Shown: in pieces, positions 1-64,000 of the stretch
Numbering within the stretch: position 1 is the stretch's first letter
Layout: each line of letters opens with the position of its first letter
Origin: Curtobacterium sp. TC1
GTDB taxonomy: Bacteria; Actinomycetota; Actinomycetes; Actinomycetales; Microbacteriaceae
DNA: 64,000 nucleotides
Assembly: GCF_019844075.1 (NCBI RefSeq)
Contig: NZ_CP081964.1
Coordinates: 3,162,001 to 3,226,000, forward strand
Direction of reading: 5' to 3'
The notes under the pieces: model-generated
The model's input: only the letters and a program-made list of their open reading frames with translations
Told to the model about the DNA's origin: nothing
The model's database searches: none
Position numbers and translations under genes: made by a program

Positions 1-1258
1 GGTCGCCGCTCGGCTCACGGAACCCCCGGCCGTCGGCACGGGACAGGGCACCCGAGGCCGCGACGGCGTCGAGGTACGCGTTGGCGAAGGTCGAGGCGCC
101 GTAGACCTCGTACGTGGCACCGCGTGGCGTGGCCGGACCGGTCGACCGCACGGTGCTCGAGGCACCCATCCAGCGCCACTGGGACAGGTCGAGGTTGGTG
201 GACCGCGAATCGATCGACACCGCGCCGGACGGCACCGGCAGGTAGGTGCTGGACAACCCGGTGATCCGGACCGTGACGTCGCCGCGGGTCGCCAGCCGGG
301 GGTTCACGCCCTCGGCCCACTGCTGCTGGTCGGCGGTGTCGGCATCGGCGGCGTTGGTGACCGTCGGTACCCAGTCCCCGGTACCGAACTCGTCGAGATC
401 GGCGAGCTTGAGGTACTCGGGCTGACCGTCCGACGACCGGTAGCGGAGCACCTCGAGTTCGCTCGGCTGGCGCAGGTCGTTGCCGAGCTCGAGCAGGGTG
501 CCGGGGCGACCGGGCTGGATCGGCGACTGGACGGCCCCGGTGACGCCGGACAGCCAGCTCGCGTTGAGCGGCACGATCGCGGGCAGGCCGATCGCCACGA
601 CGAGTCCGATCGCGCCGACGACCGCGGCCGGCACCGCACGTTGCACGGGCCGGACCGACAGCCACAGCAGGGCGAGGAAGGCGACCGCCGTGGTGACCAC
701 GAGGGCGGTGCCCGCCGGCTGTCCGGTGATGATGCCCGGGACGATGAGGATCACGAGCGCGGGCGCGGCCGCGAGCGACGGGATCCGGGCGATGGCGGCG
801 AGGAAGAGCGAGACGCCCGCCACCCAGGCGATCGACACGGTCACGACCAGACGGATCGCGTCGGTCTGCGGCAAGGGAGCGGGGTTCAGGCGGATGGCGG
901 CGAGCGTCTCGCCCAACGCCCCGTCGGCGTCCAACCAGCCGAGGGGTTGCACGTCGTTGACCAGGGCGGCGGCGCACGAGCACAGCACGAGGGTGGCGAC
1001 GAGCGCGACGAACCGGATGCCCGGGGGTCGGCGGCGCACCGCGAGCATGACGGCCACGAGCACCGCGACGACCACGACGCCGGACACCCACCAGGCGGTG
1101 CCCTGCACGAGTGGACGGATCGCGAGCGCGGCGACGAGCACCGGGACGGGGGCGAGTGCGACGACCCAGGTGCTGGGGGTGTCGCGGGTGTCGTCGTCGC
1201 GGTCCAGGACCTCGCGCACGTCGACGGGTCGTCGCGACGGCGCCGCGGTGCCGCTCAC
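1..1258 (-). CDS. TgpA-like transglutaminase-domain membrane protein (partial)
   Basis: The reading frame starts at GTG 1258 and stays open to the left edge, so only about the first 419 residues are present. The N-terminus is soluble for about 25 residues, followed by several hydrophobic segments (about residues 27-45, 50-66 and 85-190), then an extracytoplasmic region containing DEFGTGDWVPT. This layout matches the DUF3488/TgpA family, whose transglutaminase-like catalytic domain normally lies further downstream and would be outside the window. The start overlaps the stop of the DUF58 gene by 4 bases (GTGA), so the two are probably translated together. MoxR, DUF58 and TgpA genes commonly sit together; the substrate of this module in actinobacteria is not established. 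The family call is good; enzymatic activity cannot be judged from this part. Confidence 0.8.
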   Translation of the reverse strand, partial: MSGTAAPSRRPVDVREVLDRDDDTRDTPSTWVVALAPVPVLVAALAIRPLVQGTAWWVSGVVVVAVLVAVMLAVRRRPPGIRFVALVATLVLCSCAAALVNDVQPLGWLDADGALGETLAAIRLNPAPLPQTDAIRLVVTVSIAWVAGVSLFLAAIARIPSLAAAPALVILIVPGIITGQPAGTALVVTTAVAFLALLWLSVRPVQRAVPAAVVGAIGLVVAIGLPAIVPLNASWLSGVTGAVQSPIQPGRPGTLLELGNDLRQPSELEVLRYRSSDGQPEYLKLADLDEFGTGDWVPTVTNAADADTADQQQWAEGVNPRLATRGDVTVRITGLSSTYLPVPSGAVSIDSRSTNLDLSQWRWMGASSTVRSTGPATPRGATYEVYGASTFANAYLDAVAASGALSRADGRGFREPSGD

Positions 1259-2586
1259 CGGGCGACTCCGGCCGCGGTCGCCCCGACGACCGGCACCACC
1301 AGGGTGCGCCAGCCGCCGCGGTCGAGGATCCCCCGGACGACGGGGTCGGGCGGCACGATCGTCGCCATGATCCCGCGGCTCGATCCGCTCGTCGCCGCCA
1401 CGAGTTCGGCCGCCTGCTCGGCGGTGCAGTTCCCGGTGACGACGGCGGTCATGCCGTGCACGTCCCGTCCGCGCACCTCGGGCAGGACCTCGGTCACCGG
1501 GCGGGCGTCGCTGCGGAGCCGGACGTCGGCGAGTCCGACGAGCACGTCAGTGAGGCCGCCGACGTCCCCGGCGTGGCGGGTGCTGCCCGACGGTCCGTCG
1601 CTGACGAGCACGACGCGCGACGTCCGGGCAGCGAGGGCGCGGGCCACACTGGCGGCGACGACGACCGCGTGTTCGAAGGCCTGGTCGCCGCCCAGGTCGG
1701 ACAGCTCCGCCAGGTCCTCGCGCCCGAGGCCCTGGTACGACTCGCGCCGGACGTCGAGGGCGATGACGGCCTCGGGCGGTTGCGCCTGCGTGGTCTGCCG
1801 GACGTGCAGTTCGCCGCGACGAGCACTCTGCGCCCAGTGCACCCGACGGATCGGGTCGCCGGGACGGTACGGCCGGAGTTCGCTGTCGTCGGCGGACCCG
1901 CCCTGCCCCACCCGCCCTTCGTCGGCGGAGACGGCACCGGCCAGGGCGCCGGTGTCGATCGCGGTGAGGGGTGCGCTCGCGGGGACGACGACGACCTCTT
2001 CTGCCGGCACCACCGGGCGGTCGATGCGGAGCAGGCCGAAGGGGTCCTCGACGCGGATGGTGACCGGTCCGACCAGCGTGCGGCCGCGGTGCATGGCGAG
2101 CGCCTCGACGTCGAGCACCGCCGGCGGCAGCCCGGGTCCGACCTGGGCGTACGTCTCGGCCTCGGACACGCTCGCGAAGGCGTCCTCGAGCTGTTCGCGG
2201 ACGAGCAGGGTCGATCGCGGACCGATCGGCAGGCTCGTGCTGCCGAGGGTGATGCGCTCGCGGTAGACCTCGCCGACCTGCACGATCGCGCGGGCCGTGC
2301 TCCGGCTGCCCCGGAGCGGCGCGGCGACCACGAACGCCATCACGATGCCGAGCACGACGAGCACGAGCAGCAGCAGACCGGCCGACACGGCGACGCTGGT
2401 GGTGCCCACGAGTCCGCCGCCGATCAGCCCGATGCCGATCGCGATGACGGTCCAGCCGCGCACGGTCGGGCGGGGGAACGGCGTCCGCCGGAGCAGCGAC
2501 AGCCCGCGGCGGCCGAAGCGCCCGAGCGTCGAGCGCGCGGCACCGGTGCGCCGCAGCAGCGACGACGGTGCCGATCGGCCGGGCAT
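1255..2586 (-). CDS. DUF58 domain-containing membrane protein
   Basis: 443 residues. Two hydrophobic segments lie near residues 44-62 and 66-90, followed by a cytoplasmic part. The DUF58 signature [19 protein letters not shown] falls at about residues 238-256, and a VWA-like fold probably follows. DUF58 proteins are typical partners of MoxR ATPases and are thought to help assemble or activate periplasmic or membrane targets. The ATG at 2586 shares one base with the stop of the upstream MoxR gene, and the 3' end overlaps the TgpA-like gene by 4 bases, so the three genes form one tightly coupled operon. The specific target is unknown. Confidence 0.88.
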
Positions 2587-3578
2587 CAGGAGCGGACGGG
2601 GGTCGCCGTGAACGGCACGGCGGTGTCGGAGACGATGCGGACGACGATCTCGCGCACGGTGTCCTCGCCCGTGCCACCGAGCCCGCGGGCCACCGGCACG
2701 AGCCGGTGTGCGAGCACGATCGGTGCCAGCGCGGCGACGTCGTCCGGGGTGACGAACGGCCGGCCGAGCAGCGCCGCGTGGGCACGAGCCGCCTGCGCCA
2801 GGTGCAGTGTCGCGCGGGGGCTGGCGCCGAGCACCAGGTCGGGGTGGGTGCGGGTGGAGCGGACGATCGCGATGACGTACGCCTCGACGTCGGGGGCGAT
2901 GTGGACGTTCGCGACGGCCTCGATGATCGCACGCAGGGTGGTGACGTCGACGATCGGACGCAGGTGCGACAGCGGATCGCCACCGCCGCGGTTCGCCAGC
3001 ATCTGCCGTTCGGCGTCGACGCTCGGGTACCCCATCGCGATGCGTGCCATGAAGCGGTCGCGCTGCGCCTCGGGCAACGGGTACGTGCCCTCCATGTCGA
3101 TCGGGTTCTGCGTCGCCACGATCATGAACGGCCGGTCGAGCTGTCGGGTCACCCCGTCGACGGTCACCTGCGACTCGGCCATCGCCTCGAGCAGGGCGGA
3201 CTGGGTCTTCGGGCTCGTGCGGTTGATCTCGTCGCCGATGACGACGTTCGCGAACACCGGCCCCGGTGAGAACCGGAACGTGCTCGAGGACTGGTCGAAG
3301 ATGTTCACCCCGGTGACGTCCGACGGCAGCATGTCCGACGTGAACTGGATGCGGTTCACCGAGCCGCCCACCGAGGCGCCGAGCGCCTTCGCGAGGACTG
3401 TCTTGCCGACGCCGGGGACGTCCTCGACGAGCAGGTGCCCCTCGGCGAGCATCACGGTGAGCGCGGTGCGGATCGCCTCCGTCTTGCCGTCGATGACCGT
3501 CGACACGGACGCGACGATCGCGTCGCCGACCGCTCGGATGCGCTCGAGGGGGAAGGCGGGGTCGGTCGGCTCCGGCAC
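2586..3578 (-). CDS. MoxR family AAA+ ATPase
   Basis: 330 residues. The Walker A motif GVGKT is at about residues 56-60 and Walker [10 protein letters not shown] at 112-120, followed by the MoxR-typical [18 protein letters not shown] region with sensor and arginine-finger segments. These ATPases act as chaperone-like motors for a partner carrying a VWA or DUF58 domain. GTG 3578 is preferred because GAGGAG lies about 7 bases upstream. It is the first gene of the MoxR-DUF58-TgpA operon, and no other gene is present in the short gap to the next cluster. Confidence 0.92.
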
Positions 3579-3649
3579 GCAGGGCTCCTCGTCTCGGGAC
3601 AGGTGTCGTGCATGCTACCTCGGTCCGGTGACAGCGCCCGGTGGGCGTG

Positions 3650-4654
3650 TCACCGATGCGCAGTGGACGCCGCGTCGGCTGCGCGCAGGACCTCCGCGGC
3701 GACCGCGACCCCTTCTTCGCGACCCAGCTCGGTGTCCTCGTGCTCGATGTTGACCCACATGTCCGGGTCCACTTCGCGCAGGGCCTCGAGGAACGCCGAC
3801 CAGTACGCCTCGTCGTGGCCCTTGCCGAGGGCGACGAAGTCCCACGCGGACGGCTTCGGCCACTCGTTGGCCCACTCGTCGCCACCGAGGTTCGTGCGCG
3901 GCTCGTCCGGCGACAGCCGACGGAACGAGTTGTCGAGCACGCCGTTGATCGCCGCGTGCGGGTTGATCCGGACGTCCTTCGCGGCGGCGTGGAACACCAG
4001 GTCGCCGAGGTCGCGGACGACCGCCACCGGGTCCATCTGCTGCCAGAACAGGTGACTCGCGTCGAGTTCGACGCCGACGTTCGTCAGGCCGCCGCGCTGC
4101 ACGAGCTCGCGGATCGTCGCCGGGTTGAACACCACGTTCTGCGGGTGCAGCTCGAGCGCGACCTTCACGCCGTGCTCGCGGGCCAGGGCGTCGATCTCCT
4201 GCCAGAACGGCACCGCGATGCTCCACTGGTACTCGATGACGTCGAGCGCGGCGGAGTTCCAGGCGTTCACGATCCAGTTCGGCCGGGTGCCGCCGGGCTC
4301 GCCCGCCGGCAGCCCCGACATCGTGACGACGCGGTCCTGGCCGAGGCGGGCAGCGAGCCGGATGCTGCGCCGGACGTCCTCCGCGTGCTGCGGCCCGATC
4401 GCGGGGTCCGGGTGCAGCGGGTTGCCGTTGCAGTTCAGGCCGGCGATCGAGACCCCGGTGCCCTCGAACCGGGCGAGGAAGGCGTCACGTGCTGCGTCGT
4501 CCTCGAGGATCGCGTCGATGTCCGGCACGTGCACCGGCGGCAGGAAGCCGCCGGTGTTCAGCTCGATGCCGGTCAGGCCGTTGCCCGCGATGGCCGTCAG
4601 GGCGTCGGCGAGCGGCCGGTCGTGGAAGATCGCGTTGTACAGCCCGAGCTTCAT
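3650..4654 (-). CDS. sugar phosphate isomerase/epimerase (AP endonuclease 2-type TIM barrel)
   Basis: 334 residues, the usual length for the xylose-isomerase-like TIM barrel family (IolE/IolI/hydroxypyruvate isomerase relatives). Probable metal ligands are E168 in ALELHPQN, D198/H201 in VELDASH, H222 and E308 in NIEHED. The ATG at 4654 overlaps the stop of the upstream dehydrogenase gene by 4 bases. An adjacent Gfo/Idh/MocA dehydrogenase and a divergent LacI regulator suggest a small carbohydrate or inositol catabolic operon. The actual substrate cannot be read from the sequence. Confidence 0.85.
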   Translation of the reverse strand: MKLGLYNAIFHDRPLADALTAIAGNGLTGIELNTGGFLPPVHVPDIDAILEDDAARDAFLARFEGTGVSIAGLNCNGNPLHPDPAIGPQHAEDVRRSIRLAARLGQDRVVTMSGLPAGEPGGTRPNWIVNAWNSAALDVIEYQWSIAVPFWQEIDALAREHGVKVALELHPQNVVFNPATIRELVQRGGLTNVGVELDASHLFWQQMDPVAVVRDLGDLVFHAAAKDVRINPHAAINGVLDNSFRRLSPDEPRTNLGGDEWANEWPKPSAWDFVALGKGHDEAYWSAFLEALREVDPDMWVNIEHEDTELGREEGVAVAAEVLRAADAASTAHR

Positions 4655-5871
4655 GCGTGTGCTCCTTCGGTGGTGCGGACGGGCGGCACGTCGAGGGAGG
4701 CCCCACCGGCTGCGGCGGACCGTGCCACCGCGTCGAGGATCTCCATGTTGTGCACGCCGTCGTCGAACGTGGCGTTCGCCGGCAGCGGGTCGGCGACGCC
4801 GGCGACCTCGTCGAGGAACGCGCGGGCCTGGTACTCGAACATCTGGTTCTGTCCCCAACCGACTCCGGGTGCGTCCATCGCCATGCCGCCGGCGACGTAG
4901 GGGTGGTCCGGGCCGAGGACGACCTGGCGGTACCCGCCGAGGCGGGAGCCGTCGGACTGCAGGGCGAGCCCGATCTCGGAGGCACGCTCCTGGTCCCACC
5001 GGGCAGCACCGTTCTCGCAGAAGACCTCGACGACCAGACCGTTCGGGTGTGCCGTGGCGACCCGCGACACCTCGAGCGAGCCCACCACGGAGCCGTCACC
5101 GAAGCGCGCGTTGCAGGTGGCGTAGTCGTCGTTCTCGACGTCCGCGAACTCCCCCGTCAACGGGACGGCCTGGCCGCGCAGGGCGAACCCGGCGGCGATC
5201 GGGCGCTTCGTGATGGCGGTCGTGAACATGCCGCCGTTGACGCTCTGCACTTCGCCAGCCAGGAACTCGGCCACGTACGCCAGGTGCGAGCCGACGTCGG
5301 CGAGGGCGCCGGTGCCGGGAGCACCCGCGAAGCGCCACGAGAAGGGCACGTCGGGCGAGGAACCGTAGTCGGTCCAGTAGCGACCGGAGACGTGCAGGAC
5401 GCGACCCAGCGTGCCGTCCTCGACGAGCTGCTTGATCGCGGCGAGGCCGGGAGCGCGGCGGTAGGTGAAGCCGACACGGGCGACGAGCCCGCGCTGCGAT
5501 GCCTCGGCGGCCGCGGTGGCCATCGCCCGTGCGTCCTCGAGCGAGTCCGACAGCGGCTTCTCGCACAGGACGTGCTTGCCGGCGGCCAGCAGGCCCTCGA
5601 CGATCTCGCGGTGCAGCGTGTTCGCGACCACGACGCTCACGACGTCGATGTCGTCGGCCTCGGCGATGGCTCGCCAGTCCGTGTCGTGCCGTGCGTAGCC
5701 GAACCGCTGCGCGGCCTCGGCCGCGAGGGGCTCGTAGACGTCGCCGACCGACACGAGCCGCACGGGCGGCAGCGTCGGGGCGAAGAGTGAGGGGGCGTTC
5801 CGCCATGCGGCCATGTGGGCCTTGCCCGCCATGCCCGCCCCGATGACGGCGACGCCGATGCTGTCGCTCAT
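4651..5871 (-). CDS. Gfo/Idh/MocA family NAD(P)-dependent oxidoreductase
   Basis: 406 residues. An N-terminal Rossmann fold carries VIGAGMAGKAH at residues 9-19 and the canonical CEKP motif at 103-106 that contributes the catalytic Lys. A C-terminal alpha/beta dimerisation domain follows. This family oxidises sugars, inositols or their derivatives. ATG 5871 is preceded by AAGGAGAG. It is the first gene of an operon with the isomerase (4-base overlap) and diverges from a LacI gene. A perfect 18-bp palindrome lies just downstream of a sigma70-like promoter, so repression by the LacI protein and induction by a sugar is likely. Confidence 0.88.
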   Translation of the reverse strand: MSDSIGVAVIGAGMAGKAHMAAWRNAPSLFAPTLPPVRLVSVGDVYEPLAAEAAQRFGYARHDTDWRAIAEADDIDVVSVVVANTLHREIVEGLLAAGKHVLCEKPLSDSLEDARAMATAAAEASQRGLVARVGFTYRRAPGLAAIKQLVEDGTLGRVLHVSGRYWTDYGSSPDVPFSWRFAGAPGTGALADVGSHLAYVAEFLAGEVQSVNGGMFTTAITKRPIAAGFALRGQAVPLTGEFADVENDDYATCNARFGDGSVVGSLEVSRVATAHPNGLVVEVFCENGAARWDQERASEIGLALQSDGSRLGGYRQVVLGPDHPYVAGGMAMDAPGVGWGQNQMFEYQARAFLDEVAGVADPLPANATFDDGVHNMEILDAVARSAAAGGASLDVPPVRTTEGAHA

Positions 5872-5900
5872 GGTTCTCTCCTTCGAGAAGTACGGTGCGA

Positions 5901-5918
5901 TTCTGGAACGTTCCAGAA
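5901..5918. promoter_or_regulatory. LacI-type operator, perfect 18-bp palindrome
   Basis: TTCTGGAACGTTCCAGAA is its own reverse complement and has the central CG typical of LacI-family operators. It lies between the divergent dehydrogenase and lacI genes. On the minus strand a TTGACA (5955-5960) and a TACAGT (5930-5935), spaced 19 bases, precede it, which places the operator just downstream of the expected start of transcription. Confidence 0.8.
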
Positions 5919-5929
5919 CGCGTCGGTAG

Positions 5930-5960
5930 ACTGTAGCCCGACCACCCCATGTCCTGTCAA
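5930..5960 (-). promoter_or_regulatory. candidate promoter of the dehydrogenase-isomerase operon
   Basis: On the minus strand TTGACA at 5955-5960 and TACAGT at 5930-5935 are separated by 19 bases, slightly longer than optimal. The LacI-type palindrome follows 11 bases after the -10 element, in the classic repression position. Confidence 0.5.
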
Positions 5961-5968
5961 GGAGCCGC

Positions 5969-6970
5969 GTGTCACGACCCCCGACGATCATCGACGTCGC
6001 GACCCGTGCCGGCGTCTCGAAGTCGCTCGTCTCGATGGTGCTCCGCGACGACCCCGGGGTCTCCGACGCACGCCGCTCGGCCGTGCTCGCAGCGGCCGCC
6101 GAACTCGGCTACCGCCCCAACCGCGCCGCCGCGATCCTCGCCGGCACCCGGACCCGCACCATCGGGGTCATCGTCGACGACTTCCGCAACCCCTGGTTCG
6201 TCCCCCTGCTCGACGGCATCCGCGACGCGCTCGCACCGCACGGCCTGCGACTCACCCTGGCGGACACCCGCGCGAACGCCCACCTCGACTCCTCGCCGTT
6301 CGACGACCTCGTCTCCCTGCGGGTCGACGGCGTCGTGCTCGCTGCCGAGGGCTTCCCCGACCTCGTCGTCCCGGCCGACACCCCCGTCGTCGTCGCCGGT
6401 GCACGAGCCGACGTGCCCGGCGGACTCGACGTCGTCGCCTCGGACGAGGCCGCCGGCGGCCGGTTGGCAGCGGATCACCTGATCGGACTCGGTCACCGCC
6501 GCATCGTCCACGTCACCGGCTCGGGAGGCCCGGCTGCGGTCCGCCGCGAGGGCACCGTCGCGCAGCTGGTCGCGTCCGGCATCGAGCCACTGGTGTACGG
6601 CGACGGTCCGACTTCCGAGACGACCGGCTACGAGGGCACCCGCCGCGCCCTGCAGGAGCACCCGGACCTCACCGCGGTGTTCGCCGCGAACGACGTCATG
6701 GCGATGGGCGCGATCGCTGCCGTCCACGAAGCCGGACTCCGGGTACCCGAGGACGTCTCGGTGGTGGGCAACGACGAGACCCCGCTCGCCGCCTCACCCC
6801 TGCTCCGACTGACCACGGTCGACCCGCACAACGACGAGGTCGGCCGGCTCGCGGCCGCGCGGTTGATCGACCGCATCGGCTCGCCGGCGCCGGGGTCGGC
6901 GGAGCCGATCCGGACGCTCGTGCCGCCGACGCTCGTCGTGCGGTCGACGACGGAGCCGCCGCGGGCCTGA
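5969..6970 (+). CDS. LacI family transcriptional regulator
   Basis: 333 residues. The N-terminal helix-turn-helix TIIDVATRAGVSKSLVSMVL is at about residues 6-25 with the hinge helix region near 45-60 (YRPNRAAAILAG). A periplasmic-binding-protein-like effector domain follows from about residue 64. GTG 5969 is selected because AAGGAG lies 6-10 bases upstream. It is divergent from the dehydrogenase-isomerase operon and the palindrome between them is the obvious target, so it probably acts as a local sugar-responsive repressor and may regulate itself. Confidence 0.92.
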   Translation: MSRPPTIIDVATRAGVSKSLVSMVLRDDPGVSDARRSAVLAAAAELGYRPNRAAAILAGTRTRTIGVIVDDFRNPWFVPLLDGIRDALAPHGLRLTLADTRANAHLDSSPFDDLVSLRVDGVVLAAEGFPDLVVPADTPVVVAGARADVPGGLDVVASDEAAGGRLAADHLIGLGHRRIVHVTGSGGPAAVRREGTVAQLVASGIEPLVYGDGPTSETTGYEGTRRALQEHPDLTAVFAANDVMAMGAIAAVHEAGLRVPEDVSVVGNDETPLAASPLLRLTTVDPHNDEVGRLAAARLIDRIGSPAPGSAEPIRTLVPPTLVVRSTTEPPRA

Positions 6971-7043
6971 GACGCGACCACCCACCGACCCCGGCACGCG
7001 AGGCGGCGGCGCTCCGAGCCTCCCGGTCGACGGGTCAGACGGG

Positions 7044-7493
7044 TCAGACGGTGGCACCCTCGAGCCGGTCGACCGCGACGGCGAGCTCCTCGAGCTCCGG
7101 CACCTCGCGCGCTTCGGCGAGCGCCCCTTCGAGCGCCGCGGCGTGGATCGGTGTCGCGCGCTCGAGCAGCACCTGACCCGCGTGAGTGAGCTCCGTGTAC
7201 ATCCCCCGGCGGTCATCGGCGCAGAGGACGCGGGTCAGCAAGGCACGCTCCTCGAGCCGGTTGACCAGGCGGGTGGTCGCACTCGGGCTGAGGGCAGCGG
7301 CGCGGGCGAGCTGCTGCATGCGCATGTGGAAGCCGTCCTGTCGGCGCAGCGCGTCGAGGACGGTGAACTCGACGACGGACAGGTCGACGTCCCGCAGCGC
7401 GCGCTCGAGCCGCGCCTCGATCAGACCGTGCAGCGCCGCCAGGGTGCGCCAGCCGTGGGCGCGGACGGCGGTGGAGGTGTCGTCGACGGACAT
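7044..7493 (-). CDS. MarR family transcriptional regulator
   Basis: 149 residues with a winged helix: the recognition region MQQLARAAALSPSATTRLVN and the wing ADDRRGMYTELT followed by a C-terminal dimerisation helix. ATG 7493 is preceded by AAGGAG. It is divergent from an MFS transporter gene with a 157-base gap that contains an inverted repeat, the usual arrangement for a MarR repressor controlling an efflux pump and itself. The inducing compound is unknown. Confidence 0.88.
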   Translation of the reverse strand: MSVDDTSTAVRAHGWRTLAALHGLIEARLERALRDVDLSVVEFTVLDALRRQDGFHMRMQQLARAAALSPSATTRLVNRLEERALLTRVLCADDRRGMYTELTHAGQVLLERATPIHAAALEGALAEAREVPELEELAVAVDRLEGATV

Positions 7494-7560
7494 CGGGCTC
7501 CTTCTGGTCGGCTGCGCGATCGGTGCCGCGGTCGTTGCGGGCGCGTGCAGTTGCTTGCGC

Positions 7561-7585
7561 CGATAGTCCGCGTGTGCAACTATCG
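7561..7585. promoter_or_regulatory. candidate MarR operator in divergent promoter region
   Basis: A perfect 7-bp inverted repeat, CGATAGT at 7561-7567 and ACTATCG at 7579-7585, has an 11-base spacer. Further GTTGC and GCAAC words lie at 7550-7554, 7576-7580 and 7599-7603. The site sits between the divergent marR and MFS genes. Confidence 0.55.
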
Positions 7586-7650
7586 ATGTCCCGCGCCTGC
7601 AACAACCAGCGTACGCGGCACAGCTGCACCGCACAACGGAAGGAACCCCC

Positions 7651-8847
7651 ATGCCCGCGGGACTCATCGCCCTCGCACTCGGCGGATTCGGCATCGGACT
7701 GACCGAGTTCGTCATCACCGGCCTGCTGCCCGAGGTGGCGGCCGACTACGGCGTCACCGAGACCACGGCCGGCTGGCTCGTCACCGGCTACGCACTCGCC
7801 GTCATCGTCGGAGCGCTCGGCTTGACCGCAGCCACCACCCGCCTCCCCCGCAAGCCCGTCCTGCTCGGGCTGCTCGTGCTGTTCATCGTCGGCAACACCC
7901 TGTCCGCGATCGCGCCGACCTACGAGGTGATGATGTCCGGACGCGTCATCGCTGCGCTGTGCCACGGTGCGTTCTTCGGCATCGGCTCCGTCGTCGCCGC
8001 GAACATGGTCGAGCGGTCGAAGCGCGCCTCCGCCGTCGCCCTGATGTTCACGGGGCTCACCGCGTCGAACGTCCTCGGGGTGCCGTTCGGCACGTTCCTC
8101 GGGCAGGCGCTCGGCTGGCGCTCGACCTTCTGGGCCATCGTCGCGATCGGGGTCGTCGCCCTGGTCGGTGTGCTCGTGCTCGTCCCCGCCGTCCGCGTGA
8201 CCGAGACCCCGTCACTCGCACGCGAGCTCGGCGCCTTCCGCTCCGGGCAGGTGTGGCTCTCACTCGGGATGACCGTGCTCGGCTACGGCGGGATGTTCGG
8301 GGCGTTCACCTACATCGCGTACACGTTGACCTCGGTGTCCGGCTTCCCGTCCTCGGCGGTGCCGTGGCTGCTCGTGGTGTTCGGCGTCGGGCTGTTCGTC
8401 GGGAACTTCGTCGGCGGCAAGCTCGCCGCACGCTCGATCGACCGGACCCTGCTCGTCGTGCTCGTCGCCCTCACCGTCGTGCTCGGACTGTTCGCCCTCG
8501 TCGCGACGTCGCCCGTGCTCACCGTGATCGCACTCGTGCTCATGGGTGCCTTCGGGTTCGCGACCGTGCCGGCGCTGCAGACGCGCGTGATGCAGTACGC
8601 CGACCACGCGCCGACCCTGGCGAGCGGGGCGAACATCGCCGCCTTCAACCTGGGGAACGCGCTCGGCGCCTGGATCGGTGGGCTCACCATCGCCGCCGGG
8701 CTCGGCTACACCTCGCCGATCTGGGCTGGCGCCGGGATCACCCTGGCCGCCGTGGCCCTGACGCTCGTCGCGATGGCTGCGGTGCGACGTGGGCGTTCGC
8801 GCGGCGCCGGCGAGTTGACCTCGACAGGGAGCGTCGCGACGGCCTGA
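7651..8847 (+). CDS. MFS transporter, DHA1-type (AraJ/Cmx-like) efflux protein
   Basis: 398 residues with 12 predicted hydrophobic segments. The first segment contains GFGIGLTEFVITGLLPEVA, typical of the DHA1 AraJ/chloramphenicol-efflux-like branch, and WLVTGYALAVIVG follows. ATG 7651 is preceded by GGAAGGA. Divergent pairing with a MarR gene suggests drug or metabolite export under MarR control. It ends 15 bases from the convergent toxin gene. Substrate is not predictable. Confidence 0.88.
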   Translation: MPAGLIALALGGFGIGLTEFVITGLLPEVAADYGVTETTAGWLVTGYALAVIVGALGLTAATTRLPRKPVLLGLLVLFIVGNTLSAIAPTYEVMMSGRVIAALCHGAFFGIGSVVAANMVERSKRASAVALMFTGLTASNVLGVPFGTFLGQALGWRSTFWAIVAIGVVALVGVLVLVPAVRVTETPSLARELGAFRSGQVWLSLGMTVLGYGGMFGAFTYIAYTLTSVSGFPSSAVPWLLVVFGVGLFVGNFVGGKLAARSIDRTLLVVLVALTVVLGLFALVATSPVLTVIALVLMGAFGFATVPALQTRVMQYADHAPTLASGANIAAFNLGNALGAWIGGLTIAAGLGYTSPIWAGAGITLAAVALTLVAMAAVRRGRSRGAGELTSTGSVATA

Positions 8848-8862
8848 CGGTCACCCGTCGGG

Positions 8863-9675
8863 TCAGCGGTCGGCGCCGCGGCGGAACCCCTCCGTGAGTG
8901 CCTCGATCCGACGCACCCGTTCGTCGTTCTGCATCGACGAGAGTGGTGAGAACGTGAAACGACGCGGTCTGACCGGGGTCCGCTCGAGCAACGCTGCGAG
9001 CTCTCGCGCCCGCTCCGGACCGACGACGGCTGCGGCGCGCGTTCCGAGCAACCAGGTCGCGATGAGGTCGGTGTCGTGGGAATGCGCCTCGAACACCGCC
9101 TCGTCGACCTCGTCCCAGAGCGAGTTGCGGATCGCCGCGTCGCCGCAGTACCAATCGACAGCGATCGCGAGGTCTTCGGAGTCCTTGTCGTTGTAGTGCG
9201 CCCGATCCACCCAGGCGCGCAGCTTCAACAGCGTGTAGCCCTCGGCCGTCGGGAACCGCACCTCCACACCACTCGGAAGCACCACCGACGGTGCCGAACG
9301 GAACACGTCCGCAATGCCGTACACGCTCATGTGCTCACGGCGGGCCGCCGGCTCGACGACACCGTCCGGGTCTTCGACGCCGCCGAACGGCATGAAGTCC
9401 ACCTCGACGTTCGCGACGACGAACCGCACGCCGTTGGCTCCGGTCGCCGGGTACTCGTCGACGACCGTCTCGTACGTCGCCCAATCATCCGTTGCGATGG
9501 CGACGTCGACGTCTTGCGTCCCCCGGAGTGGATCATTCCGACTGAAGACGGTGTGGTGCAGATGGTCTCGTGCTTCCGAACCGACGATCATCAACCGATC
9601 CGGATCGACGCCACGACGATCGACGAGGTCACTGACGACGTGGTCGACCACCACCAGCCGATCGGCCTCATGCAT
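8863..9675 (-). CDS. AbiEii-type nucleotidyltransferase, toxin of a type IV-like toxin-antitoxin pair
   Basis: 270 residues from ATG 9675. The polymerase-beta-type nucleotidyltransferase core is visible: the GS motif at residues 32-33 (MIVGSEARDH) and the metal-binding DVD at 55-57 (TQDVDVAIA), then a third acidic strand in NVEVDFMPF. AbiEii relatives transfer nucleotides and block growth. The start lies inside the upstream gene, with an 8-base overlap, which argues for translational coupling to the antitoxin. An AGGAG occurs but is 13 bases from the ATG, longer than ideal; longer starts upstream are possible. The family call is good; toxicity is inferred. Confidence 0.8.
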   Translation of the reverse strand: MHEADRLVVVDHVVSDLVDRRGVDPDRLMIVGSEARDHLHHTVFSRNDPLRGTQDVDVAIATDDWATYETVVDEYPATGANGVRFVVANVEVDFMPFGGVEDPDGVVEPAARREHMSVYGIADVFRSAPSVVLPSGVEVRFPTAEGYTLLKLRAWVDRAHYNDKDSEDLAIAVDWYCGDAAIRNSLWDEVDEAVFEAHSHDTDLIATWLLGTRAAAVVGPERARELAALLERTPVRPRRFTFSPLSSMQNDERVRRIEALTEGFRRGADR

Positions 9676-10657
9676 CAACGAGGCCCGTCTCCTGACGCAA
9701 GCGCCCCGCGGCTTCACGCGCGCGACCATCGCCCGCAGCCATCAGCTCGGCGTAGACGAGCAGCGGCGGTGCCGCCCGGATCCCGCCGGGTCTCGGCACG
9801 GGCGCAAGCCAGAACATGTCACGGACAGCGACGTTCGATCCCCCTCCGGTTCGCCACCTGTTGGCGAATGCGATCGCGGGCTGCCAGGGGCGGACCCACA
9901 GGGAGACCGTCTGGTGACGCACCCACGAGGTCGCCGCCTCACCGCTCACCATCATCTCGACGCCGGGGACCGGCCGGACGTCGAGGTCTCCGCTCTCGAA
10001 TCGTCGTGTTCGGCGCTCGGCACCCAACCCCGTGGGGAACGCCGCCGTCCACTGGTCGATCAGTGCATCTCGTGAGCGTCCACCGGGAACGAGGTCGGAG
10101 GGAGCCCGATCGGTCGCCTTGAGCTGCTCGAGCACCTCGCTGACGAGTCCGACGGACACGCCCGCGCACCTCGCCACCGTGCGCGTCGACATCTCCGTCA
10201 GGGCCGGCCAGCTCAGGAGCGCGAACAGCACCTGCGCCCGCTTCGTGCTGAACAAGTTGACGAGGCCCACCGCCTCGGTGTCTCCCCGGCCTGACGCGAC
10301 CGGCACCTTCCCTCGGACGTCGATCAGCAGCGTCGGGTCCTGGACGAAGGCATTCCCTGCGCTGTCGACGTAGCTGACCCCCAGGGCACGGAACTGCGCA
10401 GCACTCCGCGGAGTCATGCGGTGGCCGAGGACCAGCCGATCTCGAAGGTGGTCCGACGGCCAGGACACCCGGTCGTACGACCCCAGGGTCATCGCAGGCA
10501 GGAGCGCGGCGGTCATCGGCTTTCGCCACTGTCCGTCGAGTCGTATCAACTCGGCGTCCCACACGCTCAGATCCGCACCGTCGGGAAGGCCGCGCGCGGT
10601 CAACCCCAACCCGTACTCACTGAGACGTTCTCCGATGCTTGCGAGGACCTCGTCCAT
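9668..10657 (-). CDS. AbiEi-family antitoxin and transcriptional autoregulator (COG4861-like)
   Basis: 329 residues from ATG 10657; a TTG at 10672 and a GTG at 10663 are alternative starts. The middle contains GVSYVDSAGNA (93-103), a hallmark of this antitoxin-like family, then a winged-helix segment at about 155-180 (STRTVARCAGVSVGLVSEVL). It precedes and overlaps the nucleotidyltransferase gene by 8 bases. Antitoxins of this class bind inverted repeats in their own promoter, and three copies of a heptamer lie just upstream. Neutralisation of the downstream enzyme is inferred from family and arrangement. Confidence 0.8.
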   Translation of the reverse strand: MDEVLASIGERLSEYGLGLTARGLPDGADLSVWDAELIRLDGQWRKPMTAALLPAMTLGSYDRVSWPSDHLRDRLVLGHRMTPRSAAQFRALGVSYVDSAGNAFVQDPTLLIDVRGKVPVASGRGDTEAVGLVNLFSTKRAQVLFALLSWPALTEMSTRTVARCAGVSVGLVSEVLEQLKATDRAPSDLVPGGRSRDALIDQWTAAFPTGLGAERRTRRFESGDLDVRPVPGVEMMVSGEAATSWVRHQTVSLWVRPWQPAIAFANRWRTGGGSNVAVRDMFWLAPVPRPGGIRAAPPLLVYAELMAAGDGRAREAAGRLRQETGLVDA

Positions 10658-10681
10658 GGACACCCCGTTCAATAGTCCGCC

Positions 10682-10719
10682 GTGTTCACTTTAATTGAAC
10701 ACTCGCCGAAAGTGAACAC
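10682..10719. promoter_or_regulatory. candidate operator of the AbiE-type operon
   Basis: GTGTTCACTTT at 10682-10692 and its exact reverse complement AAAGTGAACAC at 10709-10719 form an 11-bp inverted repeat. A third copy of the heptamer TGAACAC lies inside at 10696-10702. The site begins 25 bases upstream of the antitoxin ATG, and its AT-rich centre (CTTTAATTGAA) is unusual for this genome, so it probably overlaps the promoter. Confidence 0.7.
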
Positions 10720-10756
10720 CACGACGAGCGGCTGATCCGGTCTGTCGCAGGAACGA

Positions 10757-10788
10757 CGAAACCCCGGTCCGATCGGACCGGGGTTTCG
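10757..10788 (-). terminator. hairpin terminator of tRNA-Ser
   Basis: A perfect 32-base palindrome: 14-base arms (left CGAAACCCCGGTCC) around GATC. It starts 8 bases after the 3' end of tRNA-Ser(GCU) on the minus strand and ends before the AbiE operator. Confidence 0.75.
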
Positions 10789-10795
10789 TGGAGCG

Positions 10796-10884
10796 CGGAG
10801 ACGGAGGGATTTGAACCCTCGGTCCCCTAAAGGGGACTCCACCTTAGCAGGGTGGTGCACTCGGCCGGACTATGCGACGTCTCC
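10796..10884 (-). tRNA. tRNA-Ser (anticodon GCU)
   Basis: 89 bases with the long variable arm of a serine tRNA. The acceptor stem is GGAGACG/CGTCTCC. The anticodon loop CTGCTAA, flanked by CCACC and GGTGG, carries GCT (GCU). The T loop contains GGTTCAAATCC. The 3' CCA is not encoded. A strong terminator hairpin follows. Confidence 0.95.
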
Positions 10885-11370
10885 AAGCACTCTCGCGAGC
10901 GCTCCGACCACCATACAGGAGGACCGGGCGACTCTCGACCCGACCGCACCCCGCGCGGGGCACGGTCACGGGACACGGGTCCCCCGAATTGGGGACAGCT
11001 CGACCTTGTCGCCGCGTACCCCGGTGCATAGCATCGTCGAGACGCGGCAATCACGTTCCGGGACTCGTCCCCGTCGTCGCGACACAGCACCGACGTCGCT
11101 CTCCGAGCCGGGCCCGGCGCGCCCGGTTGTCTGGCGCCCGCTCGGGGAGCGGCTTCCGGGGGCGCGGTCCACCACCGCGCCCCCGTTTCTGCGTCCGGGC
11201 ACGGCGGCCGACCGGTACGCGAAAGCGACAGTGTCCCGGCACGGCCCGCGGTCTGTGCCGTCAGCGCGACAGTGTGCCGTGGATGTTCGGCGGCAGACTG
11301 TCGCTTTCGCGAGACGCGGGGAGACACGGCGAGACGCGGGGAGACACGGGGCGGGGGCCAGAGCCCCGGG
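10885..11370. other. 486-base gene-free region
   Basis: No convincing gene was found on either strand between tRNA-Ser and the LCP gene. The left part probably holds the tRNA promoter. The right part is a repeat cluster described separately. A short GGGGC/GCCCC hairpin at 11354-11367 lies directly after the LCP stop codon and may end that transcript. Confidence 0.6.
11219..11350. repeat. REP-like cluster of inverted and tandem repeats
   Basis: GCGAAAGCGACAGT at 11219-11232 is exactly inverted as ACTGTCGCTTTCGC at 11297-11310, with another GCGACAGTGT at 11266-11275 between them. Immediately after, a 20-base unit beginning GAGACGCGGGGAGACACG occurs twice in tandem (11311-11350) with one mismatch. 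No protein is encoded. Confidence 0.7.
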
Positions 11371-12708
11371 TCAGTAGCCGAAGGCCTTGGAGCAGGTCTC
11401 CTGGTCGGCGGACTGTCCCTCGAGCCCGTCGATGGTCTCCGGCGTCGCGGATGCCGTCGGAGCAGCAGCGGGTGTGGACGGAGCAGCGGCGGCCGGCGAC
11501 GACGGCGCGGCAGCCGCGGGCGAGGACGCCGGAGCCGACGGCGCGGCAGCGGCAGCGGGCGGCGAGGCAGCCGCCGACGGCGCCGCGTTCGTCTCGGACC
11601 CGATGCCCGTGCTGTCCTCCCCCAGGGAGAACGACTGGTCCGCCTTGATCTTCGCGAACAACCGGTCGGCCAGGTACGTCGTCGGCTGCACCTTGCCCTC
11701 GTAGACCCCGGTGCCGCCGGTCGTGCCCGGGTACTGCACGAAGTTCACCTGCGACAGCGGGAGGTCCTGCAGCGCCCGTCCCATCTGCACCATCGTGCCG
11801 ATGTCGTTCAGGCTCTCGGACAGCTGCATGTTCGACGCCGCCGCGCGGGCCAGCTTGTACAGGGTGGTCGGCGAGGTGAGGGTGTCGTTCGACTTCACGG
11901 TCCGGAGCAGCGACGACAGGAACACCTGCTGGCTCGAGATCCGGCCGAGGTCGGAGCCGTCACCGACGCCGTGCCGGGTCCGCAGGAAGGCGAGGGCCTC
12001 GTCGCCCTGCAGGGTCGAGGTGCCGGCGGGCAGGTCGAGCCCGGTGTAGGGGTCCTCGATCGGCTGCGCCACGCAGACCGGCACACCACCGATCGCGTTC
12101 GACATCTCGATGACCCCGTTGAACGAGACCGCCGCCGAGTACTGGATGTCCAGGCCGGTGAGCCCCTGCACGGTCTGGGTCACGCAGTTGAGCCCACCGT
12201 CGCTGAACGAGGTGTTGATGGGTTGGGCGGCCATCGCCGACGCCGTCCCGGAGCCGTCGGTCTTCTTGCACGCGGGGATCGGGGTGACGAGGTCGCGGGG
12301 GATGCTCACTGCGGTCGCGTTGGTGTGGTCCGCCGAGACGTGGAGCAGGATGTTGACGTCGTTGAGGGTGGCGTCGCGCTCCCCGAACTCCGCGGACTGG
12401 TCCGGGTCGTTGTCCGTCCCGACGACGAGCATGTTGAAGCCGCCCTTGTACGCGCTGAGCGACGGGGCCTTGGTGCCGTTCGACCGCGGCGCGGGCTGCC
12501 CCTCGATCTGCACGCCGTCGCCGAGGTCGTCCGTCACCTGCTTCGCTGCGATGGCCGCTACGGAGGCCGTACTGACGACCGCCACTGCGGCTACGCTCGC
12601 GACCAGCGCAGCGACGGTCCGGAAGGGTCCGGACCGTGGGAGACGTCCGTGCCGTGCGATCCCGTCGACTCGGTTCAGGCGGTGGGAGCGATCGCGGACG
12701 TCGTGCAC
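11371..12708 (-). CDS. LytR-CpsA-Psr (LCP) family cell-wall glycopolymer transferase
   Basis: 445 residues from GTG 12708, with AGGAG upstream. A single N-terminal membrane anchor lies near residues 30-55, and the LCP domain spans about 90-310, including NMLVVGTDN, RDATLNDVN, AVSIPRDL and ALAFLRTRH. LCP proteins move polyprenyl-linked glycopolymers onto peptidoglycan outside the membrane. The C-terminus is a long Ala/Pro/Ser low-complexity stretch (about 370-428) ending in a short Cys-containing tail (DQETCSKAFGY). The tail may span or bind the wall; this is inference. Confidence 0.9.
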   Translation of the reverse strand: MHDVRDRSHRLNRVDGIARHGRLPRSGPFRTVAALVASVAAVAVVSTASVAAIAAKQVTDDLGDGVQIEGQPAPRSNGTKAPSLSAYKGGFNMLVVGTDNDPDQSAEFGERDATLNDVNILLHVSADHTNATAVSIPRDLVTPIPACKKTDGSGTASAMAAQPINTSFSDGGLNCVTQTVQGLTGLDIQYSAAVSFNGVIEMSNAIGGVPVCVAQPIEDPYTGLDLPAGTSTLQGDEALAFLRTRHGVGDGSDLGRISSQQVFLSSLLRTVKSNDTLTSPTTLYKLARAAASNMQLSESLNDIGTMVQMGRALQDLPLSQVNFVQYPGTTGGTGVYEGKVQPTTYLADRLFAKIKADQSFSLGEDSTGIGSETNAAPSAAASPPAAAAAPSAPASSPAAAAPSSPAAAAPSTPAAAPTASATPETIDGLEGQSADQETCSKAFGY

Positions 12709-12878
12709 GGGCTCTCCTGTCGTCGGTGGACGCGCCGGGGTGGCAACCGGTCAAGGCTGCCACGCAGATCCCTGGCGATCCAGTGCGTACGACGTCGGAG
12801 CGAACCCACTCATCCGCCGTCGACCCCCGGATCCACGGGGTTCGATGCCGACCTGTGCGAACCCGCAGACGGAGCGGC

Positions 12879-13559
12879 TCAGGAGGCCACGGACACCCGG
12901 AACCGGTCCGGCAGGGCGATGAGCGCTGCAGCGAGCTCGAGCAACACCGCCGCGCAGTCGTCGACCGCGTCGCGCTCCGCTGCCCGCACGGCCTGGTCGA
13001 CGAGGTCGAGTCGCCGCGCCCGGTCGACCACGGCGTCGATCCCGTTGGCCAGGGCGATGTCGTCCGTGAAGAACATGTCGAGGACGGTGCGCTGGGACAG
13101 CATCCAGTCGGCACTCACCGAGGCGCCGCTTCGGCGCAGGAACCACGCCGCGAGTTCGACGAAGGCCCCGGCTTCGGTCCAGCACTCGCGGAGCCAGCTG
13201 TGGTCGAAGCGATCGTCGGGCCCCACGCCGCTCGCCGCCGGGTCGACGATCATCGCGCGTGCGATGCGCAGCCGCTCGGTCATCTGGTCGACCGACCAGT
13301 GCGTGATCACCACGCCGACGTACCGCTGCACCGTGACGAGCTGGTGCGACTCGAGGGAGACGAGGGCTTCGCGCACCGGGGTGCGGGAGACCTGCATGTC
13401 CTCGGCGATGGTGTCGAGCCGGAGTCGCTGCCCACGTCGGTACTCGCCACGCAGGACGTTGTCGAGCAGACGGAGGAACACCGCGTCGCGCAGCAGGCTG
13501 CGCCGCAGCCCGCGGAGGTCGAGGTCGCTCCGACCGACACACAACGGTGACTGCTCCAT
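12879..13559 (-). CDS. GntR family regulator, FCD (FadR) subfamily
   Basis: 226 residues from ATG 13559. The N-terminal winged helix includes RLRLDTIAEDMQVSRTPVRE and EALVSLESHQLV (about 45-75). An all-helical FCD effector domain follows with probable metal-ligand residues in its His- and Asp-containing helices. A MFS gene of the same orientation lies 170 bases upstream. An imperfect inverted repeat GCATACA-gaa-TGTTGC at about 13698-13713 in the gap is a possible binding site. Such regulators usually respond to organic acids or sugar acids, and the neighbouring transporter may be the target. Confidence 0.85.
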   Translation of the reverse strand: MEQSPLCVGRSDLDLRGLRRSLLRDAVFLRLLDNVLRGEYRRGQRLRLDTIAEDMQVSRTPVREALVSLESHQLVTVQRYVGVVITHWSVDQMTERLRIARAMIVDPAASGVGPDDRFDHSWLRECWTEAGAFVELAAWFLRRSGASVSADWMLSQRTVLDMFFTDDIALANGIDAVVDRARRLDLVDQAVRAAERDAVDDCAAVLLELAAALIALPDRFRVSVAS

Positions 13560-13729
13560 GCGGCCAGCCTCACGCACGGCGGATGCCCTCGGCGGGGGCG
13601 CCGCCACCATCGTGGATCGTCGTCGTCGGGGTCGCGCTGTGGAGGAGTGCCATGTGGGCACAGTGGCACCCTGTCGACGACGCCGCTAAACACTCCGCAT
13701 ACAGAATGTTGCATGGCCGAGGCCGTACG

Positions 13730-15184
13730 TCAGCGCCGCTGCTCCTCCGCGTCGCCGGTCAGGACCGAGAGCGGTTGCGTCACGTCCTCGAGCCCCTTCC
13801 GGGCGGCATCGACCCCGAAGACCAGGGCGATCACCCCACCGCCGATCATCACCGCGGACCCGAGCAGGTACCCCCAGAAGAGCGGCTCACGCGAGGTTCC
13901 GTCCCCGATGAACGCCCCGTAGATCAGCGGCGCGACCGCACCGAAGACCTGCGCGAGGGCGAAGAAGTACGAGATGGCCTGCGACCGCAGTTCGAGCGGG
14001 AAGATCTCGCTCACCGTCAGGTACGCGCTCGAGGCACCGGCCGAGGCGAAGAAGAACGACACGCACCAGAAGGCCACCTGCACCGTCGCCGAGATCGCGT
14101 CGGCGCGGAACAGGAACGCCGAGGTCGCCAGGACGAGCCCGGACACCAGGTACGTCAGGAAGATCATCTGCCGCCGGCCCCAGGTGTCGAAGAACCGACC
14201 GAGGATGATCGGCCCGAGCAGGTTGCCGATCGCGAAGGGGAAGAAGTAGATCGACGTCTGCGCGGTCTTCAGGCCGAAGAAGTTCGTCAGGACGAGCGCG
14301 TAGGTGAAGAAGATGGCGTTGTAGAGGAACGCCTGCGTGATCATCATCGACGCCCCGACCAGCGTGCGTGTCGGGTACTGCTTGAGCAGCACGCGCGCGA
14401 TGGTCAGGAACCCGACGCGGTCGGTCGGCGTCACGGTCATCGCCTTCGACTCGTCGACGTCCGGCAGCCGCTTGCCCGTGGACTTCTCGACCGCCGCCTC
14501 GATCTGGGTGACGGTCGCTTCGGCCTCTTCCTCCCGACCGTGGGTCATGAGCCAGCGCGGACTCTCGGGGATGTGCCGCCGCAGGAAGATGATCGCGATG
14601 CCGAGTACCGGGCCGAGGAAGAACCCGATGCGCCAGCCGATGCTCTCGGAGAAGTTCGCCGTGTCGAGCAGGTAGATGTTCGCGAAGGCGCCGAGCGCTG
14701 CGCCGCCCCAGTACGTGCCGTTGATGGCGATGTCGACGTGTCCGCGGTACTTGGCCGGGATGAGTTCGTCGATCGCCGAGTTGATCGCCGCGTACTCGCC
14801 GCCGATGCCGAGGCCCGCGACGAACCGGAACGCGGCCAGGAACCAGAAGTCCTGGGCGAGGCCGGCGATGCCGGAACCGATCAGGTAGATCGCGAGCGTC
14901 AGGATGAAGAGCTTGCGGCGCCCGAGTCGGTCGGACATGCGTCCGAACACCAGCGCTCCGACCACCTGGCCGACCAGGTAGATCGTGCCGAGGGAGGTCA
15001 CCTGTTGCGTCGACAGGTTGAGGTCGGCCTGGAAGCCCGCGTTGGAGACGATCTGGATCTCCAGGCCGTCCAGGATCCAGGAGACCCCGAGTCCGACGAC
15101 GACACTCCAGTGGAACCGCGTCCACGGCAGTCTGTCCATCCTGGCGGGGACCAGGCTCTTGATCGCCCCGTTCGTGCTGCTCAC
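13730..15184 (-). CDS. MFS transporter, sugar/aromatic-acid symporter type
   Basis: 484 residues from GTG 15184; an ATG at 15139 is an alternative start, and neither has a clear Shine-Dalgarno. Twelve hydrophobic segments are apparent, with GRMSDRLGRRK in the 2-3 loop, FRFVAGLGIGGEYAA in helix 4 and PESPRWL before the central loop. These are hallmarks of the sugar porter/AAHS-type branch. It probably imports a sugar, aromatic acid or other organic acid with protons. The downstream GntR gene may control it. Confidence 0.87.
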   Translation of the reverse strand: MSSTNGAIKSLVPARMDRLPWTRFHWSVVVGLGVSWILDGLEIQIVSNAGFQADLNLSTQQVTSLGTIYLVGQVVGALVFGRMSDRLGRRKLFILTLAIYLIGSGIAGLAQDFWFLAAFRFVAGLGIGGEYAAINSAIDELIPAKYRGHVDIAINGTYWGGAALGAFANIYLLDTANFSESIGWRIGFFLGPVLGIAIIFLRRHIPESPRWLMTHGREEEAEATVTQIEAAVEKSTGKRLPDVDESKAMTVTPTDRVGFLTIARVLLKQYPTRTLVGASMMITQAFLYNAIFFTYALVLTNFFGLKTAQTSIYFFPFAIGNLLGPIILGRFFDTWGRRQMIFLTYLVSGLVLATSAFLFRADAISATVQVAFWCVSFFFASAGASSAYLTVSEIFPLELRSQAISYFFALAQVFGAVAPLIYGAFIGDGTSREPLFWGYLLGSAVMIGGGVIALVFGVDAARKGLEDVTQPLSVLTGDAEEQRR

Positions 15185-15235
15185 GAGAGGGGAACCTACG
15201 CCGAGATCGGCGAGATGGTTCACATTCGGTACGAC

Positions 15236-15291
15236 GGGGCCGGCTCGGAGCCGGATCCCCCTATCGAATCCGGCTCCGATGCCGGAGCCCC
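15236..15291. repeat. imperfect long inverted repeat
   Basis: The left arm 15236-15256 (GGGGC...CCGGAT) pairs with 15268-15291 (ATCCGGCTCCGATGCCGG...CCCC) with two small bulges. It lies in the divergent gap between the MFS and AAA+ genes. It may form a cruciform or RNA hairpin; no gene is encoded. Confidence 0.6.
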
Positions 15292-15321
15292 AATCATCGC
15301 GGTCGCTCCGGAAACCCACAA

Positions 15322-15367
15322 GCGGACGGGAGGCACGGTGCCAGCTGGCACCGTGCCTCCCGTCCGC
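15322..15367. repeat. perfect 46-bp palindrome, copy 1 of dispersed family
   Basis: Left arm 15322-15344 begins GCGGACGGGAGGCACGGTG; the right arm 15345-15367 is its exact reverse complement with no loop. It ends 20 bases before the GTG of the AAA+ gene. Related palindromes occur at 26234, 32188 and 60079, and a half copy at 39783. Confidence 0.85.
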
Positions 15368-15387
15368 AACGGCGTAACGTCCAAGAC

Positions 15388-16773
15388 GTGACCCGACCCG
15401 ACATCCACACGGTCGGCGAGCTCCGCACTTCTGGCCACGTCCAGAAGACGGTCCGCGCCGAGATCCGCGACAACCTGCTGACCGCGCTGCGCGCGGGAGA
15501 CGACCCCTGGCCCGGCCTGCACGGGTTCGAGACGACCGTGATCCCACAGCTCGAACGTGCCCTGATCGCCGGCCACGACGTCGTCCTGCTCGGCGAGCGC
15601 GGCCAGGGCAAGACCCGCCTGCTGCGGACGCTGCAGGGCCTGCTCGACGAGTGGACCCCGGTGATCACCGGCTCCGAACTCGGCGAACACCCGTACGAGC
15701 CCATCACCACCGCGAGCGCCCGCCGGGCCGAGGACCTCGGTGACGCCCTGCCGATCTCGTGGCGGCACCGTGACGACCGCTACGTCGAGAAGCTCGCGAC
15801 ACCGGACACGAGCGTCGCCGACCTGATCGGCGACGTCGACCCGATGAAGGTCGCCGAGGGACGCAGCCTGGGCGACCCCGAGACGATCCACTTCGGACTC
15901 GTCCCCCGCGGCCACCGCGGCATCGTCGCGATCAACGAGCTGCCGGACCTGTCCGAGCGCATCCAGGTCGCGATGCTCAACGTGATGGAGGAACGCGACG
16001 TCCAGATCCGTGGCTACGTGCTCCGGCTCCCCCTCGACGTGCTCGTGGTGGCCAGCGCGAACCCGGAGGACTACACGAACCGCGGCCGGATCATCACACC
16101 GCTGAAGGACCGCTTCGGCGCGGAGATCCGGACCCACTACCCGATCGAGCTCGAGGACGAGATCGCCGTCATCCGGCAGGAGGCGCAGCTCACCGCCGAG
16201 GTGCCGGACGCGATCGTCGAGATCCTGGCCCGCTTCACCCGTGCGCTGCGCGGGTCCAGCGCGGTCGACCAGCGCAGCGGTGTCAGCGCCCGGTTCGCGA
16301 TCGCCGGCGCCGAGACCGTCGCCGCGGCGGCCGTGCACCGCGCAGCACGCCAGGGCGAGCCGGACGCCGTCGCGCGACCGATCGACCTCGAGACGGCGGT
16401 CGACGTGCTCGGCGGCAAGATCGAGTTCGAGAACGGCGAGGAGGACCGCGCGGACGAGGTGCTCGAGCACCTGCTGCGGACCGCCACGGCGGAGACGGTG
16501 CGTGCCCGGTTCCGCGGGCTGGACTTCGGAGTGCTCGTCGAGGCCCTCGACGGCGGGACGATGGTGACGACGGGCGAACAGGTCGGCGCACGGGCGTTCC
16601 TCGAGGGGCTGCCGTCGATCGGCGAGTCCGACCTGTACGACCAGGTGTGCGAACGCCTCGGCGCCACGAACGACGGCGAGCGCGCGGGTGCGATCGAACT
16701 CGCGCTCGAGGGGCTCTTCCTCGCCCGCCGCATCAGCAAGGAGTCCGGCGGGGGTGAAGCCGTCTATGGCTAG
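15388..16773 (+). CDS. AAA+ ATPase, magnesium-chelatase subunit I/MoxR-like
   Basis: 461 residues. Walker A is GERGQGKT at residues 69-76 and Walker B GIVAINELPDL at 178-188, followed by VVASANPEDYTNRGRIITPLKDR. This matches the BchI/MoxR-like AAA+ clade, which works with VWA-domain partners. The partner gene follows with an 8-base overlap. Unlike the MoxR protein at 2586-3578, it has long insertions around residues 100-170. GTG 15388 is the first start after the large palindrome; no strong Shine-Dalgarno is seen. Target unknown. Confidence 0.88.
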   Translation: MTRPDIHTVGELRTSGHVQKTVRAEIRDNLLTALRAGDDPWPGLHGFETTVIPQLERALIAGHDVVLLGERGQGKTRLLRTLQGLLDEWTPVITGSELGEHPYEPITTASARRAEDLGDALPISWRHRDDRYVEKLATPDTSVADLIGDVDPMKVAEGRSLGDPETIHFGLVPRGHRGIVAINELPDLSERIQVAMLNVMEERDVQIRGYVLRLPLDVLVVASANPEDYTNRGRIITPLKDRFGAEIRTHYPIELEDEIAVIRQEAQLTAEVPDAIVEILARFTRALRGSSAVDQRSGVSARFAIAGAETVAAAAVHRAARQGEPDAVARPIDLETAVDVLGGKIEFENGEEDRADEVLEHLLRTATAETVRARFRGLDFGVLVEALDGGTMVTTGEQVGARAFLEGLPSIGESDLYDQVCERLGATNDGERAGAIELALEGLFLARRISKESGGGEAVYG

Positions 16774-18766
16774 GCAGAACCGTCGCCTGACGCGGGACAC
16801 CCGGTACGGCGCGTACAGCGACGGTCCGGACCCGCTCGCGCCGCCCGCCGACCTGGCCGAGGCGCTCGACGCCATCGGGCAGGACGTGATGGCCGGCACG
16901 TCGCCCGAGCGCGCGATGCGGGAGTTCCTGCGCCGTGGCGGCCGGACGCAGCGCGGGCTCGACGACCTCGCGCGCAAGGTCGCGGAACGGCGACGGGAGC
17001 TCACCGCGAAGAACAACCTCGACGGCACGCTCCAGCAGGTCCGCGAACTGCTCGACCAGGCGCTCCGTGCCGAACGCGGTGAACTCGCCCGCAACGTCGA
17101 CCTGGACGACGGGGACCGCGCCCTGGCGGAGATACAGCTCGACAGCCTGTCCCCGTCGCCGGCCGCCGCCGTGCAGGAGCTCGGCGACTACGACTGGACG
17201 AGCCGCGAGGCCCGGCAGAAGTACGACGAGATCAAGGACCTGCTCGGACGCGAGGTGCTCGACCAGCGCTTCGCGGGCATGAAGCAGGCGCTCGAGGGTG
17301 CCACGGACGAGGACCGCGCCGCCGTCAGCGCGATGATGCAGGACCTCAACCAGCTGCTCGAGGACCACCGCGCCGGTACCGACTCGCAGGAGCAGTTCGA
17401 CGAGTTCATGGCGAAGCACGGCGAGTACTTCCCGTCGGGCCCCGCGAACGTCGAGGAGTTGCTCGACGACCTCGCCGCGCGGGCCGCAGCCGCCCAGCGG
17501 ATGCGGAACTCGATGACGCAGGAGCAGCGCGACGAACTCGACGCGCTCGCCCAGCAGGCCTTCGGCTCCCCCGACCTGATGGGGCAGCTGTCCCAGCTCG
17601 ACGGCACCCTGCGGTCCCTGCGCCCCGGCGAGGACTGGGGCGGGTCCGAGCGCATGGACGGCGAGCAGGGCCTCGGACTCGGCGACGGCACCGGGGTCTT
17701 CCAGGACATCGCCGACCTCGACGCCCTCGCGGACCAACTCGCCCAGTCCGGCCCCGGTTCCGAGCTCGACGACCTGGACCTCGACGCCCTGACCCGGCAG
17801 CTCGGCGCCGAGGCCGCCGTCGACGCCAGGACCCTGCAGCAGCTCGAGAAGGCGCTGCGGAACTCCGGGGCGATGCGCCGCGGTGCCGACGGGCAGCTGC
17901 GGCTCACGCCGAAGGCCATGCGGCAGCTCGGCAAGAGCCTGCTCCGTGACGTCGCCGAGCGGATGTCCGGCCGACAGGGAGCCCGCGACGTCCGGCAGTC
18001 CGGCGCGGCCGGCGAGCCCTCCGGCGCGACCCGGCAGTGGGCGTACGGCGACACCGAGCCGTGGGACGTCACCCGCTCGATCACGAACGCGCTGACCCGG
18101 TCCGCGGCCGACGGGCGGGTGGGCCCGGGCGTCCGCCTGACCATCGACGACGTCGAGGTGCAGGAGACGGAGGCCCGCACGCAGGCCTGCGTGGCGCTGC
18201 TCGTCGACACGTCGTTCTCGATGGCGATGGAGGACCGCTGGGTGCCGATGAAGCGCACGGCCCTGGCGTTGCACACGCTCGTCTCGACGCGGTTCCGCGG
18301 CGACGACCTGCAACTGATCGCGTTCGGACGCGAGGCCGAGGTCGTGGACATCGAGCAGCTCGTGGGTCTCGACGCCATGTGGGACAAGGGCACGAACCTG
18401 CACCACGCGCTGCTCCTCGCCAACCGGCACTTCCGGAAGCACCCGACGGCGCAACCCGTGCTGCTCATCGTCACCGACGGCGAGCCGACGTCGCACCTCG
18501 AGCCGAACGGACAGGTGTGGTTCGACTACCCGCCGGACCCGGTGACGATCGCGCTGACCGTGCGGGAGCTCGAGAACGCCGGTCGTCTCGGCGCCCAGAC
18601 GACGTTCTTCCGCCTCGGCGACGACCCGGGGCTGGCACGGTTCATCGACGCGATGGCGAAGCGGGTGGACGGCTCGGTCGTCGCTCCGGAGAACGACGAC
18701 CTCGGCGTCGCCGTCGTGGGGTCGTACCTGGGGTCGCGCCGCGGCGGACCGTCGTTGTTCGACTAG
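16766..18766 (+). CDS. VWA domain protein, partner of the AAA+ ATPase
   Basis: 666 residues. The first 430 are mostly charged, helical and coiled-coil-like, rich in Asp, Gln, Leu and Ala. The C-terminal VWA domain has a complete MIDAS motif DTSFS at 481-485 (ALLVDTSFSMAM) plus downstream Thr and Asp in DKGTNLHH and IVTDGEP. With the upstream BchI-like ATPase it resembles the ChlI/ChlD and CoxD/CoxE types of chelatase or maturation machines. It overlaps the ATPase stop by 8 bases. No metal cofactor enzyme lies beside it, so the client is unknown. Confidence 0.88.
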   Translation: MARQNRRLTRDTRYGAYSDGPDPLAPPADLAEALDAIGQDVMAGTSPERAMREFLRRGGRTQRGLDDLARKVAERRRELTAKNNLDGTLQQVRELLDQALRAERGELARNVDLDDGDRALAEIQLDSLSPSPAAAVQELGDYDWTSREARQKYDEIKDLLGREVLDQRFAGMKQALEGATDEDRAAVSAMMQDLNQLLEDHRAGTDSQEQFDEFMAKHGEYFPSGPANVEELLDDLAARAAAAQRMRNSMTQEQRDELDALAQQAFGSPDLMGQLSQLDGTLRSLRPGEDWGGSERMDGEQGLGLGDGTGVFQDIADLDALADQLAQSGPGSELDDLDLDALTRQLGAEAAVDARTLQQLEKALRNSGAMRRGADGQLRLTPKAMRQLGKSLLRDVAERMSGRQGARDVRQSGAAGEPSGATRQWAYGDTEPWDVTRSITNALTRSAADGRVGPGVRLTIDDVEVQETEARTQACVALLVDTSFSMAMEDRWVPMKRTALALHTLVSTRFRGDDLQLIAFGREAEVVDIEQLVGLDAMWDKGTNLHHALLLANRHFRKHPTAQPVLLIVTDGEPTSHLEPNGQVWFDYPPDPVTIALTVRELENAGRLGAQTTFFRLGDDPGLARFIDAMAKRVDGSVVAPENDDLGVAVVGSYLGSRRGGPSLFD

Positions 18767-19089
18767 CCGCGGACCCGATCGCAACGGGGACTGTTGCGCG
18801 GGGTTCCGCGGTCGTATGCTGAGCGGCACCACAGTTGCCCCAGACCCCGGCCGCCGTGATCGTTCTTCCCGCGCCGACGTCGTCGGTGTGCCGGAAGCGG
18901 TCGGCCGAGTGCACCTGATCCGTTCTCGACCGGTCGACCCCCGCGGGGTCCCGGCGTGCAACGGCGCACGCCACCTCACGGGTTTCCGCGTCCGCGGACG
19001 CGGACCGGTCGGTGGGGTCCGGACCCGACGGGCCCCGCCGACCCGGACCGCAGTCGCCGCGGCCGCACCGCAGGCTCACGACGGGCGGA
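18767..19089. other. 323-base gap with several hairpins
   Basis: No convincing protein gene is present. CGCAAC/GTTGCG at about 18782-18798 may terminate the VWA transcript. Further on are a GGCGTGC/GCACGCC hairpin near 18952-18971 and a 20-base perfect palindrome TCCGCGTCCGCGGACGCGGA at 18985-19004. A weak promoter-like pair (TTGCGC 18794, TATGCT 18815) points rightward with no gene to serve. Confidence 0.45.
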
Positions 19090-19848
19090 TCAGAACAACG
19101 GCCACGGCACCGCGGGACCGTGCCCCGGCGGTGGCGGGAAGATGCCGACGGCCCGCAGTGCCGCGCACCGCGCACGCAGCGTGTCGACCTCTTCCGGTGT
19201 CAGGTGCTCGGCGAGTTCGTCGGCCAGGGCACCGCGGAGCGCTTCCGACACCCGGTCGAGCCCCTCGAGTTCGTCCGGCCCGAGCGGCTCGCCGATCCAC
19301 CCCCACAGCACCGTGCGGAGCTTGTGCTCGACGTGGAACGCCAGCCCGTGGTCGACCCCGAACCGGTGACCGTCGGGCATGGCCAGCACGTGCCCGCCCT
19401 TGCGGTCGGCGTTGTTCACGACGACGTCGAAGACGGCCATGCGACGCAACGCCTCGGAGTCCTCGTGCACGAGCGTCACCGGGTGGTCGTGCTCGTCGAT
19501 CGCCTCGAGGACGGGCAGCCACGGTGACCCGTCGGCCTCGGCGACCTCGGGGGCGACGAGGTCGACCGCGTCCTGATCCGGGTCGATCGTCTGCCAGCGC
19601 TGCACCATGCCGGGGCCGAACGGGCCGTCACCGAGCCAGGTCGGCGGGACGATCCCCCAGCCGAACGCCTCGGACACCAGGTGCGCCCCGATCTCGCGGC
19701 CGGCGAGCGTGCCGTCCGGGAAGTCCCAGAGCGGGCGCTCCCCCTCGATCGGCTTGTAGACGACTGCCTCGCCGTCCAGTTCGGCCAGGAACGTCGCGTT
19801 CGAGGCCTCGCGGATCCGCGCCGTGATGGTCAGTGCGCCGTCGCTCAT
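19090..19848 (-). CDS. SCO1664 family protein (PI3/PI4-kinase-like fold)
   Basis: 252 residues. Motifs typical of this actinobacterial family are VVYKPIEGERPLWDFP, EVAFG-type region EAFGWGIVPPTW, FDVVVNNADRKGGH and HGLAFHVEHKLRTVLWGW. The NNADRK-x-H and FGVDHG elements resemble the catalytic and metal-binding loops of phosphatidylinositol-kinase-like enzymes. It overlaps the DUF3090 gene by 4 bases. Phosphatase, DUF3090 and SCO1664 genes are conserved neighbours in many actinobacteria, often near mshC; their joint role is not established. Confidence 0.88.
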   Translation of the reverse strand: MSDGALTITARIREASNATFLAELDGEAVVYKPIEGERPLWDFPDGTLAGREIGAHLVSEAFGWGIVPPTWLGDGPFGPGMVQRWQTIDPDQDAVDLVAPEVAEADGSPWLPVLEAIDEHDHPVTLVHEDSEALRRMAVFDVVVNNADRKGGHVLAMPDGHRFGVDHGLAFHVEHKLRTVLWGWIGEPLGPDELEGLDRVSEALRGALADELAEHLTPEEVDTLRARCAALRAVGIFPPPPGHGPAVPWPLF

Positions 19849-20372
19849 GCGTCGCCGGGCCGACGGCCGGCGGCGACGATCTCGCGCGTGCGCTCGACGA
19901 ACGCGCGGGCGGTGCCGACCGGGATCTTGACCTGGAAGAGCTCGTCGGGCTCGGGGATCTCGACGACCGCCTCGATCTCGATGCCGTCCTCGCTCTCCTC
20001 GGACACGATCTCGACGTCGTCGTCGATCGGGTACGCCTCGATGACCACCTGCGCCGTCGACGGGTCGAAGCCCAGGCTCAGGGCACCGGCACGGAACTCC
20101 GGTTCCACGGGCTGGTCGAGGGGCTCCGGGTCACGGAGCTCGACAGGGGCGGTGTCCGGCACGCTGAAGCGGTTCGCCTCGACCGTGGCGACCTCGTCCA
20201 GCAGCTCGTCGATCTTCTCGGCGAGCACGGCGGTCTGCTCCTTCTCGAGGGCGACGCTGGTGACGCGCTTGCCGGAACGGGCCTGCAGGTAGAACGAGCG
20301 CTCGCCCGGACGGCCGATGGTGCCGACGACGAGGCGGTCCGGCCAGTCGAAGCCGTGGACGATGGAGGGCAT
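19845..20372 (-). CDS. DUF3090 family protein
   Basis: 175 residues. The start HGFDWPDRLVVGTIGRPGER and FYLQAR segments are typical of DUF3090, an actinobacterial family of unknown function. It is acidic, especially near residues 115-140 (DDDVEIVSEESEDGIEIE). The 3' end overlaps the SCO1664 gene by 4 bases and the phosphatase gene lies 33 bases upstream, so one transcript is likely. Confidence 0.9.
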   Translation of the reverse strand: MPSIVHGFDWPDRLVVGTIGRPGERSFYLQARSGKRVTSVALEKEQTAVLAEKIDELLDEVATVEANRFSVPDTAPVELRDPEPLDQPVEPEFRAGALSLGFDPSTAQVVIEAYPIDDDVEIVSEESEDGIEIEAVVEIPEPDELFQVKIPVGTARAFVERTREIVAAGRRPGDA

Positions 20373-20405
20373 ACCCGCATTGTAGGAGTGCGGGCCTGCG
20401 CCCGT

Positions 20406-21128
20406 TCAGGGTCGGGCAGGACCCGGCTCGGACGGGGCCTCCGGGTGTCCGGCCCCGCCGCCGACCGCCGCGTCCCCGCTGGGCGCCGGAGCGGTCGCGA
20501 GCCACGACAGATCGCCGGACTCGGTGTTCGTCGCGACCACCTCGGGGCGGTGCTCGCCGTACCGGACGACGGACACCGACGCCGGTCCGACACCGATGCG
20601 CTGGAACAGGTCGAGGTGCATGCCGAACGCGTCGGCGAGGACGGACTTGATGATGTCGCCGTGGCTCACCGCGACCCAGACCGCGCCGGGACCGTGCGCC
20701 GCCTCGACCTCGGCGTCGATGCGGCGGACCGCCGACACCGCCCGGGACTGCATGGTCTGCATGGACTCACCGCCGGGGAACACCACGGCGCTCGGGTTCG
20801 CCTGCACGGTCCGCCACAGCGGCTCCTTCGCCAGGTCGACGAGCTTCCGCCCCTGCCACTCGCCGTAGTCCGCCTCGGTGATCGCCCGCTCGACCGCCGA
20901 CGCGGGGTCGCCCGACTGTCGCTCCAGGATCGCCCGGGCCGTCTGCCGGCACCGCTCGAGCGGGCTCGAGACGACCACGGCGAGGGGGACGGCCGCGATG
21001 CGCTCCGCGGTGCGGTCGGCCTGCTTCCGGCCGACGGCGTCGAGTCGCACGCCGGCGGTGCGTCCAGCGAGCACGCCCGTGGCGTTCGCGGTGGTGCGTC
21101 CGTGTCGGACGAGGAGGACGGTCGCCAT
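20406..21128 (-). CDS. histidine phosphatase family protein (MSMEG_4193/Rv2135c type)
   Basis: 240 residues. The catalytic RHG motif is at residues 8-10 (LLVRHGRT), with SSPLERCRQTA, the proton donor region ITEADYGEWQG and the second histidine in VAVSHGDII. This is the phosphoglycerate-mutase-like histidine phosphatase fold. The C-terminal 30 residues are Gly/Pro/Ala rich and probably disordered. It heads the conserved phosphatase-DUF3090-SCO1664 set. Substrate unknown. Confidence 0.9.
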   Translation of the reverse strand: MATVLLVRHGRTTANATGVLAGRTAGVRLDAVGRKQADRTAERIAAVPLAVVVSSPLERCRQTARAILERQSGDPASAVERAITEADYGEWQGRKLVDLAKEPLWRTVQANPSAVVFPGGESMQTMQSRAVSAVRRIDAEVEAAHGPGAVWVAVSHGDIIKSVLADAFGMHLDLFQRIGVGPASVSVVRYGEHRPEVVATNTESGDLSWLATAPAPSGDAAVGGGAGHPEAPSEPGPARP

Positions 21129-21174
21129 GTGCCCGATCCTACGATCACGGCCAGGTGGCTGAGCGCAACGGCGG

Positions 21175-21555
21175 TCAGCGACCGACGATGGTGTCGGCGT
21201 GCTCGACGATCCAGTCCATCAGGGGGACCAGTCGCGCAGCCAGTTCGGCGCCGCTCTCGGAGAGCGAGTAGTCCACCCGGGGCGGGATCGTGGGCTGGGC
21301 GACCCTGGTCACGATCCCGTCGTGCTCCAGGGTCCGCAGGGTGGAGGCGAGCATCTTCTCGCTGATCCCCTCGATGGTGCGTCGCAGTTCGCTCCAGCGC
21401 ATGCTGCCCGGCTCGAGTGCGAGGAGCACGAGGACGCCCCACCGGCTCGTGACGTGTGTGAGCACGACTCGCGACGGACACGCCGAGGGGAAGCGTGCGG
21501 AAGCGTCCTCGTCCCGTGCGGGCGGTGCAGGCGGTTCCACGATTCCGACGTCCAT
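21175..21555 (-). CDS. HxlR family transcriptional regulator
   Basis: 126 residues with the HxlR winged helix: SRWGVLVLLALEPGSMRWSE, RTIEGISEKMLASTLRTLE, DGIVTR and VDYSLSESG. The ATG at 21555 has no Shine-Dalgarno. A TAAGCT that could be a -10 element lies 7-12 bases before it, suggesting leaderless expression. An AGGTGCGTACCT element overlaps the region. It is divergent from a secreted SnoaL-like protein gene that it may control. Confidence 0.88.
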   Translation of the reverse strand: MDVGIVEPPAPPARDEDASARFPSACPSRVVLTHVTSRWGVLVLLALEPGSMRWSELRRTIEGISEKMLASTLRTLEHDGIVTRVAQPTIPPRVDYSLSESGAELAARLVPLMDWIVEHADTIVGR

Positions 21556-21649
21556 GTCAGGAGCTTACAAAAAGGTGCGTACCTGTGCTCGAGAGAGTTT
21601 CTTGCGATGCTGCGATCACCCGATGACGCCACACGAACAGGAGAACACC

Positions 21650-22603
21650 ATGACCGACGACCTGATCTCACGCGCACGTTCCAGCCGTCTCGCCCGTGGC
21701 GCGGCCGTCGCCGCCGGAGCCGCCCTCATCACCGGACTCGCCGTCTCCACGCCAGCAGTCGCTGCTCCTGCGGCCCGGCAGCAGTCGAGCGCGACGGCCG
21801 CCGCGGACCGACGGGACACCGCCACCGAACACCGCAACGCCAGCAGCGTCCGGCGGCTCATCACCCAGACCTTCGCTGATCCCGGCAGCAGGTCCTCCCG
21901 GCAGCTCGCGGCTCGGCTCGTCTCCCCGAGCGCAGTCGCGCACGGAGCGGGAACCGCCGCCGGGCCGGACGGCCTCCTCGCACAGTTCTCGGCCGACCGC
22001 ACCCGGGTTCCCGGTGCGCGAGCAGTGATCAAGCACACCGCAGCCGACGGCGACCTCGTCGCCGTGCACTGGCAGATCGCACCGGACCCGTGCGACGAAC
22101 GCCGCGGTGACGCCGCCGTCGACCTGTTCCGCCTCCAGCACGGCCGGGTCGTCGAGCGCTGGTCACTCGAGCAGCCCATCCCGACCGGCACACCTGCCAG
22201 CGGGAACACGAACACCATGTTCAGCGACCTGTACCGGCCGGCACGTCCGACCGCCGCGCCCTCGGAGCGCCAGGAAGAACGCAACCGCGTCTTCGCGGTG
22301 TCGGCCTACAACACGCTGTTCCGGGACCACGACGCGTCGATCCTCGACCGTGCCTTCGACCCCGCGTACCTCCAGCACAACTCGGTTGCTCCGAACGGGA
22401 CGGCCGCCCTGAAGCAACTGTTCGGGAGTGGTGCGCAGTTCCCGGCACAGCAGTCCGTCATCTCGCTCTCCGACGGCGACATCGTCTGGACCTTCTCCCA
22501 GGCGGTCGGCGCGAAGCCCGGCGATCCGCTGCTCGCTGCTGACCTGTTCCGCGTCGACGGCGGCCTCATCCGCGAGCACTGGGACGTCGTCCCCACGAGC
22601 TAG
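21650..22603 (+). CDS. secreted protein with two SnoaL/NTF2-like domains
   Basis: 317 residues from ATG 21650, with AGGAG 6 bases upstream. A signal peptide covers about residues 1-41 (basic start, hydrophobic AAVAAGAALITGLAV, cleavage near AVAAPAA). Two NTF2-like repeats follow (about 65-187 and 210-315), each ending in the typical FRL/FRVDGG...EHWD strand. Such domains bind small hydrophobic ligands or catalyse cyclisation and isomerisation. Export of a double SnoaL protein is somewhat unusual. The divergent HxlR regulator suggests inducible expression. Confidence 0.82.
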   Translation: MTDDLISRARSSRLARGAAVAAGAALITGLAVSTPAVAAPAARQQSSATAAADRRDTATEHRNASSVRRLITQTFADPGSRSSRQLAARLVSPSAVAHGAGTAAGPDGLLAQFSADRTRVPGARAVIKHTAADGDLVAVHWQIAPDPCDERRGDAAVDLFRLQHGRVVERWSLEQPIPTGTPASGNTNTMFSDLYRPARPTAAPSERQEERNRVFAVSAYNTLFRDHDASILDRAFDPAYLQHNSVAPNGTAALKQLFGSGAQFPAQQSVISLSDGDIVWTFSQAVGAKPGDPLLAADLFRVDGGLIREHWDVVPTS

Positions 22604-22675
22604 CACGATCAGCTCGACCGCTGCCCGTCCCGCGGGCGCGCTCCGCCGTCGACCGCGCGCCTGACGACCGCACCC

Positions 22676-22704
22676 TTGACTGGCCGTCGGCGGACCGATC
22701 AGAT
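22676..22704 (+). promoter_or_regulatory. candidate promoter of leaderless MFS gene
   Basis: TTGACT at 22676-22681 and TCAGAT at 22699-22704 are spaced by 17 bases. The -10 element ends 6 bases before ATG 22711, so the transcript would start at or next to the start codon. Confidence 0.45.
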
Positions 22705-22710
22705 GGTCTC

Positions 22711-23916
22711 ATGACCCGGCACCCCCGAGGGGCCCTGTTCGCCACGTCGACGATGACCGGCTTCGGCATCGCGACGTGGGTGACCAGGACGCCCGCCATC
22801 CGCGACGAACTCGGGGCGTCCATCGAGGCGATGGGGCTCGTGCTGCTCGGGCTGTCGATCGGGTCGATGATCGGGATCCTCGGTGCCGGTGCGCTCGTCC
22901 GACGGCTCGGGACGCGACCGTTGATCCTGCTCGGTGGCGCGCTGCCCGTGGTCGGCATGGTCCTCGTCGCCCTGCTGGCCCCGGCGCAGGTGCCGGCGGG
23001 TGTCTGGGCGGGGCTGTTCCTGATCGGGTTCGGGTCCGGAGTCGCCGAGATCGGCCTCAACGTCGAGGCCGCCGCGGTCGAACGGCACATCGGCCGCCCA
23101 GTGGTGCCGGTGCTGCACGCCTGCTTCAGCCTGGGCACCGTCGTCGGCGGGGTCGTCGGCATCGCGATGACGGCTGCCCGGACACCGGTGGCCGTGCACC
23201 TGCTGGTGGGGGCCGCGGTGATGGCGGCACTCGCGGCGTTCGCTGCGCTCAACCTGCAGCCGCTCCCGCGTACCGCGGCACCGACGGACGGAGCCGACGC
23301 CGCGGACACCGTCGCCGCGTCCCGCGACACCACGGCGACCCGCCGATCCGTCATCACCGTGCAGCTCGCCCTCATCGCGGTGATCACGCTCGCGATGGCC
23401 TTCGCCGAGGGTGCCGCCAGCGACTGGCTCCCGCTCCTGATGACGACCGACCACGACGCCCCGGAAGCGGTCGGCTCGCTGGTCTTCACCGGGTTCGCGC
23501 TCGCGATGCTCATCGGTCGGTCGGCCGGTACCCCGCTCGTCATGCGGCTCGGGCGAGGCCCGGTCGTCCGGCTCTGCGCCGCGGTCGGCGGGATCGGGGT
23601 TCTGCTCGTGGTGGTCTCGCCGAGTCCGGTCGTCACGGCGATCGCCGCGGCCGTGTGGGGGCTCGGCATCGCCCTCGGGTTCCCACTCGCGATCTCGGCA
23701 GCGGGTGACCACCCGACCGACGGCGACCGCCGCGTGTCGGTCGTCGCCACCGCCGGGTACATCGCGTTCCTGGTCGGGCCGCCCCTGCTCGGCTTCGTCG
23801 GCGAGCACCTCGGGCTGCAGGCGGCGATGCTGGTGCCCCTCGTGCTGCTCGTCGCCGCCTTCGTCGTCGCGCCCGCCGCCCGTGACGCCGACGTCCGGCG
23901 GACCGTCCCCACCTGA
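22711..23916 (+). CDS. MFS transporter (YbjJ-like)
   Basis: 401 residues with 12 hydrophobic segments. The N-terminal FGIATWVTRTPAIRDELG and the IGFGSGVAEIGLNVEAAAVE region are characteristic of the YbjJ-type MFS branch, whose substrates are mostly unknown. No Shine-Dalgarno precedes ATG 22711, in line with the leaderless promoter described separately. It is followed after 71 bases by the AI-2E-type permease gene. Confidence 0.85.
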   Translation: MTRHPRGALFATSTMTGFGIATWVTRTPAIRDELGASIEAMGLVLLGLSIGSMIGILGAGALVRRLGTRPLILLGGALPVVGMVLVALLAPAQVPAGVWAGLFLIGFGSGVAEIGLNVEAAAVERHIGRPVVPVLHACFSLGTVVGGVVGIAMTAARTPVAVHLLVGAAVMAALAAFAALNLQPLPRTAAPTDGADAADTVAASRDTTATRRSVITVQLALIAVITLAMAFAEGAASDWLPLLMTTDHDAPEAVGSLVFTGFALAMLIGRSAGTPLVMRLGRGPVVRLCAAVGGIGVLLVVVSPSPVVTAIAAAVWGLGIALGFPLAISAAGDHPTDGDRRVSVVATAGYIAFLVGPPLLGFVGEHLGLQAAMLVPLVLLVAAFVVAPAARDADVRRTVPT

Positions 23917-23987
23917 TCCGCGACGCCGGGCGCGCGTCCGTGCGCGGGTCCGGGCGCGCCGCCCCGCGGATCGGTACGGTCGTTCCC

Positions 23988-25133
23988 ATGCCGTTCTTCC
24001 GCGACAGCCCCCAGCCGACCACCCCCTCGAAGATCCAGGCGGCGTGGTCCGACTCGGCGGGCCGCCTCGCGACGCGCTGCCTGCAGCTGATCATCGTCGT
24101 GGTGGTCATCGCGGGCGTCGTCTACGCCGGCGGCGTCCTGAGCGTCGTCACCATCCCGGTGCTGCTCGCGCTCATCATCGCGTCGGCCATGCACCCGGTC
24201 GTGTCCTGGCTCCGCAAGCACCGGGTGCCGTCCGTGCTGGCGACCCTCGCGGTGCTCATCGGCGTCCTCGCGGTGCTGAGCCTGGTCGGCTGGCTGATCG
24301 TCGTCGCGGTCGAGAACCAGTGGTCGCAGCTGCAGAAGTCGGCCGTCGACGGGTTCCAGCAGTTGCAGGACTTCGCGAAGAACCTGCCGATCTCGATCTC
24401 GGACAAGCAGGTCGACGACGCGGTGGCGTCCGTCACCGACTTCGTCACGAGCGCGCAGTTCGGCTCCGGTGCCCTGGCCGGCGCCTCGGCCACCGCGAAC
24501 TTCCTGACCGGCCTGGTGCTGATGATCGTGGTGCTGTTCTTCTTCCTCAAGGACGGCCCGAGCATCTGGGAGTTCCTGCTCCGTCCGTTCACGGGTGAGC
24601 GGTACGCGCGTGCACGCCGGGTCGGCGACCGCGTGGTGTCGACCCTCGGCGGGTACGTCCGCGGCACGGCGACGGTCGCCGCCGTCGACGCCATCGGCAT
24701 CGGTGTCGGCATCGCGATCGTCGGCGTCCCGCTCGCGCTCCCCCTGGCCGTCGTCGTGTTCATCACCGCCTTCATCCCGATCGTCGGTGCGACCGCGGCC
24801 GGCATCCTCGCCGCCCTGGTCGCACTCGTCGCGCTCGGCCCGGTCCAGGCGCTCATCGTGGTCGGCATCGTGATCCTGGTGAACCAGCTCGAGGGCAACT
24901 TCCTGCAGCCGGTCCTGATGGGTCGCACGCTGAAGCTGCACGGCCTGGTCATCCTGATCGGTCTGACCGCGGGCACCGTCCTGGCCGGCATCACCGGGGC
25001 CATCATCTCGGTGCCGCTGCTGGCCGCGGCGTGGGGCGCGATCCTGGTCTGGGACGGCCCGAACACCCCGGCGCGTCCGTGGCGCAAGAAGCGCAACGAG
25101 GACGTCACGGCCCACGAGCTCCCCGCCGACTGA
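23988..25133 (+). CDS. AI-2E family transporter (PerM/YdiK-like)
   Basis: 381 residues from ATG 23988. The family pattern is clear: paired N-terminal membrane helices, a soluble region rich in Gln and Asp (about 110-160), then FLTGLVLMIVVLFFFLKDGP, GYVRGTATVAAVDAIGIGVG, FITAFIPIVGATAAGILAALVAL and LVNQLEGNFLQPVLMGRTLKLH. Members include putative exporters of autoinducer-2 and Na+/H+ antiporters, so the substrate is open. The C-terminus is short and basic. Confidence 0.9.
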   Translation: MPFFRDSPQPTTPSKIQAAWSDSAGRLATRCLQLIIVVVVIAGVVYAGGVLSVVTIPVLLALIIASAMHPVVSWLRKHRVPSVLATLAVLIGVLAVLSLVGWLIVVAVENQWSQLQKSAVDGFQQLQDFAKNLPISISDKQVDDAVASVTDFVTSAQFGSGALAGASATANFLTGLVLMIVVLFFFLKDGPSIWEFLLRPFTGERYARARRVGDRVVSTLGGYVRGTATVAAVDAIGIGVGIAIVGVPLALPLAVVVFITAFIPIVGATAAGILAALVALVALGPVQALIVVGIVILVNQLEGNFLQPVLMGRTLKLHGLVILIGLTAGTVLAGITGAIISVPLLAAAWGAILVWDGPNTPARPWRKKRNEDVTAHELPAD

Positions 25134-25196
25134 GTCCCGGGGCGTTCTGCGGACATCCGTTTCGCGCAATCGGGACCGTCGCACGAAGATGGACCC

Positions 25197-25625
25197 GTGC
25201 TCGTCTCCATCGTCTACATGAGTCGCGCCGTCGTCCCCTTCGACGACGGCGACCTGGCGACGCTGCTGGACGGCTCACGGCTCCGCAACGAGGCGCTCGG
25301 CGTCTCCGGACTGCTCGTGGTGAAGGGCGGCCGCTTCATGCAGTTGCTCGAGGGTCCGGCGTGGAGCGTCGACGACCGGTTCGCCGCCATCAGCCGTGAT
25401 CCGCGGCACGGCGAGGTGAAGTCGCTCATCCGCGAGGACATCGAGCGACGGCGCTTCGACGGATGGTCGATGGCCTACCGCTCGCTCGACGACGCGGACG
25501 TCCACACGGAGCCGGGCTTCAGTCCGTTCCTGTCCGGCGCAACGGACTTCCCACGGTCGTTCGACCGCACGAGCGCCGCGTGGCTGCTCAAGTGGTTCCG
25601 CGACCGCGAACTCCACGACCGCTGA
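25197..25625 (+). CDS. BLUF-domain blue-light photoreceptor
   Basis: 142 residues, essentially a stand-alone BLUF domain. The flavin-binding and photochemical residues are all in place: Y7 (SIVYMSRA), N31 (LRNEALGVSGLL), Q49 (FMQLLEG), W90 and M92 (DGWSMAYRSL). BLUF proteins bind FAD and shift a hydrogen-bond network under blue light, signalling to a partner. No output domain is fused, so a protein partner is expected. The GTG start lacks a strong Shine-Dalgarno. Its 3' end overlaps the convergent TetR gene by 38 bases. Confidence 0.92.
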   Translation: MLVSIVYMSRAVVPFDDGDLATLLDGSRLRNEALGVSGLLVVKGGRFMQLLEGPAWSVDDRFAAISRDPRHGEVKSLIREDIERRRFDGWSMAYRSLDDADVHTEPGFSPFLSGATDFPRSFDRTSAAWLLKWFRDRELHDR

Positions 25626-26220
25626 ACGTCTCGTCCACCACCCCGAGCAGTCGCTCGCGGTGCGCCGGGTCCGCCGTGGCCGTCAGCACGACCCGCCACA
25701 TCGTCGCGACGGCCGGGAACAGGTCCGAACGCCCGGTGCGGACGTCGGACACGAGTTGCACCCCGGTGAAGTACGGAACGACGGTGGCGCCGAGCTGCTC
25801 CGCGCTCAGGTCGGTGCGGAGCTCACCGGCCGCGACCGCCAGCCGGAACACGTCGACGATCCCGCCGATCCACTGCTCGTAGAAGCTGACCGTCGCCGCG
25901 TGGAACTCGCCGCGCTCCAGCGACAGCCGGATGCCCGCCCGCACGATCGGGTCGGTCCGCAGCAGGTCCGCGATGGCGTGTGAGGCGCCGACCAGGGCGG
26001 CTGCGGGCGACTGCTCGGTGTGGCTGACGACGTCGAAGGTGCGGACGTTCTGCTCGTCGATCACACCGAGCGCCAGGGCCAGCTTGGTCGGGAAGTGGAA
26101 GTGCAGCGCTCCCTGCGAGACGCCCGCGCCGCGGGCGATGGCCGCGATCGTCGCGGCGGCGAAGCCGACGCGGTCGAACTCCTCCGCAGCGGCCACCAGG
26201 ATCTGCTCACGTCGTTCCAC
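25588..26220 (-). CDS. TetR family regulator, gamma-butyrolactone receptor-like
   Basis: 210 residues from GTG 26220; an upstream GTG at 26262 would lie inside a palindromic repeat and is less likely. The N-terminal HTH includes QILVAAAEEFDRVGFAAATI, ARGAGVSQGALHFHFPTK. The C-terminal domain has DPIVRAGIRLSLERGEF and FTGVQLVSDV, which resemble the ScbR/ArpA butyrolactone receptors. No afsA-type synthase is in the window, so it may be an orphan receptor. The 3' end overlaps the BLUF gene by 38 bases, tail to tail. Confidence 0.82.
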   Translation of the reverse strand: MERREQILVAAAEEFDRVGFAAATIAAIARGAGVSQGALHFHFPTKLALALGVIDEQNVRTFDVVSHTEQSPAAALVGASHAIADLLRTDPIVRAGIRLSLERGEFHAATVSFYEQWIGGIVDVFRLAVAAGELRTDLSAEQLGATVVPYFTGVQLVSDVRTGRSDLFPAVATMWRVVLTATADPAHRERLLGVVDETFSGRGVRGRGTT

Positions 26221-26233
26221 GTGACCAGTCTCA

Positions 26234-26277
26234 CGGACGGGAGGCGCGGTGCGGGCCCGCACCGCGCCTCCCGTCCG
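26234..26277. repeat. perfect 44-bp palindrome, copy 2 of dispersed family
   Basis: Left arm 26234-26255 begins CGGACGGGAGGCGCGGTGCG and the right arm 26256-26277 is its exact reverse complement. It lies 14 bases upstream of the TetR start and 39 bases past the stop of the binding-protein gene, so it may terminate the ABC operon transcript. Confidence 0.85.
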
Positions 26278-26316
26278 ATCCTGGTCGCGTCAGACCGCGT
26301 CAGGCGACCCGCGCGC

Positions 26317-27690
26317 TCAGGTGAGTGCCAGCAGGTTGTTGACCTGCTCGTTGGTGCCGGTCAACGTCGAGATCGGCTTGCCGTTCGCGTAGACGTTGTC
26401 GAAGGCCGGCTGCAGCAGCGCCTGCACGTCCGCCGGGTTGCGGGTGACGGGGAACAGGAAGGTCGTCTTCTCCTCCACCTGCCGGGTGAAGGCCGACACG
26501 TCCAGCCCGCGCTTCCGGAACGACGCGACCGCCGCCTCGGTACCGGCGGGACGGGCCGGGAACACCACGCCCGCGCGGCCGACGATCTCCTGCGCGGTGT
26601 CGCTGCCGAGGAACGCGACCCACTTCGCCGCGGCCTCCGGGTCCTTCGCCTGCTTCGTGATCGAGTCACCCAGCCCGTTGAACATCGACGCCCGCTTGCC
26701 CGTCGGCCCGATCGGCGTCGGGGCGACGGCGATGTCGAGGTCCTGCATGTTCAGGTACGTGCCGATCATCCACGAGCCGTTGAACGACAACGCGCACTTG
26801 CCCGCGCCGAGCTGCACGTCGGGACCGGTCGTGGTCGAGAAGACGCCGTACTTCGCCATGTAGCCCTTGTCGGCCAGGCGGTAGTACCAGGCGAGGGTGT
26901 CCTGCACCGTCTCTTCGTCGTAGCGGAACCTGTCGCCCCACGGGTTCTCGTTCGTGTAGAACCAGTCGGTCGACCCGGTGAAGGGCGACCACTGCGTCTG
27001 GCCGAAGCCGTCGCCGCCGGAGCCGTTCGACGAGATGCCGTAGACCTCGACGTTCTCCTTGTCGAACCCGGGCTCGTCACCCCGCCGTCCCTTGGCGTCG
27101 ATCGTCAGGTGCGCGAGCATCCGCTCGAACGAACCGCCGTCGTCGGGGTTCCACTCGAGCGTGGCGAGCTCGTCGTCGGAGACGCCGGCCTGCTGCATCG
27201 CGCTGCGGTCGTAGAACATCCCCACGGTGTCCCAGTCCTTCGGCGAGCCGTAGCGGTGCCCGTCCTGGCCCTTCCACAGCTCGGCGAGGCCGGACTGGTA
27301 GTCGTCATCGCGGATCGACTTCGTCGCCTCGAGCTCGTCGAGCTTGTACAGCACGTCGAGGTCCGAGTACTGCGGGAACTTCGTCAGGTGGTCGGTGAAG
27401 ACGTCCGGGGCGGTGCCGGCGATGAACCCGGCCGTCAGCTTGGTCCAGTAGTCGGCCCACCCGAGCTGGGTGATCTGCACCGTGATGTCGGGGTTCTCGC
27501 GGTGGAACGCCTTCGCGACCTGCTGGTACGCGGGCAGCTGGTTGGAGTCCCAGAGCCAGTAGCTCACGGTGCGGGGGCCGCGCTTCGACGCGGTCCCCCG
27601 GCTCGGTGACGAGCAGGCGGCGAGCGCACCGAGGGCGAGGGCTGAGGCGCCACCGGCGAAGAGTGCGCGGCGGGAGAGGGTGTTCGTCAT
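26317..27690 (-). CDS. sugar ABC transporter substrate-binding lipoprotein
   Basis: 457 residues. The N-terminus LSRRALFAGGASALALGALAACSS combines a twin arginine pair with a lipobox whose Cys is residue 26, so it is an exported lipoprotein, perhaps through Tat. The mature part has the family-1 binding protein pattern with TAPDVFTDHLTKFPQYS and NGSWMIGTYLN. It is the last gene of an operon with two permeases. No ATPase gene lies nearby, as is common for actinobacterial sugar importers served by a shared MsiK-type ATPase. Substrate unknown. Confidence 0.92.
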   Translation of the reverse strand: MTNTLSRRALFAGGASALALGALAACSSPSRGTASKRGPRTVSYWLWDSNQLPAYQQVAKAFHRENPDITVQITQLGWADYWTKLTAGFIAGTAPDVFTDHLTKFPQYSDLDVLYKLDELEATKSIRDDDYQSGLAELWKGQDGHRYGSPKDWDTVGMFYDRSAMQQAGVSDDELATLEWNPDDGGSFERMLAHLTIDAKGRRGDEPGFDKENVEVYGISSNGSGGDGFGQTQWSPFTGSTDWFYTNENPWGDRFRYDEETVQDTLAWYYRLADKGYMAKYGVFSTTTGPDVQLGAGKCALSFNGSWMIGTYLNMQDLDIAVAPTPIGPTGKRASMFNGLGDSITKQAKDPEAAAKWVAFLGSDTAQEIVGRAGVVFPARPAGTEAAVASFRKRGLDVSAFTRQVEEKTTFLFPVTRNPADVQALLQPAFDNVYANGKPISTLTGTNEQVNNLLALT

Positions 27691-27717
27691 GGTGTGGTGG
27701 TCCTGTCCGAGCCGGGG

Positions 27718-28659
27718 CTACTTGATCCCGGAGAAGCCGATGGAGTTGACGATCCGCTTGGCGAAGACGCCGAACAGCACGATCATCGGGAGGGCCGCGA
27801 CGAGGGTCGCGGACATGAGCCCGGCCCAGTCGGTGCCGGACTGCGGGGACTGCGACTTGAAGACGCCGAGCGCGACGGTGAGCACCCGCGAGCTGTCGGT
27901 GTACGACACCATGAGCGGCCAGAAGTAGTCGTTCCAGCTCGTGATGTACGTCAGCACGGCGAGCGTGGCGATCGGTGCGGCGGCCATCGGGACGACGAGT
28001 CGGAAGAACACCCGGACCTTGCCCGCACCGTCGATGAGTGCGGCCTCCTCGACCTCCTTCGAGATGCCGAGGAAGAACTGCCGCAGGAAGAACACCGCGA
28101 ACGGGGTCATGAACATCGTCGGCAGCGCGATGCCGAGCAGGTTGTCGACGAGCCCGAGCTGCTTGATGAGCGTGAAGTTCGGCAGCAGCGTGAAGATCGC
28201 GGGCACCATCAGGCCGGCGAGGAACACCCCGAAGACCTTGTCGCGTCCGGGCCAGCGCAGTCGGGCGAAGGCGTACGCTGCGGCTGCCGAGAAGAACACC
28301 TGGCCGACCGTGACGAGCGTCGACACGATCACGGAGTTGAGCAGGTACCGCCAGAAGTTCAGCGCGGCGCCGGAGCCGCCCTGTGCCAGCGCCTCTTCAG
28401 TGGACTGCAGGCCGAGGACCCGCTCGAAGCCGCCCAGGCTGAAGCCGACGGGCAGCAGGGACGTCGGGTCGGAGTTGATCGCGCCGTTCGACGACAGGGC
28501 GGTGCGCAGGATCCAGTAGAACGGGAACAGGGTGACGACGATGACGAGGATCATCGCGACCCAGGCGAGGACGCGGCCGACCGACGGCCGGCGACGGTGG
28601 CCGGCTCCGGGACGGGGCGGACGCTTGGTGGTGACGGAACGGGTGAGGGTCGTGGTCAT
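27718..28659 (-). CDS. sugar ABC transporter permease, MalG type
   Basis: 313 residues, six hydrophobic segments after a basic N-terminus. The EAA loop is EVEEAALIDGAGKVRVFFRL, which docks the cytoplasmic ATPase. It ends with the typical VNSIGFSGIK tail of this family. It is 15 bases after the MalF-type permease gene and 27 bases before the binding-protein gene, so all three are one operon. Confidence 0.92.
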   Translation of the reverse strand: MTTTLTRSVTTKRPPRPGAGHRRRPSVGRVLAWVAMILVIVVTLFPFYWILRTALSSNGAINSDPTSLLPVGFSLGGFERVLGLQSTEEALAQGGSGAALNFWRYLLNSVIVSTLVTVGQVFFSAAAAYAFARLRWPGRDKVFGVFLAGLMVPAIFTLLPNFTLIKQLGLVDNLLGIALPTMFMTPFAVFFLRQFFLGISKEVEEAALIDGAGKVRVFFRLVVPMAAAPIATLAVLTYITSWNDYFWPLMVSYTDSSRVLTVALGVFKSQSPQSGTDWAGLMSATLVAALPMIVLFGVFAKRIVNSIGFSGIK

Positions 28660-28674
28660 GGTGCGGCGCTCCGT

Positions 28675-29652
28675 TCAGTCCAGGTCCGACTCACCCGAGC
28701 GGGTGAGGCGGTACTGGATGATCGTGATGATGCTGAGGACGATGAGGAGCGCGACCGAGACCGCGGACGCGTAGCCGAACTGGAACCGGCCGAACGCCAG
28801 GTTGTAGATGTAGTTCTGCACGACGTTCGTGGCGTTCGCGGGGCCGCCCTGCGTGGTGACGGCGACGGTGTCGAACACCTGGAACGAGCCGATCACGGTG
28901 ATGATGAGCACCAGGGACAGGATCGGGCGGAGCAGCGGCACCGTGATGCGCCAGAACATCTTCCACTCGCTCGCCCCGTCGATACGGCCGGCCTCGTAGA
29001 CGGTCTCGGGCAGCGACTGCAGGCCCGCGAAGATCAGGAGCGCCGTGTAGCCGACGTGCCGCCACACGTTGATGAGCGCGATCGACGGGATGCCCCAGAC
29101 GTCGCTCTGCAGGAACGGGATCCGGTCGAGTCCGAGGGCTGCGAGCATCTCGTTGCCGATGCCGAGCTGGGTGTCGAGGATCCACAGCCAGACGAGCGCC
29201 GCGACCACGTTCGACACCAGGTACGGCGCCAGGACGATGCCGCGGACGAAGGTCGACTTCGTCAGGCGGTGCATCATCACCGCGATGAACAGCGCGACGA
29301 CCGTCTGGATGACGATGTTGATGAGCACGTACTCGACGGTGACGACCATCGAGTGCCAGAAGATCGAGTCCTGCACGAGCCGCGCGTAGTTCTGCAGCCC
29401 GGTGAACTCCGGTTCGGTGAGCAGGTTGTACGACGTGAAGCTCAGGTAGATGCCCCGCACGGTCGGCCAGGCGAGGAACACCACGAAGCCGATCGCGGCC
29501 GGCGCGATGAAGACGAGCGCGAGCCACAGGTCGTTCCGGGGACGGCGGCGGCGGGGGACGGTGGTGCTGGCGAGCGGGAGGTCGGCTGCCCGACTTCTCC
29601 GTCTCGTGCTGGCGGTCGTCAAGGGTGACGACACAGGGCTCTCGGTGGCCAT
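28675..29652 (-). CDS. sugar ABC transporter permease, MalF type
   Basis: 325 residues with six hydrophobic segments after about 35 polar residues. The EAA loop is ETVYEAGRIDGASEWKMFWR. It heads the importer operon and starts opposite a divergent dehydrogenase gene, with a 201-base promoter region between them. Confidence 0.92.
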   Translation of the reverse strand: MATESPVSSPLTTASTRRRSRAADLPLASTTVPRRRRPRNDLWLALVFIAPAAIGFVVFLAWPTVRGIYLSFTSYNLLTEPEFTGLQNYARLVQDSIFWHSMVVTVEYVLINIVIQTVVALFIAVMMHRLTKSTFVRGIVLAPYLVSNVVAALVWLWILDTQLGIGNEMLAALGLDRIPFLQSDVWGIPSIALINVWRHVGYTALLIFAGLQSLPETVYEAGRIDGASEWKMFWRITVPLLRPILSLVLIITVIGSFQVFDTVAVTTQGGPANATNVVQNYIYNLAFGRFQFGYASAVSVALLIVLSIITIIQYRLTRSGESDLD

Positions 29653-29703
29653 CGCGACTCCTTCGTCTGCGGTGGACTGACGTGCAGCAGTCCGTGAGCC
29701 GGG

Positions 29704-29732
29704 AATCTACACGTGGGGACACAGGGTGGCAA
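29704..29732 (-). promoter_or_regulatory. candidate promoter of the sugar ABC operon
   Basis: On the minus strand TTGCCA (29727-29732) and TAGATT (29704-29709) are spaced exactly 17 bases. The operator-like CTACACGTG at 29707-29715 overlaps the -10 element, so a repressor bound there would block the polymerase. Confidence 0.6.
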
Positions 29733-29774
29733 GGGGCTTTTCCGCTGTTGGATCCAGGGGTTGTCACGTGTAGA
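29706..29774. promoter_or_regulatory. paired operator half sites in divergent promoter
   Basis: TCTACACGTG at 29706-29715 and its reverse complement CACGTGTAGA at 29765-29774 lie 49 bases apart. The left copy overlaps the ABC operon -10 and the right copy overlaps a TTGTCA (29761-29766) that may be the -35 of the dehydrogenase gene. Another CACGTG is at 31087, upstream of the lacI gene. The LacI protein encoded at 31161 is the likely ligand. Confidence 0.6.
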
Positions 29775-29853
29775 CGATCGTGTCAGGATGGCGGTCGATC
29801 GCATCGGCGCGACCTGCCCGGCGACGCATCCCTCACCCCTGGAAAGGTCACTG

Positions 29854-31086
29854 ATGATCTCTGTCGGAATGGTCGGCGCGGGCCAGTTCGCGCCCCAGTT
29901 CGCCAAGCTGTTCAAGCTCCACCCGGACGTCGACCGCGTCTTCGTGACCGACCTCGTCGACGACCGCGCGTCGGAACTCGTCGAGTCGCAGCACCTCGAC
30001 GGCACGTTCGCCGACTTCGACGCCGTGCTCGCCTCGGACGTCGACGCGGTCGCGATCTTCACCCAGCGCTGGACGCACGGGCCGCTGGTCGTCAAGGCAC
30101 TCCGCGCCGGCAAGCACGTGTACTCGGCGGTGCCGATGGCGATCTCGGTCGACGAGATCCGCGACATCATCGAGGCCGTCCGCGAGACCGGGCTCACCTA
30201 CATGATGGGCGAGACGAGCTACTACAACCCCGCGACGGTGTTCGCCCGCAAGCAGGTCGCCGACGGCGCCTTCGGCCGGGTCTTCTACTCCGAGGGCGAC
30301 TACGTGCACGACATGGACCTCGGTTTCTACGCCGCGTACCAGTTCAGCGGTGGCGAGGACTGGAAGCACACCGCCAGCTACCCGCCCATGCTCTACCCGA
30401 CCCACTCGGTCGGCGGCGTCCTCGGCGCCATCCCCGGACACGCGGTCAGCGTCAGCTGCATCGGCGTCAAGGACGACCGCGGCGACGGCGTCTTCGACAA
30501 GGACGTCAGCCAGTTCGACAACGACTTCTCGAACGCCACCGCCCTGTTCGAACTCGACAACGGCGGCGTCATGCGCATCAACGAGATGCGCCGCGTCGGC
30601 TACCCGTCGCACATCCGCGAGTCGCGCTTCCGCTACTTCGGCACCGAGGCGAGCTTCGAGCAGCTCGCCAAGGTCAGCGTCTGGCAGGACAAGGAGGACT
30701 CGCACGACATCAGCGACAAGATCAACACGCAGGCGACGATGGACCTCGACGACCCGCGTCTCGCCGGCGTCGACCCCGCGCTGCGCGACGCGTTCGTCTC
30801 CGGGTACGCCGAGGTGCACGACACCGACCGCCTGCCCGCCGAGTACGCCGGCGTACCGACCGGCCACGAAGGCTCGCACCAGTTCCTGGCCGACGACTTC
30901 GTCCGCGCCGTCGTCGACCGGACCCTGCCGCCCGTGAACGCCTGGACCGCCGCACGCTTCACGCTGCCCGGCATCATCGCCCACCAGTCGGCCCTGCAGG
31001 GCGGTGTCCGCCTCGAGGTGCCGGACTTCGGCGACGCCCCGGACACCGTCGAGGCGGTGCCCTCGTCTAGGATCGCCAGCGAGTAG
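29854..31086 (+). CDS. Gfo/Idh/MocA family oxidoreductase, atypical active site
   Basis: 410 residues from ATG 29854, with GGAAAGG upstream. The Rossmann segment GMVGAGQFAPQF is at residues 5-16. The expected EKP motif, source of the catalytic Lys, reads VYSAVPMA (about 91-98), so the Lys is absent. A later His in PTHSVGG is kept. It may be a dehydrogenase with altered chemistry or a non-redox relative. Divergence from a sugar importer and a following lacI gene suggest processing of the imported sugar. Confidence 0.82.
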   Translation: MISVGMVGAGQFAPQFAKLFKLHPDVDRVFVTDLVDDRASELVESQHLDGTFADFDAVLASDVDAVAIFTQRWTHGPLVVKALRAGKHVYSAVPMAISVDEIRDIIEAVRETGLTYMMGETSYYNPATVFARKQVADGAFGRVFYSEGDYVHDMDLGFYAAYQFSGGEDWKHTASYPPMLYPTHSVGGVLGAIPGHAVSVSCIGVKDDRGDGVFDKDVSQFDNDFSNATALFELDNGGVMRINEMRRVGYPSHIRESRFRYFGTEASFEQLAKVSVWQDKEDSHDISDKINTQATMDLDDPRLAGVDPALRDAFVSGYAEVHDTDRLPAEYAGVPTGHEGSHQFLADDFVRAVVDRTLPPVNAWTAARFTLPGIIAHQSALQGGVRLEVPDFGDAPDTVEAVPSSRIASE

Positions 31087-31094
31087 CACGTGGT

Positions 31095-31130
31095 GTTCGG
31101 GTGCCGGTCCGCACGGACCGGCACCCGAAC
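31095..31130 (+). terminator. perfect hairpin after the dehydrogenase gene
   Basis: GTTCGGGTGCCGGTCCG (31095-31111) pairs exactly with 31114-31130 around a 2-base loop. It starts 9 bases after the stop codon. There is no T tract, so it may act as a terminator, an mRNA stabiliser or a partial attenuator before lacI. Confidence 0.6.
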
Positions 31131-31160
31131 GCGACTCCCGAGCCGACGAAGGTGGCACCC

Positions 31161-32174
31161 GTGACCGTCCCGACGACCCCGAGGGCGGTCACCCGCGCCG
31201 ACGTCGCCCGGTACGCCGGCGTGAGCACCTCCGTCGTCAGCTACGTCGTGCACGACGGCCCCCGGCCCGTCGCGGCCGCCACCGCCGCCCGCGTCCGCGA
31301 CGCCATCCGCGTCCTCGGCTACCGCCCGAACGCCAGCGCCCAGGCCCTGCGCACCGGGTCGTCGAAGATGCTCGGCCTCATCGTCCCCGAGCTCGACAAC
31401 CCGTTCTGGTCGGAGCTCGCCGTCGAGGTCACCCACGCCGCAGCCGCCCGCGGCTACGACGTCCTGCTCGCCAACAGCGACGGTGACGCCACCCAGGAGC
31501 GCGAGCGGCTCCGCAGCCTGTCCGCCCGGCAGGTCGACGGCATCATCCTGACGAGCATCATGACGCACCCGGACCTGTCCAACGTCTCCGACCCGGGCAT
31601 CCCGCTGGTCCTGCTCAACACCTTCTTCGAGGTCCCCGACTACGCCAGCATCGGCGTCGACGCCCTGCGCGGCGCGTACGACGGCACCCGGCACCTGGTC
31701 GAGCACGGGTACGAGTCGATCGGCCTGGTGATGGGGCACGCCGGGTCGATGGAACTCCGTGAACAGGGGTGGATGCGCGCCCTGCGCGACGCCGGGCTGC
31801 CCGACGGCCCGATCGTCCGGTGCGACTTCACCCGACGGGGCGGCTACGAGGCCGGACTCCGGATGTTCACGAACGGCACCGGACCCCGCGCCGTCTTCGT
31901 CAGCTCGGACATGCAGGCAGTCGGCGTCCTGCGGGCACTGTGGGAGCTCGGGCTGCGCGCACCGGAGGACGTCGCGATCGTGTCGTTCGACGGCGGTGCC
32001 GAAGCGGACTACACGAACCCGCAGCTCACGACGGTCCGGCAGCCGATCGAGACGATGGCGACCGCCGCGGTCGACCGCGTGCTCGGGCTCGACGCGGACA
32101 ACCAGTGGCACCGCGACCTGGTGCCCGCCGAGTTGGTCCTGGGCGCGAGTTGCGGGTGCGACGTGCGTCGCTGA
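31161..32174 (+). CDS. LacI family transcriptional regulator
   Basis: 337 residues from GTG 31161 (GAAGG upstream). The helix-turn-helix is RADVARYAGVSTSVVSYVVH at about residues 11-30 with hinge YRPNASAQALRTG, then the sugar-binding-like effector domain. It follows the dehydrogenase gene in the same direction and probably controls the divergent ABC operon and dehydrogenase through the CACGTG-centred sites. The C-terminus carries an unusual pair of Cys residues (GASCGCDVRR). Confidence 0.92.
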   Translation: MTVPTTPRAVTRADVARYAGVSTSVVSYVVHDGPRPVAAATAARVRDAIRVLGYRPNASAQALRTGSSKMLGLIVPELDNPFWSELAVEVTHAAAARGYDVLLANSDGDATQERERLRSLSARQVDGIILTSIMTHPDLSNVSDPGIPLVLLNTFFEVPDYASIGVDALRGAYDGTRHLVEHGYESIGLVMGHAGSMELREQGWMRALRDAGLPDGPIVRCDFTRRGGYEAGLRMFTNGTGPRAVFVSSDMQAVGVLRALWELGLRAPEDVAIVSFDGGAEADYTNPQLTTVRQPIETMATAAVDRVLGLDADNQWHRDLVPAELVLGASCGCDVRR

Positions 32175-32187
32175 CGCGCCCACCAGC

Positions 32188-32231
32188 CGGACGGGAGGCG
32201 CGGGGCGGGGCCGCCACGGGCCTCCCGTCCG
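32188..32231. terminator. palindromic repeat, copy 3, between convergent genes
   Basis: Arms CGGACGGGAGGC (32188-32199) and GCCTCCCGTCCG (32220-32231) enclose a degenerate GC-rich centre. It fills the whole gap between the convergent lacI and HxlR genes and touches the HxlR stop codon, so it can serve as a bidirectional terminator. It belongs to the same dispersed family as the elements at 15322, 26234 and 60079. Confidence 0.7.
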
Positions 32232-32687
32232 TCAGTTGGCCGGGTCCATGACGGCGGTGAGCCGCTGGGTCGGCACACGCTGCTGGGACTCCTGCGTCAC
32301 CGCGACCGCTTCGACCATCTCACCCGACTCGGTGTCGACGAACCGCAGATCCGACGTCCGCTCGGACGGCCGGTACCGGTCAGCCCAGCCGCCGAGTGCC
32401 AGGAGCACCAGCGAGAGGTCGCGGCCGGCGTCGGTGAGGACGTACTCCTCGCGTGCCCGGGCACCCTCCGGCTTGTAGGTCGTGCGCTCGAGCACTCCCC
32501 CGTCCACGAGGGAGGCGAGTCGCGCCGTGAGGACCTCGCGCGGGACGCCGAGGCTCTGCTGGAACTGGCTGAAGCGCGTCGAGCCGGCGAGCGCGTCGCG
32601 CACGATCATCAGCGTCCACTTCTCGCCGAGGACGTCGAGGGACCGTGCGATGGGGCAGCGCTCGTCGCCGCCGAGGATGCCGAGCAT
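32232..32687 (-). CDS. HxlR family transcriptional regulator
   Basis: 151 residues. The start contains CPIARSLDVLGEKWTLMIVRDAL, the classic HxlR opening with a possibly redox-sensing Cys near residue 11, then FSQFQQSLGVPREVLTARL and YVLTDAGRDL. It is divergent from a short-chain dehydrogenase gene. Two 21-base direct repeats in the 84-base gap are the probable binding sites. HxlR proteins often sense aldehydes, quinones or thiol stress; the inducer here is unknown. Confidence 0.9.
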   Translation of the reverse strand: MLGILGGDERCPIARSLDVLGEKWTLMIVRDALAGSTRFSQFQQSLGVPREVLTARLASLVDGGVLERTTYKPEGARAREEYVLTDAGRDLSLVLLALGGWADRYRPSERTSDLRFVDTESGEMVEAVAVTQESQQRVPTQRLTAVMDPAN

Positions 32688-32703
32688 GCGTTCATCCTAG
32701 CTG

Positions 32704-32751
32704 GGTTCGATTTCCGGACACAACGTGCTAGGTTCGGTTTCCGTACTCAAC
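32704..32751. promoter_or_regulatory. direct-repeat operator of the HxlR/SDR pair
   Basis: Two 21-base repeats, 32704-32724 and 32731-32751, match at 18 of 21 positions with core GGTTCGNTTTCCG and end CAAC. Their centres are 27 bases apart. They lie between the divergent HxlR and SDR genes, and a TAGGTT in the second repeat could be a -10. Confidence 0.6.
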
Positions 32752-32771
32752 TTCTTCGTCTGGAGCACCAC

Positions 32772-33467
32772 ATGACCGACCTCACCAACGCGATCGTCCT
32801 CGTCACCGGAGCGAACGGCGGCCTCGGCGCCGAGTTCGTCCAGCAGGCCCTGGAGCGCGGCGCCGCCAAGGTCTACGCGACCGCCCGCACCCCGCGCACC
32901 TGGGACGACGAGCGCATCGTGCCGCTCGCCCTCGACGTCACCAGCCAGGAGAGCGTCGACGCCGCAGCCCGCGCCGCAGCCGACACCACGATCGTCGTGA
33001 ACAACGCCGGCATCGCCGGCGCCGACCCGCTCGTCGACACCTCCGTCGAGGAGGTCGAGCGCATCTTCGCCACGAACGTCTTCGGCGCGCTCCGTGTCGC
33101 CAAGGCCTTCGCCCCCTCGATCGGCGGCGGCGCCCTCATCGACGTGCACTCGGCCCTGAGCTGGGTCGCCCTCGCCGGTGCGTACTCGGCGTCGAAGGCG
33201 GCGTTCTGGTCCATCACGAACTCGCTCCGCCTCGAGCTGGCACCCCAGGGCACCCAGGTCGTCGGCGCGCACCTCGGCTACACGGACACCGGCATGACCG
33301 CGGGGCTCGACGTCGAGAAGGCCGACCCGGCCGACATCGTCCGGCTCATCTGGGACGCCGTCGAGGCCGGTGAGCACGAGGTGCTGGCCGACCAGGTCAG
33401 CCGTGACGTCCGCGCCGGTCTCAGTGCGCCGCTGACGGCGCTATACCCGGCGCTCGCGACCGCCTGA
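32772..33467 (+). CDS. short-chain dehydrogenase/reductase (SDR)
   Basis: 231 residues, a classical short SDR. Cofactor motif TGANGGLG at about 13-20, NNAG near 78-81, catalytic Ser in VHSALSW and YSASK with the Tyr and Lys. ATG 32772 is preceded by GGAG. The basic residues after the second strand (TARTPRTW) suggest NADP. Probably controlled by the divergent HxlR protein and active on small carbonyl compounds. Confidence 0.9.
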   Translation: MTDLTNAIVLVTGANGGLGAEFVQQALERGAAKVYATARTPRTWDDERIVPLALDVTSQESVDAAARAAADTTIVVNNAGIAGADPLVDTSVEEVERIFATNVFGALRVAKAFAPSIGGGALIDVHSALSWVALAGAYSASKAAFWSITNSLRLELAPQGTQVVGAHLGYTDTGMTAGLDVEKADPADIVRLIWDAVEAGEHEVLADQVSRDVRAGLSAPLTALYPALATA

Positions 33468-33510
33468 CACTCGTGGACGACCCAGCAGCCCCCGCCGCTA
33501 CCATGACCGC

Positions 33511-33912
33511 ATGGGGACGGCGGGGGCAGTGTCGGATCGGCGCACGGGGTGGACGTCCGCGGGGTGGGCGGCCCTGTTCTGGGTGACGACAGCGCTCGGG
33601 ACGGTCGCGGGCTTCGCCACGTGGTTCTGGCTGTACCTGGCGTCCGACGTCGACAACCGACGTTCAGCTGACGACTTCTCGCACCCGAACGAGGGCGCGC
33701 TGTCCCTCGGCCTCCCGGTGGTGGTGGTCGCGCACGTCATCGGTTTCGGGTTGCTGCTGCTGACCGCCCGGAGGGCACGCCGCGGCCGCCGATCGGCGTG
33801 GTGGTTCGCCGCGGTCGCGCTGGTCACGAGCTCCCTGGTCGGGATGGCGGCGCTGATGCCGCTCACCGACGGCCAGCTCCTGATGCCGTACCCGCTGCCG
33901 TTCGTGCCGTGA
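33511..33912 (+). CDS. small membrane protein, function unknown
   Basis: 133 residues with three hydrophobic segments (about 18-42, 66-83, 94-114), separated by an acidic loop (SDVDNRRSADDFSHPNEGA) and a very basic loop (ARRARRGRRSA). The positive-inside rule puts the basic loop in the cytoplasm. No family recognised. It ends 10 bases from the convergent GrpB gene. Confidence 0.65.
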   Translation: MGTAGAVSDRRTGWTSAGWAALFWVTTALGTVAGFATWFWLYLASDVDNRRSADDFSHPNEGALSLGLPVVVVAHVIGFGLLLLTARRARRGRRSAWWFAAVALVTSSLVGMAALMPLTDGQLLMPYPLPFVP

Positions 33913-33922
33913 GCGGGACCGG

Positions 33923-34486
33923 TCAACCGCCGGCGCCGCGGCCGGTGATGCGGCGGTTCGTGGCCGTGATGACGGCGCGTTCCCGGTCCGACAAGCCGCC
34001 GGCGAGCAGGATCCGGGCCAGCACCTCGCTCTTGCGCTCGATGTAGTCGTCAATGTCCTGGGCCTCGGCAGCGGCTCGGCGCTTCACCGCGGCGTACTCG
34101 TCCCGGAGCTCCGGATCGGCGCGCAGGACATCGCGGACGGCCAGGTGGTTGCGGAGCGCGAGCGACCCGGCCACGACGACGTAGGTGTTGGTCGGGGCGA
34201 AGTGCTCCGGTGTCCGGAAGGCCTGCCGGTCGGGAACACCGAGGACTCCGCGTGGCTCGAACCCGATCGTGGTCAGCGCTGCGACCGCCGCCGCAACGTC
34301 GCCGGCATCGACCACGATGTCGACGTCGATGACGGGCTTCGCCGCGAGCCCGGGTACCGAGGTGCTGCCGACGTGCTCGATGCTCCGGTATCGAGCGCCG
34401 GCGGCGTCGAGCGCTGCGGCGTAGGCGTCCCGCAACACCGCGAACCGCTCGGGCCAGGACGGCTGGTACTCGACGACCTCGATCAC
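33923..34486 (-). CDS. GrpB family nucleotidyltransferase-like protein
   Basis: 187 residues from GTG 34486. The GrpB signature is clear: VEYQPSWPERFAVLRDAY, IEHVGSTSVPGLAAKPVIDV, DIVV. The fold is nucleotidyltransferase-like with GS and DVD motifs, but biochemical roles are poorly known. The start overlaps the stop of the GNAT gene by 4 bases, so the two are co-translated. The longer open frame upstream has GNAT-overlapping composition and is not expected to be translated in this frame. Confidence 0.85.
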   Translation of the reverse strand: MIEVVEYQPSWPERFAVLRDAYAAALDAAGARYRSIEHVGSTSVPGLAAKPVIDVDIVVDAGDVAAAVAALTTIGFEPRGVLGVPDRQAFRTPEHFAPTNTYVVVAGSLALRNHLAVRDVLRADPELRDEYAAVKRRAAAEAQDIDDYIERKSEVLARILLAGGLSDRERAVITATNRRITGRGAGG

Positions 34487-35025
34487 CGGGTCCGCCGCGT
34501 GGCCGGCGGGGGTGCGAGGAGCTGGAACATGACGTGGTCGCGCCAGGCCCCGTCGATCTTGATGTACTCCGGCGCGAACCCGTAGCGGGTGAACCCGGCG
34601 GACTCGAGGGCACGCTGCGACCCGACGTTCTCCGGAAGGGTCTCCGCCTGCACCCGGTGGAGTCGGAGCACGTCGAACGCGTGGCCGGCGGCAGCGGCGA
34701 CGGCACGGGAGGCGTGGCCCTGGCGGAGTCGGTCGGCGCGGATCCAGTAGCCCATCGCGCACGACTGCAGGGCGCCGCGGGTGATGCCGCTCAGCGTGAT
34801 GCGCCCGAGGAGCTCACCGTCCGTCGATTCGATCACGAACGGGACCGCGGTGCCCGCGCGCTCCGCAGCGAGCGACTGCACGATGACGTCGTGCTGGCCC
34901 TGTTCGGTGAAGTACGCCGGTGCCCGGGTCGGCTCCCACGGTCGCAGGTGCTCGGCGCTCGCGGTGATGACGGCGGCGAGCGTCGCCGCGTCGTCGACGC
35001 GGAGCAGGCGCAACCGGGTGTCCAT
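34483..35025 (-). CDS. GNAT family N-acetyltransferase (RimJ/RimL-like)
   Basis: 180 residues from ATG 35025. GNAT motifs are visible: the acceptor strand SGITRGALQSCAMGYWI, the acetyl-CoA loop RQGHASRAVAAAAGHAF and ENVGSQRALESAGF. The length and opening match ribosomal-protein acetyltransferases. The ATG lies at the edge of the 27-base attachment repeat and lacks a Shine-Dalgarno. Before insertion of the neighbouring element it would have followed tRNA-Ser(UGA) by only a few bases and perhaps shared its transcript. Confidence 0.85.
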   Translation of the reverse strand: MDTRLRLLRVDDAATLAAVITASAEHLRPWEPTRAPAYFTEQGQHDVIVQSLAAERAGTAVPFVIESTDGELLGRITLSGITRGALQSCAMGYWIRADRLRQGHASRAVAAAAGHAFDVLRLHRVQAETLPENVGSQRALESAGFTRYGFAPEYIKIDGAWRDHVMFQLLAPPPATRRTR

Positions 35026-35051
35026 GGCGGAGGGTGTGGGATTCGAACCCA
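35025..35051. repeat. distal attachment site (27-bp direct repeat)
   Basis: Identical to 39645-39671 and equal to the tRNA-Ser 3' end (core GGGTGTGGGATTCGAACCCA). Bases on both sides differ between the two copies, so the repeat is exactly 27 bp. This copy borders the GNAT gene, the original chromosomal neighbour. Confidence 0.9.
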
Positions 35052-35153
35052 ACCCGTTACTCAACACTGACGTGACCGCCTTCGCGCCCTGCTTGTTTTC
35101 GGTACTGTTCGGTCACGCCAAGCCACTTTGATCCCCCCGGGTACCGCATAGTC

Positions 35154-35171
35154 GTGGGCAAAACGTGGGCA
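35154..35171 (+). promoter_or_regulatory. candidate integrase arm-type sites, left end
   Basis: Two GTGGGCA words at 35154-35160 and 35165-35171 are spaced 11 bases, one helical turn. The same pair with the same spacing occurs at 39558-39575, close to the other attachment site. Confidence 0.45.
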
Positions 35172-35190
35172 GGCCAGGCACAGTGAGCGG

Positions 35191-35457
35191 ATGAGCGACA
35201 TCGAGTCCATTATCCGCCGCGTGGTGCGCGAAGAGCTCGAGCGCAACCGTGGCGAGGCTGCGGAGCAGGCGACGGGCAAGCGGGCCTACACCGTACAGAG
35301 CATGTCCGAGGCTTACGAAGTGAGCGTCTCCTACATCAGGAACGACATCGCCGCTGGGAGACTGCGACCGCAGTACCTGAGACGCAAGCCACTGATCGGC
35401 GTCGCAGAGGCCGAGCGCTGGTTCGAGGCGCTCGCGAGCGAGAGACCCAACGTCTAG
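35191..35457 (+). CDS. small helix-turn-helix protein, probable excisionase
   Basis: 88 residues. An N-terminal charged helix (IESIIRRVVREELERNRGEAAEQ) precedes a MerR/excisionase-type wing-helix: AYTVQSMSEAYEVSVSYIRN, DIAAGRLRPQYLRRKPLIGVAEAERW. This matches DNA-binding proteins that direct excision or control phage genes. It is the first gene inside the left attachment site. No strong Shine-Dalgarno precedes the ATG. Whether it acts as Xis or as a regulator is open. Confidence 0.7.
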   Translation: MSDIESIIRRVVREELERNRGEAAEQATGKRAYTVQSMSEAYEVSVSYIRNDIAAGRLRPQYLRRKPLIGVAEAERWFEALASERPNV

Positions 35458-35571
35458 CTGGAGCGCCATCAGACGATCTTGCCCCGCAGGGTCGCGAGGC
35501 TGGGTGCACCGCTTGGGGCTGACTGACTCCTACTCTTCGGAACAACATCCAACGAGGGCGTCACTCAACCG

Positions 35572-36531
35572 CTACAGGGACCGCTCGTCGCGCTCTAATG
35601 GGCTCGCGCTGAGCAACGAGTAGGTCCGCCGCCCACCCACGCTCGAGCTTGAGTTCGAGCGGGTCACCCGCTTGAACGACGCAAGTATTGGTTGGGACGA
35701 CGCCGACCAGGTTGCAATGTCGCGAAGCAGATCATCGTCAGTCACGGCAGCCTCGAATGACTCAGCGCCCCGAGGGGCAAACCACATTCTCCCCACAGAC
35801 CGCCTCTGACCGTCCACTACCCCTTGAAGTGTGACCGTCTCCACTTCCTCGGTACGCGCATCGAGTTCCTCGATCAAGCGACCCGCTGACGGAGCGTCCA
35901 ACTGCAGCGTGACGACGTCTGCTGCAGGTTTCGTCAGGGCACCGCTGACGCTCCACCCTGCACGCGTTACTGCCTTGGCAGCACGTCTGAGCCCGGCGTG
36001 AGCTTCGATCGGAATCCGACTGGCCCAGTCACCCAGTTCAGCCGCACTACTCGACGATCCCGCAGTGGCCAAAAGGCCCGCAACAGCCGTGAGAGAAGAT
36101 GAGTCAACAGCAGCCGTCTCCGCTGACCGCACATCGGTCTCCGGCGCAGTCCGAAGAACTACCCTCACCGAGCCTGGCGCGGGTGCGTAGATCTGCAGCG
36201 TGGACGCCATCCTCGCCCGCCCAAGCGCGGCCTTGGTGACTTCCTTGACAGCCTCAGCGATGCCTCTGACGAGTTCTGCGAACTGCAGTGCGTTCGTGGC
36301 ATGCCCGTCAACCCCTTCACCCTCAAGGTGAAGGTCGAGAGCCGTCGACATCGACGCTTCTTGAAGCTCGCGAAGTACGGAGGCGAGTTTCGGGTCTTGG
36401 CCAGCCGACAGTTCGAGCGATCGCCTTGCCACTCGGCCGGCGAACGAGTCAGGGTTGGGGAGCACTGCCCACGCAGCACGGAGCGAATCCTCGAGACTCG
36501 GCACGGATGCACCCCCGTCGGTCAAACTCAT
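35572..36531 (-). CDS. hypothetical protein, partner of DUF6932 nucleotidyltransferase
   Basis: 319 residues, family not recognised. The first 110 residues are mainly helical. A middle beta-rich region contains STLQIYAPAPGSVRVVLRT, then VTLQGVVDGQRRSVGRMWF near 235-253, resembling a small beta-barrel, and ends with ASFKRVTR...RRTYSLLSAS. No membrane segment or signal peptide. It overlaps the nucleotidyltransferase gene by 4 bases (ATGA), so the two are stoichiometrically expressed. It may be an inhibitor, sensor or second effector subunit of that enzyme; this is inference. Confidence 0.65.
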   Translation of the reverse strand: MSLTDGGASVPSLEDSLRAAWAVLPNPDSFAGRVARRSLELSAGQDPKLASVLRELQEASMSTALDLHLEGEGVDGHATNALQFAELVRGIAEAVKEVTKAALGRARMASTLQIYAPAPGSVRVVLRTAPETDVRSAETAAVDSSSLTAVAGLLATAGSSSSAAELGDWASRIPIEAHAGLRRAAKAVTRAGWSVSGALTKPAADVVTLQLDAPSAGRLIEELDARTEEVETVTLQGVVDGQRRSVGRMWFAPRGAESFEAAVTDDDLLRDIATWSASSQPILASFKRVTRSNSSSSVGGRRTYSLLSASPLERDERSL

Positions 36532-37028
36532 GCGATCACCTCCAGGAAGCCCTTCTCTGTATTCTGCACCTGGGCACCGTCAGGACCCTTGACCTGGCCC
36601 CAAAACTGCCGCCAGTACAGGGTGGTGTCCGGGTCGCTGCGCAGCCCCACGAAGCCGTCTACCTTGCCGCCCATCGGCTGCACGCGGACGCCCGCTGCGT
36701 TCTTGTCAGTCTGCAGACTCTCGAATATGGCCTGCTGCGAAGGGTCAAGGGCATCCAGGTCGCTCTGACGAACGAAGAAGGCCACGTCGATGTCAGTCGG
36801 TGCTGCCCAGCTCTTGTGCGTGACGAATCCTCCATCGACCCAGCATCGTGCACCGGGAAACAACGAACGGACGGAGTCCATCCAGACGCTGAACGCGTCG
36901 AAGATGACCTGTCGCTCCGACGAAAACGGTGCTCCGAGGACGAAAACCTGTTGGATCTCGTCCATCGAACATGGGTGCTTCCCTGGGGGAAGCAGGCCGT
37001 ACGGGCCTGAAGTGCTTGGGATTGGCAT
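36528..37028 (-). CDS. DUF6932 family nucleotidyltransferase-like protein
   Basis: 166 residues. The opening MPIPSTSGPYGLLPPGKH and WVDGGFVTHKSWAAPTDIDV fit the DUF6932 family. The latter contains a polymerase-beta nucleotidyltransferase core: a G-G/S turn at 66-67 and the metal-binding D79 and D81. ATG 37028 is preceded by a strong AGGAGG that is also one arm of a hairpin. It heads a two-gene unit inside the integrated element. Both reading frames are intact although neighbours are decayed. A defence or toxin-antitoxin role is plausible but unproven. Confidence 0.75.
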   Translation of the reverse strand: MPIPSTSGPYGLLPPGKHPCSMDEIQQVFVLGAPFSSERQVIFDAFSVWMDSVRSLFPGARCWVDGGFVTHKSWAAPTDIDVAFFVRQSDLDALDPSQQAIFESLQTDKNAAGVRVQPMGGKVDGFVGLRSDPDTTLYWRQFWGQVKGPDGAQVQNTEKGFLEVIA

Positions 37029-37032
37029 ACCC

Positions 37033-37048
37033 CTCCTGTATCCAGGAG
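37033..37048 (-). promoter_or_regulatory. hairpin covering the Shine-Dalgarno of the DUF6932 gene
   Basis: On the mRNA strand CTCCTG and CAGGAG form a 6-bp stem with a GATA loop, ending 4 bases before the ATG. The 3' arm contains the ribosome binding site, so folding would hide it. Confidence 0.55.
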
Positions 37049-37126
37049 TGAACTTACCTCATCGCGCGAGCGGTAGCGCGGTGCTCTCGACGTAGCGATG
37101 TCGGGGGCCGTCCGCAGTATCGGAGC

Positions 37127-37416
37127 ATGCTCGAGCACAAGTGGGCTCCCCCGGAGCATCCCGACGTCACCCTTCACCAGCCCGTGATGCTGGACGCCGA
37201 CGCCGCGGGCGAGCTGCGGACCCTCGATCCTGTCGCGCCGGTCTGGGCTGACATCGAGTTCGTGAGCATTGGGCTGTGCTGCACCTCAAGTGCTTCGCCG
37301 CTGCTGAGTCGGAGTCCGCGGTGCTCGTTCAGACGGCGTGGCAGGGGCGGCTGCAGCAGGTGCTCGTTGCTCGCGAGATGGTCACGCGACGCACGTTGGC
37401 CCCTCGGGCGCGTTGA
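37127..37416 (+). pseudogene. frameshifted small hypothetical gene
   Basis: From ATG 37127 (GGAG just upstream) a frame encodes MLEHKWAPPEHPDVTLHQPV...VWADIEF, then becomes unlikely coding. Another frame gives EHWAVLHLKCFAAAE...TRRTLAPRAR and ends at TGA 37416, which overlaps the next ATG. Joining them needs one frameshift near 37262. Either it is a decayed gene or only the second part (GTG 37276, 46 residues) is translated. Function unknown. Confidence 0.5.
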
Positions 37417-37676
37417 TGGCCCGTAGACGTCGCAACAGGTGGGCGTTGGGGCCGGCTTACTCCCTCCCCGAAATCGCGCGCGGAGGCCCCGACTACGACG
37501 TCACACCGCCCGCTCCGGTCCTCGCATGGGTGCAGTTCCCTAACCAGATCCTCGAGATTGAGGCACGAGTCATCGCCTACACGGAGCGGGCGGTTCTCGT
37601 TGAGTGGGGTTTTGGCCAGGCTGCAGAGTCAGCGTGGCTCGGGCGGGATGCCATTCGAGCCCCCGAACGGGCGTGA
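37416..37676 (+). CDS. small hypothetical protein of the integrated element
   Basis: 86 residues from ATG 37416, starting with a basic MARRRRNRWALGP and followed by LAWVQFPNQILEIEARVIAYTERAVLVEWGF, probably a small beta structure. Its ATG shares one base with the upstream stop (TGATG), a coupling signal. No family recognised; proteins of this size and basic N-terminus are common in actinophages. Confidence 0.55.
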   Translation: MARRRRNRWALGPAYSLPEIARGGPDYDVTPPAPVLAWVQFPNQILEIEARVIAYTERAVLVEWGFGQAAESAWLGRDAIRAPERA

Positions 37677-37714
37677 GCGGTTCGCGTCACCTCGCCCATA
37701 GAGTGATCCTCACT

Positions 37715-38323
37715 ATGAAGACCCTTACCCGAACGGCCGCAACCATCGCTGTCCTTGCAGGTGCAATCGCCCTCGCTGGATGTTCAGACGAGTCCGGACC
37801 AGTCGCTGGCACGGCAGTCCCGGCGAAGGCCACGACGAGCACACCCACGCCCACTCCGACTCCCGAGGCCAAGGTCGGCACTCGGGCGAACCCGTTCGCG
37901 GTAGGCGCACCAGGCAAGCACTCGTCGGACTCCGTGTGGACCTTCACCTGGGATGCCACAAACGGCGACGGTTGGGCCGAGATCCAGAAGGCAAACGAGT
38001 ACAACGAAGCGCCGGCTGCTGGGCAGTCATTTGTTCTCTCGTCGACCACGGTCGGGGCTGACGCAGGAGTTGGCGCGGAGGGCGGAGACCCTGTTGCGAG
38101 CTTCACGATCAGTTACGTCGGCTCGGACGGCAACACCTATCCGGCCATCGGCGATTGCGGCGTGCTCCCGGGTAAAGCTGTATACGAGATCGGGCGCATG
38201 TACGCGAACGCCTCGCAGAAGGGCTACGTCTGTTCCGTTGTGCCAACTGAGGCGGTGGCGGGCGGTACCTGGAATGTGCAGGCGCTCGTCGGCTCCGGGA
38301 CTGCGTTCTTCGCCGGGGCTTAG
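37715..38323 (+). CDS. secreted lipoprotein, function unknown
   Basis: 202 residues from ATG 37715. The signal peptide ends in a lipobox AIALAGCS with the lipid-carrying Cys near residue 23. A Thr-Pro linker (TSTPTPTPTP) follows, then a beta-rich domain from about residue 57 (RANPFAVGAPGKHSSDSVW) with two Cys (DCGVLP and YVCSVV) that may pair. The fold resembles DUF4352-like surface lipoproteins of Gram-positive bacteria. It is cargo in the integrated element and is followed by a strong terminator. Confidence 0.75.
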   Translation: MKTLTRTAATIAVLAGAIALAGCSDESGPVAGTAVPAKATTSTPTPTPTPEAKVGTRANPFAVGAPGKHSSDSVWTFTWDATNGDGWAEIQKANEYNEAPAAGQSFVLSSTTVGADAGVGAEGGDPVASFTISYVGSDGNTYPAIGDCGVLPGKAVYEIGRMYANASQKGYVCSVVPTEAVAGGTWNVQALVGSGTAFFAGA

Positions 38324-38349
38324 GAACAAGCGTCCCACGCACGACGAAA

Positions 38350-38380
38350 CGCCCCGCCCCTCGAAGTGAGGGGCGGGGCG
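38350..38380. terminator. hairpin terminator between lipoprotein and SGNH remnant
   Basis: CGCCCCGCCCCTC (38350-38362) pairs exactly with 38368-38380 around a 5-base loop. It separates two convergent coding regions, so it can act in both directions. Confidence 0.8.
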
Positions 38381-38386
38381 AGTGTG

Positions 38387-39026
38387 TTAGACGAGAGCGA
38401 GTCCGGCGTCGACGAGTGTGGCGATGCGTTCCATGCCCGCCTCGTTTGAGTGGCGCAGGTCACTCATGTAGCCTTGCGCGTTCCAGTTGTCCCACGTGCC
38501 GGCTTCCTTGTTCAGGTCCATGAACGCGTAGGAAGTGGCGTAGCGGGTGCGGAGTGCGTGCTGCTGCTGCTGCTGCTGCTGGAGAGTTGCTTCGGTGGGG
38601 TTTTGGCATGGCACGGATGACAGGTCGATGAAGTCAGCGTTGACGCTCGCAGCGGCTGCGGCGAGGACGTTGGGGGTTCGTGACGACCTGCTTCGCTGTG
38701 TAACCACCCACCGCGTCGTTCGCGCCGAGCAGGCAGATGACGACGGAAGGCTGGTACGCCTGGATCATCGCAGCACTGTAAATGCCCACACCGTTCGCCC
38801 ACGTGGTGCTGTTCGTAGATGGTGCGCCAGCGTTCGACACGCGGATGCGCTTCGACGTTGACAGCCACGGCTCAACGAACAGAATCCCACCGGTACCGAC
38901 GGCAGTGATCGACAGGACGTGGCTGGTGCTCGCGGCCGCCGCGCTGATGGTCAGCTTGCCGATGCTTACGGTGCCGGTCGTGTCGCTCGTGACTGCGGTC
39001 TCGGAGTCGACCTTGCTCCCGCTTCT
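38387..39026 (-). pseudogene. SGNH/GDSL-type hydrolase, truncated and frameshifted
   Basis: Two frames together give an SGNH-hydrolase-like C-terminal half. The upstream part has VVICLLGANDAVGGYTAK (block with GxND) and the downstream part NVLAAAAASVNADFIDLSSV and YMSDLRHSNEAGMERIA (block with DxxH-like region). The frame changes at a run of five C (38672-38676, shown as G on the plus strand); removing one C restores it. The 5' end is lost where the sequence meets the integrase remnant. A (CTG)7 run at 38561-38581 encodes seven Gln. Probably a former phage structural or tail gene. Confidence 0.7.
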
Positions 39027-39608
39027 GGGGACCGCGCGACGCTGATCCTGGTACTCGCGTACTGCGGGCTCCGATGGGGCGAAGCGACGGGTCTGCGCGT
39101 GAAGGACCTGGACATGCTGCGCCGCCGCATCAACGTCGCGGTGGACGCGGTGAATGTCGGCGGGGTGATCGAGGTCGGTACGCCGAAGACGCACAAGCGC
39201 CGCTCCGTGCCGTTTCCAGCGTCGCTCGCTATCCCGCTCGCGAGACAGTGCGAGGGCAAGAGCTCGGACGCGTTGGTGTTTGCGTCGAAGCACGGGACGC
39301 ACGAGCGACGGTGGCACAACGACCACGGCTGGTTCCCCGTGGCAGTTCGGACGTCCGGTGTACCGGACCTCACCCCGCATGATCTCCGGCACACAGCGGC
39401 TTCCCCCGCGATCAGTGCTGGTGCGAACGTGAAGGCCGTGCAGCGGATGCTCGGCCACGCCTCCGCAGCGCTGACACTCGACGTGTAGGCCGACCTGTTC
39501 GAAGACGACCTGGACATCGTTGCGGGCCGCCTCGATGACGGGCTCGCGCAGACGGTTGTGGGCAAGATGTGGGCAGAGGCCGCCCGGAACGAAGACGAGG
39601 CCCGCTAG
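39027..39608 (+). pseudogene. tyrosine recombinase (phage integrase), truncated with internal stop
   Basis: Only the catalytic half remains: LILVLAYCGLRWGEATGLRV (first catalytic Arg), TPKTHKRRSVPFP (Lys), HDLRHTAAS (His-x-x-Arg) and MLGHASAALTLDV. The next codon is TAG at 39486-39488, exactly where relatives have the nucleophilic Tyr, and the frame continues as ADLFEDDLDIVAGRLD to TAG 39606-39608. The N-terminal arm-binding and core-binding domains are missing. It lies beside tRNA-Ser(UGA), its presumed target. It cannot be catalytically active as read. Confidence 0.88.
39558..39575 (+). promoter_or_regulatory. candidate integrase arm-type sites, right end
   Basis: GTGGGCA at 39558-39564 and 39569-39575, spaced 11 bases as at the left end. 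They lie in the 3' end of the integrase remnant, 70 bases from the attachment repeat. Confidence 0.4.
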
Positions 39609-39644
39609 ATCCGCTTGTTGCTGCGGATCAACGGACCTCGGTAG

Positions 39645-39671
39645 TGGCGGAGGGTGTGGGATTCGAACCCA
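39645..39671. repeat. tRNA-proximal attachment site (27-bp direct repeat)
   Basis: Exact copy of 35025-35051. It includes the acceptor 3' strand, the T arm and the discriminator base of tRNA-Ser(UGA), so the tRNA remains complete after insertion. Confidence 0.9.
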
Positions 39672-39732
39672 CGAGACATCTCTGCCCACCTGTTTTCAAG
39701 ACAGGCTCCATCGGCCGCTCGGACAACCCTCC
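39648..39732 (-). tRNA. tRNA-Ser (anticodon UGA)
   Basis: 85 bases. Acceptor GGAGGGT/ACCCTCC, anticodon loop CTTGAAA with TGA (UGA), long variable arm and T loop GGGTTCGAATCCC. The tRNA is intact and its 3' end is the insertion site of the neighbouring element. No CCA encoded. Confidence 0.95.
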
Positions 39733-39820
39733 AGTGACGCGACCACGTGGCGAGACGTGACCGCGTCCCGGGAAGTCTAACGGGCCTCCCGTCCGCCGTG
39801 CGCGTCAGCGCATGCCGGGG

Positions 39821-40684
39821 TCAGCGCGGCAGGGAGTCGAGCGCCGCTGCCAAGCCGTCGTCGGACACGCCACCGGTGAGTTCGTTTCCGGCGTCGACGA
39901 CGTCGTCCGGAGCCTGGCCCATGACGACGCCGCGACCGGAGGTCGAGGCCCAGCGGAGCATGTCGATGTCGTTGCGGCCGTCACCCGCGGCGAAGACGCG
40001 GGAGCGCGGGATGTCGAGCCACTCGCGCACGCGTTCCATCGCGGTGGCCTTCGTCACGCCCTCTGGCGCGATGTCGAGCCACGCGGTCCAGCCGACGGTG
40101 TACGAGACCTTGTGCAGGCCCATGTCCTCGACGATCTGCAGGAACTCCTCGAGCCCGTGCTCCGGCGAGATCACGACGACGCGGGTGGCCTCGACGGAGA
40201 GCAGCTGGTCGAACGGCACCAGCTCGCCGGCGTTCGTCATGGTGTCGGCGGGGAAGTTCTCGGACAACCGGAAGTGGCCGGTCTCGTCCTCGACGCCGAA
40301 GGCCGCGCTCTCCAGGGCCCCGCGGATGGTCTGCAGGACGTCGCTCGGGTCGAAGTGCTCGACGTGGACGCGCTCGTAGGAGCCGTCCGGACGGCGGGCC
40401 AGGGTCAGCGCACCGTTGGCACAGACGAGGTACTTCGGCTCGATGCCGAGGGTCTCGAGCAACGGCACCGTCATGCCCTCGCTGCGACCGGTCGACAGCA
40501 TGACCTCGTGTCCCGCGGCCTCGGCATCGCGCACGGCGGCGACCACGGCCTCGGTGATGACGCCGTCCTCGCGCATCGTGGTGCCGTCGATGTCGAGGGC
40601 CACCAGCCAGCGCTTCGTGCGGGCGGGAGCACCGGTACCCGCGCCCTGCGCCGCACCGTCCACGAACCGCCCCTGCGCGCTCAT
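39821..40684 (-). CDS. HAD family hydrolase (Cof type)
   Basis: 287 residues. The nucleophile motif is LDIDGTTM (about 30-37), with STGRSEG (motif II), the type IIB cap region and [12 protein letters not shown] (motif IV). Cof-type HAD enzymes dephosphorylate small phosphorylated metabolites. ATG 40684 overlaps the serS stop by 4 bases, so it is expressed with serS. The first 25 residues are Gly/Ala rich and may be dispensable. Confidence 0.9.
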
Positions 40685-41943
40685 CGGGGTTCGATCACCT
40701 CGACGCCACCGAGGTAGGGGCGCAGCACCTCGGGCACGACGACGGAGCCGTCGGCCTGCTGGTGCGTCTCGAGGATCGCGACGATCCAGCGGGTGGTCGC
40801 GAGGGTGCCGTTCAGGGTGGCGACCGGAGCGGTCTTGCCGCTCTCGGTGCGGTAGCGGATGTCGAGGCGACGGGCCTGGAACGTCGTGCAGTTCGACGTC
40901 GAGGTGAGCTCGCGGAACGTGCCCTGCGTCGGGACCCAGGCCTCGATGTCGTACTTCTTCGCCGCGCTCGTGCCGAGGTCACCCGCGGCGACGTCGATCA
41001 CGCGGTAGTGCAGTCCGAGGTCCTGCAGCATCTGCTCCTGGTACGACACCAGCTTCTCGTGCTCGGCCTCGGCCTGGTCCGGGTGGACGTACGCGAACAT
41101 CTCGAGCTTGTTGAACTGGTGCACGCGCAGGATGCCGCGGTTGTCCTTGCCCGCCGACCCGGCCTCGCGCCGGTAGCAGGTCGACCAGCCGGCGTAGCGG
41201 TGCGCGGTGTTCTCGATGTCGAGGATCTCGTCGGCGTGGAAGCCGGCGAGTGCGACCTCGCTCGTGCCGGTCAGGTACAGGTCGTCGGCCTCGAGCCGGT
41301 AGACCTCGGCCGCGTGCTCACCGAGGAAGCCGGTGCCCGCCATGGTCTCGGGGCGGACGAGCGTCGGGGTGATGAGCGGCTCGAAGCCGGCGGCGATGGC
41401 ACGGTCGAGGCCGAGCGACATGAGCGCGATCTCGAGCCGGGCACCGAGGCCGCGCAGGAAGTAGAAGCGCGAGCCGGAGACCTTCACACCGCGGGGGATG
41501 TCGATGATGCCGAGGTGCTCGCCGAGGTCGGCGTGGTCCTTCGGCTCGAAGTCGAACTCGGGCTTCGTGCCGACCGTGCGGAGGGTGACGAAGTCCTCTT
41601 CGCCACCGGCCGGGACGCCCGGCAGGACGACGTTCGGGATGGCGCGGACGACCGAGTTGAAGGTGTCCTCGGCCGCGGTGACGGTGGCCTGGGCCTCCTT
41701 CACCTGCGCCGAGAGCGCCTGGGCCTGCTGCACGAGCGCGGCCTTCTCGTCCTTCGGGGCCTTGGCGACGGTCTTGCCGAAGGCGTTCTGCTCGGCGCGG
41801 AGCGACTCGAACGCGGTGATCGCGCTGCGGCGGGCGGCATCGGCGGCGACGGCCTCGTCGACGACGGCGACGGAGGCACGGCGGGACTCCTGCGAGGCCT
41901 TGATGACGTCCGGGTTGTCACGAAGCAGCTGGGGATCGATCAC
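40681..41943 (-). CDS. serS: seryl-tRNA synthetase
   Basis: 420 residues. The N-terminal antiparallel coiled-coil (about 30-105) binds the long variable arm of tRNA-Ser. The class II catalytic core includes [17 protein letters not shown] (motif region for Ser binding), [28 protein letters not shown] (motif 2, in parts) and [16 protein letters not shown] (motif 3). It charges both tRNA-Ser species of this window. It is divergent from the diacylglycerol kinase gene with an 86-base gap. Confidence 0.97.
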
Positions 41944-42029
41944 CGCTCCATCCTAGAGGCGGCGACATCCACGTCGACCGTCCGCGCGGGGCTGTCCACG
42001 CGCAGCATCCGATCGGTACCGTTGGTCCC

Positions 42030-43106
42030 ATGTCGACCCCTTCGGAGACCGCGCCCGCGGACCAGGACGCCCTCCCCACCGAGCACCGGACGGCAGCCGT
42101 GGTCTACAACCCGGTCAAGGTCCACCTGCCCACCCTCAAGGCCACCGTTGAACAGCACCAGCAGGAAGCCGGCTGGGCCGAGACCCTGTGGTTCGAGACC
42201 ACCGAGGAAGACCCGGGTGGCGGCATGGCCCGCGCAGCGCTCGATGCCGGGGCCGACGTCGTCGCCGCCGCGGGTGGCGACGGCACCGTGCGCGCTGTCG
42301 CCGAGGTCGTGCACGGCTCCGGCGCCGCGCTCGCACTGCTGCCCAGCGGGACGGGCAACCTGCTCGCCCGCAACATGAAGCTCCCCCTCGACGACCTGGC
42401 GAGCAGCGCCCACACGATCTTCTCCGGACACGACCGCTCCATCGACTTCGGACTGCTCGGCGTCGAGCGACCCGACGGCGCCCGCGAGCAGTTCGGCTTC
42501 GTCGTGATGGCGGGGCTCGGGCTCGACGCCCGGATGATCGCGAACACCCGCCCCGAGCTGAAGAAGCGCGTCGGCTGGCTCGCCTACCTCGACTCGCTGC
42601 TGCGCTCCGTGCGGGACACCGACGGCTTCGAGTTCAAGTACCGGCTCGACGACTCGGCCCGCAACGGGTCGGTGCGCGCGCACTCGGTGATCGTCGGCAA
42701 CTGCGGCATGCTGCAGGCCAACGCGATGCTCCTGCCCGACGCCGAGATCGACGACGGGGTGTTCGACATCGTCGTGATGCGGCCCCGCGGGTTCTTCGGC
42801 TGGGTCCGGATCGGCGCGCGGGTGTTCTGGGAGAACGGCATCCTGCGTTGGTTCCGACGCTCGGCACTGTCCGACACCCTGATCGGCCGCCGCATCACCA
42901 CGGCGGCGAAGCAGGAACGCCCGCTGCGCTACATGCGCGGCGAGGAGTTCACGCTGCGGCTCGAGAAGCCCGACGAGTTCGAGATCGACGGCGACCCGGT
43001 GGGCGAGATCACGGCGTTCCGCGCCCGGATCGACCCCGGTTCGCTGACCGTCAAGGTGCCGACGGTCGAGCCGAAGCCGAGCTGGGTGCGCGGCCGCAAG
43101 CGCTGA
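42030..43106 (+). CDS. diacylglycerol/lipid kinase family protein
   Basis: 358 residues. The DAGK catalytic domain shows VVYNPVK, AAAGGDGTVRAVA (about 93-105) and LLPSGTGNLLARN. The C-terminal domain of the YegS/DgkB type follows. It phosphorylates diacylglycerol or a related lipid at the membrane, recycling lipids from envelope polymer synthesis. The C-terminus is basic (SWVRGRKR). Confidence 0.9.
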   Translation: MSTPSETAPADQDALPTEHRTAAVVYNPVKVHLPTLKATVEQHQQEAGWAETLWFETTEEDPGGGMARAALDAGADVVAAAGGDGTVRAVAEVVHGSGAALALLPSGTGNLLARNMKLPLDDLASSAHTIFSGHDRSIDFGLLGVERPDGAREQFGFVVMAGLGLDARMIANTRPELKKRVGWLAYLDSLLRSVRDTDGFEFKYRLDDSARNGSVRAHSVIVGNCGMLQANAMLLPDAEIDDGVFDIVVMRPRGFFGWVRIGARVFWENGILRWFRRSALSDTLIGRRITTAAKQERPLRYMRGEEFTLRLEKPDEFEIDGDPVGEITAFRARIDPGSLTVKVPTVEPKPSWVRGRKR

Positions 43107-43361
43107 GCCGGGAGGTGCCCGCGCTGCACCGTGCGGGGTTGTTCGGCCTGTGCGCGGTTGCGCGGGCCGGGCGATCACGCACCGTGCGGGTTTGTTCAGC
43201 ACGTGCGCGGTTGTGCGGACCGGGGTTATCACGCACCGTGCGGGGTCGTTCGACTGGTGCGCGGTTGCGCGCTCGGTGCGAGGTTGTAACGGCGCACGGA
43301 GCGGGCAACCTCGCACCGGCCAACAAGAGCCGCACCGTGCGGCAGACAGCAGCGCCGCGCG
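43107..43361. repeat. tandem and inverted repeat cluster between convergent genes
   Basis: Three tandem units of 53-54 bases start at 43126, 43179 and 43233, each beginning GCACCGTGCGGG and containing TGCGCGGTTG. The third runs into GGTGCGAGGTTG (43275-43286), which is exactly inverted as CAACCTCGCACC at 43306-43317. A further GCACCGTGCGG is at 43332. Located between the convergent lipid kinase and pheA genes. The same words recur at 61203-61356. Confidence 0.75.
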
Positions 43362-44318
43362 TCAGCCCGCGTCGGGCTCGCCGGACACGATCGCGCGCAG
43401 CCAGTCCCGCGCCTCGACGAACGCCGCGTCGGAGTACCGCGTCGGTACCTCGGGCTGGACGCCGTCGGCCCGCGGGTACGACCCGAGGAACGTCACGCGC
43501 GGGCTGAACCGGCGCAGCCCGAGCAGGGCGTCGGCCACGCGCTCGTCCCGCACGTGGCCGTCCAGGTCGATGACGAACCGGTAGCGGCCGAGCTCGTCGC
43601 CGATCGGGCGCGACGACAGCAGCCCCATGTTGATGCCGCGGGTCGCGAACTGCTCGAGCATGTCGACCAGGGCGCCGGGGTGGTCGGCGGGCAGCTCGAC
43701 GATGACGCTGGTCTTGTCGGCGCCGGTCGGCTCGGGCAGCGCGAGCGTCTTCGACACGAGCACGAAGCGGGTGACGGCCGAGGCGTTGTCGCCGATCGAC
43801 GACGCGAGCACGACGACGTCGTGGTGGTCGGTGATGCCCGGCGGGGCGACGGCGGCGTCGGCGGTGGGGTTCGCCTCGAGCAGGGCGAGTGCGGCCGCGA
43901 CGTTCGACGACGCCGGGATGTGACCGTGGCCGGGCAGGTTCGCCTCGAGCCAGTTGTGGGTCTGCGCGTACGCCACCGGGTGGGCGTTCACGGTGCGGAC
44001 GTCGGCGAGCGTGGTGCCGGGGCGTGCGACGAGCACGAAGTCGACCGGCACCAGGTACTCCCCCACGATCCGCACGCCGGGGATCCGCGCGAGGGCGTCC
44101 TGCGTGGCGCTGACCCCGCCGTCGACGCTGTTCTCGATCGCGATGACCGCGCCGACCGAACGGCCGGACATGACGTCGTCGAGCGCTTCACCGACGTTGT
44201 TGACGCTCCGCCACGGCTTGCCGGCCGCGGCGTCGACGAGCTTGAGGGCCGCCTCGGTGAAGGTGCCGGCGGGTCCGAGGTAGGAGTACGTGTCGGACGG
44301 CGCGGCGGGGTCGGTCAT
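43362..44318 (-). CDS. pheA: prephenate dehydratase
   Basis: 318 residues. The catalytic domain opens with YSYLGPAGTFTEAAL and includes AIENSVDGGVSATQD. The C-terminal ACT domain carries the phenylalanine-sensing ESRP-like region (LLSSRPIGDELGRYRFVIDLDGH). It converts prephenate to phenylpyruvate in phenylalanine synthesis and should be feedback inhibited by Phe. Three similar 11-base elements lie upstream. Confidence 0.95.
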   Translation of the reverse strand: MTDPAAPSDTYSYLGPAGTFTEAALKLVDAAAGKPWRSVNNVGEALDDVMSGRSVGAVIAIENSVDGGVSATQDALARIPGVRIVGEYLVPVDFVLVARPGTTLADVRTVNAHPVAYAQTHNWLEANLPGHGHIPASSNVAAALALLEANPTADAAVAPPGITDHHDVVVLASSIGDNASAVTRFVLVSKTLALPEPTGADKTSVIVELPADHPGALVDMLEQFATRGINMGLLSSRPIGDELGRYRFVIDLDGHVRDERVADALLGLRRFSPRVTFLGSYPRADGVQPEVPTRYSDAAFVEARDWLRAIVSGEPDAG

Positions 44319-44342
44319 GGGCCGAGCCTATTGCAGGGAAGG

Positions 44343-44398
44343 ACTCCGAACGGCCGCGAAAAGCGCCCATTCGGAGACACCGGGACCCCATACGGAGT
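44343..44398. promoter_or_regulatory. three-copy 11-base element upstream of pheA
   Basis: ACTCCGAACGG (44343-44353), then CCATTCGGAGA (44367-44377) and CCATACGGAGT (44388-44398) in the other orientation. All fit ACTCCGNANGG with at most one mismatch. The last two are 21 bases apart. They lie 25-80 bases upstream of pheA, in the 85-base gap after the marR gene. A regulator-binding site is likely. Confidence 0.5.
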
Positions 44399-44403
44399 AG
44401 GCG

Positions 44404-44949
44404 TCAGTCCGTCGCCGCACCCGTCAGCCGCTGCTCGCAGATCGCGGTGTCGTCGTCGTCCCGCGGGTACGTCAGCGCCGCGAACCGCCCCTCGGGGTCG
44501 AGCCGCGTCAGCAGTGCGGCCGCGATGCCGTCGAGCTGGACGACCTGCTCGTCGCTCAGCGCGTCGATCACGACGTGGCGTGCGGTGCGGACGTGGTCCG
44601 GAGCGGCCTCGACGATCGTGGCGAACCCGGCGTCGGTGAGCCGGACGTCGGTCGCCCGGCGGTCCGAGGTCGAGGGGCAGCGCGTCACGAGCCCGCGCTT
44701 CTCGAGCCGGGACACCACGTGCGACAGCCGCGGCAGCGAGGCGTTCGTGGCCGAGGCGAGCGCCGACATCCGCAGCGTACGGCTGTCGGTCTCGGAGAGC
44801 ATCGCGATGACCATGTAGTCGAAGTGCGTCAGGTCGGCGTCGCGCTGCAGCTGTTGGTCGAGCGCGGCCGGCAGGAGTTCCATGACGGCCACGAGCTTCA
44901 TCCACGCGCGCAGCTGCTCGCGGGTGAGCCAAGGGGTCTCGTCGGTCAT
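44404..44949 (-). CDS. MarR family transcriptional regulator
   Basis: 181 residues. The winged helix shows LRMSALASATNASLPRLSHVVSRLEKRGLV and DRRATDVRLTDAG. Longer than the MarR protein at 7044 because of a C-terminal extension (about 150-181). It precedes pheA on the same strand; the repeated 11-base elements between them might be its targets. The effector is unknown. Confidence 0.88.
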   Translation of the reverse strand: MTDETPWLTREQLRAWMKLVAVMELLPAALDQQLQRDADLTHFDYMVIAMLSETDSRTLRMSALASATNASLPRLSHVVSRLEKRGLVTRCPSTSDRRATDVRLTDAGFATIVEAAPDHVRTARHVVIDALSDEQVVQLDGIAAALLTRLDPEGRFAALTYPRDDDDTAICEQRLTGAATD

Positions 44950-44977
44950 GTCGGCATCCTACCGAAAGGTTGTCGCT

Positions 44978-45427
44978 TTAACCAGTGATCTGCGAGCCAC
45001 GCACGACAGACCGCCGCGCCCGCACCACCCCGATGGCGAGCACCGCCACCACCACGAGCAGCAGCACCCCCTCGACGATCAGCAACCGCGTGCCGTAGTC
45101 GAACGGCAGGACCGTGGGGTTCTTCTGCCCGTGCCGCTTCGCCGCGATCTCGGGCAGCACCACGAGCGCGAGCACGCTGCCGAGCACGATCGCCGCCTGC
45201 ACGACCACGAGCACCCAGGCGCGCAGCGACCGACCGGCCCGCCGGAGCAGCAGCCCGGCACCGACGACGAACGGCGACAGGATCGCGTCGTGCAGGATGA
45301 CCGCACCGAGCAGCCAGGCGGCCAACCCACCGATGCGCTTCGGCGACACGGAGGTCACGAGGACGGACGCCCCGAACGCGATCACCAGCACGCCGACCAC
45401 GACGAGCACGATCCGCGCGGCCTTCAC
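44978..45427 (-). CDS. four-helix membrane protein linked to the Moco oxidoreductase
   Basis: 149 residues from GTG 45427. Four hydrophobic segments (about 4-25, 32-54, 68-90 and 112-135) with a polar loop containing KRHGQKNPTVLPFDYGTR. The start overlaps the stop of the Moco oxidoreductase gene by 4 bases (GTGA), so it is probably a subunit, assembly factor or electron-transfer partner. No family recognised and no obvious haem-binding His pair. Confidence 0.65.
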   Translation of the reverse strand: MKAARIVLVVVGVLVIAFGASVLVTSVSPKRIGGLAAWLLGAVILHDAILSPFVVGAGLLLRRAGRSLRAWVLVVVQAAIVLGSVLALVVLPEIAAKRHGQKNPTVLPFDYGTRLLIVEGVLLLVVVAVLAIGVVRARRSVVRGSQITG

Positions 45428-46797
45428 CGCAGCACCTCGATCTTCTCGATCCACTTGGTCTGGAGCACGCCGGGTCGTCCGGGAGCGATGACCCGCGCCG
45501 GGAACCCGTGGTCCAGGTCGAGCGTCGAACCGTTCAGTTCGAGCGCCACCAGGGTCGTCGGGTCCTCGGCGTACTCCGGCCCCATGTCCATGATCCGGTA
45601 GCCGCCGTGCCGCTCCAGGCTCGTGACCCGCACGTGCGATCCGGGTTCGGCCTGCACGGCACCGAGCAGGTCGCGCATCCGGATGCCCTTCCACGTCGCC
45701 ATCTGGCTCCACCCCTCGACGCACGAGATCGGCAGGTCGACCTCGGTGGTGCCGAGGGCGACGAGTTCCGCACGGACGAAGGTGCGGGTCACGTCGGGTC
45801 CGACGACCGTCAAGGTCCAGTCCGCGGCGGTCGCACTGGCGAGCACGCCCGCCGCGCGGGCGGTGCGGTTGACCGGCAGGCCGTTCGCACCGAGACCGCG
45901 CTGGCGCGCTCCGAACACGTTGAACGGTTCAGCGAGCTTCGAGGACTGCCCCGCCGTCAGGGCGACGACGCCCACGACCGCGGCCGTCACGCCGCCGAAG
46001 AACCCGCGTCGCGCGATCCGCTGACGTCGGCCCTGTGCACGCTCGTCGACCGACCGGGAGGCCCGGGTCGGCTCCGCCGTGTCGGCCGCCGGTTGCGCGG
46101 CGACCTCGTCCACCCCGTCGATCCAGCGGAACACGCGGCCCAGCAGGCCGGGTGCCGTGGACCCGACGGTCTCGGAGACCGCAGCGTGCGGGGCGGACGC
46201 GGGCCGGGCCTCCCGGGTCGGCGGGAGGAGCTCGCTGCCGGACGCAGGGTCCGCGATGAACCGGCCCAGCTCGTCGTACGAGTCGCGCTTCCGCCAGTAG
46301 CGGGCGATCACCGGCAGCTTCGACGCGATGTGGATGATCAGCGACCCGATGATCACGTACGCCATCGCGTTGTGCACCTGGCGGAACGGGAACGGCCACG
46401 GGTACCACTGGTACGTGTTGAGCAGACCGGTCGTGACCTGGATGATCGACGCCGACACGAGCACGGCGATCGACAGCCGCTCGAACAGGTGCAGCACGCC
46501 GCGCACCGGCGGCACCTGCACCAGCGCGGGCATGACCGTGTTGAGCTTCGCCAGCAGCAGCGGGATGATCGCGATGCCGGTGGTGATGTGCAGGCCCTGC
46601 GTGAACTGGTAGAGCTGCGTCGGCCGGGTCGGGAACCGCATCCAGCCGAGGGGCTCCTGCAGCAGGTGGCTGTAGATGCCGGTCCCGAAGCAGACCACGA
46701 ACGCCAGGCCGAGCAGTCGTCCGAGCACCACCGCGGAGCGCGCGTTCCGGTTCGGCGAGGCCAGTGCGGCCCGCGCCTCGAACAGCAGGTGTCGCAC
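45424..46797 (-). CDS. membrane molybdopterin oxidoreductase fused to cytochrome b561-like domain
   Basis: 457 residues from GTG 46797 (GAGG upstream). Four N-terminal membrane segments carry candidate haem ligands: H44, H70, H103, H142 and H156. A cytoplasmic linker of about 90 residues ends in QRIARRGFFGG (261-269), a twin-arginine-like motif, directly before a fifth membrane segment. The outer domain is sulfite-oxidase/MsrP-like, with the Mo-ligating C359 in DLPISCVEGWS. Actinobacterial proteins of this plan, like their Rieske proteins, use Sec for the first helices and Tat for the last. Substrate unknown. Confidence 0.85.
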   Translation of the reverse strand: MRHLLFEARAALASPNRNARSAVVLGRLLGLAFVVCFGTGIYSHLLQEPLGWMRFPTRPTQLYQFTQGLHITTGIAIIPLLLAKLNTVMPALVQVPPVRGVLHLFERLSIAVLVSASIIQVTTGLLNTYQWYPWPFPFRQVHNAMAYVIIGSLIIHIASKLPVIARYWRKRDSYDELGRFIADPASGSELLPPTREARPASAPHAAVSETVGSTAPGLLGRVFRWIDGVDEVAAQPAADTAEPTRASRSVDERAQGRRQRIARRGFFGGVTAAVVGVVALTAGQSSKLAEPFNVFGARQRGLGANGLPVNRTARAAGVLASATAADWTLTVVGPDVTRTFVRAELVALGTTEVDLPISCVEGWSQMATWKGIRMRDLLGAVQAEPGSHVRVTSLERHGGYRIMDMGPEYAEDPTTLVALELNGSTLDLDHGFPARVIAPGRPGVLQTKWIEKIEVLR

Positions 46798-46818
46798 GCC
46801 CGCTAGCCTCGACGGACC

Positions 46819-48258
46819 ATGAGCGACCGACTGCGTGCCGTCCGACCGTCCTCCGCCGCCGGTCCGGGTGCCCGTCTCGCCGTCGTGGGAGCGGTCGTCG
46901 GAGTCCTGGCCCTCGCGGGCGTCATCGCCTTCGGCGTCACGCATCTGGGGTTCCTCCGTTCCGACACTCGTTCGTCATTCGTTGCGTGGACGCTGATCGC
47001 TTGGACGGTGTTCGTGATCGCCGTGCTCGCACTGCGCTTCGTTCCCGCCCGGTGGACGACCGCCGTGGTCGTGGTCGGGGCGGTGGTGGTCGGGATCGCG
47101 GCGTTGGCCGGTCCCCCGAGCACGAGCACCGACTCGGCACGGTACGCGTGGGACGGCATCGTCCAGCATGCCGGTGTCTCACCGTACGCGCACACACCCC
47201 AGTCCACGGCACTGTCCGGTCTGCGGCCCGACTGGCTGTTCCCGGACAAGGTGAACGGCACGTGCGACGACCTCAAGCCCCGGTTCCGCGGCCTCGGCGA
47301 CGGCGCGGACGGCCACTGCACCGCGATCAACCGGCCGGACGTGACGACGATCTACCCGCCCATGGCGCAGCTCTGGTTCGCCGCCGTCCGCGCCTTCGTG
47401 CCGGCCACCGCGCAGTACATGCCGTTCCAGGTGGCGGGCCTGCTGCTGTCCCTCGTGGTGACCGTCGCCCTCGTGGTGGTGCTGCGGAAGACCGGTCGCC
47501 CGACGTGGTGGGCCGCGCTCTGGGCCTGGTCGCCGCTGGTGGCGTCCGAGGCCGTGACGAACTCGCACGTCGACGCCCTGGGCGCGGCGCTCGCGACCGC
47601 GGGTGCCGTGCTCGTCGCGTTCGGCCGACCGATCTGGGGCGGGATCGCGCTGGGAGCGGCCACGGCCACCAAGCTCATCCCGGCGATCGTGTACCCGCCG
47701 TTGCTCGGCCGGTGGCGGTCCTGGTGGGCGATCCCGGTCGGCATCGCCGTGTTCGGGCTGCTGTACGTGCCGTACGTGCTGACGACGGGGCTCGACGTGC
47801 TCGGGTACCTGCCCGGTTACCTGAGCGAGGAGGGCTACGAGGACGGATCCCGGTTCGCGCTGGTGTCGATGGTCTTCCGGGGCGACGCGGCGACCGTGGT
47901 GGTCGGGCTCGCCGTGCTGCTCGCCGCGTTCGTCGCGTGGCGGCTGTCGGACCCGTCCAGGCCGTGGTCCGGCGAGGTCCTGGTGATCGGCGTGACGTTC
48001 CTCGCCGTGACCCCGCGCTACCCCTGGTACGCGCTGCTGCTCATCCCGTTCGTGGTGCTGTCCGGGCGGTGGGAGTGGCTGTCGATCGGACTCGCGATCG
48101 CGCTGCGCGGGGTGTGGCCGTCGACGGACGCCTACCGGTGGTGGCTGCTCGCCGCGGTGGCCGTCATCGTGGTGGTCACGCTCCTGCGCACGAGCCGGTC
48201 CGACTGGCGGCGCTGGTGGGAACGGCTGTCGTTCCGGCGCGTCGAGCACGTACGCTGA
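46819..48258 (+). CDS. membrane glycosyltransferase, GT87/DUF2029-like
   Basis: 479 residues with about 12-13 hydrophobic segments. The first extracytoplasmic loop contains DSARYAWDGIVQHAGVSPYA, in which the Asp resembles the catalytic Asp of GT-C enzymes, and HCTAINRPDVTTIYPPMAQ. Such proteins transfer mannose or arabinose from polyprenyl phosphate to cell-envelope glycans. The ATG is only 21 bases from the start of the divergent Moco oxidoreductase, so the two promoters must lie within or between the coding ends. It precedes moaA by 5 bases. Confidence 0.8.
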   Translation: MSDRLRAVRPSSAAGPGARLAVVGAVVGVLALAGVIAFGVTHLGFLRSDTRSSFVAWTLIAWTVFVIAVLALRFVPARWTTAVVVVGAVVVGIAALAGPPSTSTDSARYAWDGIVQHAGVSPYAHTPQSTALSGLRPDWLFPDKVNGTCDDLKPRFRGLGDGADGHCTAINRPDVTTIYPPMAQLWFAAVRAFVPATAQYMPFQVAGLLLSLVVTVALVVVLRKTGRPTWWAALWAWSPLVASEAVTNSHVDALGAALATAGAVLVAFGRPIWGGIALGAATATKLIPAIVYPPLLGRWRSWWAIPVGIAVFGLLYVPYVLTTGLDVLGYLPGYLSEEGYEDGSRFALVSMVFRGDAATVVVGLAVLLAAFVAWRLSDPSRPWSGEVLVIGVTFLAVTPRYPWYALLLIPFVVLSGRWEWLSIGLAIALRGVWPSTDAYRWWLLAAVAVIVVVTLLRTSRSDWRRWWERLSFRRVEHVR

Positions 48259-48263
48259 GCCGC

Positions 48264-49310
48264 ATGGCACCCGCGACCCTGCTCGGCACGACCGTGGACC
48301 CGGCGTCCGCCGGACTCGTCGACCGCTTCGGGCGTCGCGCGATCGACCTGCGGGTGTCCCTGACCGAACGCTGCAACCTGCGCTGTACCTACTGCATGCC
48401 GGCCGCCGGGCTGCCGTTCGCCCCCGACGACGCCCTGATGACCGCTACGGAGATCGAGCGACTGGTCCGCATCGGGTCGTCGCGGTTCGGCGTGCGCAAG
48501 GTGCGGTTCACCGGCGGCGAGCCGATGCTCCGGCACGACCTGGTCGACGTGATCGCCCGGTGCGCGGCACTGCCCGACGCCCCGGAACTGTCCCTCACCA
48601 CGAACGCCATCGGCCTCGCCCACCGCGCCCAGGCCCTGTACGACGCCGGACTGCGGCGCGTGAACGTGTCGCTCGACACCGTCGACCCCGACGTGTTCAC
48701 CACCGTGACCCGCCGCCCGTTCCTCGACAAGGTCATCGCCGGACTGTCGGCCGCACACGACGCCGGCCTCGACATCAAGGTGAACGCGGTGCTGCTGCGC
48801 GGGATCAACGACGAGGCCGCGCCGGAGTTGCTGCGCTGGTGCCTCGACCGCGGCTACGAACTGCGGTTCATCGAGCAGATGCCGCTCGACCCCGACCACG
48901 CGTGGGACCGCACCGAGATGGTGACCGCGACCGAGACCCGTGCGCTGCTGGCGTCGTCGTTCGTGCTGACACCGGACGATGCCCCGCGCGACGGCGCCCC
49001 GGCCGAGCGGTACCGGGTGCAGGACGCGCGCTCCGGTGCGCCACTCGGCACCGTCGGGATCATCGCGAGCATCACCGAGTCGTTCTGCGCCGACTGCACC
49101 CGCACCCGGTTGACGGCCGACGGCAACGTCCGGAGCTGCCTGTTCTCCGACGCGGAGACCGACGTGCTCGGACCGATGCGCGCAGGGGCCTCCGACGACG
49201 ACGTGGCCGAGCTGTGGCGCCGGGCGATGTGGGCGAAGCCGCGCGACCACGGCGACGACAGCGACGAGCTCGTGCACCCGACGCGCGGCATGAGCGCGAT
49301 CGGCGGCTGA
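48264..49310 (+). CDS. moaA: GTP 3',8-cyclase (molybdenum cofactor biosynthesis)
   Basis: 348 residues from ATG 48264, 5 bases after the glycosyltransferase stop. The radical-SAM cluster is TERCNLRCTYCMP with C37, C41 and C44. The second [4Fe-4S] cluster is in SFCADCTRTRL...SCLF, and the C-terminal GMSAIGG with the diglycine is present. It performs the first step of Moco synthesis from GTP, together with MoaC, which is not in the window. Confidence 0.96.
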   Translation: MAPATLLGTTVDPASAGLVDRFGRRAIDLRVSLTERCNLRCTYCMPAAGLPFAPDDALMTATEIERLVRIGSSRFGVRKVRFTGGEPMLRHDLVDVIARCAALPDAPELSLTTNAIGLAHRAQALYDAGLRRVNVSLDTVDPDVFTTVTRRPFLDKVIAGLSAAHDAGLDIKVNAVLLRGINDEAAPELLRWCLDRGYELRFIEQMPLDPDHAWDRTEMVTATETRALLASSFVLTPDDAPRDGAPAERYRVQDARSGAPLGTVGIIASITESFCADCTRTRLTADGNVRSCLFSDAETDVLGPMRAGASDDDVAELWRRAMWAKPRDHGDDSDELVHPTRGMSAIGG

Positions 49311-49313
49311 GCG

Positions 49314-49553
49314 ATGACCACGATCCGGTTCTTCGCCGCTGCCCGGGCGGCGGTCGGCGTCGACGACCTGTCCACGACGGCTGCCACGATCGACGAGGCC
49401 CTGCGCGAGGTCACGGCCACCGACCCGTCGCGTTGGGGTGCGTTGCAGGAGCGTTGCTCGTTCCTGGTCGACGGCGTGACCACCCGCGATCGCAGCACCG
49501 TGCTGTCCGGGGTCGCGGTCGTCGACGTCATGCCCCCCTTCGCCGGCGGCTGA
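49314..49553 (+). CDS. moaD: molybdopterin synthase sulfur-carrier subunit
   Basis: 79 residues with a ubiquitin-like fold: TIRFFAAARAAVGV at the start and the obligatory C-terminal diglycine (PPFAGG), which becomes a thiocarboxylate. It follows moaA by 3 bases. The MoeB-rhodanese protein at 53902 is the probable activating enzyme. MoaE is not encoded in the window. Confidence 0.93.
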   Translation: MTTIRFFAAARAAVGVDDLSTTAATIDEALREVTATDPSRWGALQERCSFLVDGVTTRDRSTVLSGVAVVDVMPPFAGG

Positions 49554-49599
49554 TCGGCGCTCGTTCGTTCCCAGAACGCACGCGATGCCCGGTGCTTCC

Positions 49600-49636
49600 G
49601 GGCGTACCGGGTCGAAACTTCCGACCGGGTACGCCC
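49600..49636. terminator. hairpin between convergent moaD and antiporter genes
   Basis: Arms 49600-49614 (GGGCGTACCGGGTCG) and 49622-49636 pair with one mismatch around a 7-base loop. It can serve both converging transcripts. Confidence 0.65.
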
Positions 49637-49686
49637 GAATCGACCAGGTACGCCGCCACGCCGCCGCCCCGCCCCGCCCGACCGCG

Positions 49687-50787
49687 CTACGGCGAGACGG
49701 ACAGCACGATGAACGCGGCGAAGATCACCAGGTGCACCCCACCCTGCAGTCGCGTCGCACGGCCCGGCAACACCGTGAGCACCGCGGCGACGATCGTCAG
49801 GGCGAGCAGCACGATCTGCGACGACCCGAGCCCCAGCAGCAGCGTACCCGGCATGAACAGCGACGCGACCGCGATCGACGGGATCGTCAGACCGATCGAC
49901 GCCATGGCCGACCCCATCGCCAGGTTCAGGCTGGTCTGGATGCGGTTCCGGGCGGCGGCCTTCGACGCGGCGATGCCCTCGGGCAGCAGGATGAGCAGGG
50001 CGATCACGACGCCGACGAACGACGGCGGGAAGCCGACCGCGGCGACGCCGGCCTCGATCGCGGGCGACTCCACCTTGGCGAGCCCGACCACGGCGACGAG
50101 CGCGACGACCAGCAGTCCGAGCGACACCATCGTGGTGCGACCGGACGGGCGTGCGGCGTGGGCGTCCTCGGACTCGACGAGCACCCCGCCGGCCCGGTTG
50201 ACCGGCAGGAAGAAGTCACGGTGGGCCACCGTCTGCGTCACGACGAACAGTCCGTAGAGCACGAGCGACGCCACGGCCACGAAGACCAGCTGCGTCCCGG
50301 TGAAGGACGCGTCGTCGGTGCCGGTGGTGAACGTCGGCAGCACCAGGGTCAGCACGGCGAGTGCGGCGACCGTCATCGTCGCGGCGCTGGCGCCCTCCTG
50401 GTTGAACCGCACGGTGTTGTGCCGGAGCGTCCCGATCAGGATCGCGAGGCCGACCAGCCCGTTCATCGTGATCATCACGGCCGAGAACACCGTGTCGCGC
50501 GCCAGGGTCTCGGCCTGGGCACCTCCGGAGCTCGACAGCGAGATGATCAGCGCGACCTCGATGATCGTGACCGCGACGGCGAGCACGAGTGACCCGAAGG
50601 GTTCACCGACCCGGTGGGCGACGACCTCGGCGTGGTGCACCGCCGCGAGCACGGTGGCGGCGAGCACGACCGCGACGATCGCCACGACCACGGTGCCGAG
50701 TCCGTAGCGGCCGTACGAGAACGCGAGCACGACGGCCGCCAGGATCGGGATGGCCACAGGCCACGCCTTGGGGAACCAGGAGGTCAT
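49687..50787 (-). CDS. calcium/cation:proton antiporter, ChaA-like
   Basis: 366 residues, about 11 hydrophobic segments. The two alpha repeats of the CaCA superfamily are recognisable: EPFGSLVLAVAVTIIEVALI and ILLPEGIAASKAAARNR, each with the key acidic residue. It should exchange Ca2+, Na+ or K+ for protons. It is 12 bases upstream-adjacent to the modC stop on the same strand, but no functional link to molybdate is evident. Confidence 0.9.
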   Translation of the reverse strand: MTSWFPKAWPVAIPILAAVVLAFSYGRYGLGTVVVAIVAVVLAATVLAAVHHAEVVAHRVGEPFGSLVLAVAVTIIEVALIISLSSSGGAQAETLARDTVFSAVMITMNGLVGLAILIGTLRHNTVRFNQEGASAATMTVAALAVLTLVLPTFTTGTDDASFTGTQLVFVAVASLVLYGLFVVTQTVAHRDFFLPVNRAGGVLVESEDAHAARPSGRTTMVSLGLLVVALVAVVGLAKVESPAIEAGVAAVGFPPSFVGVVIALLILLPEGIAASKAAARNRIQTSLNLAMGSAMASIGLTIPSIAVASLFMPGTLLLGLGSSQIVLLALTIVAAVLTVLPGRATRLQGGVHLVIFAAFIVLSVSP

Positions 50788-50799
50788 CCGACCATTGTC

Positions 50800-51825
50800 T
50801 CAACCGCGCGGCGCGTAGACCGCCAGTTCGGACGCGGGAACGTCCACGTGGACCGCGTCACCGGGTCCGATCCCGAGCGCGGTGACCCGCGCCAGGGTCA
50901 GGTCCGCGACGAGGTCCCCGGCGCGCACCCGCACCAGTCCGTCCCGCGGTTCGAGCGACGTGACGGTGCGCACCGGCCCGGCGCCGTCCCGCGTCAGCCG
51001 GGCGGCCGTCGGGTGGAAGGCGCCCAGGGCGGGCCGACCGGGAGGCACGGCGTGCGTCCCCGACACCAGCTCGCCGCCGCCGTCGGCCGCGATCCCACCC
51101 GCGGTGGCGGTCCCGCGCACCAGCGCGAGCCCGGAGAACGCCGCCGCGAACGCACTCGTGGGCCGTCCGAGCACGGCGGCGGGGGTGCCCTCCTCGACGA
51201 TCCGGCCGTGCTCGACGACGACGAGCCGGTCGGCCAGGGCGACGACCTCCACCGGGTCGTGCGTGACCAGGAGGCTCGGGCGCCCCGCGATCGCGGTCCG
51301 GAGCGCTGCACGGACCTCGTCACGTGCGGCGACGTCGAGCGCCGACGTCGGTTCGTCGAGCAGCAGCACCGCCGGGTCGGTGGCCAGCGCCCGGGCGATC
51401 GCGACGCGTTGGGCCTGCCCGCCGGACAGCGTGTCCGGGGCCCGGTCTGCCAGGCCGTCGGCGCCGACGGCCGCCAGCGCACGGAGCGCGCGGGTCCGGG
51501 CGGCGGCCCGTCGGACCCCGGCTGCCCGCGGGCCGAACGCCACGTTGCCGATCACGTCGAGGAACGGGAACAGGTCGGGCCGCTGGGCGACGAGCCCGAT
51601 GCGGCGGCGGTGGGCGGGCACCGTCCGGCTGTGGTCCGACACGACGGTGCTGCCGAGGACCACCTGCCCGGCGTCGATCGGCAGCAGACCGGCCAGGGCC
51701 TCGACCACGGTGGACTTGCCCGCGCCGTTCGGCCCGATGACGGCAACGCACTCCTCCGCGCCGACCTCGAGGGCGACGTCGACGTCCCGCCGCTCGACGA
51801 CGAGCCGCGCCGCGACCCCGGTCAC
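50800..51825 (-). CDS. modC: molybdate ABC transporter ATP-binding protein
   Basis: 341 residues from GTG 51825. Walker [10 protein letters not shown] at 31-39, Q-loop in [12 protein letters not shown], signature [16 protein letters not shown], Walker [13 protein letters not shown] and H-loop LLVTHD. A C-terminal TOBE-like domain (about 270-340, [19 protein letters not shown]) binds oxyanion and inhibits transport when molybdate is plentiful. The start overlaps the modB stop by 4 bases. Confidence 0.92.
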
Positions 51826-52622
51826 GCGGCCACGCCCCGGGTGCGGAGCGACGAGGCACCGATGACCACGACCGCGACCACGACGAGCACGACCGCCAGG
51901 GCCACGGCGGTGTCGGGGTCGACCTCGCGCTGCAGGTAGATCTCCAGGGGCAGGGTCCGGGTGACCCCCTGCAGGCTGCCCGCGAAGGTCAGGGTCGCGC
52001 CGAACTCGCCGAGCGCACGCGCGAAGCAGAGCACCAGTCCGGAGACGATGCCGGGCAGTACCCGCGGGGTGGTGACGGTCAGGAACGTGCGGGTGGGACC
52101 GGCGCCGAGGGTCGCGGCGACCCGCTCGTACCGGTCCCCCTCGACGCGGAGCGCCCCCTCGATCGCGGACACCAGGAACGGCATGGCCACGAACGTCTGC
52201 GCGATGACGACCGCCGTGGTGGTGAACGCGATGTGCAGTCCGTGGTCGTCGAGGAACGCCCCGACCACCCCGAGGCGGCCGAACGCCGCGAGCAGTGCGA
52301 GTCCGCCGACGACGGGCGGCAGCACGAGGGGCAGGAGCACCACGGCGCGGGCGACCCCGACCCACCGTGAGCGGGACCGGGCGAACAGCACGGCGAGCGG
52401 GTAGCCGAGCAGGAACGCGACGGCCGTGGCGGTCAGCGCGGTGCCGAGGCTGAGCCCGAGGGCCGTGAGCGACGCCGTCGAGGTCACGAGGGCGACGAAC
52501 GACGACCAGTCGACCCGACCGAGCATCGCGAGCACGGGGACGATGACGAACAGACCGCCCAGCACTGCGGGCAGCGGGAGCCACCAGGCGACCGGTGGCC
52601 GTCCCTCAGCCCGCGAGGCCAC
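51822..52622 (-). CDS. modB: molybdate ABC transporter permease
   Basis: 266 residues with about six hydrophobic segments. The ModB/CysU-type EAA loop is [24 protein letters not shown], followed by [23 protein letters not shown] 52622 starts 3 bases after the modA stop. The operon order is regulator-modA-modB-modC. Confidence 0.93.
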
Positions 52623-52625
52623 GGG

Positions 52626-53435
52626 TCACGGCTTCCCGAATCCGGCGGCGGTGAGCACCTTCTGGCCGGTGGCGGACCGGACGTAGTCGGAGAACGCCTG
52701 CGCGAGCTCCGGGTCCTCGGACTCCTTCAGCACGCCGATCGGGTACGTGTTGACGGCCTTGCTCGACTCGTCGAACGGGACACCGTCGACCTTGCCGTCG
52801 GCGCCCTGCACGTCGGTCACGTAGACCAGCCCGGCGTCGGCCTGACCGGACTCGACCTTGCCGAGCACGTCGGTGACGGACTGCTCCTCGCTGACGGGCT
52901 GCAGGTCGACGCCCGAGGCGGCCTCGACCTTCGCCGTCGCGGCACCGCACGGCACCGGGGCGGCGCACGTGACGAGCTGGACGTCGGAGCCGGTCAGGTC
53001 GTCGAGGCCCGTGATGCCCTTCGGGTTGCCCGGCGCGACGGCGATCTCGAGGACGTTCGTCGCGAAGTCCCGCGGGGACCCGCTCGCCAGGTCGGTCGAG
53101 GACAGCTTCGCCATGTTCGCCTCGTCGGCGGAGGCGAACACGTCGGCGGGTGCACCGTTCTGGATCTGGGTGACCAGGTCGCTCGACCCCGCGAACGAGA
53201 ACCGGATCGAGGCCCCGGGGTTCGCGAGCTCGAAGTCCTTGCCGAGCGTGGTGAACGTCTGCTGGAGCGACGCCGCCGCGAAGACCGTGATCGAGCCGGT
53301 CGCACCGCGGTCCGTCGCGGTCGTCGACCCCGACGAGGACGACCCCGCCGGGGCGTCGGCGGTCGAGCACGCCGACAGGCCGAGCGCCGCCACGACGACG
53401 AGGGGCACGAGCAGCGAACGGGAACGACGGGTCAT
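52626..53435 (-). CDS. modA: molybdate-binding lipoprotein
   Basis: 269 residues from ATG 53435. Signal peptide with lipobox LGLSACS (Cys 23). The mature protein has the ModA pattern: ITVFAAASLQQTFTTLG, FSFAGSSDLVTQI, GAPADVFASADEANM and DAGLVYVTDV, which line the oxyanion pocket. The start overlaps the regulator gene by 4 bases. Confidence 0.95.
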   Translation of the reverse strand: MTRRSRSLLVPLVVVAALGLSACSTADAPAGSSSSGSTTATDRGATGSITVFAAASLQQTFTTLGKDFELANPGASIRFSFAGSSDLVTQIQNGAPADVFASADEANMAKLSSTDLASGSPRDFATNVLEIAVAPGNPKGITGLDDLTGSDVQLVTCAAPVPCGAATAKVEAASGVDLQPVSEEQSVTDVLGKVESGQADAGLVYVTDVQGADGKVDGVPFDESSKAVNTYPIGVLKESEDPELAQAFSDYVRSATGQKVLTAAGFGKP

Positions 53436-53848
53436 CGGAGGTCCTCCTGGAGTGCGGGCGCCTCGACGGCGACCATCGTGGCCTTGACCGACGCGACGGC
53501 GACGGACCCGACCTCGAGCCCGAGGTCGCGCACCGCCTCGGCGCTCATGAGCGAGACGACGCGGTGCGGGCCGCACTGCAGCTCGACCTGCGCCATCACG
53601 GTGTCGACGACCAGGTCGGTGACGATGCCGACGAACCGGTTCCGCGCCGAGCTCTTCACGCCCGACGCCGGGTCGGCGAGCTCGGTGCTCCGCGTCCGGG
53701 CGTACTCGGCCACCTGCCGACCGTCGACGACGGCGCGACCGGCGTCGTCGGTGGCCCGGTGGAAGGTGCCGCCGTCGACGAGTCGGCGCACGGTGTCGTC
53801 ACTCACCCCGAGGAAGCTTGCAGCATCGCGGATCCGCAGTTGCGTCAT
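53432..53848 (-). CDS. HTH plus Mop/TOBE-domain molybdate-responsive protein
   Basis: 138 residues. An excisionase/MerR-like HTH occupies 1-50 (RIRDAASFLGVSDDTVRRLVDGG) and a single Mop domain 65-135 (SARNRFVGIVTDLVVDTVMAQVEL...MSAEAVRDLGLEVG). It probably binds molybdate through Mop oligomers and regulates the mod genes that follow with a 4-base overlap. It is a compact alternative to ModE. Confidence 0.9.
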   Translation of the reverse strand: MTQLRIRDAASFLGVSDDTVRRLVDGGTFHRATDDAGRAVVDGRQVAEYARTRSTELADPASGVKSSARNRFVGIVTDLVVDTVMAQVELQCGPHRVVSLMSAEAVRDLGLEVGSVAVASVKATMVAVEAPALQEDLR

Positions 53849-53901
53849 GATGCGGCGATCCTATCCGCGGAAGCGGCGCCCTGGACCCGATCCGTGTCGG
53901 A

Positions 53902-54972
53902 TCAGGCGGTGCGCTCGATCGCCACGGGCAACCCCTCGCGACGCCAGGCCTCGAACCCGCCGTCGAGGACCGCCACGTGCCTCCAGGCCGGTTGTGCGGC
54001 AGCCCATGCGTCCGCACGCGGGCCACGGGCGCAGTAGACGACCACGTCCGCCGCGTCGGCGTCGCCGGCGACCACGTCACCCGTGACGGCACCGGCGACC
54101 ACGCCCTCCGCGCGTTCGGCGTCGGTGCGCACGTCGACGACGACCACCCGGTCCGTTGGGTCGGCCAGACGTGCGGCGAGCGCCGACGGGGCGATGCGGT
54201 CGGCACCGGCGGGAGCGACCACGACGGGTCGTCGTGAAGCCGGGCCACGCCGGACGACGCTCTCGCTCCACCGCCACCGGCGGGCGTCGACGGTCAGGAC
54301 CCGTCCGAGCAACGGTTCCCCGGTGCCGGTGACCAGGGCGAGCACCTGTCCGGCCATCACCGCTCCGACGGCGCCGCACAGTGCGGGAACGACGCCGTCC
54401 AGGGCGCAGGATCCCTCGTCGGGCAGCGCCTCCGGGTGCAGGTCGTGGAAGTCGACGCCGTCCGCCCCGGCGTCGCGGAACACGCTGACCTGCCCGTCCT
54501 GGCCGAGGACCGTGCCCCACACGAACGGCACGCCGGCGTCGGCGCAGGCGTCCGAGACCGCTCGGGTCACCAGGACGGAGTCCGCCGCGTCGACGACCAC
54601 GTCGTGCCCGGCGACGAGTTCCGGGGTGAAGGACCCGACCACGGCGACGGCGTCGAGTTCCGGGTCGACGGCGCGGGCGCGGGCCACGGCGACCTCGGCC
54701 TTCGACGAGCCGACGTCCGCCGCCGTGAAGAGCGTCTGGCGCGCCAGGTTCGTCGCGTCGACCACGTCCGGGTCGACGACCGTGAGCCGTCCGACACCGG
54801 CGAGGTACGCGACGACGGGCGCGCCGAGGCCACCGGCGCCGACCACGAGGACGCGTGAAGCGGCCAGACGACCGAGCCCGTCGGCGCCGACGTCGGACAG
54901 GGCAGCGGTCCGCGAGCCGAGCCGTGTCCGCCACGGGGAGAGCGCTGCGACGGGGGCGACGAGGGGGTCCAT
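53902..54972 (-). CDS. MoeB/ThiF-type adenylyltransferase fused to rhodanese domain
   Basis: 356 residues from ATG 54972 (an ATG at 55008 would add 12). The E1-like domain has GAGGLG at 45-50, DPDVVDATNLARQ and VGSSKAE, with a Cys at 189 in SCALDGVVPALCG where family members have a conserved Cys. Both CxxC pairs that bind zinc in MoeB are missing. A rhodanese domain at about 250-356 holds the active Cys 314 (VVYCARGPRA). It probably adenylates and sulfurates the MoaD C-terminus; ThiS is an alternative partner. Confidence 0.87.
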   Translation of the reverse strand: MDPLVAPVAALSPWRTRLGSRTAALSDVGADGLGRLAASRVLVVGAGGLGAPVVAYLAGVGRLTVVDPDVVDATNLARQTLFTAADVGSSKAEVAVARARAVDPELDAVAVVGSFTPELVAGHDVVVDAADSVLVTRAVSDACADAGVPFVWGTVLGQDGQVSVFRDAGADGVDFHDLHPEALPDEGSCALDGVVPALCGAVGAVMAGQVLALVTGTGEPLLGRVLTVDARRWRWSESVVRRGPASRRPVVVAPAGADRIAPSALAARLADPTDRVVVVDVRTDAERAEGVVAGAVTGDVVAGDADAADVVVYCARGPRADAWAAAQPAWRHVAVLDGGFEAWRREGLPVAIERTA

Positions 54973-55067
54973 CCCGTCATTCTGGCCGGTCGCACCGAAT
55001 CCCTGCATGTGAATGCTCAGCGGGTGGACGCGGCGGATGCTCAGTGCCGCTCGGTACGGTCGCGGGC

Positions 55068-56720
55068 GTGAGTTCTCCCCGCACCGGCACCGTCACGGTC
55101 CGACGCACGACGTCGGACACGTCGTCGCGCGCACGGCTCCGGGCACTCGCCCTGTCGACCGTGCGGGCCCTGGTGCGTGCGCCCGAGATCACCGTCGGTG
55201 TGGTCGGTGTGGTCGTCGCCGCGGCCTTCACCTGGGTGCCGTCGGTCTGGTACGACGAAGCCGCCACCCTGACGAGCGCGCAGCGCAGTTGGCCGACGCT
55301 CTGGGCGGAGCTGCAGAACGTCGACGCCGTGCACGGCCTGTACTACGCGCTCATGCACGTCTGGCTCGCACTGGTCGGCTACTCCCCGTTCACGCTCCGC
55401 TTCCCCAGCGCCCTGGCGATCGGGATCGCCGCCGCACTCGTGGTGGCGCTCGGCCGGCGGCTCGGCGGCGTCCGGCTCGGGGTCGTCTCCGGCGTGGTCT
55501 TCCTGCTGCTGCCCCGCGTCGCCTGGGCCGGGACCGAGGGCCGCCCCTACGCGACCGTCACCACCCTCGCCGCGCTGCTCACCCTCGTCGGGCTGACGGC
55601 CGTACGTCGCACCCGGGCCCGGCACCACGCGACGCGGTGGTGGGTCGTCTACGGGGTGCTCGCAGCGGTGGCCGTCCTCTTCAACGTCTACCTCGCCCTC
55701 GCCGTCGTGGCGCACGGCGTCGTGCTCGTGTGGACCGGCGTCGCCGACCGGGCGGCCCGCCGGCAGGCGTCGGTCACCGACCGCAGCGGTGCGGTGCCCT
55801 CGGCGATGGTGGACGGTGCCGTCGCCGTCCGCTGGGCCGTCGCCGCCGTGGCCGCAGCCGTGGTCGTCCTGCCGTTCATCGGCCTCGCTGCGGGGCAGGC
55901 CAAGCAGGTCGGCTGGATCACCGGCCTCGGGTGGGCCACGCTGCGCCAGGTGTTCGCGACCGCGTGGTTCGGGGTCGTCTACCCGTACGCCGCCGTCGCG
56001 TGGCTGCTCATGATCGTCGCGGTCGTGCTGACGGTCCGCGCGGCCCGACGCCCGTCATCCGGAGCCCGCGACGTGCTCCGCATGCAGGCCGTCCGTGTCG
56101 CCCTGCCCCTGACGGTCGTGCCCACCGCGCTGCTCGTCGCCGCGACCGCCGCCGGCGAACACCTGTACTCCCCCAAGTACGCCAGCCTGAGCCTGCCGTT
56201 CGTCGCGCTCCTGATCGGACTCGCGATCACGGCGCTCCGTCCGCGGCGCTGGGTCGCCGTCGCGGTCGCCGCGATGGTCCTGCTGTCCGTGCCGACGAGC
56301 ACGATCGTGCGACTGCCGCACGCCAAGCAGTCCTCGCACTGGGCGAACGCGGCGGCGATCATCGAACGCGAACGGGACGTGACCACCGACGCCGACGAAG
56401 GGGTGGTCTACGGCAGCGTCTGGGGGCACCCGACCGCGACCGCGCAGGTCATCGCCGACGCCTACCCGGAGGCCTTCAGCGGCATGCGGGACCTGGCGGT
56501 GGCGAGCACGGGCGCGGAGCGCGGTCAGCTGTGGAACGTGAACGGCGACATCGCCACGACCGTGCCGGCACGCCTGACCGACATCGACACCGTGTGGTTC
56601 GTCGGCGCCACGTCGCGGAACATCCGCCCCCAGGTCTCCGAGACGCTCAAGGACCAGGGCTTCCACGTGGTGCGGTACTGGCACACGGACACGGTCATCC
56701 TGTGGAAGTACAGCCGCTGA
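55068..56720 (+). CDS. membrane glycosyltransferase, GT39/PMT-like (GT-C fold)
   Basis: 550 residues from GTG 55068. About 10-11 hydrophobic segments are followed by a soluble C-terminal domain of about 140 residues. The first external loop has VPSVWYDEAATLTSAQRSW with an acidic pair (D-E) typical of GT-C transferases, and later LFPSALAIG-like RFPSALAIGIAA. It probably transfers a sugar from a lipid phosphate donor onto an envelope glycan or protein. It ends 12 bases from the convergent ispE gene. Confidence 0.8.
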   Translation: MSSPRTGTVTVRRTTSDTSSRARLRALALSTVRALVRAPEITVGVVGVVVAAAFTWVPSVWYDEAATLTSAQRSWPTLWAELQNVDAVHGLYYALMHVWLALVGYSPFTLRFPSALAIGIAAALVVALGRRLGGVRLGVVSGVVFLLLPRVAWAGTEGRPYATVTTLAALLTLVGLTAVRRTRARHHATRWWVVYGVLAAVAVLFNVYLALAVVAHGVVLVWTGVADRAARRQASVTDRSGAVPSAMVDGAVAVRWAVAAVAAAVVVLPFIGLAAGQAKQVGWITGLGWATLRQVFATAWFGVVYPYAAVAWLLMIVAVVLTVRAARRPSSGARDVLRMQAVRVALPLTVVPTALLVAATAAGEHLYSPKYASLSLPFVALLIGLAITALRPRRWVAVAVAAMVLLSVPTSTIVRLPHAKQSSHWANAAAIIERERDVTTDADEGVVYGSVWGHPTATAQVIADAYPEAFSGMRDLAVASTGAERGQLWNVNGDIATTVPARLTDIDTVWFVGATSRNIRPQVSETLKDQGFHVVRYWHTDTVILWKYSR

Positions 56721-56732
56721 CGGTCGTCGCCG

Positions 56733-57665
56733 TCAGTGCACGACGCGGGCGCCGTGCACTGGTCCGGTGGCTCGGAGTGCGACGAGGCCGGCTGCGCTGA
56801 GCTCGACCTGCAGTTCGAGCGCGGCGTCACGGTCCCCGACCAGGAACGCCACCGTCGGGCCGCTGCCCGACACCAGTCCCGCGAGCGCCCCGGCCTTCTC
56901 GCCGAGTTCGAGCGTCGACGCGAGTCCGGGCTGCAGCCGCATCGCCGGGGCCTGCAGGTCGTTGTGGACGCAGTCGGCGAGCAGGTCGGGGTCGCCGGCA
57001 CGCAGCGCCTGCAGCACGTTCGACTCCACCACGGGGTGGGACGGCGCCGGTGCGATGTCGGCGCGGTAGCGCTCGCGGTGCTCGTCGAGCGCACGGTAGA
57101 CAGCCGGGGTCGACAACCCGTCGTCGCTCAGCGCGAGGACCCAGTGGAACTCGCCCTTCGCCAGCGCCGGGCTGAGTTCGTCGCCGCGCCCGGTGCCCAC
57201 GGCCGTCCCGCCCGCGAAGGCGAACGGCACGTCCGCGCCGAGCTGCGCGGCCAGGCGGAGCAGTTCCTCGCGACCGAGGGCGGTGCCCCAGAGCGTGTCG
57301 ACGGCGAGCAGCGTGGCCGCGGCGTCCGCCGAGCCCCCGCCCATGCCGCCGGCCACCGGCACCTGCTTGTCGATCGTCAGCCGGACCCCGCCCTGGTGTC
57401 CCGCTGCGTCGGCCACGAGCCGGGCTGCACGGATCGCCAGGTTCGACTCGTCGACCGGCACGTTCGACGTGTCGATCGGCCCCGTGAACGTCACCGAGAA
57501 GTCGTCGGCGGGCTCGGCCGTGACGTCCTCGTACAGCGACACCGCCTGGTAGGCCGTGGCCACGTCGTGGTAGCCGTCGTCCTGCAGTGCACCGACGGAC
57601 AGGAACACGTTGATCTTGCCGGGGGCGCGCGTCCGCACGCGGGTCGGGGCGGCCAACGTGGTCAT
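56733..57665 (-). CDS. ispE: 4-diphosphocytidyl-2-C-methyl-D-erythritol kinase
   Basis: 310 residues from ATG 57665. GHMP kinase family: [12 protein letters not shown] near the start, the ATP-binding loop [17 protein letters not shown] and the C-terminal motif [13 protein letters not shown]. It phosphorylates CDP-methylerythritol in the MEP isoprenoid pathway. In actinobacteria ispE usually follows rsmA; here rsmA (63625) is on the same strand but about 6 kb of other genes separate them. Confidence 0.95.
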
Positions 57666-57675
57666 GCCCCCCAAC

Positions 57676-58995
57676 CTATCCCGCTGCGGCTGCCGCGAAG
57701 CCCCGCGCCAGGTCGGCGAGGACGTCGTCGATGTGCTCGAGGCCGATCGACAGGCGGATGAGCCCGTCGCCGACACCCGCAGCGGCCCGCTCCGACGACG
57801 TCATCTGCACGTGCGTCGTCGATGCCGGGTGCACGACGAGCGACCGGACGTCACCGATGTTCGACACGTGGTCGAACAGCTCGAGGGCGGCCACGAACCG
57901 CCGTCCGGCGTCGACCCCACCGTCCAGGTCGAACGCCAGGACTGCCGACGGGCCCTTCGGCACGTACCGCTGCTGCAGGTGGTGCCACGGCGACGACGGC
58001 AGTCCCGCGTAGTGCACGCCGAGCACCTGGTCGTGCGCGTCCAGCCACGACGCGACGGCGGCCGCGTTCGACACGTGCCGCTCCATGCGCAGGGACAGGG
58101 TCTGGATGCCCTGCAGCACGAGGAAGGCGTTGAAGGGGGCGATCGCCGGACCGAGGTCGGCGGACAGCTTCGACCGGGTGCGCTGGATGAATGCGCGCCG
58201 CCCGAACTTCGACGCGAAGTTCGTGTTCGCGAAGCCGGACTGTTCGGCAGTCGCGAGCTGCGGGAACCGCTCCGGAAAAGCCGCCCAGTCGAAGTTGCCG
58301 CTGTCGACGATGAGCCCGGCGATGGCGCTGCCGTGCCCGGCCAGGTACTTCGTCGCCGAGTGCACGACGATGTCCGCACCGTGCTCGATCGGTCGGACCA
58401 GGTACGGCGTCGCGATGGTGTTGTCGACGATGAGCGGGACACCGGCCTCGTGCGCGACCCCGGCGACCCCGGCGAAGTCCAGGACGTCGCCGCGCGGGTT
58501 CGGGATGGACTCGCCGAAGAACGCCTTCGTCTCCGGTCGCACCGCCGCCGCCCACTCGTCCAGGTCGGTGGGGTCCTGCACGAAGGTGAACGCGATCCCG
58601 AGGTCACGCAGCGTCGACGCGAACAGCGTGTACGTCGCGCCGTACAGCGAGGCGCTCGACACGACGTGGTCGCCCGCGCGGGCGACGCCGAGCACGGCGA
58701 GTGACGTCGCCGCCTGTCCGGACGCCAGCGCCAACGCACCGACGCCACCCTCGAGGTCGGTGATCCGACGCTCGAGCGCGGCCGCCGACGGGTTGTTCAC
58801 CCGCGAGTACGTGTGCCCCGGGGCGTTGAGCATGAACCGGTCCGCCGCGTCCTCACCGGACGGGTAGACGAAGGCCGCGGTCTGGGCGATCGGCGGGACG
58901 TTGCCACCGAACCCCGGGTCGGCCTTGAAGCCGGCGCGGATCTGCCGGGTCTCGAACGCCCAGCCGTCCTCGGTGCTGCTCGCGGCGCTGCCCAT
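57676..58995 (-). CDS. metY: O-acetylhomoserine aminocarboxypropyltransferase (sulfhydrylase)
   Basis: 439 residues. Cys/Met metabolism PLP enzyme: [26 protein letters not shown], and the PLP-binding Lys in [16 protein letters not shown]. Length and the [18 protein letters not shown] block point to MetY rather than cystathionine gamma-synthase. It joins sulfide to O-acetylhomoserine to make homocysteine. Its ATG shares one base with the stop of the flavin monooxygenase gene. Confidence 0.92.
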
Positions 58996-60047
58996 CAGAC
59001 GACCGCCTCGGACGGCGCGGCCACCGACGGGCGGACGAGCGGGATGACCTGTTCGCCGAAGCGGTCCATCTCCTCGAGCTGCGGCGAGAACTGCAGCAGC
59101 AGTGTGTCCACCCCGGCGTCCTCGAACTCCTTGATCCGGGCAGCGACCTGCGCAGGCGTGCCGACGAACCCGGGGCGCAGACCGCGGTTCGACACCGAGT
59201 AGTCCTCGAGCGAGGGGACGTGCTCGAGCTGCGACTTCGAGATGAAGTCCTGGTACGACTCGTACGCGTTGCCGTGCTGCACGTCGGTGATCCGCGCGAG
59301 CTCGGCCTGTGCCTCCTCCTCGGTCTCGCGGACGATGACGTAGGCGGCCATGCCGAACGCCTCGAACGGCGGCAGCCCGGCGTCGACGCGGCGCTGTTTC
59401 ATCTCGGCAATCTTCGTGCGGAGTTCTTCGACCGTGCCGCCGTGGGTGACGTAGGCGTCGGCGTACCCGGTGATCGCGGCCTTGCCCGCCTCGCTCTCGC
59501 CACCGGCGTAGATACGCGGCGTCACGCGGGGCTTCGGCTCGAGGTGGGCGTTCTGGACGTCGTAGTACTCACCCGAGAACGAGTACGGGGTCTCCCGCCA
59601 CATCCCCTTCATGACCTCGACGAACTCCGCGGTCCGCTTGTACCGGTCGTCGTGCTCCGAGAAGATGCCGCCGTACTGCTTGGCCTCTTCCGCCCACCAC
59701 GCGCTCACCACGTTGAACGTGAAGCGGCCGCACGAGATGTCGTCGATCGTCGCCGCCTGCTTGGCAGTCACCGCCGGCAGGTGGTAGCCGGGACGCATGG
59801 CCGCCATGATCTCGAGGCGCTCGGTCGTCGCCGCGATGGCCGCCGCGAGCGACCAGGCCTCGAGCGACGGCGCGGCCGTGCCCTTGATGTCGTTGAGGTT
59901 GAGCTCCGGCACGAGCGTCAGGTCGAAGCCGATCCGCTCGGCGCGCTGCGCCAGGCGCTTCACGTAGTCGAAGGTGACCGGCATGTTCTCGTTGTCGACG
60001 TTGCGCAGCCAGCCGCCGAAGAGCGGGGTCCAGTATCCGAATCGCAC
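58995..60047 (-). CDS. FMN-dependent monooxygenase, sulfone/sulfonate (SfnG/SsuD-like) type
   Basis: 350 residues from GTG 60047, with AAGGA upstream. Luciferase-like TIM barrel: FGYWTPLFGGWLRN at the start, AQRAERIGFDLTLVPEL, GRFTFNVVSAWW, FSGEYYDVQNAHLEPKP and RIYAGGESEAGK. The start region strongly resembles dimethylsulfone monooxygenase SfnG. It would release sulfite or methanesulfinate from an organosulfur compound using reduced FMN from a separate reductase. Next to metY this suggests organic sulfur scavenging. Confidence 0.88.
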   Translation of the reverse strand: MRFGYWTPLFGGWLRNVDNENMPVTFDYVKRLAQRAERIGFDLTLVPELNLNDIKGTAAPSLEAWSLAAAIAATTERLEIMAAMRPGYHLPAVTAKQAATIDDISCGRFTFNVVSAWWAEEAKQYGGIFSEHDDRYKRTAEFVEVMKGMWRETPYSFSGEYYDVQNAHLEPKPRVTPRIYAGGESEAGKAAITGYADAYVTHGGTVEELRTKIAEMKQRRVDAGLPPFEAFGMAAYVIVRETEEEAQAELARITDVQHGNAYESYQDFISKSQLEHVPSLEDYSVSNRGLRPGFVGTPAQVAARIKEFEDAGVDTLLLQFSPQLEEMDRFGEQVIPLVRPSVAAPSEAVV

Positions 60048-60078
60048 GGGGTGAGTTCCTTGGGGAGGTGGGGAGGGT

Positions 60079-60122
60079 CGGACTGGAGGCGCGGGGCGGG
60101 CCCGCACCGCGCCTCCAGTCCG
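60079..60122. repeat. 44-bp palindrome, copy 4 of dispersed family
   Basis: Left arm 60079-60100 starts CGGACTGGAGGCGCGG and pairs with 60101-60122 with one mismatch. Compared with the other copies the word GACGGGAGGC has become GACTGGAGGC in both arms, a compensated change. It lies between the ATP-grasp and monooxygenase genes. Confidence 0.8.
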
Positions 60123-60137
60123 GTGGATCTTGCGTTC

Positions 60138-61127
60138 TCAGGCCGTGAGCTGCGCCGCGTACTGCGTCTCCAGCAGGCCACCGAGGTACCGCGCGATGGA
60201 GCGCGGGCCGGAGGCCGGCGCGGTCTCCTCGACGGCGGGGTTGTAGTTCGTGTTCGTGTTGATGTCGTAGACGACCGTGCGACCGTCCGTCGTCTCCATG
60301 AACTCGACGCCCGCGATCTGGATCCGCTGCTCGGCGAGGAACCCGCGGAGCTGCTGGACGAGCGGGTGCTCGGCGGTGACCTCCGTGCGGACGCTGAACG
60401 CGCTCGGCTGGTCGGCTCCCGGTACGTCGCAGACGGCACCCGCGATGACCTGCGGGACCTCGCACGCGTCGGCGGGGCAGAGCTCGAAGCTGCCGGCGCT
60501 GGTGTCGACGCGGACGGCGTAGACGAACTCGCCGCCGACGAACTCGACGCGGGTGATGAAGGGCTCACGGGCGGTCAAGAACTCCTGCAGCAGCGTGATG
60601 CCGTCGACCGGGGCCTCGAACTCGGGGCTGTCGACGTAGGCGTCGAACTCGGCGAGCGAGTCGAACCGCCGGACGCCCAGGCCCTTGCCGCCCTGGTTGT
60701 GCTTCGTGATGAACGGGACGTCCTGGCCGTTCGTGAAGGTGCGGGCGGCCTGTTTGAGCGTCGTCGTGCCGAACACGGCGGTGGTGCGGGGCACGTCGAA
60801 CCCGGCCTGCTGCAGGAGCCCGTGCTGGGCCACCTTGGAGACCTCGAGCTCGAGCACGTGGCTGCCGCCGACGACCTGGCGGCCCGCCCGCTCGAGCCAG
60901 CCGAGGACCGCGCGGGTGTACTCCTTGCTGTGCTCGTGGCCGCGGGTGTGGCTCGACGCCGACATCCGTGACCAGTAGACGCCCGGCTCCGGCTCGGCAC
61001 CGAGGTCGATCTGTCCCTCGGTCAGCAGGATCTCCTGCACCGGGACACCCTCGGCCTCGAAGGCGGCGGCGAGCGGCGGGAACCACTCGGGGTTCTCGTG
61101 GATGACGTACACGCGGGGAGTGCTCAC
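60138..61127 (-). CDS. ATP-grasp family ligase (RimK-like)
   Basis: 329 residues from GTG 61127. The ATP-grasp fold shows SHVLELEVSKVAQHGLLQQAG, the glycine-rich lid FITKHNQGGKGLGVRRF, LQEFL, and the Mg-binding GVEFMETTDGRTVVYDINTNTNY. It would form an amide or thioester bond using ATP; the substrate is unknown. Location upstream of the sulfone monooxygenase and metY suggests a thiol, peptide or amino-acid ligase linked to sulfur use, but the palindromic element between them may split the transcript. Confidence 0.85.
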   Translation of the reverse strand: MSTPRVYVIHENPEWFPPLAAAFEAEGVPVQEILLTEGQIDLGAEPEPGVYWSRMSASSHTRGHEHSKEYTRAVLGWLERAGRQVVGGSHVLELEVSKVAQHGLLQQAGFDVPRTTAVFGTTTLKQAARTFTNGQDVPFITKHNQGGKGLGVRRFDSLAEFDAYVDSPEFEAPVDGITLLQEFLTAREPFITRVEFVGGEFVYAVRVDTSAGSFELCPADACEVPQVIAGAVCDVPGADQPSAFSVRTEVTAEHPLVQQLRGFLAEQRIQIAGVEFMETTDGRTVVYDINTNTNYNPAVEETAPASGPRSIARYLGGLLETQYAAQLTA

Positions 61128-61361
61128 AGGCCCACCCTAGGCACGGTATACCGCACGCGGCCAAGTGTGTGACGCGGGGTTGCTTCGCGGGAGGGTGCGG
61201 GTCGCACGGTGCGCGCTTGTCCGGCAGGTGCGAGGTTGATCGCTCGGTGGCGGGATGAAGCGCGGCACCGAGCGGTCAACGGCGCACGAGATCATCAGCC
61301 TCGCACCGTGCGGGCTCGACCAACCTCGCACGAGCTGAACGGACCCGCACCGTGCGCCGCG
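61128..61361. repeat. repeat cluster sharing words with 43107-43361
   Basis: GCACCGTGCG occurs at 61303 and 61347 and inverted at 61203-61213. GGTGCGAGGTTG is at 61227-61238 and its inverse core CAACCTCGCAC at 61321-61331. A 15-base inverted repeat with one mismatch (GTTGATCGCTCGGTG at 61235-61249 and 61266-61280) forms a hairpin. No gene is encoded. Confidence 0.7.
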
Positions 61362-62204
61362 TCAGCCGGCGAAGGTCTGCTGTCCGACGACGCCGAGCAG
61401 CTCGAGCTTCTGCGCGTCCTCGGAACCTGCGGGCGCGGTGAACAACAGCAGTGCCTGCGCCTGGTCGTCGGTGTGCAGCACCTGGCAGTCGACGGTGATC
61501 CGGCCGAGCTGGGGCTGCACGATCGTCTTGTTGTCGGACCAGCGAGTGGCCACCTCGTGCTTCGCCCAGAGCTCGCGGAACTCGGGGCTGCGGGTCTGCA
61601 GCTCGGCGATCAGTTCGGTGGCCCGGCGGTCCCCCGGTCCAGCGAGCCCCACCGCCGCCCGCAGCGACGCCACCACGACCCGGGCCAGTCGTTCGTGTTG
61701 CTCCGGCGCGTACTTCGCGAGCTCGTCCCCGGTCACGAACCACCGCCACGCCTGGTAGCGCTCGTTGCCGGGCAGGCTGACGGACGACCCGAGCAGTGCC
61801 GCGGCGAGCCGGTTCTCGACCAGCGTCTCGCCCAGGTGACTGACCACGATCGCGGGGGTGTCCTCGAGCCGGTCGAGCACCCGCAGGATCGCGGGGTCGA
61901 CGTGGTCGGCGCGGTGCATCCGGGTCGGGGCGTTCTGCCCCGCGAGGTGGAACAGGTGGTCGCGCTCGTCGAGACTGCAGCGCAGCGCCCGGGCGATCGC
62001 GGCGATCATCTGCTCCGACGGCTGCGGGCCGCGCTGCTGTTCCAGACGCGTGTAGTAGTCGACCGACATGCCCGCGAGCGCAGCGACTTCTTCGCGCCGG
62101 AGACCAGGCGTCCGGCGTCGCGGCCCCTGCCCGAGGCCGACGTCCTCGGGGCGCAGCAGTTCGCGGCGACGGCGGAGGAAGTCGGCGAGTGCAGCGCGGT
62201 CCAT
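61362..62204 (-). CDS. XRE family regulator with MmyB-like ligand domain
   Basis: 280 residues from ATG 62204. N-terminal FLRRRRELLRPEDVG, RRTPGLRREEVAALAGMSVDYYTRLEQQRGPQPS is the HTH typical of this actinobacterial group. The C-terminal MmyB-like PAS-type domain follows, containing RYQAWRWFVTGD and WAKHEVATRWSDNK. It is divergent from an SDR gene, the usual pairing for this family, and probably represses it. Ligands may be fatty acids or other small hydrophobic molecules. Confidence 0.92.
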   Translation of the reverse strand: MDRAALADFLRRRRELLRPEDVGLGQGPRRRTPGLRREEVAALAGMSVDYYTRLEQQRGPQPSEQMIAAIARALRCSLDERDHLFHLAGQNAPTRMHRADHVDPAILRVLDRLEDTPAIVVSHLGETLVENRLAAALLGSSVSLPGNERYQAWRWFVTGDELAKYAPEQHERLARVVVASLRAAVGLAGPGDRRATELIAELQTRSPEFRELWAKHEVATRWSDNKTIVQPQLGRITVDCQVLHTDDQAQALLLFTAPAGSEDAQKLELLGVVGQQTFAG

Positions 62205-62306
62205 GATCCCGATTGTCGTCCGGTTCCCGCCGCCGTGCCAGGGATCGCCGATCCCCCGATGACCGAGGTCTGGATGGTTCGGCGACGACGGCGCATGGTG
62301 GTGGAC

Positions 62307-63047
62307 ATGGACATCACGAACTCCACCGTCTTCATCCCCGGCGCGACCTCGGGCATCGGCCTCGCCCTGGCCCAGCGCCTGCAGGCCGCCGGCAGCACCG
62401 TCGTCATCGGCGGCCGTCGCCAGTCGCTCCTCGACTCCCTCGCCGCCGAGCACGGCTTCGGCACCGTGCAGATCGACGTCGCCGACGCGTCGTCGATCGA
62501 GACCGCCGCCGCCTCGGTGCTCGAGGCGTACCCGTCGCTCGATGCCCTCATCACCATGTCCGGGATCATGCGCGACGAAGACCTCCGCGACCCCGCGCAC
62601 ATCCACGACGCCCTCGAGCTCGTCCAGACGAACCTGGTCGGCACGATCCGGCTCGTCGACGCGTTCCTGCCGCACCTGCTCGCACAGCCCTCGGCCACCC
62701 TGATGACGGTCACGTCCGGGCTCGCGTTCGTCCCGCTCACCGCGTCGCCGACCTACAGCGCGACGAAGGCAGCCGTGCACGCCTACACGCAGGCCCTCCG
62801 TCAGCAGCTGGTCGGTTCGTCGCTCGAGGTGCTCGAACTCGCCCCGCCGGCCGTGATGACCGACCTGATGGGCGGCGCCGACTTCGGTGGGATGCCGCTC
62901 GACGCCTTCGCCGACGAGGTCATGGCCCTCATCGAGTCCGGCGCCGCCCCGGAGATCCTGGTGCAGAACGTGCACCCGCTGCGCTTCGCCGAACGCAACG
63001 GCAACCACCAGCAGATCCTCGAGATGATGGCGTCCCGCGAGCACTGA
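62307..63047 (+). CDS. short-chain dehydrogenase, DltE-like
   Basis: 246 residues from ATG 62307; an in-frame ATG at 62295 is an alternative. Cofactor motif PGATSGIGLALA near residue 10, active-site Ser in TVTSGLAF and YSATK with catalytic Tyr and Lys. The opening FIPGATSGIG and the ELAPPAVMTDLM block fit the DltE-like SDR subgroup. It is probably controlled by the divergent XRE regulator. Confidence 0.9.
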   Translation: MDITNSTVFIPGATSGIGLALAQRLQAAGSTVVIGGRRQSLLDSLAAEHGFGTVQIDVADASSIETAAASVLEAYPSLDALITMSGIMRDEDLRDPAHIHDALELVQTNLVGTIRLVDAFLPHLLAQPSATLMTVTSGLAFVPLTASPTYSATKAAVHAYTQALRQQLVGSSLEVLELAPPAVMTDLMGGADFGGMPLDAFADEVMALIESGAAPEILVQNVHPLRFAERNGNHQQILEMMASREH

Positions 63048-63081
63048 CCCGGGCGACACCTGGAACGGTACGAGGGGCGCG

Positions 63082-63513
63082 TCAGTCGTCAGTGCCGTCG
63101 GCCTGCTCGCCACGGCGACGGGCGAGCCGGTCGAGGGCACGGCGCGCGAGCGGCAGCGCCGAGGCGATCACCGCGCTGTACAACGCCGAGTCGAGGGGCT
63201 TGTGGTGCAGGCGTGTCACCGCCCAGGCTGCGGTGAACGCGGTCACGGCCAGTGCTCCCTCGGCCACTCGACCCGAACGGTCGAGGCGCGGCGGCGGGCG
63301 GAAGTCGTCGTCGTCATCGCGATCGCCCGGATCGTCGCGGAAGGCCGAGACCGCGACCCCGAACACGGGGAACGCGACCCCGAGCAGCACTCCCGCCCAT
63401 GCCGCGTCGTTCTGCAGGTCTCGCACGACAGCGGGCACGGCGAAGAACTCGATGACGAGCCCGCCGAGCACGGCGACGATCGCGAGCCACTGGGAGAGGG
63501 TGATGCGACGCAC
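63082..63513 (-). CDS. small membrane protein, function unknown
   Basis: 143 residues. Two hydrophobic segments at about 8-28 and 38-56, an acidic loop (RDDPGDRDDDDDFRPPPR), then a third weak segment near 86-120 and a basic C-terminus (ARRALDRLARRRGEQ). No family recognised. It lies 111 bases downstream of rsmA on the same strand. Confidence 0.65.
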   Translation of the reverse strand: MRRITLSQWLAIVAVLGGLVIEFFAVPAVVRDLQNDAAWAGVLLGVAFPVFGVAVSAFRDDPGDRDDDDDFRPPPRLDRSGRVAEGALAVTAFTAAWAVTRLHHKPLDSALYSAVIASALPLARRALDRLARRRGEQADGTDD

Positions 63514-63624
63514 CCGTTGATCGTATGGGTGAGACGACCGTGCGCGCGGTCCCCCGTTCGCGGCGTCGGAGGCCGCCGCGCCGCGTCGTGGCGATCAGCC
63601 GCCTCCGGCCCCGCGGTGTGTCGG

Positions 63625-64000
63625 CTACTCCGCAGCCGCGAGGACCGTCCGACCGAGCCGCACGAAGTCGTCGACACCGATCGCCTCGCCCCGTGCCGTC
63701 GGGTCGATGCCCGCCGCCGTCAGGACCTCGGAGGCGTGGGCGCTGCCGCCGAGCACACCCGACAGGCTCTGCCGCAGCATCTTCCGCCGCTGCTGGAACG
63801 CCGCGTCCACCAGGGTGAACACCCGCGACCGCAGCCGATCGTCGCCCGGGGGCTCGTGCCGGTCGAACGCCACCAGCACGCTGTCGACGTTCGGCACGGG
63901 CCAGAAGACCTGACGGCTGACGAGCCCGGCGGTGCTCCACGAGCCGTACCACGCGGCCTTGACGCTCGGCGAACCGTAGACCTTGCTGCCCGGGCCGGCC
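63625..64000 (-). CDS. rsmA: 16S rRNA dimethyladenosine transferase (3' part)
   Basis: The frame enters from the right edge and ends at TAG 63625; about 125 C-terminal residues are visible. The stretch VYGSPSVKAAWYGSWST, then FWPVPNVDSVLVAF and AAFQQRRKMLRQSLSG are characteristic of RsmA/KsgA. The enzyme dimethylates two adenines in the terminal 16S rRNA hairpin. The catalytic methyltransferase core is outside the window. Confidence 0.93.
   Translation of the reverse strand, partial: AGPGSKVYGSPSVKAAWYGSWSTAGLVSRQVFWPVPNVDSVLVAFDRHEPPGDDRLRSRVFTLVDAAFQQRRKMLRQSLSGVLGGSAHASEVLTAAGIDPTARGEAIGVDDFVRLGRTVLAAAE

Follow-up and report, generated by a model that had tools for sequence, protein, structure and literature searches.

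A probable derivative of a phage-like element, its integrase dead, separates tRNA-Ser(UGA) from a GNAT gene in Curtobacterium sp. TC1

A repeat-bounded insertion at a tRNA gene

Prophages, satellites and integrative elements that integrate into tRNA genes (with integrases of the phrog_1 and phrog_216 kinds) have their recombination core in the tRNA 3' end, an integrase gene convergent with the tRNA, an excisionase-like gene toward the opposite end, and arm-like repeats. The so-called cis-mobilizable elements, in turn, consist of cargo bounded by a pair of attachment sites and lack a working integrase. A locus in a 64-kb stretch of Curtobacterium sp. TC1 DNA (hereafter the window) combines features of both. 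It departs from the former in that its integrase is truncated and stopped, and in that no capsid, terminase or conjugation genes were recognized in the ORFs scanned; it departs from the latter in that its ancestry looks phage-like and that, its ends being intact, mobilization is just a possibility. The element itself is of an ordinary kind. The literature searched yielded nothing that brings Curtobacterium together with integrases, tRNA-Ser and prophages.

The 4.6 kb between an intact tRNA-Ser(UGA) gene (39645..39732, minus strand, predicted by ARAGORN) and a gene for a GNAT protein (34483..35025, minus strand; PF13302, E 2.2e-21) are enclosed by a 27-bp exact direct repeat, with unstranded copies at 35025-35051 and 39645-39671 that lie 4,620 bp apart from start to start. 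A search of the whole genome with the 27-mer, allowing up to two mismatches, located these two sites and no others. A direct-repeat scan of the window (seeds of 20, length at least 22) returned two families, namely this core and a palindromic 44-nt repeat; by our own arithmetic an exact 27-bp repeat is expected by chance in 8 kb at about 2e-9. The tRNA-side copy keeps the tRNA whole, and the distal copy meets the GNAT start codon, the complement of the CAT at 35024-35026. The boundaries and the disposition of the two copies are therefore those described by the sequence-only reading, which had also listed excisionase-like, integrase, phage-like and cargo genes.

A survey of the same site in 36 genomes of the genus recovered an uninterrupted tRNA-Ser(UGA)-GNAT junction in 12 and a repeat-flanked insertion in four, these being 3.6, 4.6, 9.3 and 10.2 kb long with mostly different contents. 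In two further genomes a different integrase adjoins the tRNA, 16 have no GNAT neighbor there, and two are unreadable at the site. A second core copy in G012 was rejected as a mis-anchored match to the tRNA itself, and this genome is counted among the 16. The comparison of empty with occupied sites supports an insertion of the tyrosine-recombinase type: repeats of the tRNA 3' end stand at both boundaries, and relatives have the site uninterrupted. Relatives with complete integrases occur at the same tRNA in G002 and G016. The outcome that was to refute the earlier reading, the same 4.6 kb in all relatives, did not arise: elsewhere in the genus the cargo genes turned up in G020 and G031 alone, and there away from tRNA-Ser(UGA). 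The earlier description of the element as fixed holds to the extent that its integrase is dead, but not otherwise, as both cores and the arm-like motifs discussed below are intact and the site turns over between relatives. The tRNA-Ser(UGA) site is hence variable rather than fixed.

A broken integrase between intact ends

The integrase remnant (39009..39608, plus strand) corresponds to about residues 174-372 of its relatives and retains a C-terminal fragment recognized by PF00589 (E 4.6e-21). Residues 1-173 are missing, and one in-frame stop falls at the relatives' residue 333, the presumed catalytic tyrosine; it is on account of these two lesions that we speak of a derivative or remnant, and they uphold the earlier inference of a dead integrase. 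In the two larger insertions the 372-aa integrase is still complete; its gene converges on the tRNA in both, the two proteins are 92% identical, and the remnant shares 79% identity with that of G016 over residues 174-372. Among the best 30 loci of the family, integrase relatives adjoin a tRNA in 25, and a tRNA-Ser in 16. The nearest integrase in viral contigs comes from a 10-kb contig (L160), which at E 1e-4 has nothing beyond the integrase in common with the G016 element.

Near the distal end lies an 88-aa excisionase-like gene (35191..35457, plus strand; phrog_66, E 1.2e-5) that matches a G016 gene at 68% over 71 aa, and sequence comparison shows a 112-aa ORF (37338..37676, plus strand) to be partly common to the G002, G006 and G016 insertions. 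A 202-aa lipoprotein-like ORF (37715..38323, plus strand), with a lipobox discerned by eye, has neither a family match nor a match in phages. A frame-broken GDSL/SGNH-like gene (38387..39008, minus strand; PF13472, E 0.0019, below the family cut-off) ends at the presumed deletion join. Among the element's ORFs that were scanned, Pfam and PHROGs recognized no capsid, portal, terminase or conjugation genes, and a complete prophage was rejected for want of the first three.

We hold with high confidence that the 4.6-kb element, its integrase now dead, descends by deletion from a phage-like integrative element of about 10 kb resident at tRNA-Ser(UGA). The ancestor would have had a 372-aa tyrosine integrase acting on some 22-27 bp of core sequence at the 3' end of the tRNA gene. 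As the comparison of empty and occupied sites shows, one core copy now completes the tRNA, and its counterpart stands at the start codon of GNAT. A later deletion, deduced from the point at which similarity to the relatives begins, would have taken the integrase N-terminus and left the GDSL-like gene abutting the remnant. The stop codon at the presumed catalytic tyrosine is an additional lesion, and the overlapping pair of a small DUF6932 nucleotidyltransferase and an OB-fold protein is the main cargo retained.

A motif, GTGGGCAANNNGTGGGC, occurs as exact matches near the distal end (35154..35170, plus strand) and again, within the integrase remnant, close to the tRNA (39558..39574, plus strand). 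This pair keeps fixed distances from the element ends and is intact in the window; across the four insertions it is found exactly, at the same distance, at all four distal ends and three of the four tRNA-side ends. These paired GTGGGCA motifs are likely integrase arm sites. As its integrase is both truncated and stopped, the element is probably unable to move by itself, and since neither the two cores nor the two arm-like motifs are damaged, mobilization by a related integrase is conceivable. It is unlikely, in our estimate, that we are dealing with a small non-autonomous unit still in motion, on whose cores and arm motifs a related integrase encoded elsewhere acts, in the manner of cis-mobilizable elements. 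Its ends are preserved, its excisionase-like gene is open, and 67 of the 299 genomes of the family have a related integrase at E <= 1e-80, but the sole integrase match at that threshold in the window's genome is the remnant, the core has just two genomic copies, and no movement was seen. We thus favor a derivative that is immobile on its own. The further suggestion that it has been domesticated is not supported, no evidence of host use having been found.

The nucleotidyltransferase and OB-fold cargo

The cargo was anticipated to be an intact two-gene unit, and both ORFs are indeed open. The first (36528..37028, minus strand) codes for a DUF6932 protein (PF22014, E 7.7e-25) and overlaps by 4 nt the second (35572..36531, minus strand), which codes for a 319-aa partner. 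Relatives are found in many actinobacteria and one phage, and the partner directly follows the DUF6932 gene in all 33 loci from named genomes. The pol-beta-superfamily nucleotidyltransferases bear a GG...DxD...D signature; all five of its residues are present in 38 of 38 sequences, and structure comparison hints at a nucleotidyltransferase-like fold for the DUF6932 protein. The partner has an OB fold at its C-terminus, to which the PDB matches are confined, its N-terminal half being barely covered; OB folds are common and by themselves are no sign of function. It has no Pfam family, falling below the curated cut-offs of Pfam and NCBIfam, and no clear PADLOC family. A 38-residue match in G023 (E 1.7e-4) was not counted as a relative. 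Between the G031 and G020 copies, dN is 0.10 and dS 4.0 for the partner (a crude comparison, with dS saturated), and 0.19 and 0.94 for the DUF6932 gene (likewise crude, its N-terminal start being uncertain), values that are merely suggestive of constraint.

Small nucleotidyltransferases in tight two-gene operons recall the toxin-antitoxin systems of the nucleotidyltransferase type, MNT-HEPN, AbiE and MenAT, but here the second protein, which belongs to no Pfam family, terminates in an OB fold. A second comparison is with PDC-M63AB, which it resembles in its two genes, its occurrence in phages and prophages, and the match of the first gene to PDC-M63A, a candidate defense protein in PADLOC (E 1.2e-19). 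It differs in that the partner has no PDC-M63B match at E <= 0.1; in the window's genome that model (PDLC04746) matches just another place (E 0.48), and against 21 genomes and phage records it gave one weak match (E 0.02). A PADLOC scan of the proteins of eight relatives assigned M63A to two nucleotidyltransferases and M63B once, at E 0.052, to a distant partner from Blastococcus (L098). The partner model also aligns with a DUF6575 protein of viral origin (at E 2.9e-11 in Foldseek, but with TM 0.43/0.38 and rmsd 12.8), and PMC9519451 puts DUF6575 forward as a new defense domain; as Pfam finds no DUF6575 in the partner, this likeness is just a lead.

The most likely function, which we put forward tentatively and at somewhat short of even confidence, is a toxin-antitoxin-like or abortive phage-defense module, in which the nucleotidyltransferase would modify an RNA or a protein by adding nucleotides, while its OB-fold partner would bind nucleic acid and restrain or direct the enzyme. 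The pair could instead serve lysogeny or modify the host, for example by acting on RNA or phage development, a possibility that we take seriously without thinking it probable. In Gordonia phage Holliday both genes (gene 52 matches the partner profile at E 5.4e-71) adjoin the immunity repressor, and in the Mycobacterium abscessus prophage prophiGD21-3 the nucleotidyltransferase lies between repressor and integrase, gene 2 there having no match to the partner profile at E <= 10. Moreover, the sole published PDC-M63AB deletion had no defense phenotype. Against this stand the place of PDC-M63A among candidate defense proteins and the many of 35 loci (by homemade gene calls) in which the pair lies away from recognized prophage genes. 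DUF6932 matches were found in just seven of 50,697 phage records and partner matches in one (tblastn), which weighs against phages as a common source of the cargo. The literature searched had nothing on DUF6932, on a nucleotidyltransferase with an OB-fold protein together with anti-phage, prophage and toxin-antitoxin themes, or on prophage phiT46-1 with a nucleotidyltransferase.

The tRNA-GNAT junction

In all 12 empty sites the last base of the tRNA is followed within 2-4 nt by the in-frame GNAT ATG, a spacing which hints that trimming of the tRNA 3' end might release a leaderless GNAT mRNA. The distal core rebuilds the start codon exactly but sets element DNA upstream of it, and a consensus scan (weak for actinobacteria) detected no promoter-like site for GNAT at that end of the element, its one site lying on the other strand at 38858. 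The insertion might accordingly matter by its position, by cutting GNAT off from the tRNA processing that would otherwise supply its message, though we regard this as doubtful: no tRNA adjoins the more distant GNAT homologs at 14 of 14 loci (L019-L032), and the GNAT neighbor is missing in the 16 genomes noted above. We would grant a similarly low likelihood to the broader proposal that tRNA maturation produces the GNAT message in part of the genus, with elements at the tRNA end acting as an on/off switch for that gene. The portion of PMC4681348 consulted contained no direct precedent for a tRNA-derived leaderless message.

Beyond its own ordinary kind, the element exposes two things: a conserved actinobacterial pair of nucleotidyltransferase and OB-fold genes, the second without a clear family, and a tRNA-mRNA junction, broken time and again by integrating elements, that is tight enough for processing to be able to yield a leaderless message.

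Insertions at tRNA-Ser(UGA) across the genus

The sequence-only reading had proposed a repeat-bounded insertion at tRNA-Ser(UGA), and rightly so: the 3' end of the tRNA gene (39645-39732, minus strand) is present as an exact 27-bp repeat, or core, at 39645-39671 and 35025-35051, the latter copy adjoining the GNAT gene (34483-35025, minus strand). No further copy was found elsewhere in the genome with up to two mismatches allowed. From the GNAT side, the element encodes an excisionase-like protein (35191-35457), a 319-aa OB-fold protein and a DUF6932 nucleotidyltransferase-like protein, followed by a 112-aa ORF, a lipoprotein-like ORF, a frame-broken GDSL-like gene and, adjoining the last at the tRNA-side end, an integrase remnant. 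The window also holds four copies of a 44-nt palindromic repeat (CGGACGGGAGGC...GCCTCCCGTCCG; 15323-15366, 26234-26277, 32188-32231 and 60079-60122), which are perhaps hairpins or terminators.

Among named organisms, the best relatives of the host's proteins are in Microbacteriaceae such as Curtobacterium. For 36 genomes of the genus, we surveyed the stretch that follows tRNA-Ser(UGA); several of these genomes are incomplete, among them G022 (73%), G025 (65%) and G034 (76%). The GNAT gene directly follows the tRNA in 12 (G001, G005, G008, G009, G011, G014, G015, G022, G026, G030, G031 and G032), and four carry insertions flanked by tRNA-end repeats between the two genes: 4,620 bp in the window, about 3.6 kb in G006, 9.3 kb in G002 and 10.2 kb in G016. 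Two genomes (G007, locus L120; G035, locus L081) code for a different, 415-aa integrase of a second, distantly related family (about 24% identical) 0.8-1.4 kb downstream of the tRNA, with no distal repeat found within the stretch examined. No GNAT orthologue was found within that stretch in 16 of the 36 genomes, and no tRNA-Ser in G020 and G029. In G003 (locus L073), GNAT is absent and the window's post-GNAT gene (GrpB-like by eye) begins 28 bp from the tRNA, an arrangement as after a deletion. The genomes closest to the window by GNAT identity are G002 and G006 (96-98%), and their insertions differ from the window's; the site thus turns over between relatives.

A group of phage-like integrative elements

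The G016 insertion carries genes for a phage-type tail protein (phrog_15881, E 1.3e-41) and for proteins that resemble replication initiators (phrog_2447, E 5.1e-12) and repressors. Besides an Abi_2 protein (E 1e-6), that of G002 encodes two different integrases, which lie toward opposite ends (locus L070, 1722-3011 and 9698-10816). Among the ORFs scanned, which cover those of G002 and G006 in part, none was recognised as a capsid or terminase gene. We class these insertions as phage-like integrative elements of about 10 kb whose cargo varies, and the window copy as an integrase-dead derivative; it is a new member of an already known kind of element.

The 372-aa integrases of G002 and G016 are convergent with the tRNA and 92% identical to each other. 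The window remnant aligns with residues 174-372 of the G016 integrase at 79% identity, with one TAG at the position of the tyrosine in its relatives' DVYADLF (residue 333), which we take to be the catalytic tyrosine. DNA similarity to the G002 and G016 insertions begins at 39009, beside the GDSL-like gene, presumably a deletion join. Integrase relatives at E <= 1e-80 occur in 67 of 299 genomes drawn from the family, six further genomes of the genus having entered the integrase search and not the site survey. A tRNA lies in the flanks of 25 of the 30 best integrase loci (16 Ser, 5 Leu, 3 Met with Thr, 1 Thr), and the nearest phage integrases, about 45% identical, are those of Gordonia phages Finkle and Schmidt.

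The four insertions belong together. Part of the 112-aa ORF is common to the other three (68-77% over 22-73 aa; in G002 as scraps on both strands), and the window and G016 share the excisionase-like gene. Moreover, all four elements have an exact GTGGGCAANNNGTGGGC at 130-131 bp from the distal core's outer edge, and three have another at 113-115 bp, measured from the tRNA-side edge of the other core; the G006 insertion has lost both the tRNA-side motif and the integrase. With up to two mismatches, the motif was observed 2, 2, 1 and 3 times in the window, G002, G006 and G016 elements, against means of 0.07-0.19 and maxima of 1, 2, 1 and 2 in 200 single-base shuffles of each; two-mismatch or weaker copies account for the third in G016 and for a single site elsewhere in the window. 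The argument rests on exactness and fixed distances more than on counts. From these we infer that the copies are arm-type integrase sites. At the same tolerance, the motif is found somewhere in 18 of 31 loci (the best 30 integrase loci and one viral contig).

The cargo pair

The OB-fold and DUF6932 genes (35572-36531 and 36528-37028, minus strand) overlap by 4 nt. As an overlapping nucleotidyltransferase/OB-fold pair carried by mobile DNA, they most resemble, and may act as, toxin-antitoxin-like or abortive defence modules. The DUF6932 protein matches PDC-M63A of the candidate defence system PDC-M63AB; the partner was rejected as PDC-M63B, whose model it does not match, and the pair is therefore at most a new variant of that system, differing in its partner. 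In E. coli NILS69 PDC-M63AB is prophage-borne, and one study reports that its deletion there revealed no contribution against 10 phages (PMC12409345). Elsewhere in the genus, the DUF6932 pair of G031 (L079, 7126-16652) has nearby ORFs that by eye look like an OLD-like ATPase, TniQ and TniB, which suggests that a Tn7-like transposon carries the pair.

The tRNA-GNAT junction

In all 12 empty sites an in-frame ATG starts 2-4 nt past the tRNA discriminator base; the distal core of the insertion restores the same GNAT start codon, with the element's DNA upstream. No tRNA was found beside the more distant GNAT homologues at any of 14 loci. For Streptomyces coelicolor, one study reports 264 leaderless mRNAs, as well as cleavage inside encoded CCA ends (PMC4681348). 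The boldest reading left is a putative tRNA-GNAT coupling: if GNAT is transcribed by read-through of the tRNA gene, processing of the tRNA 3' end would yield a leaderless mRNA, and insertion of an element would break this link.
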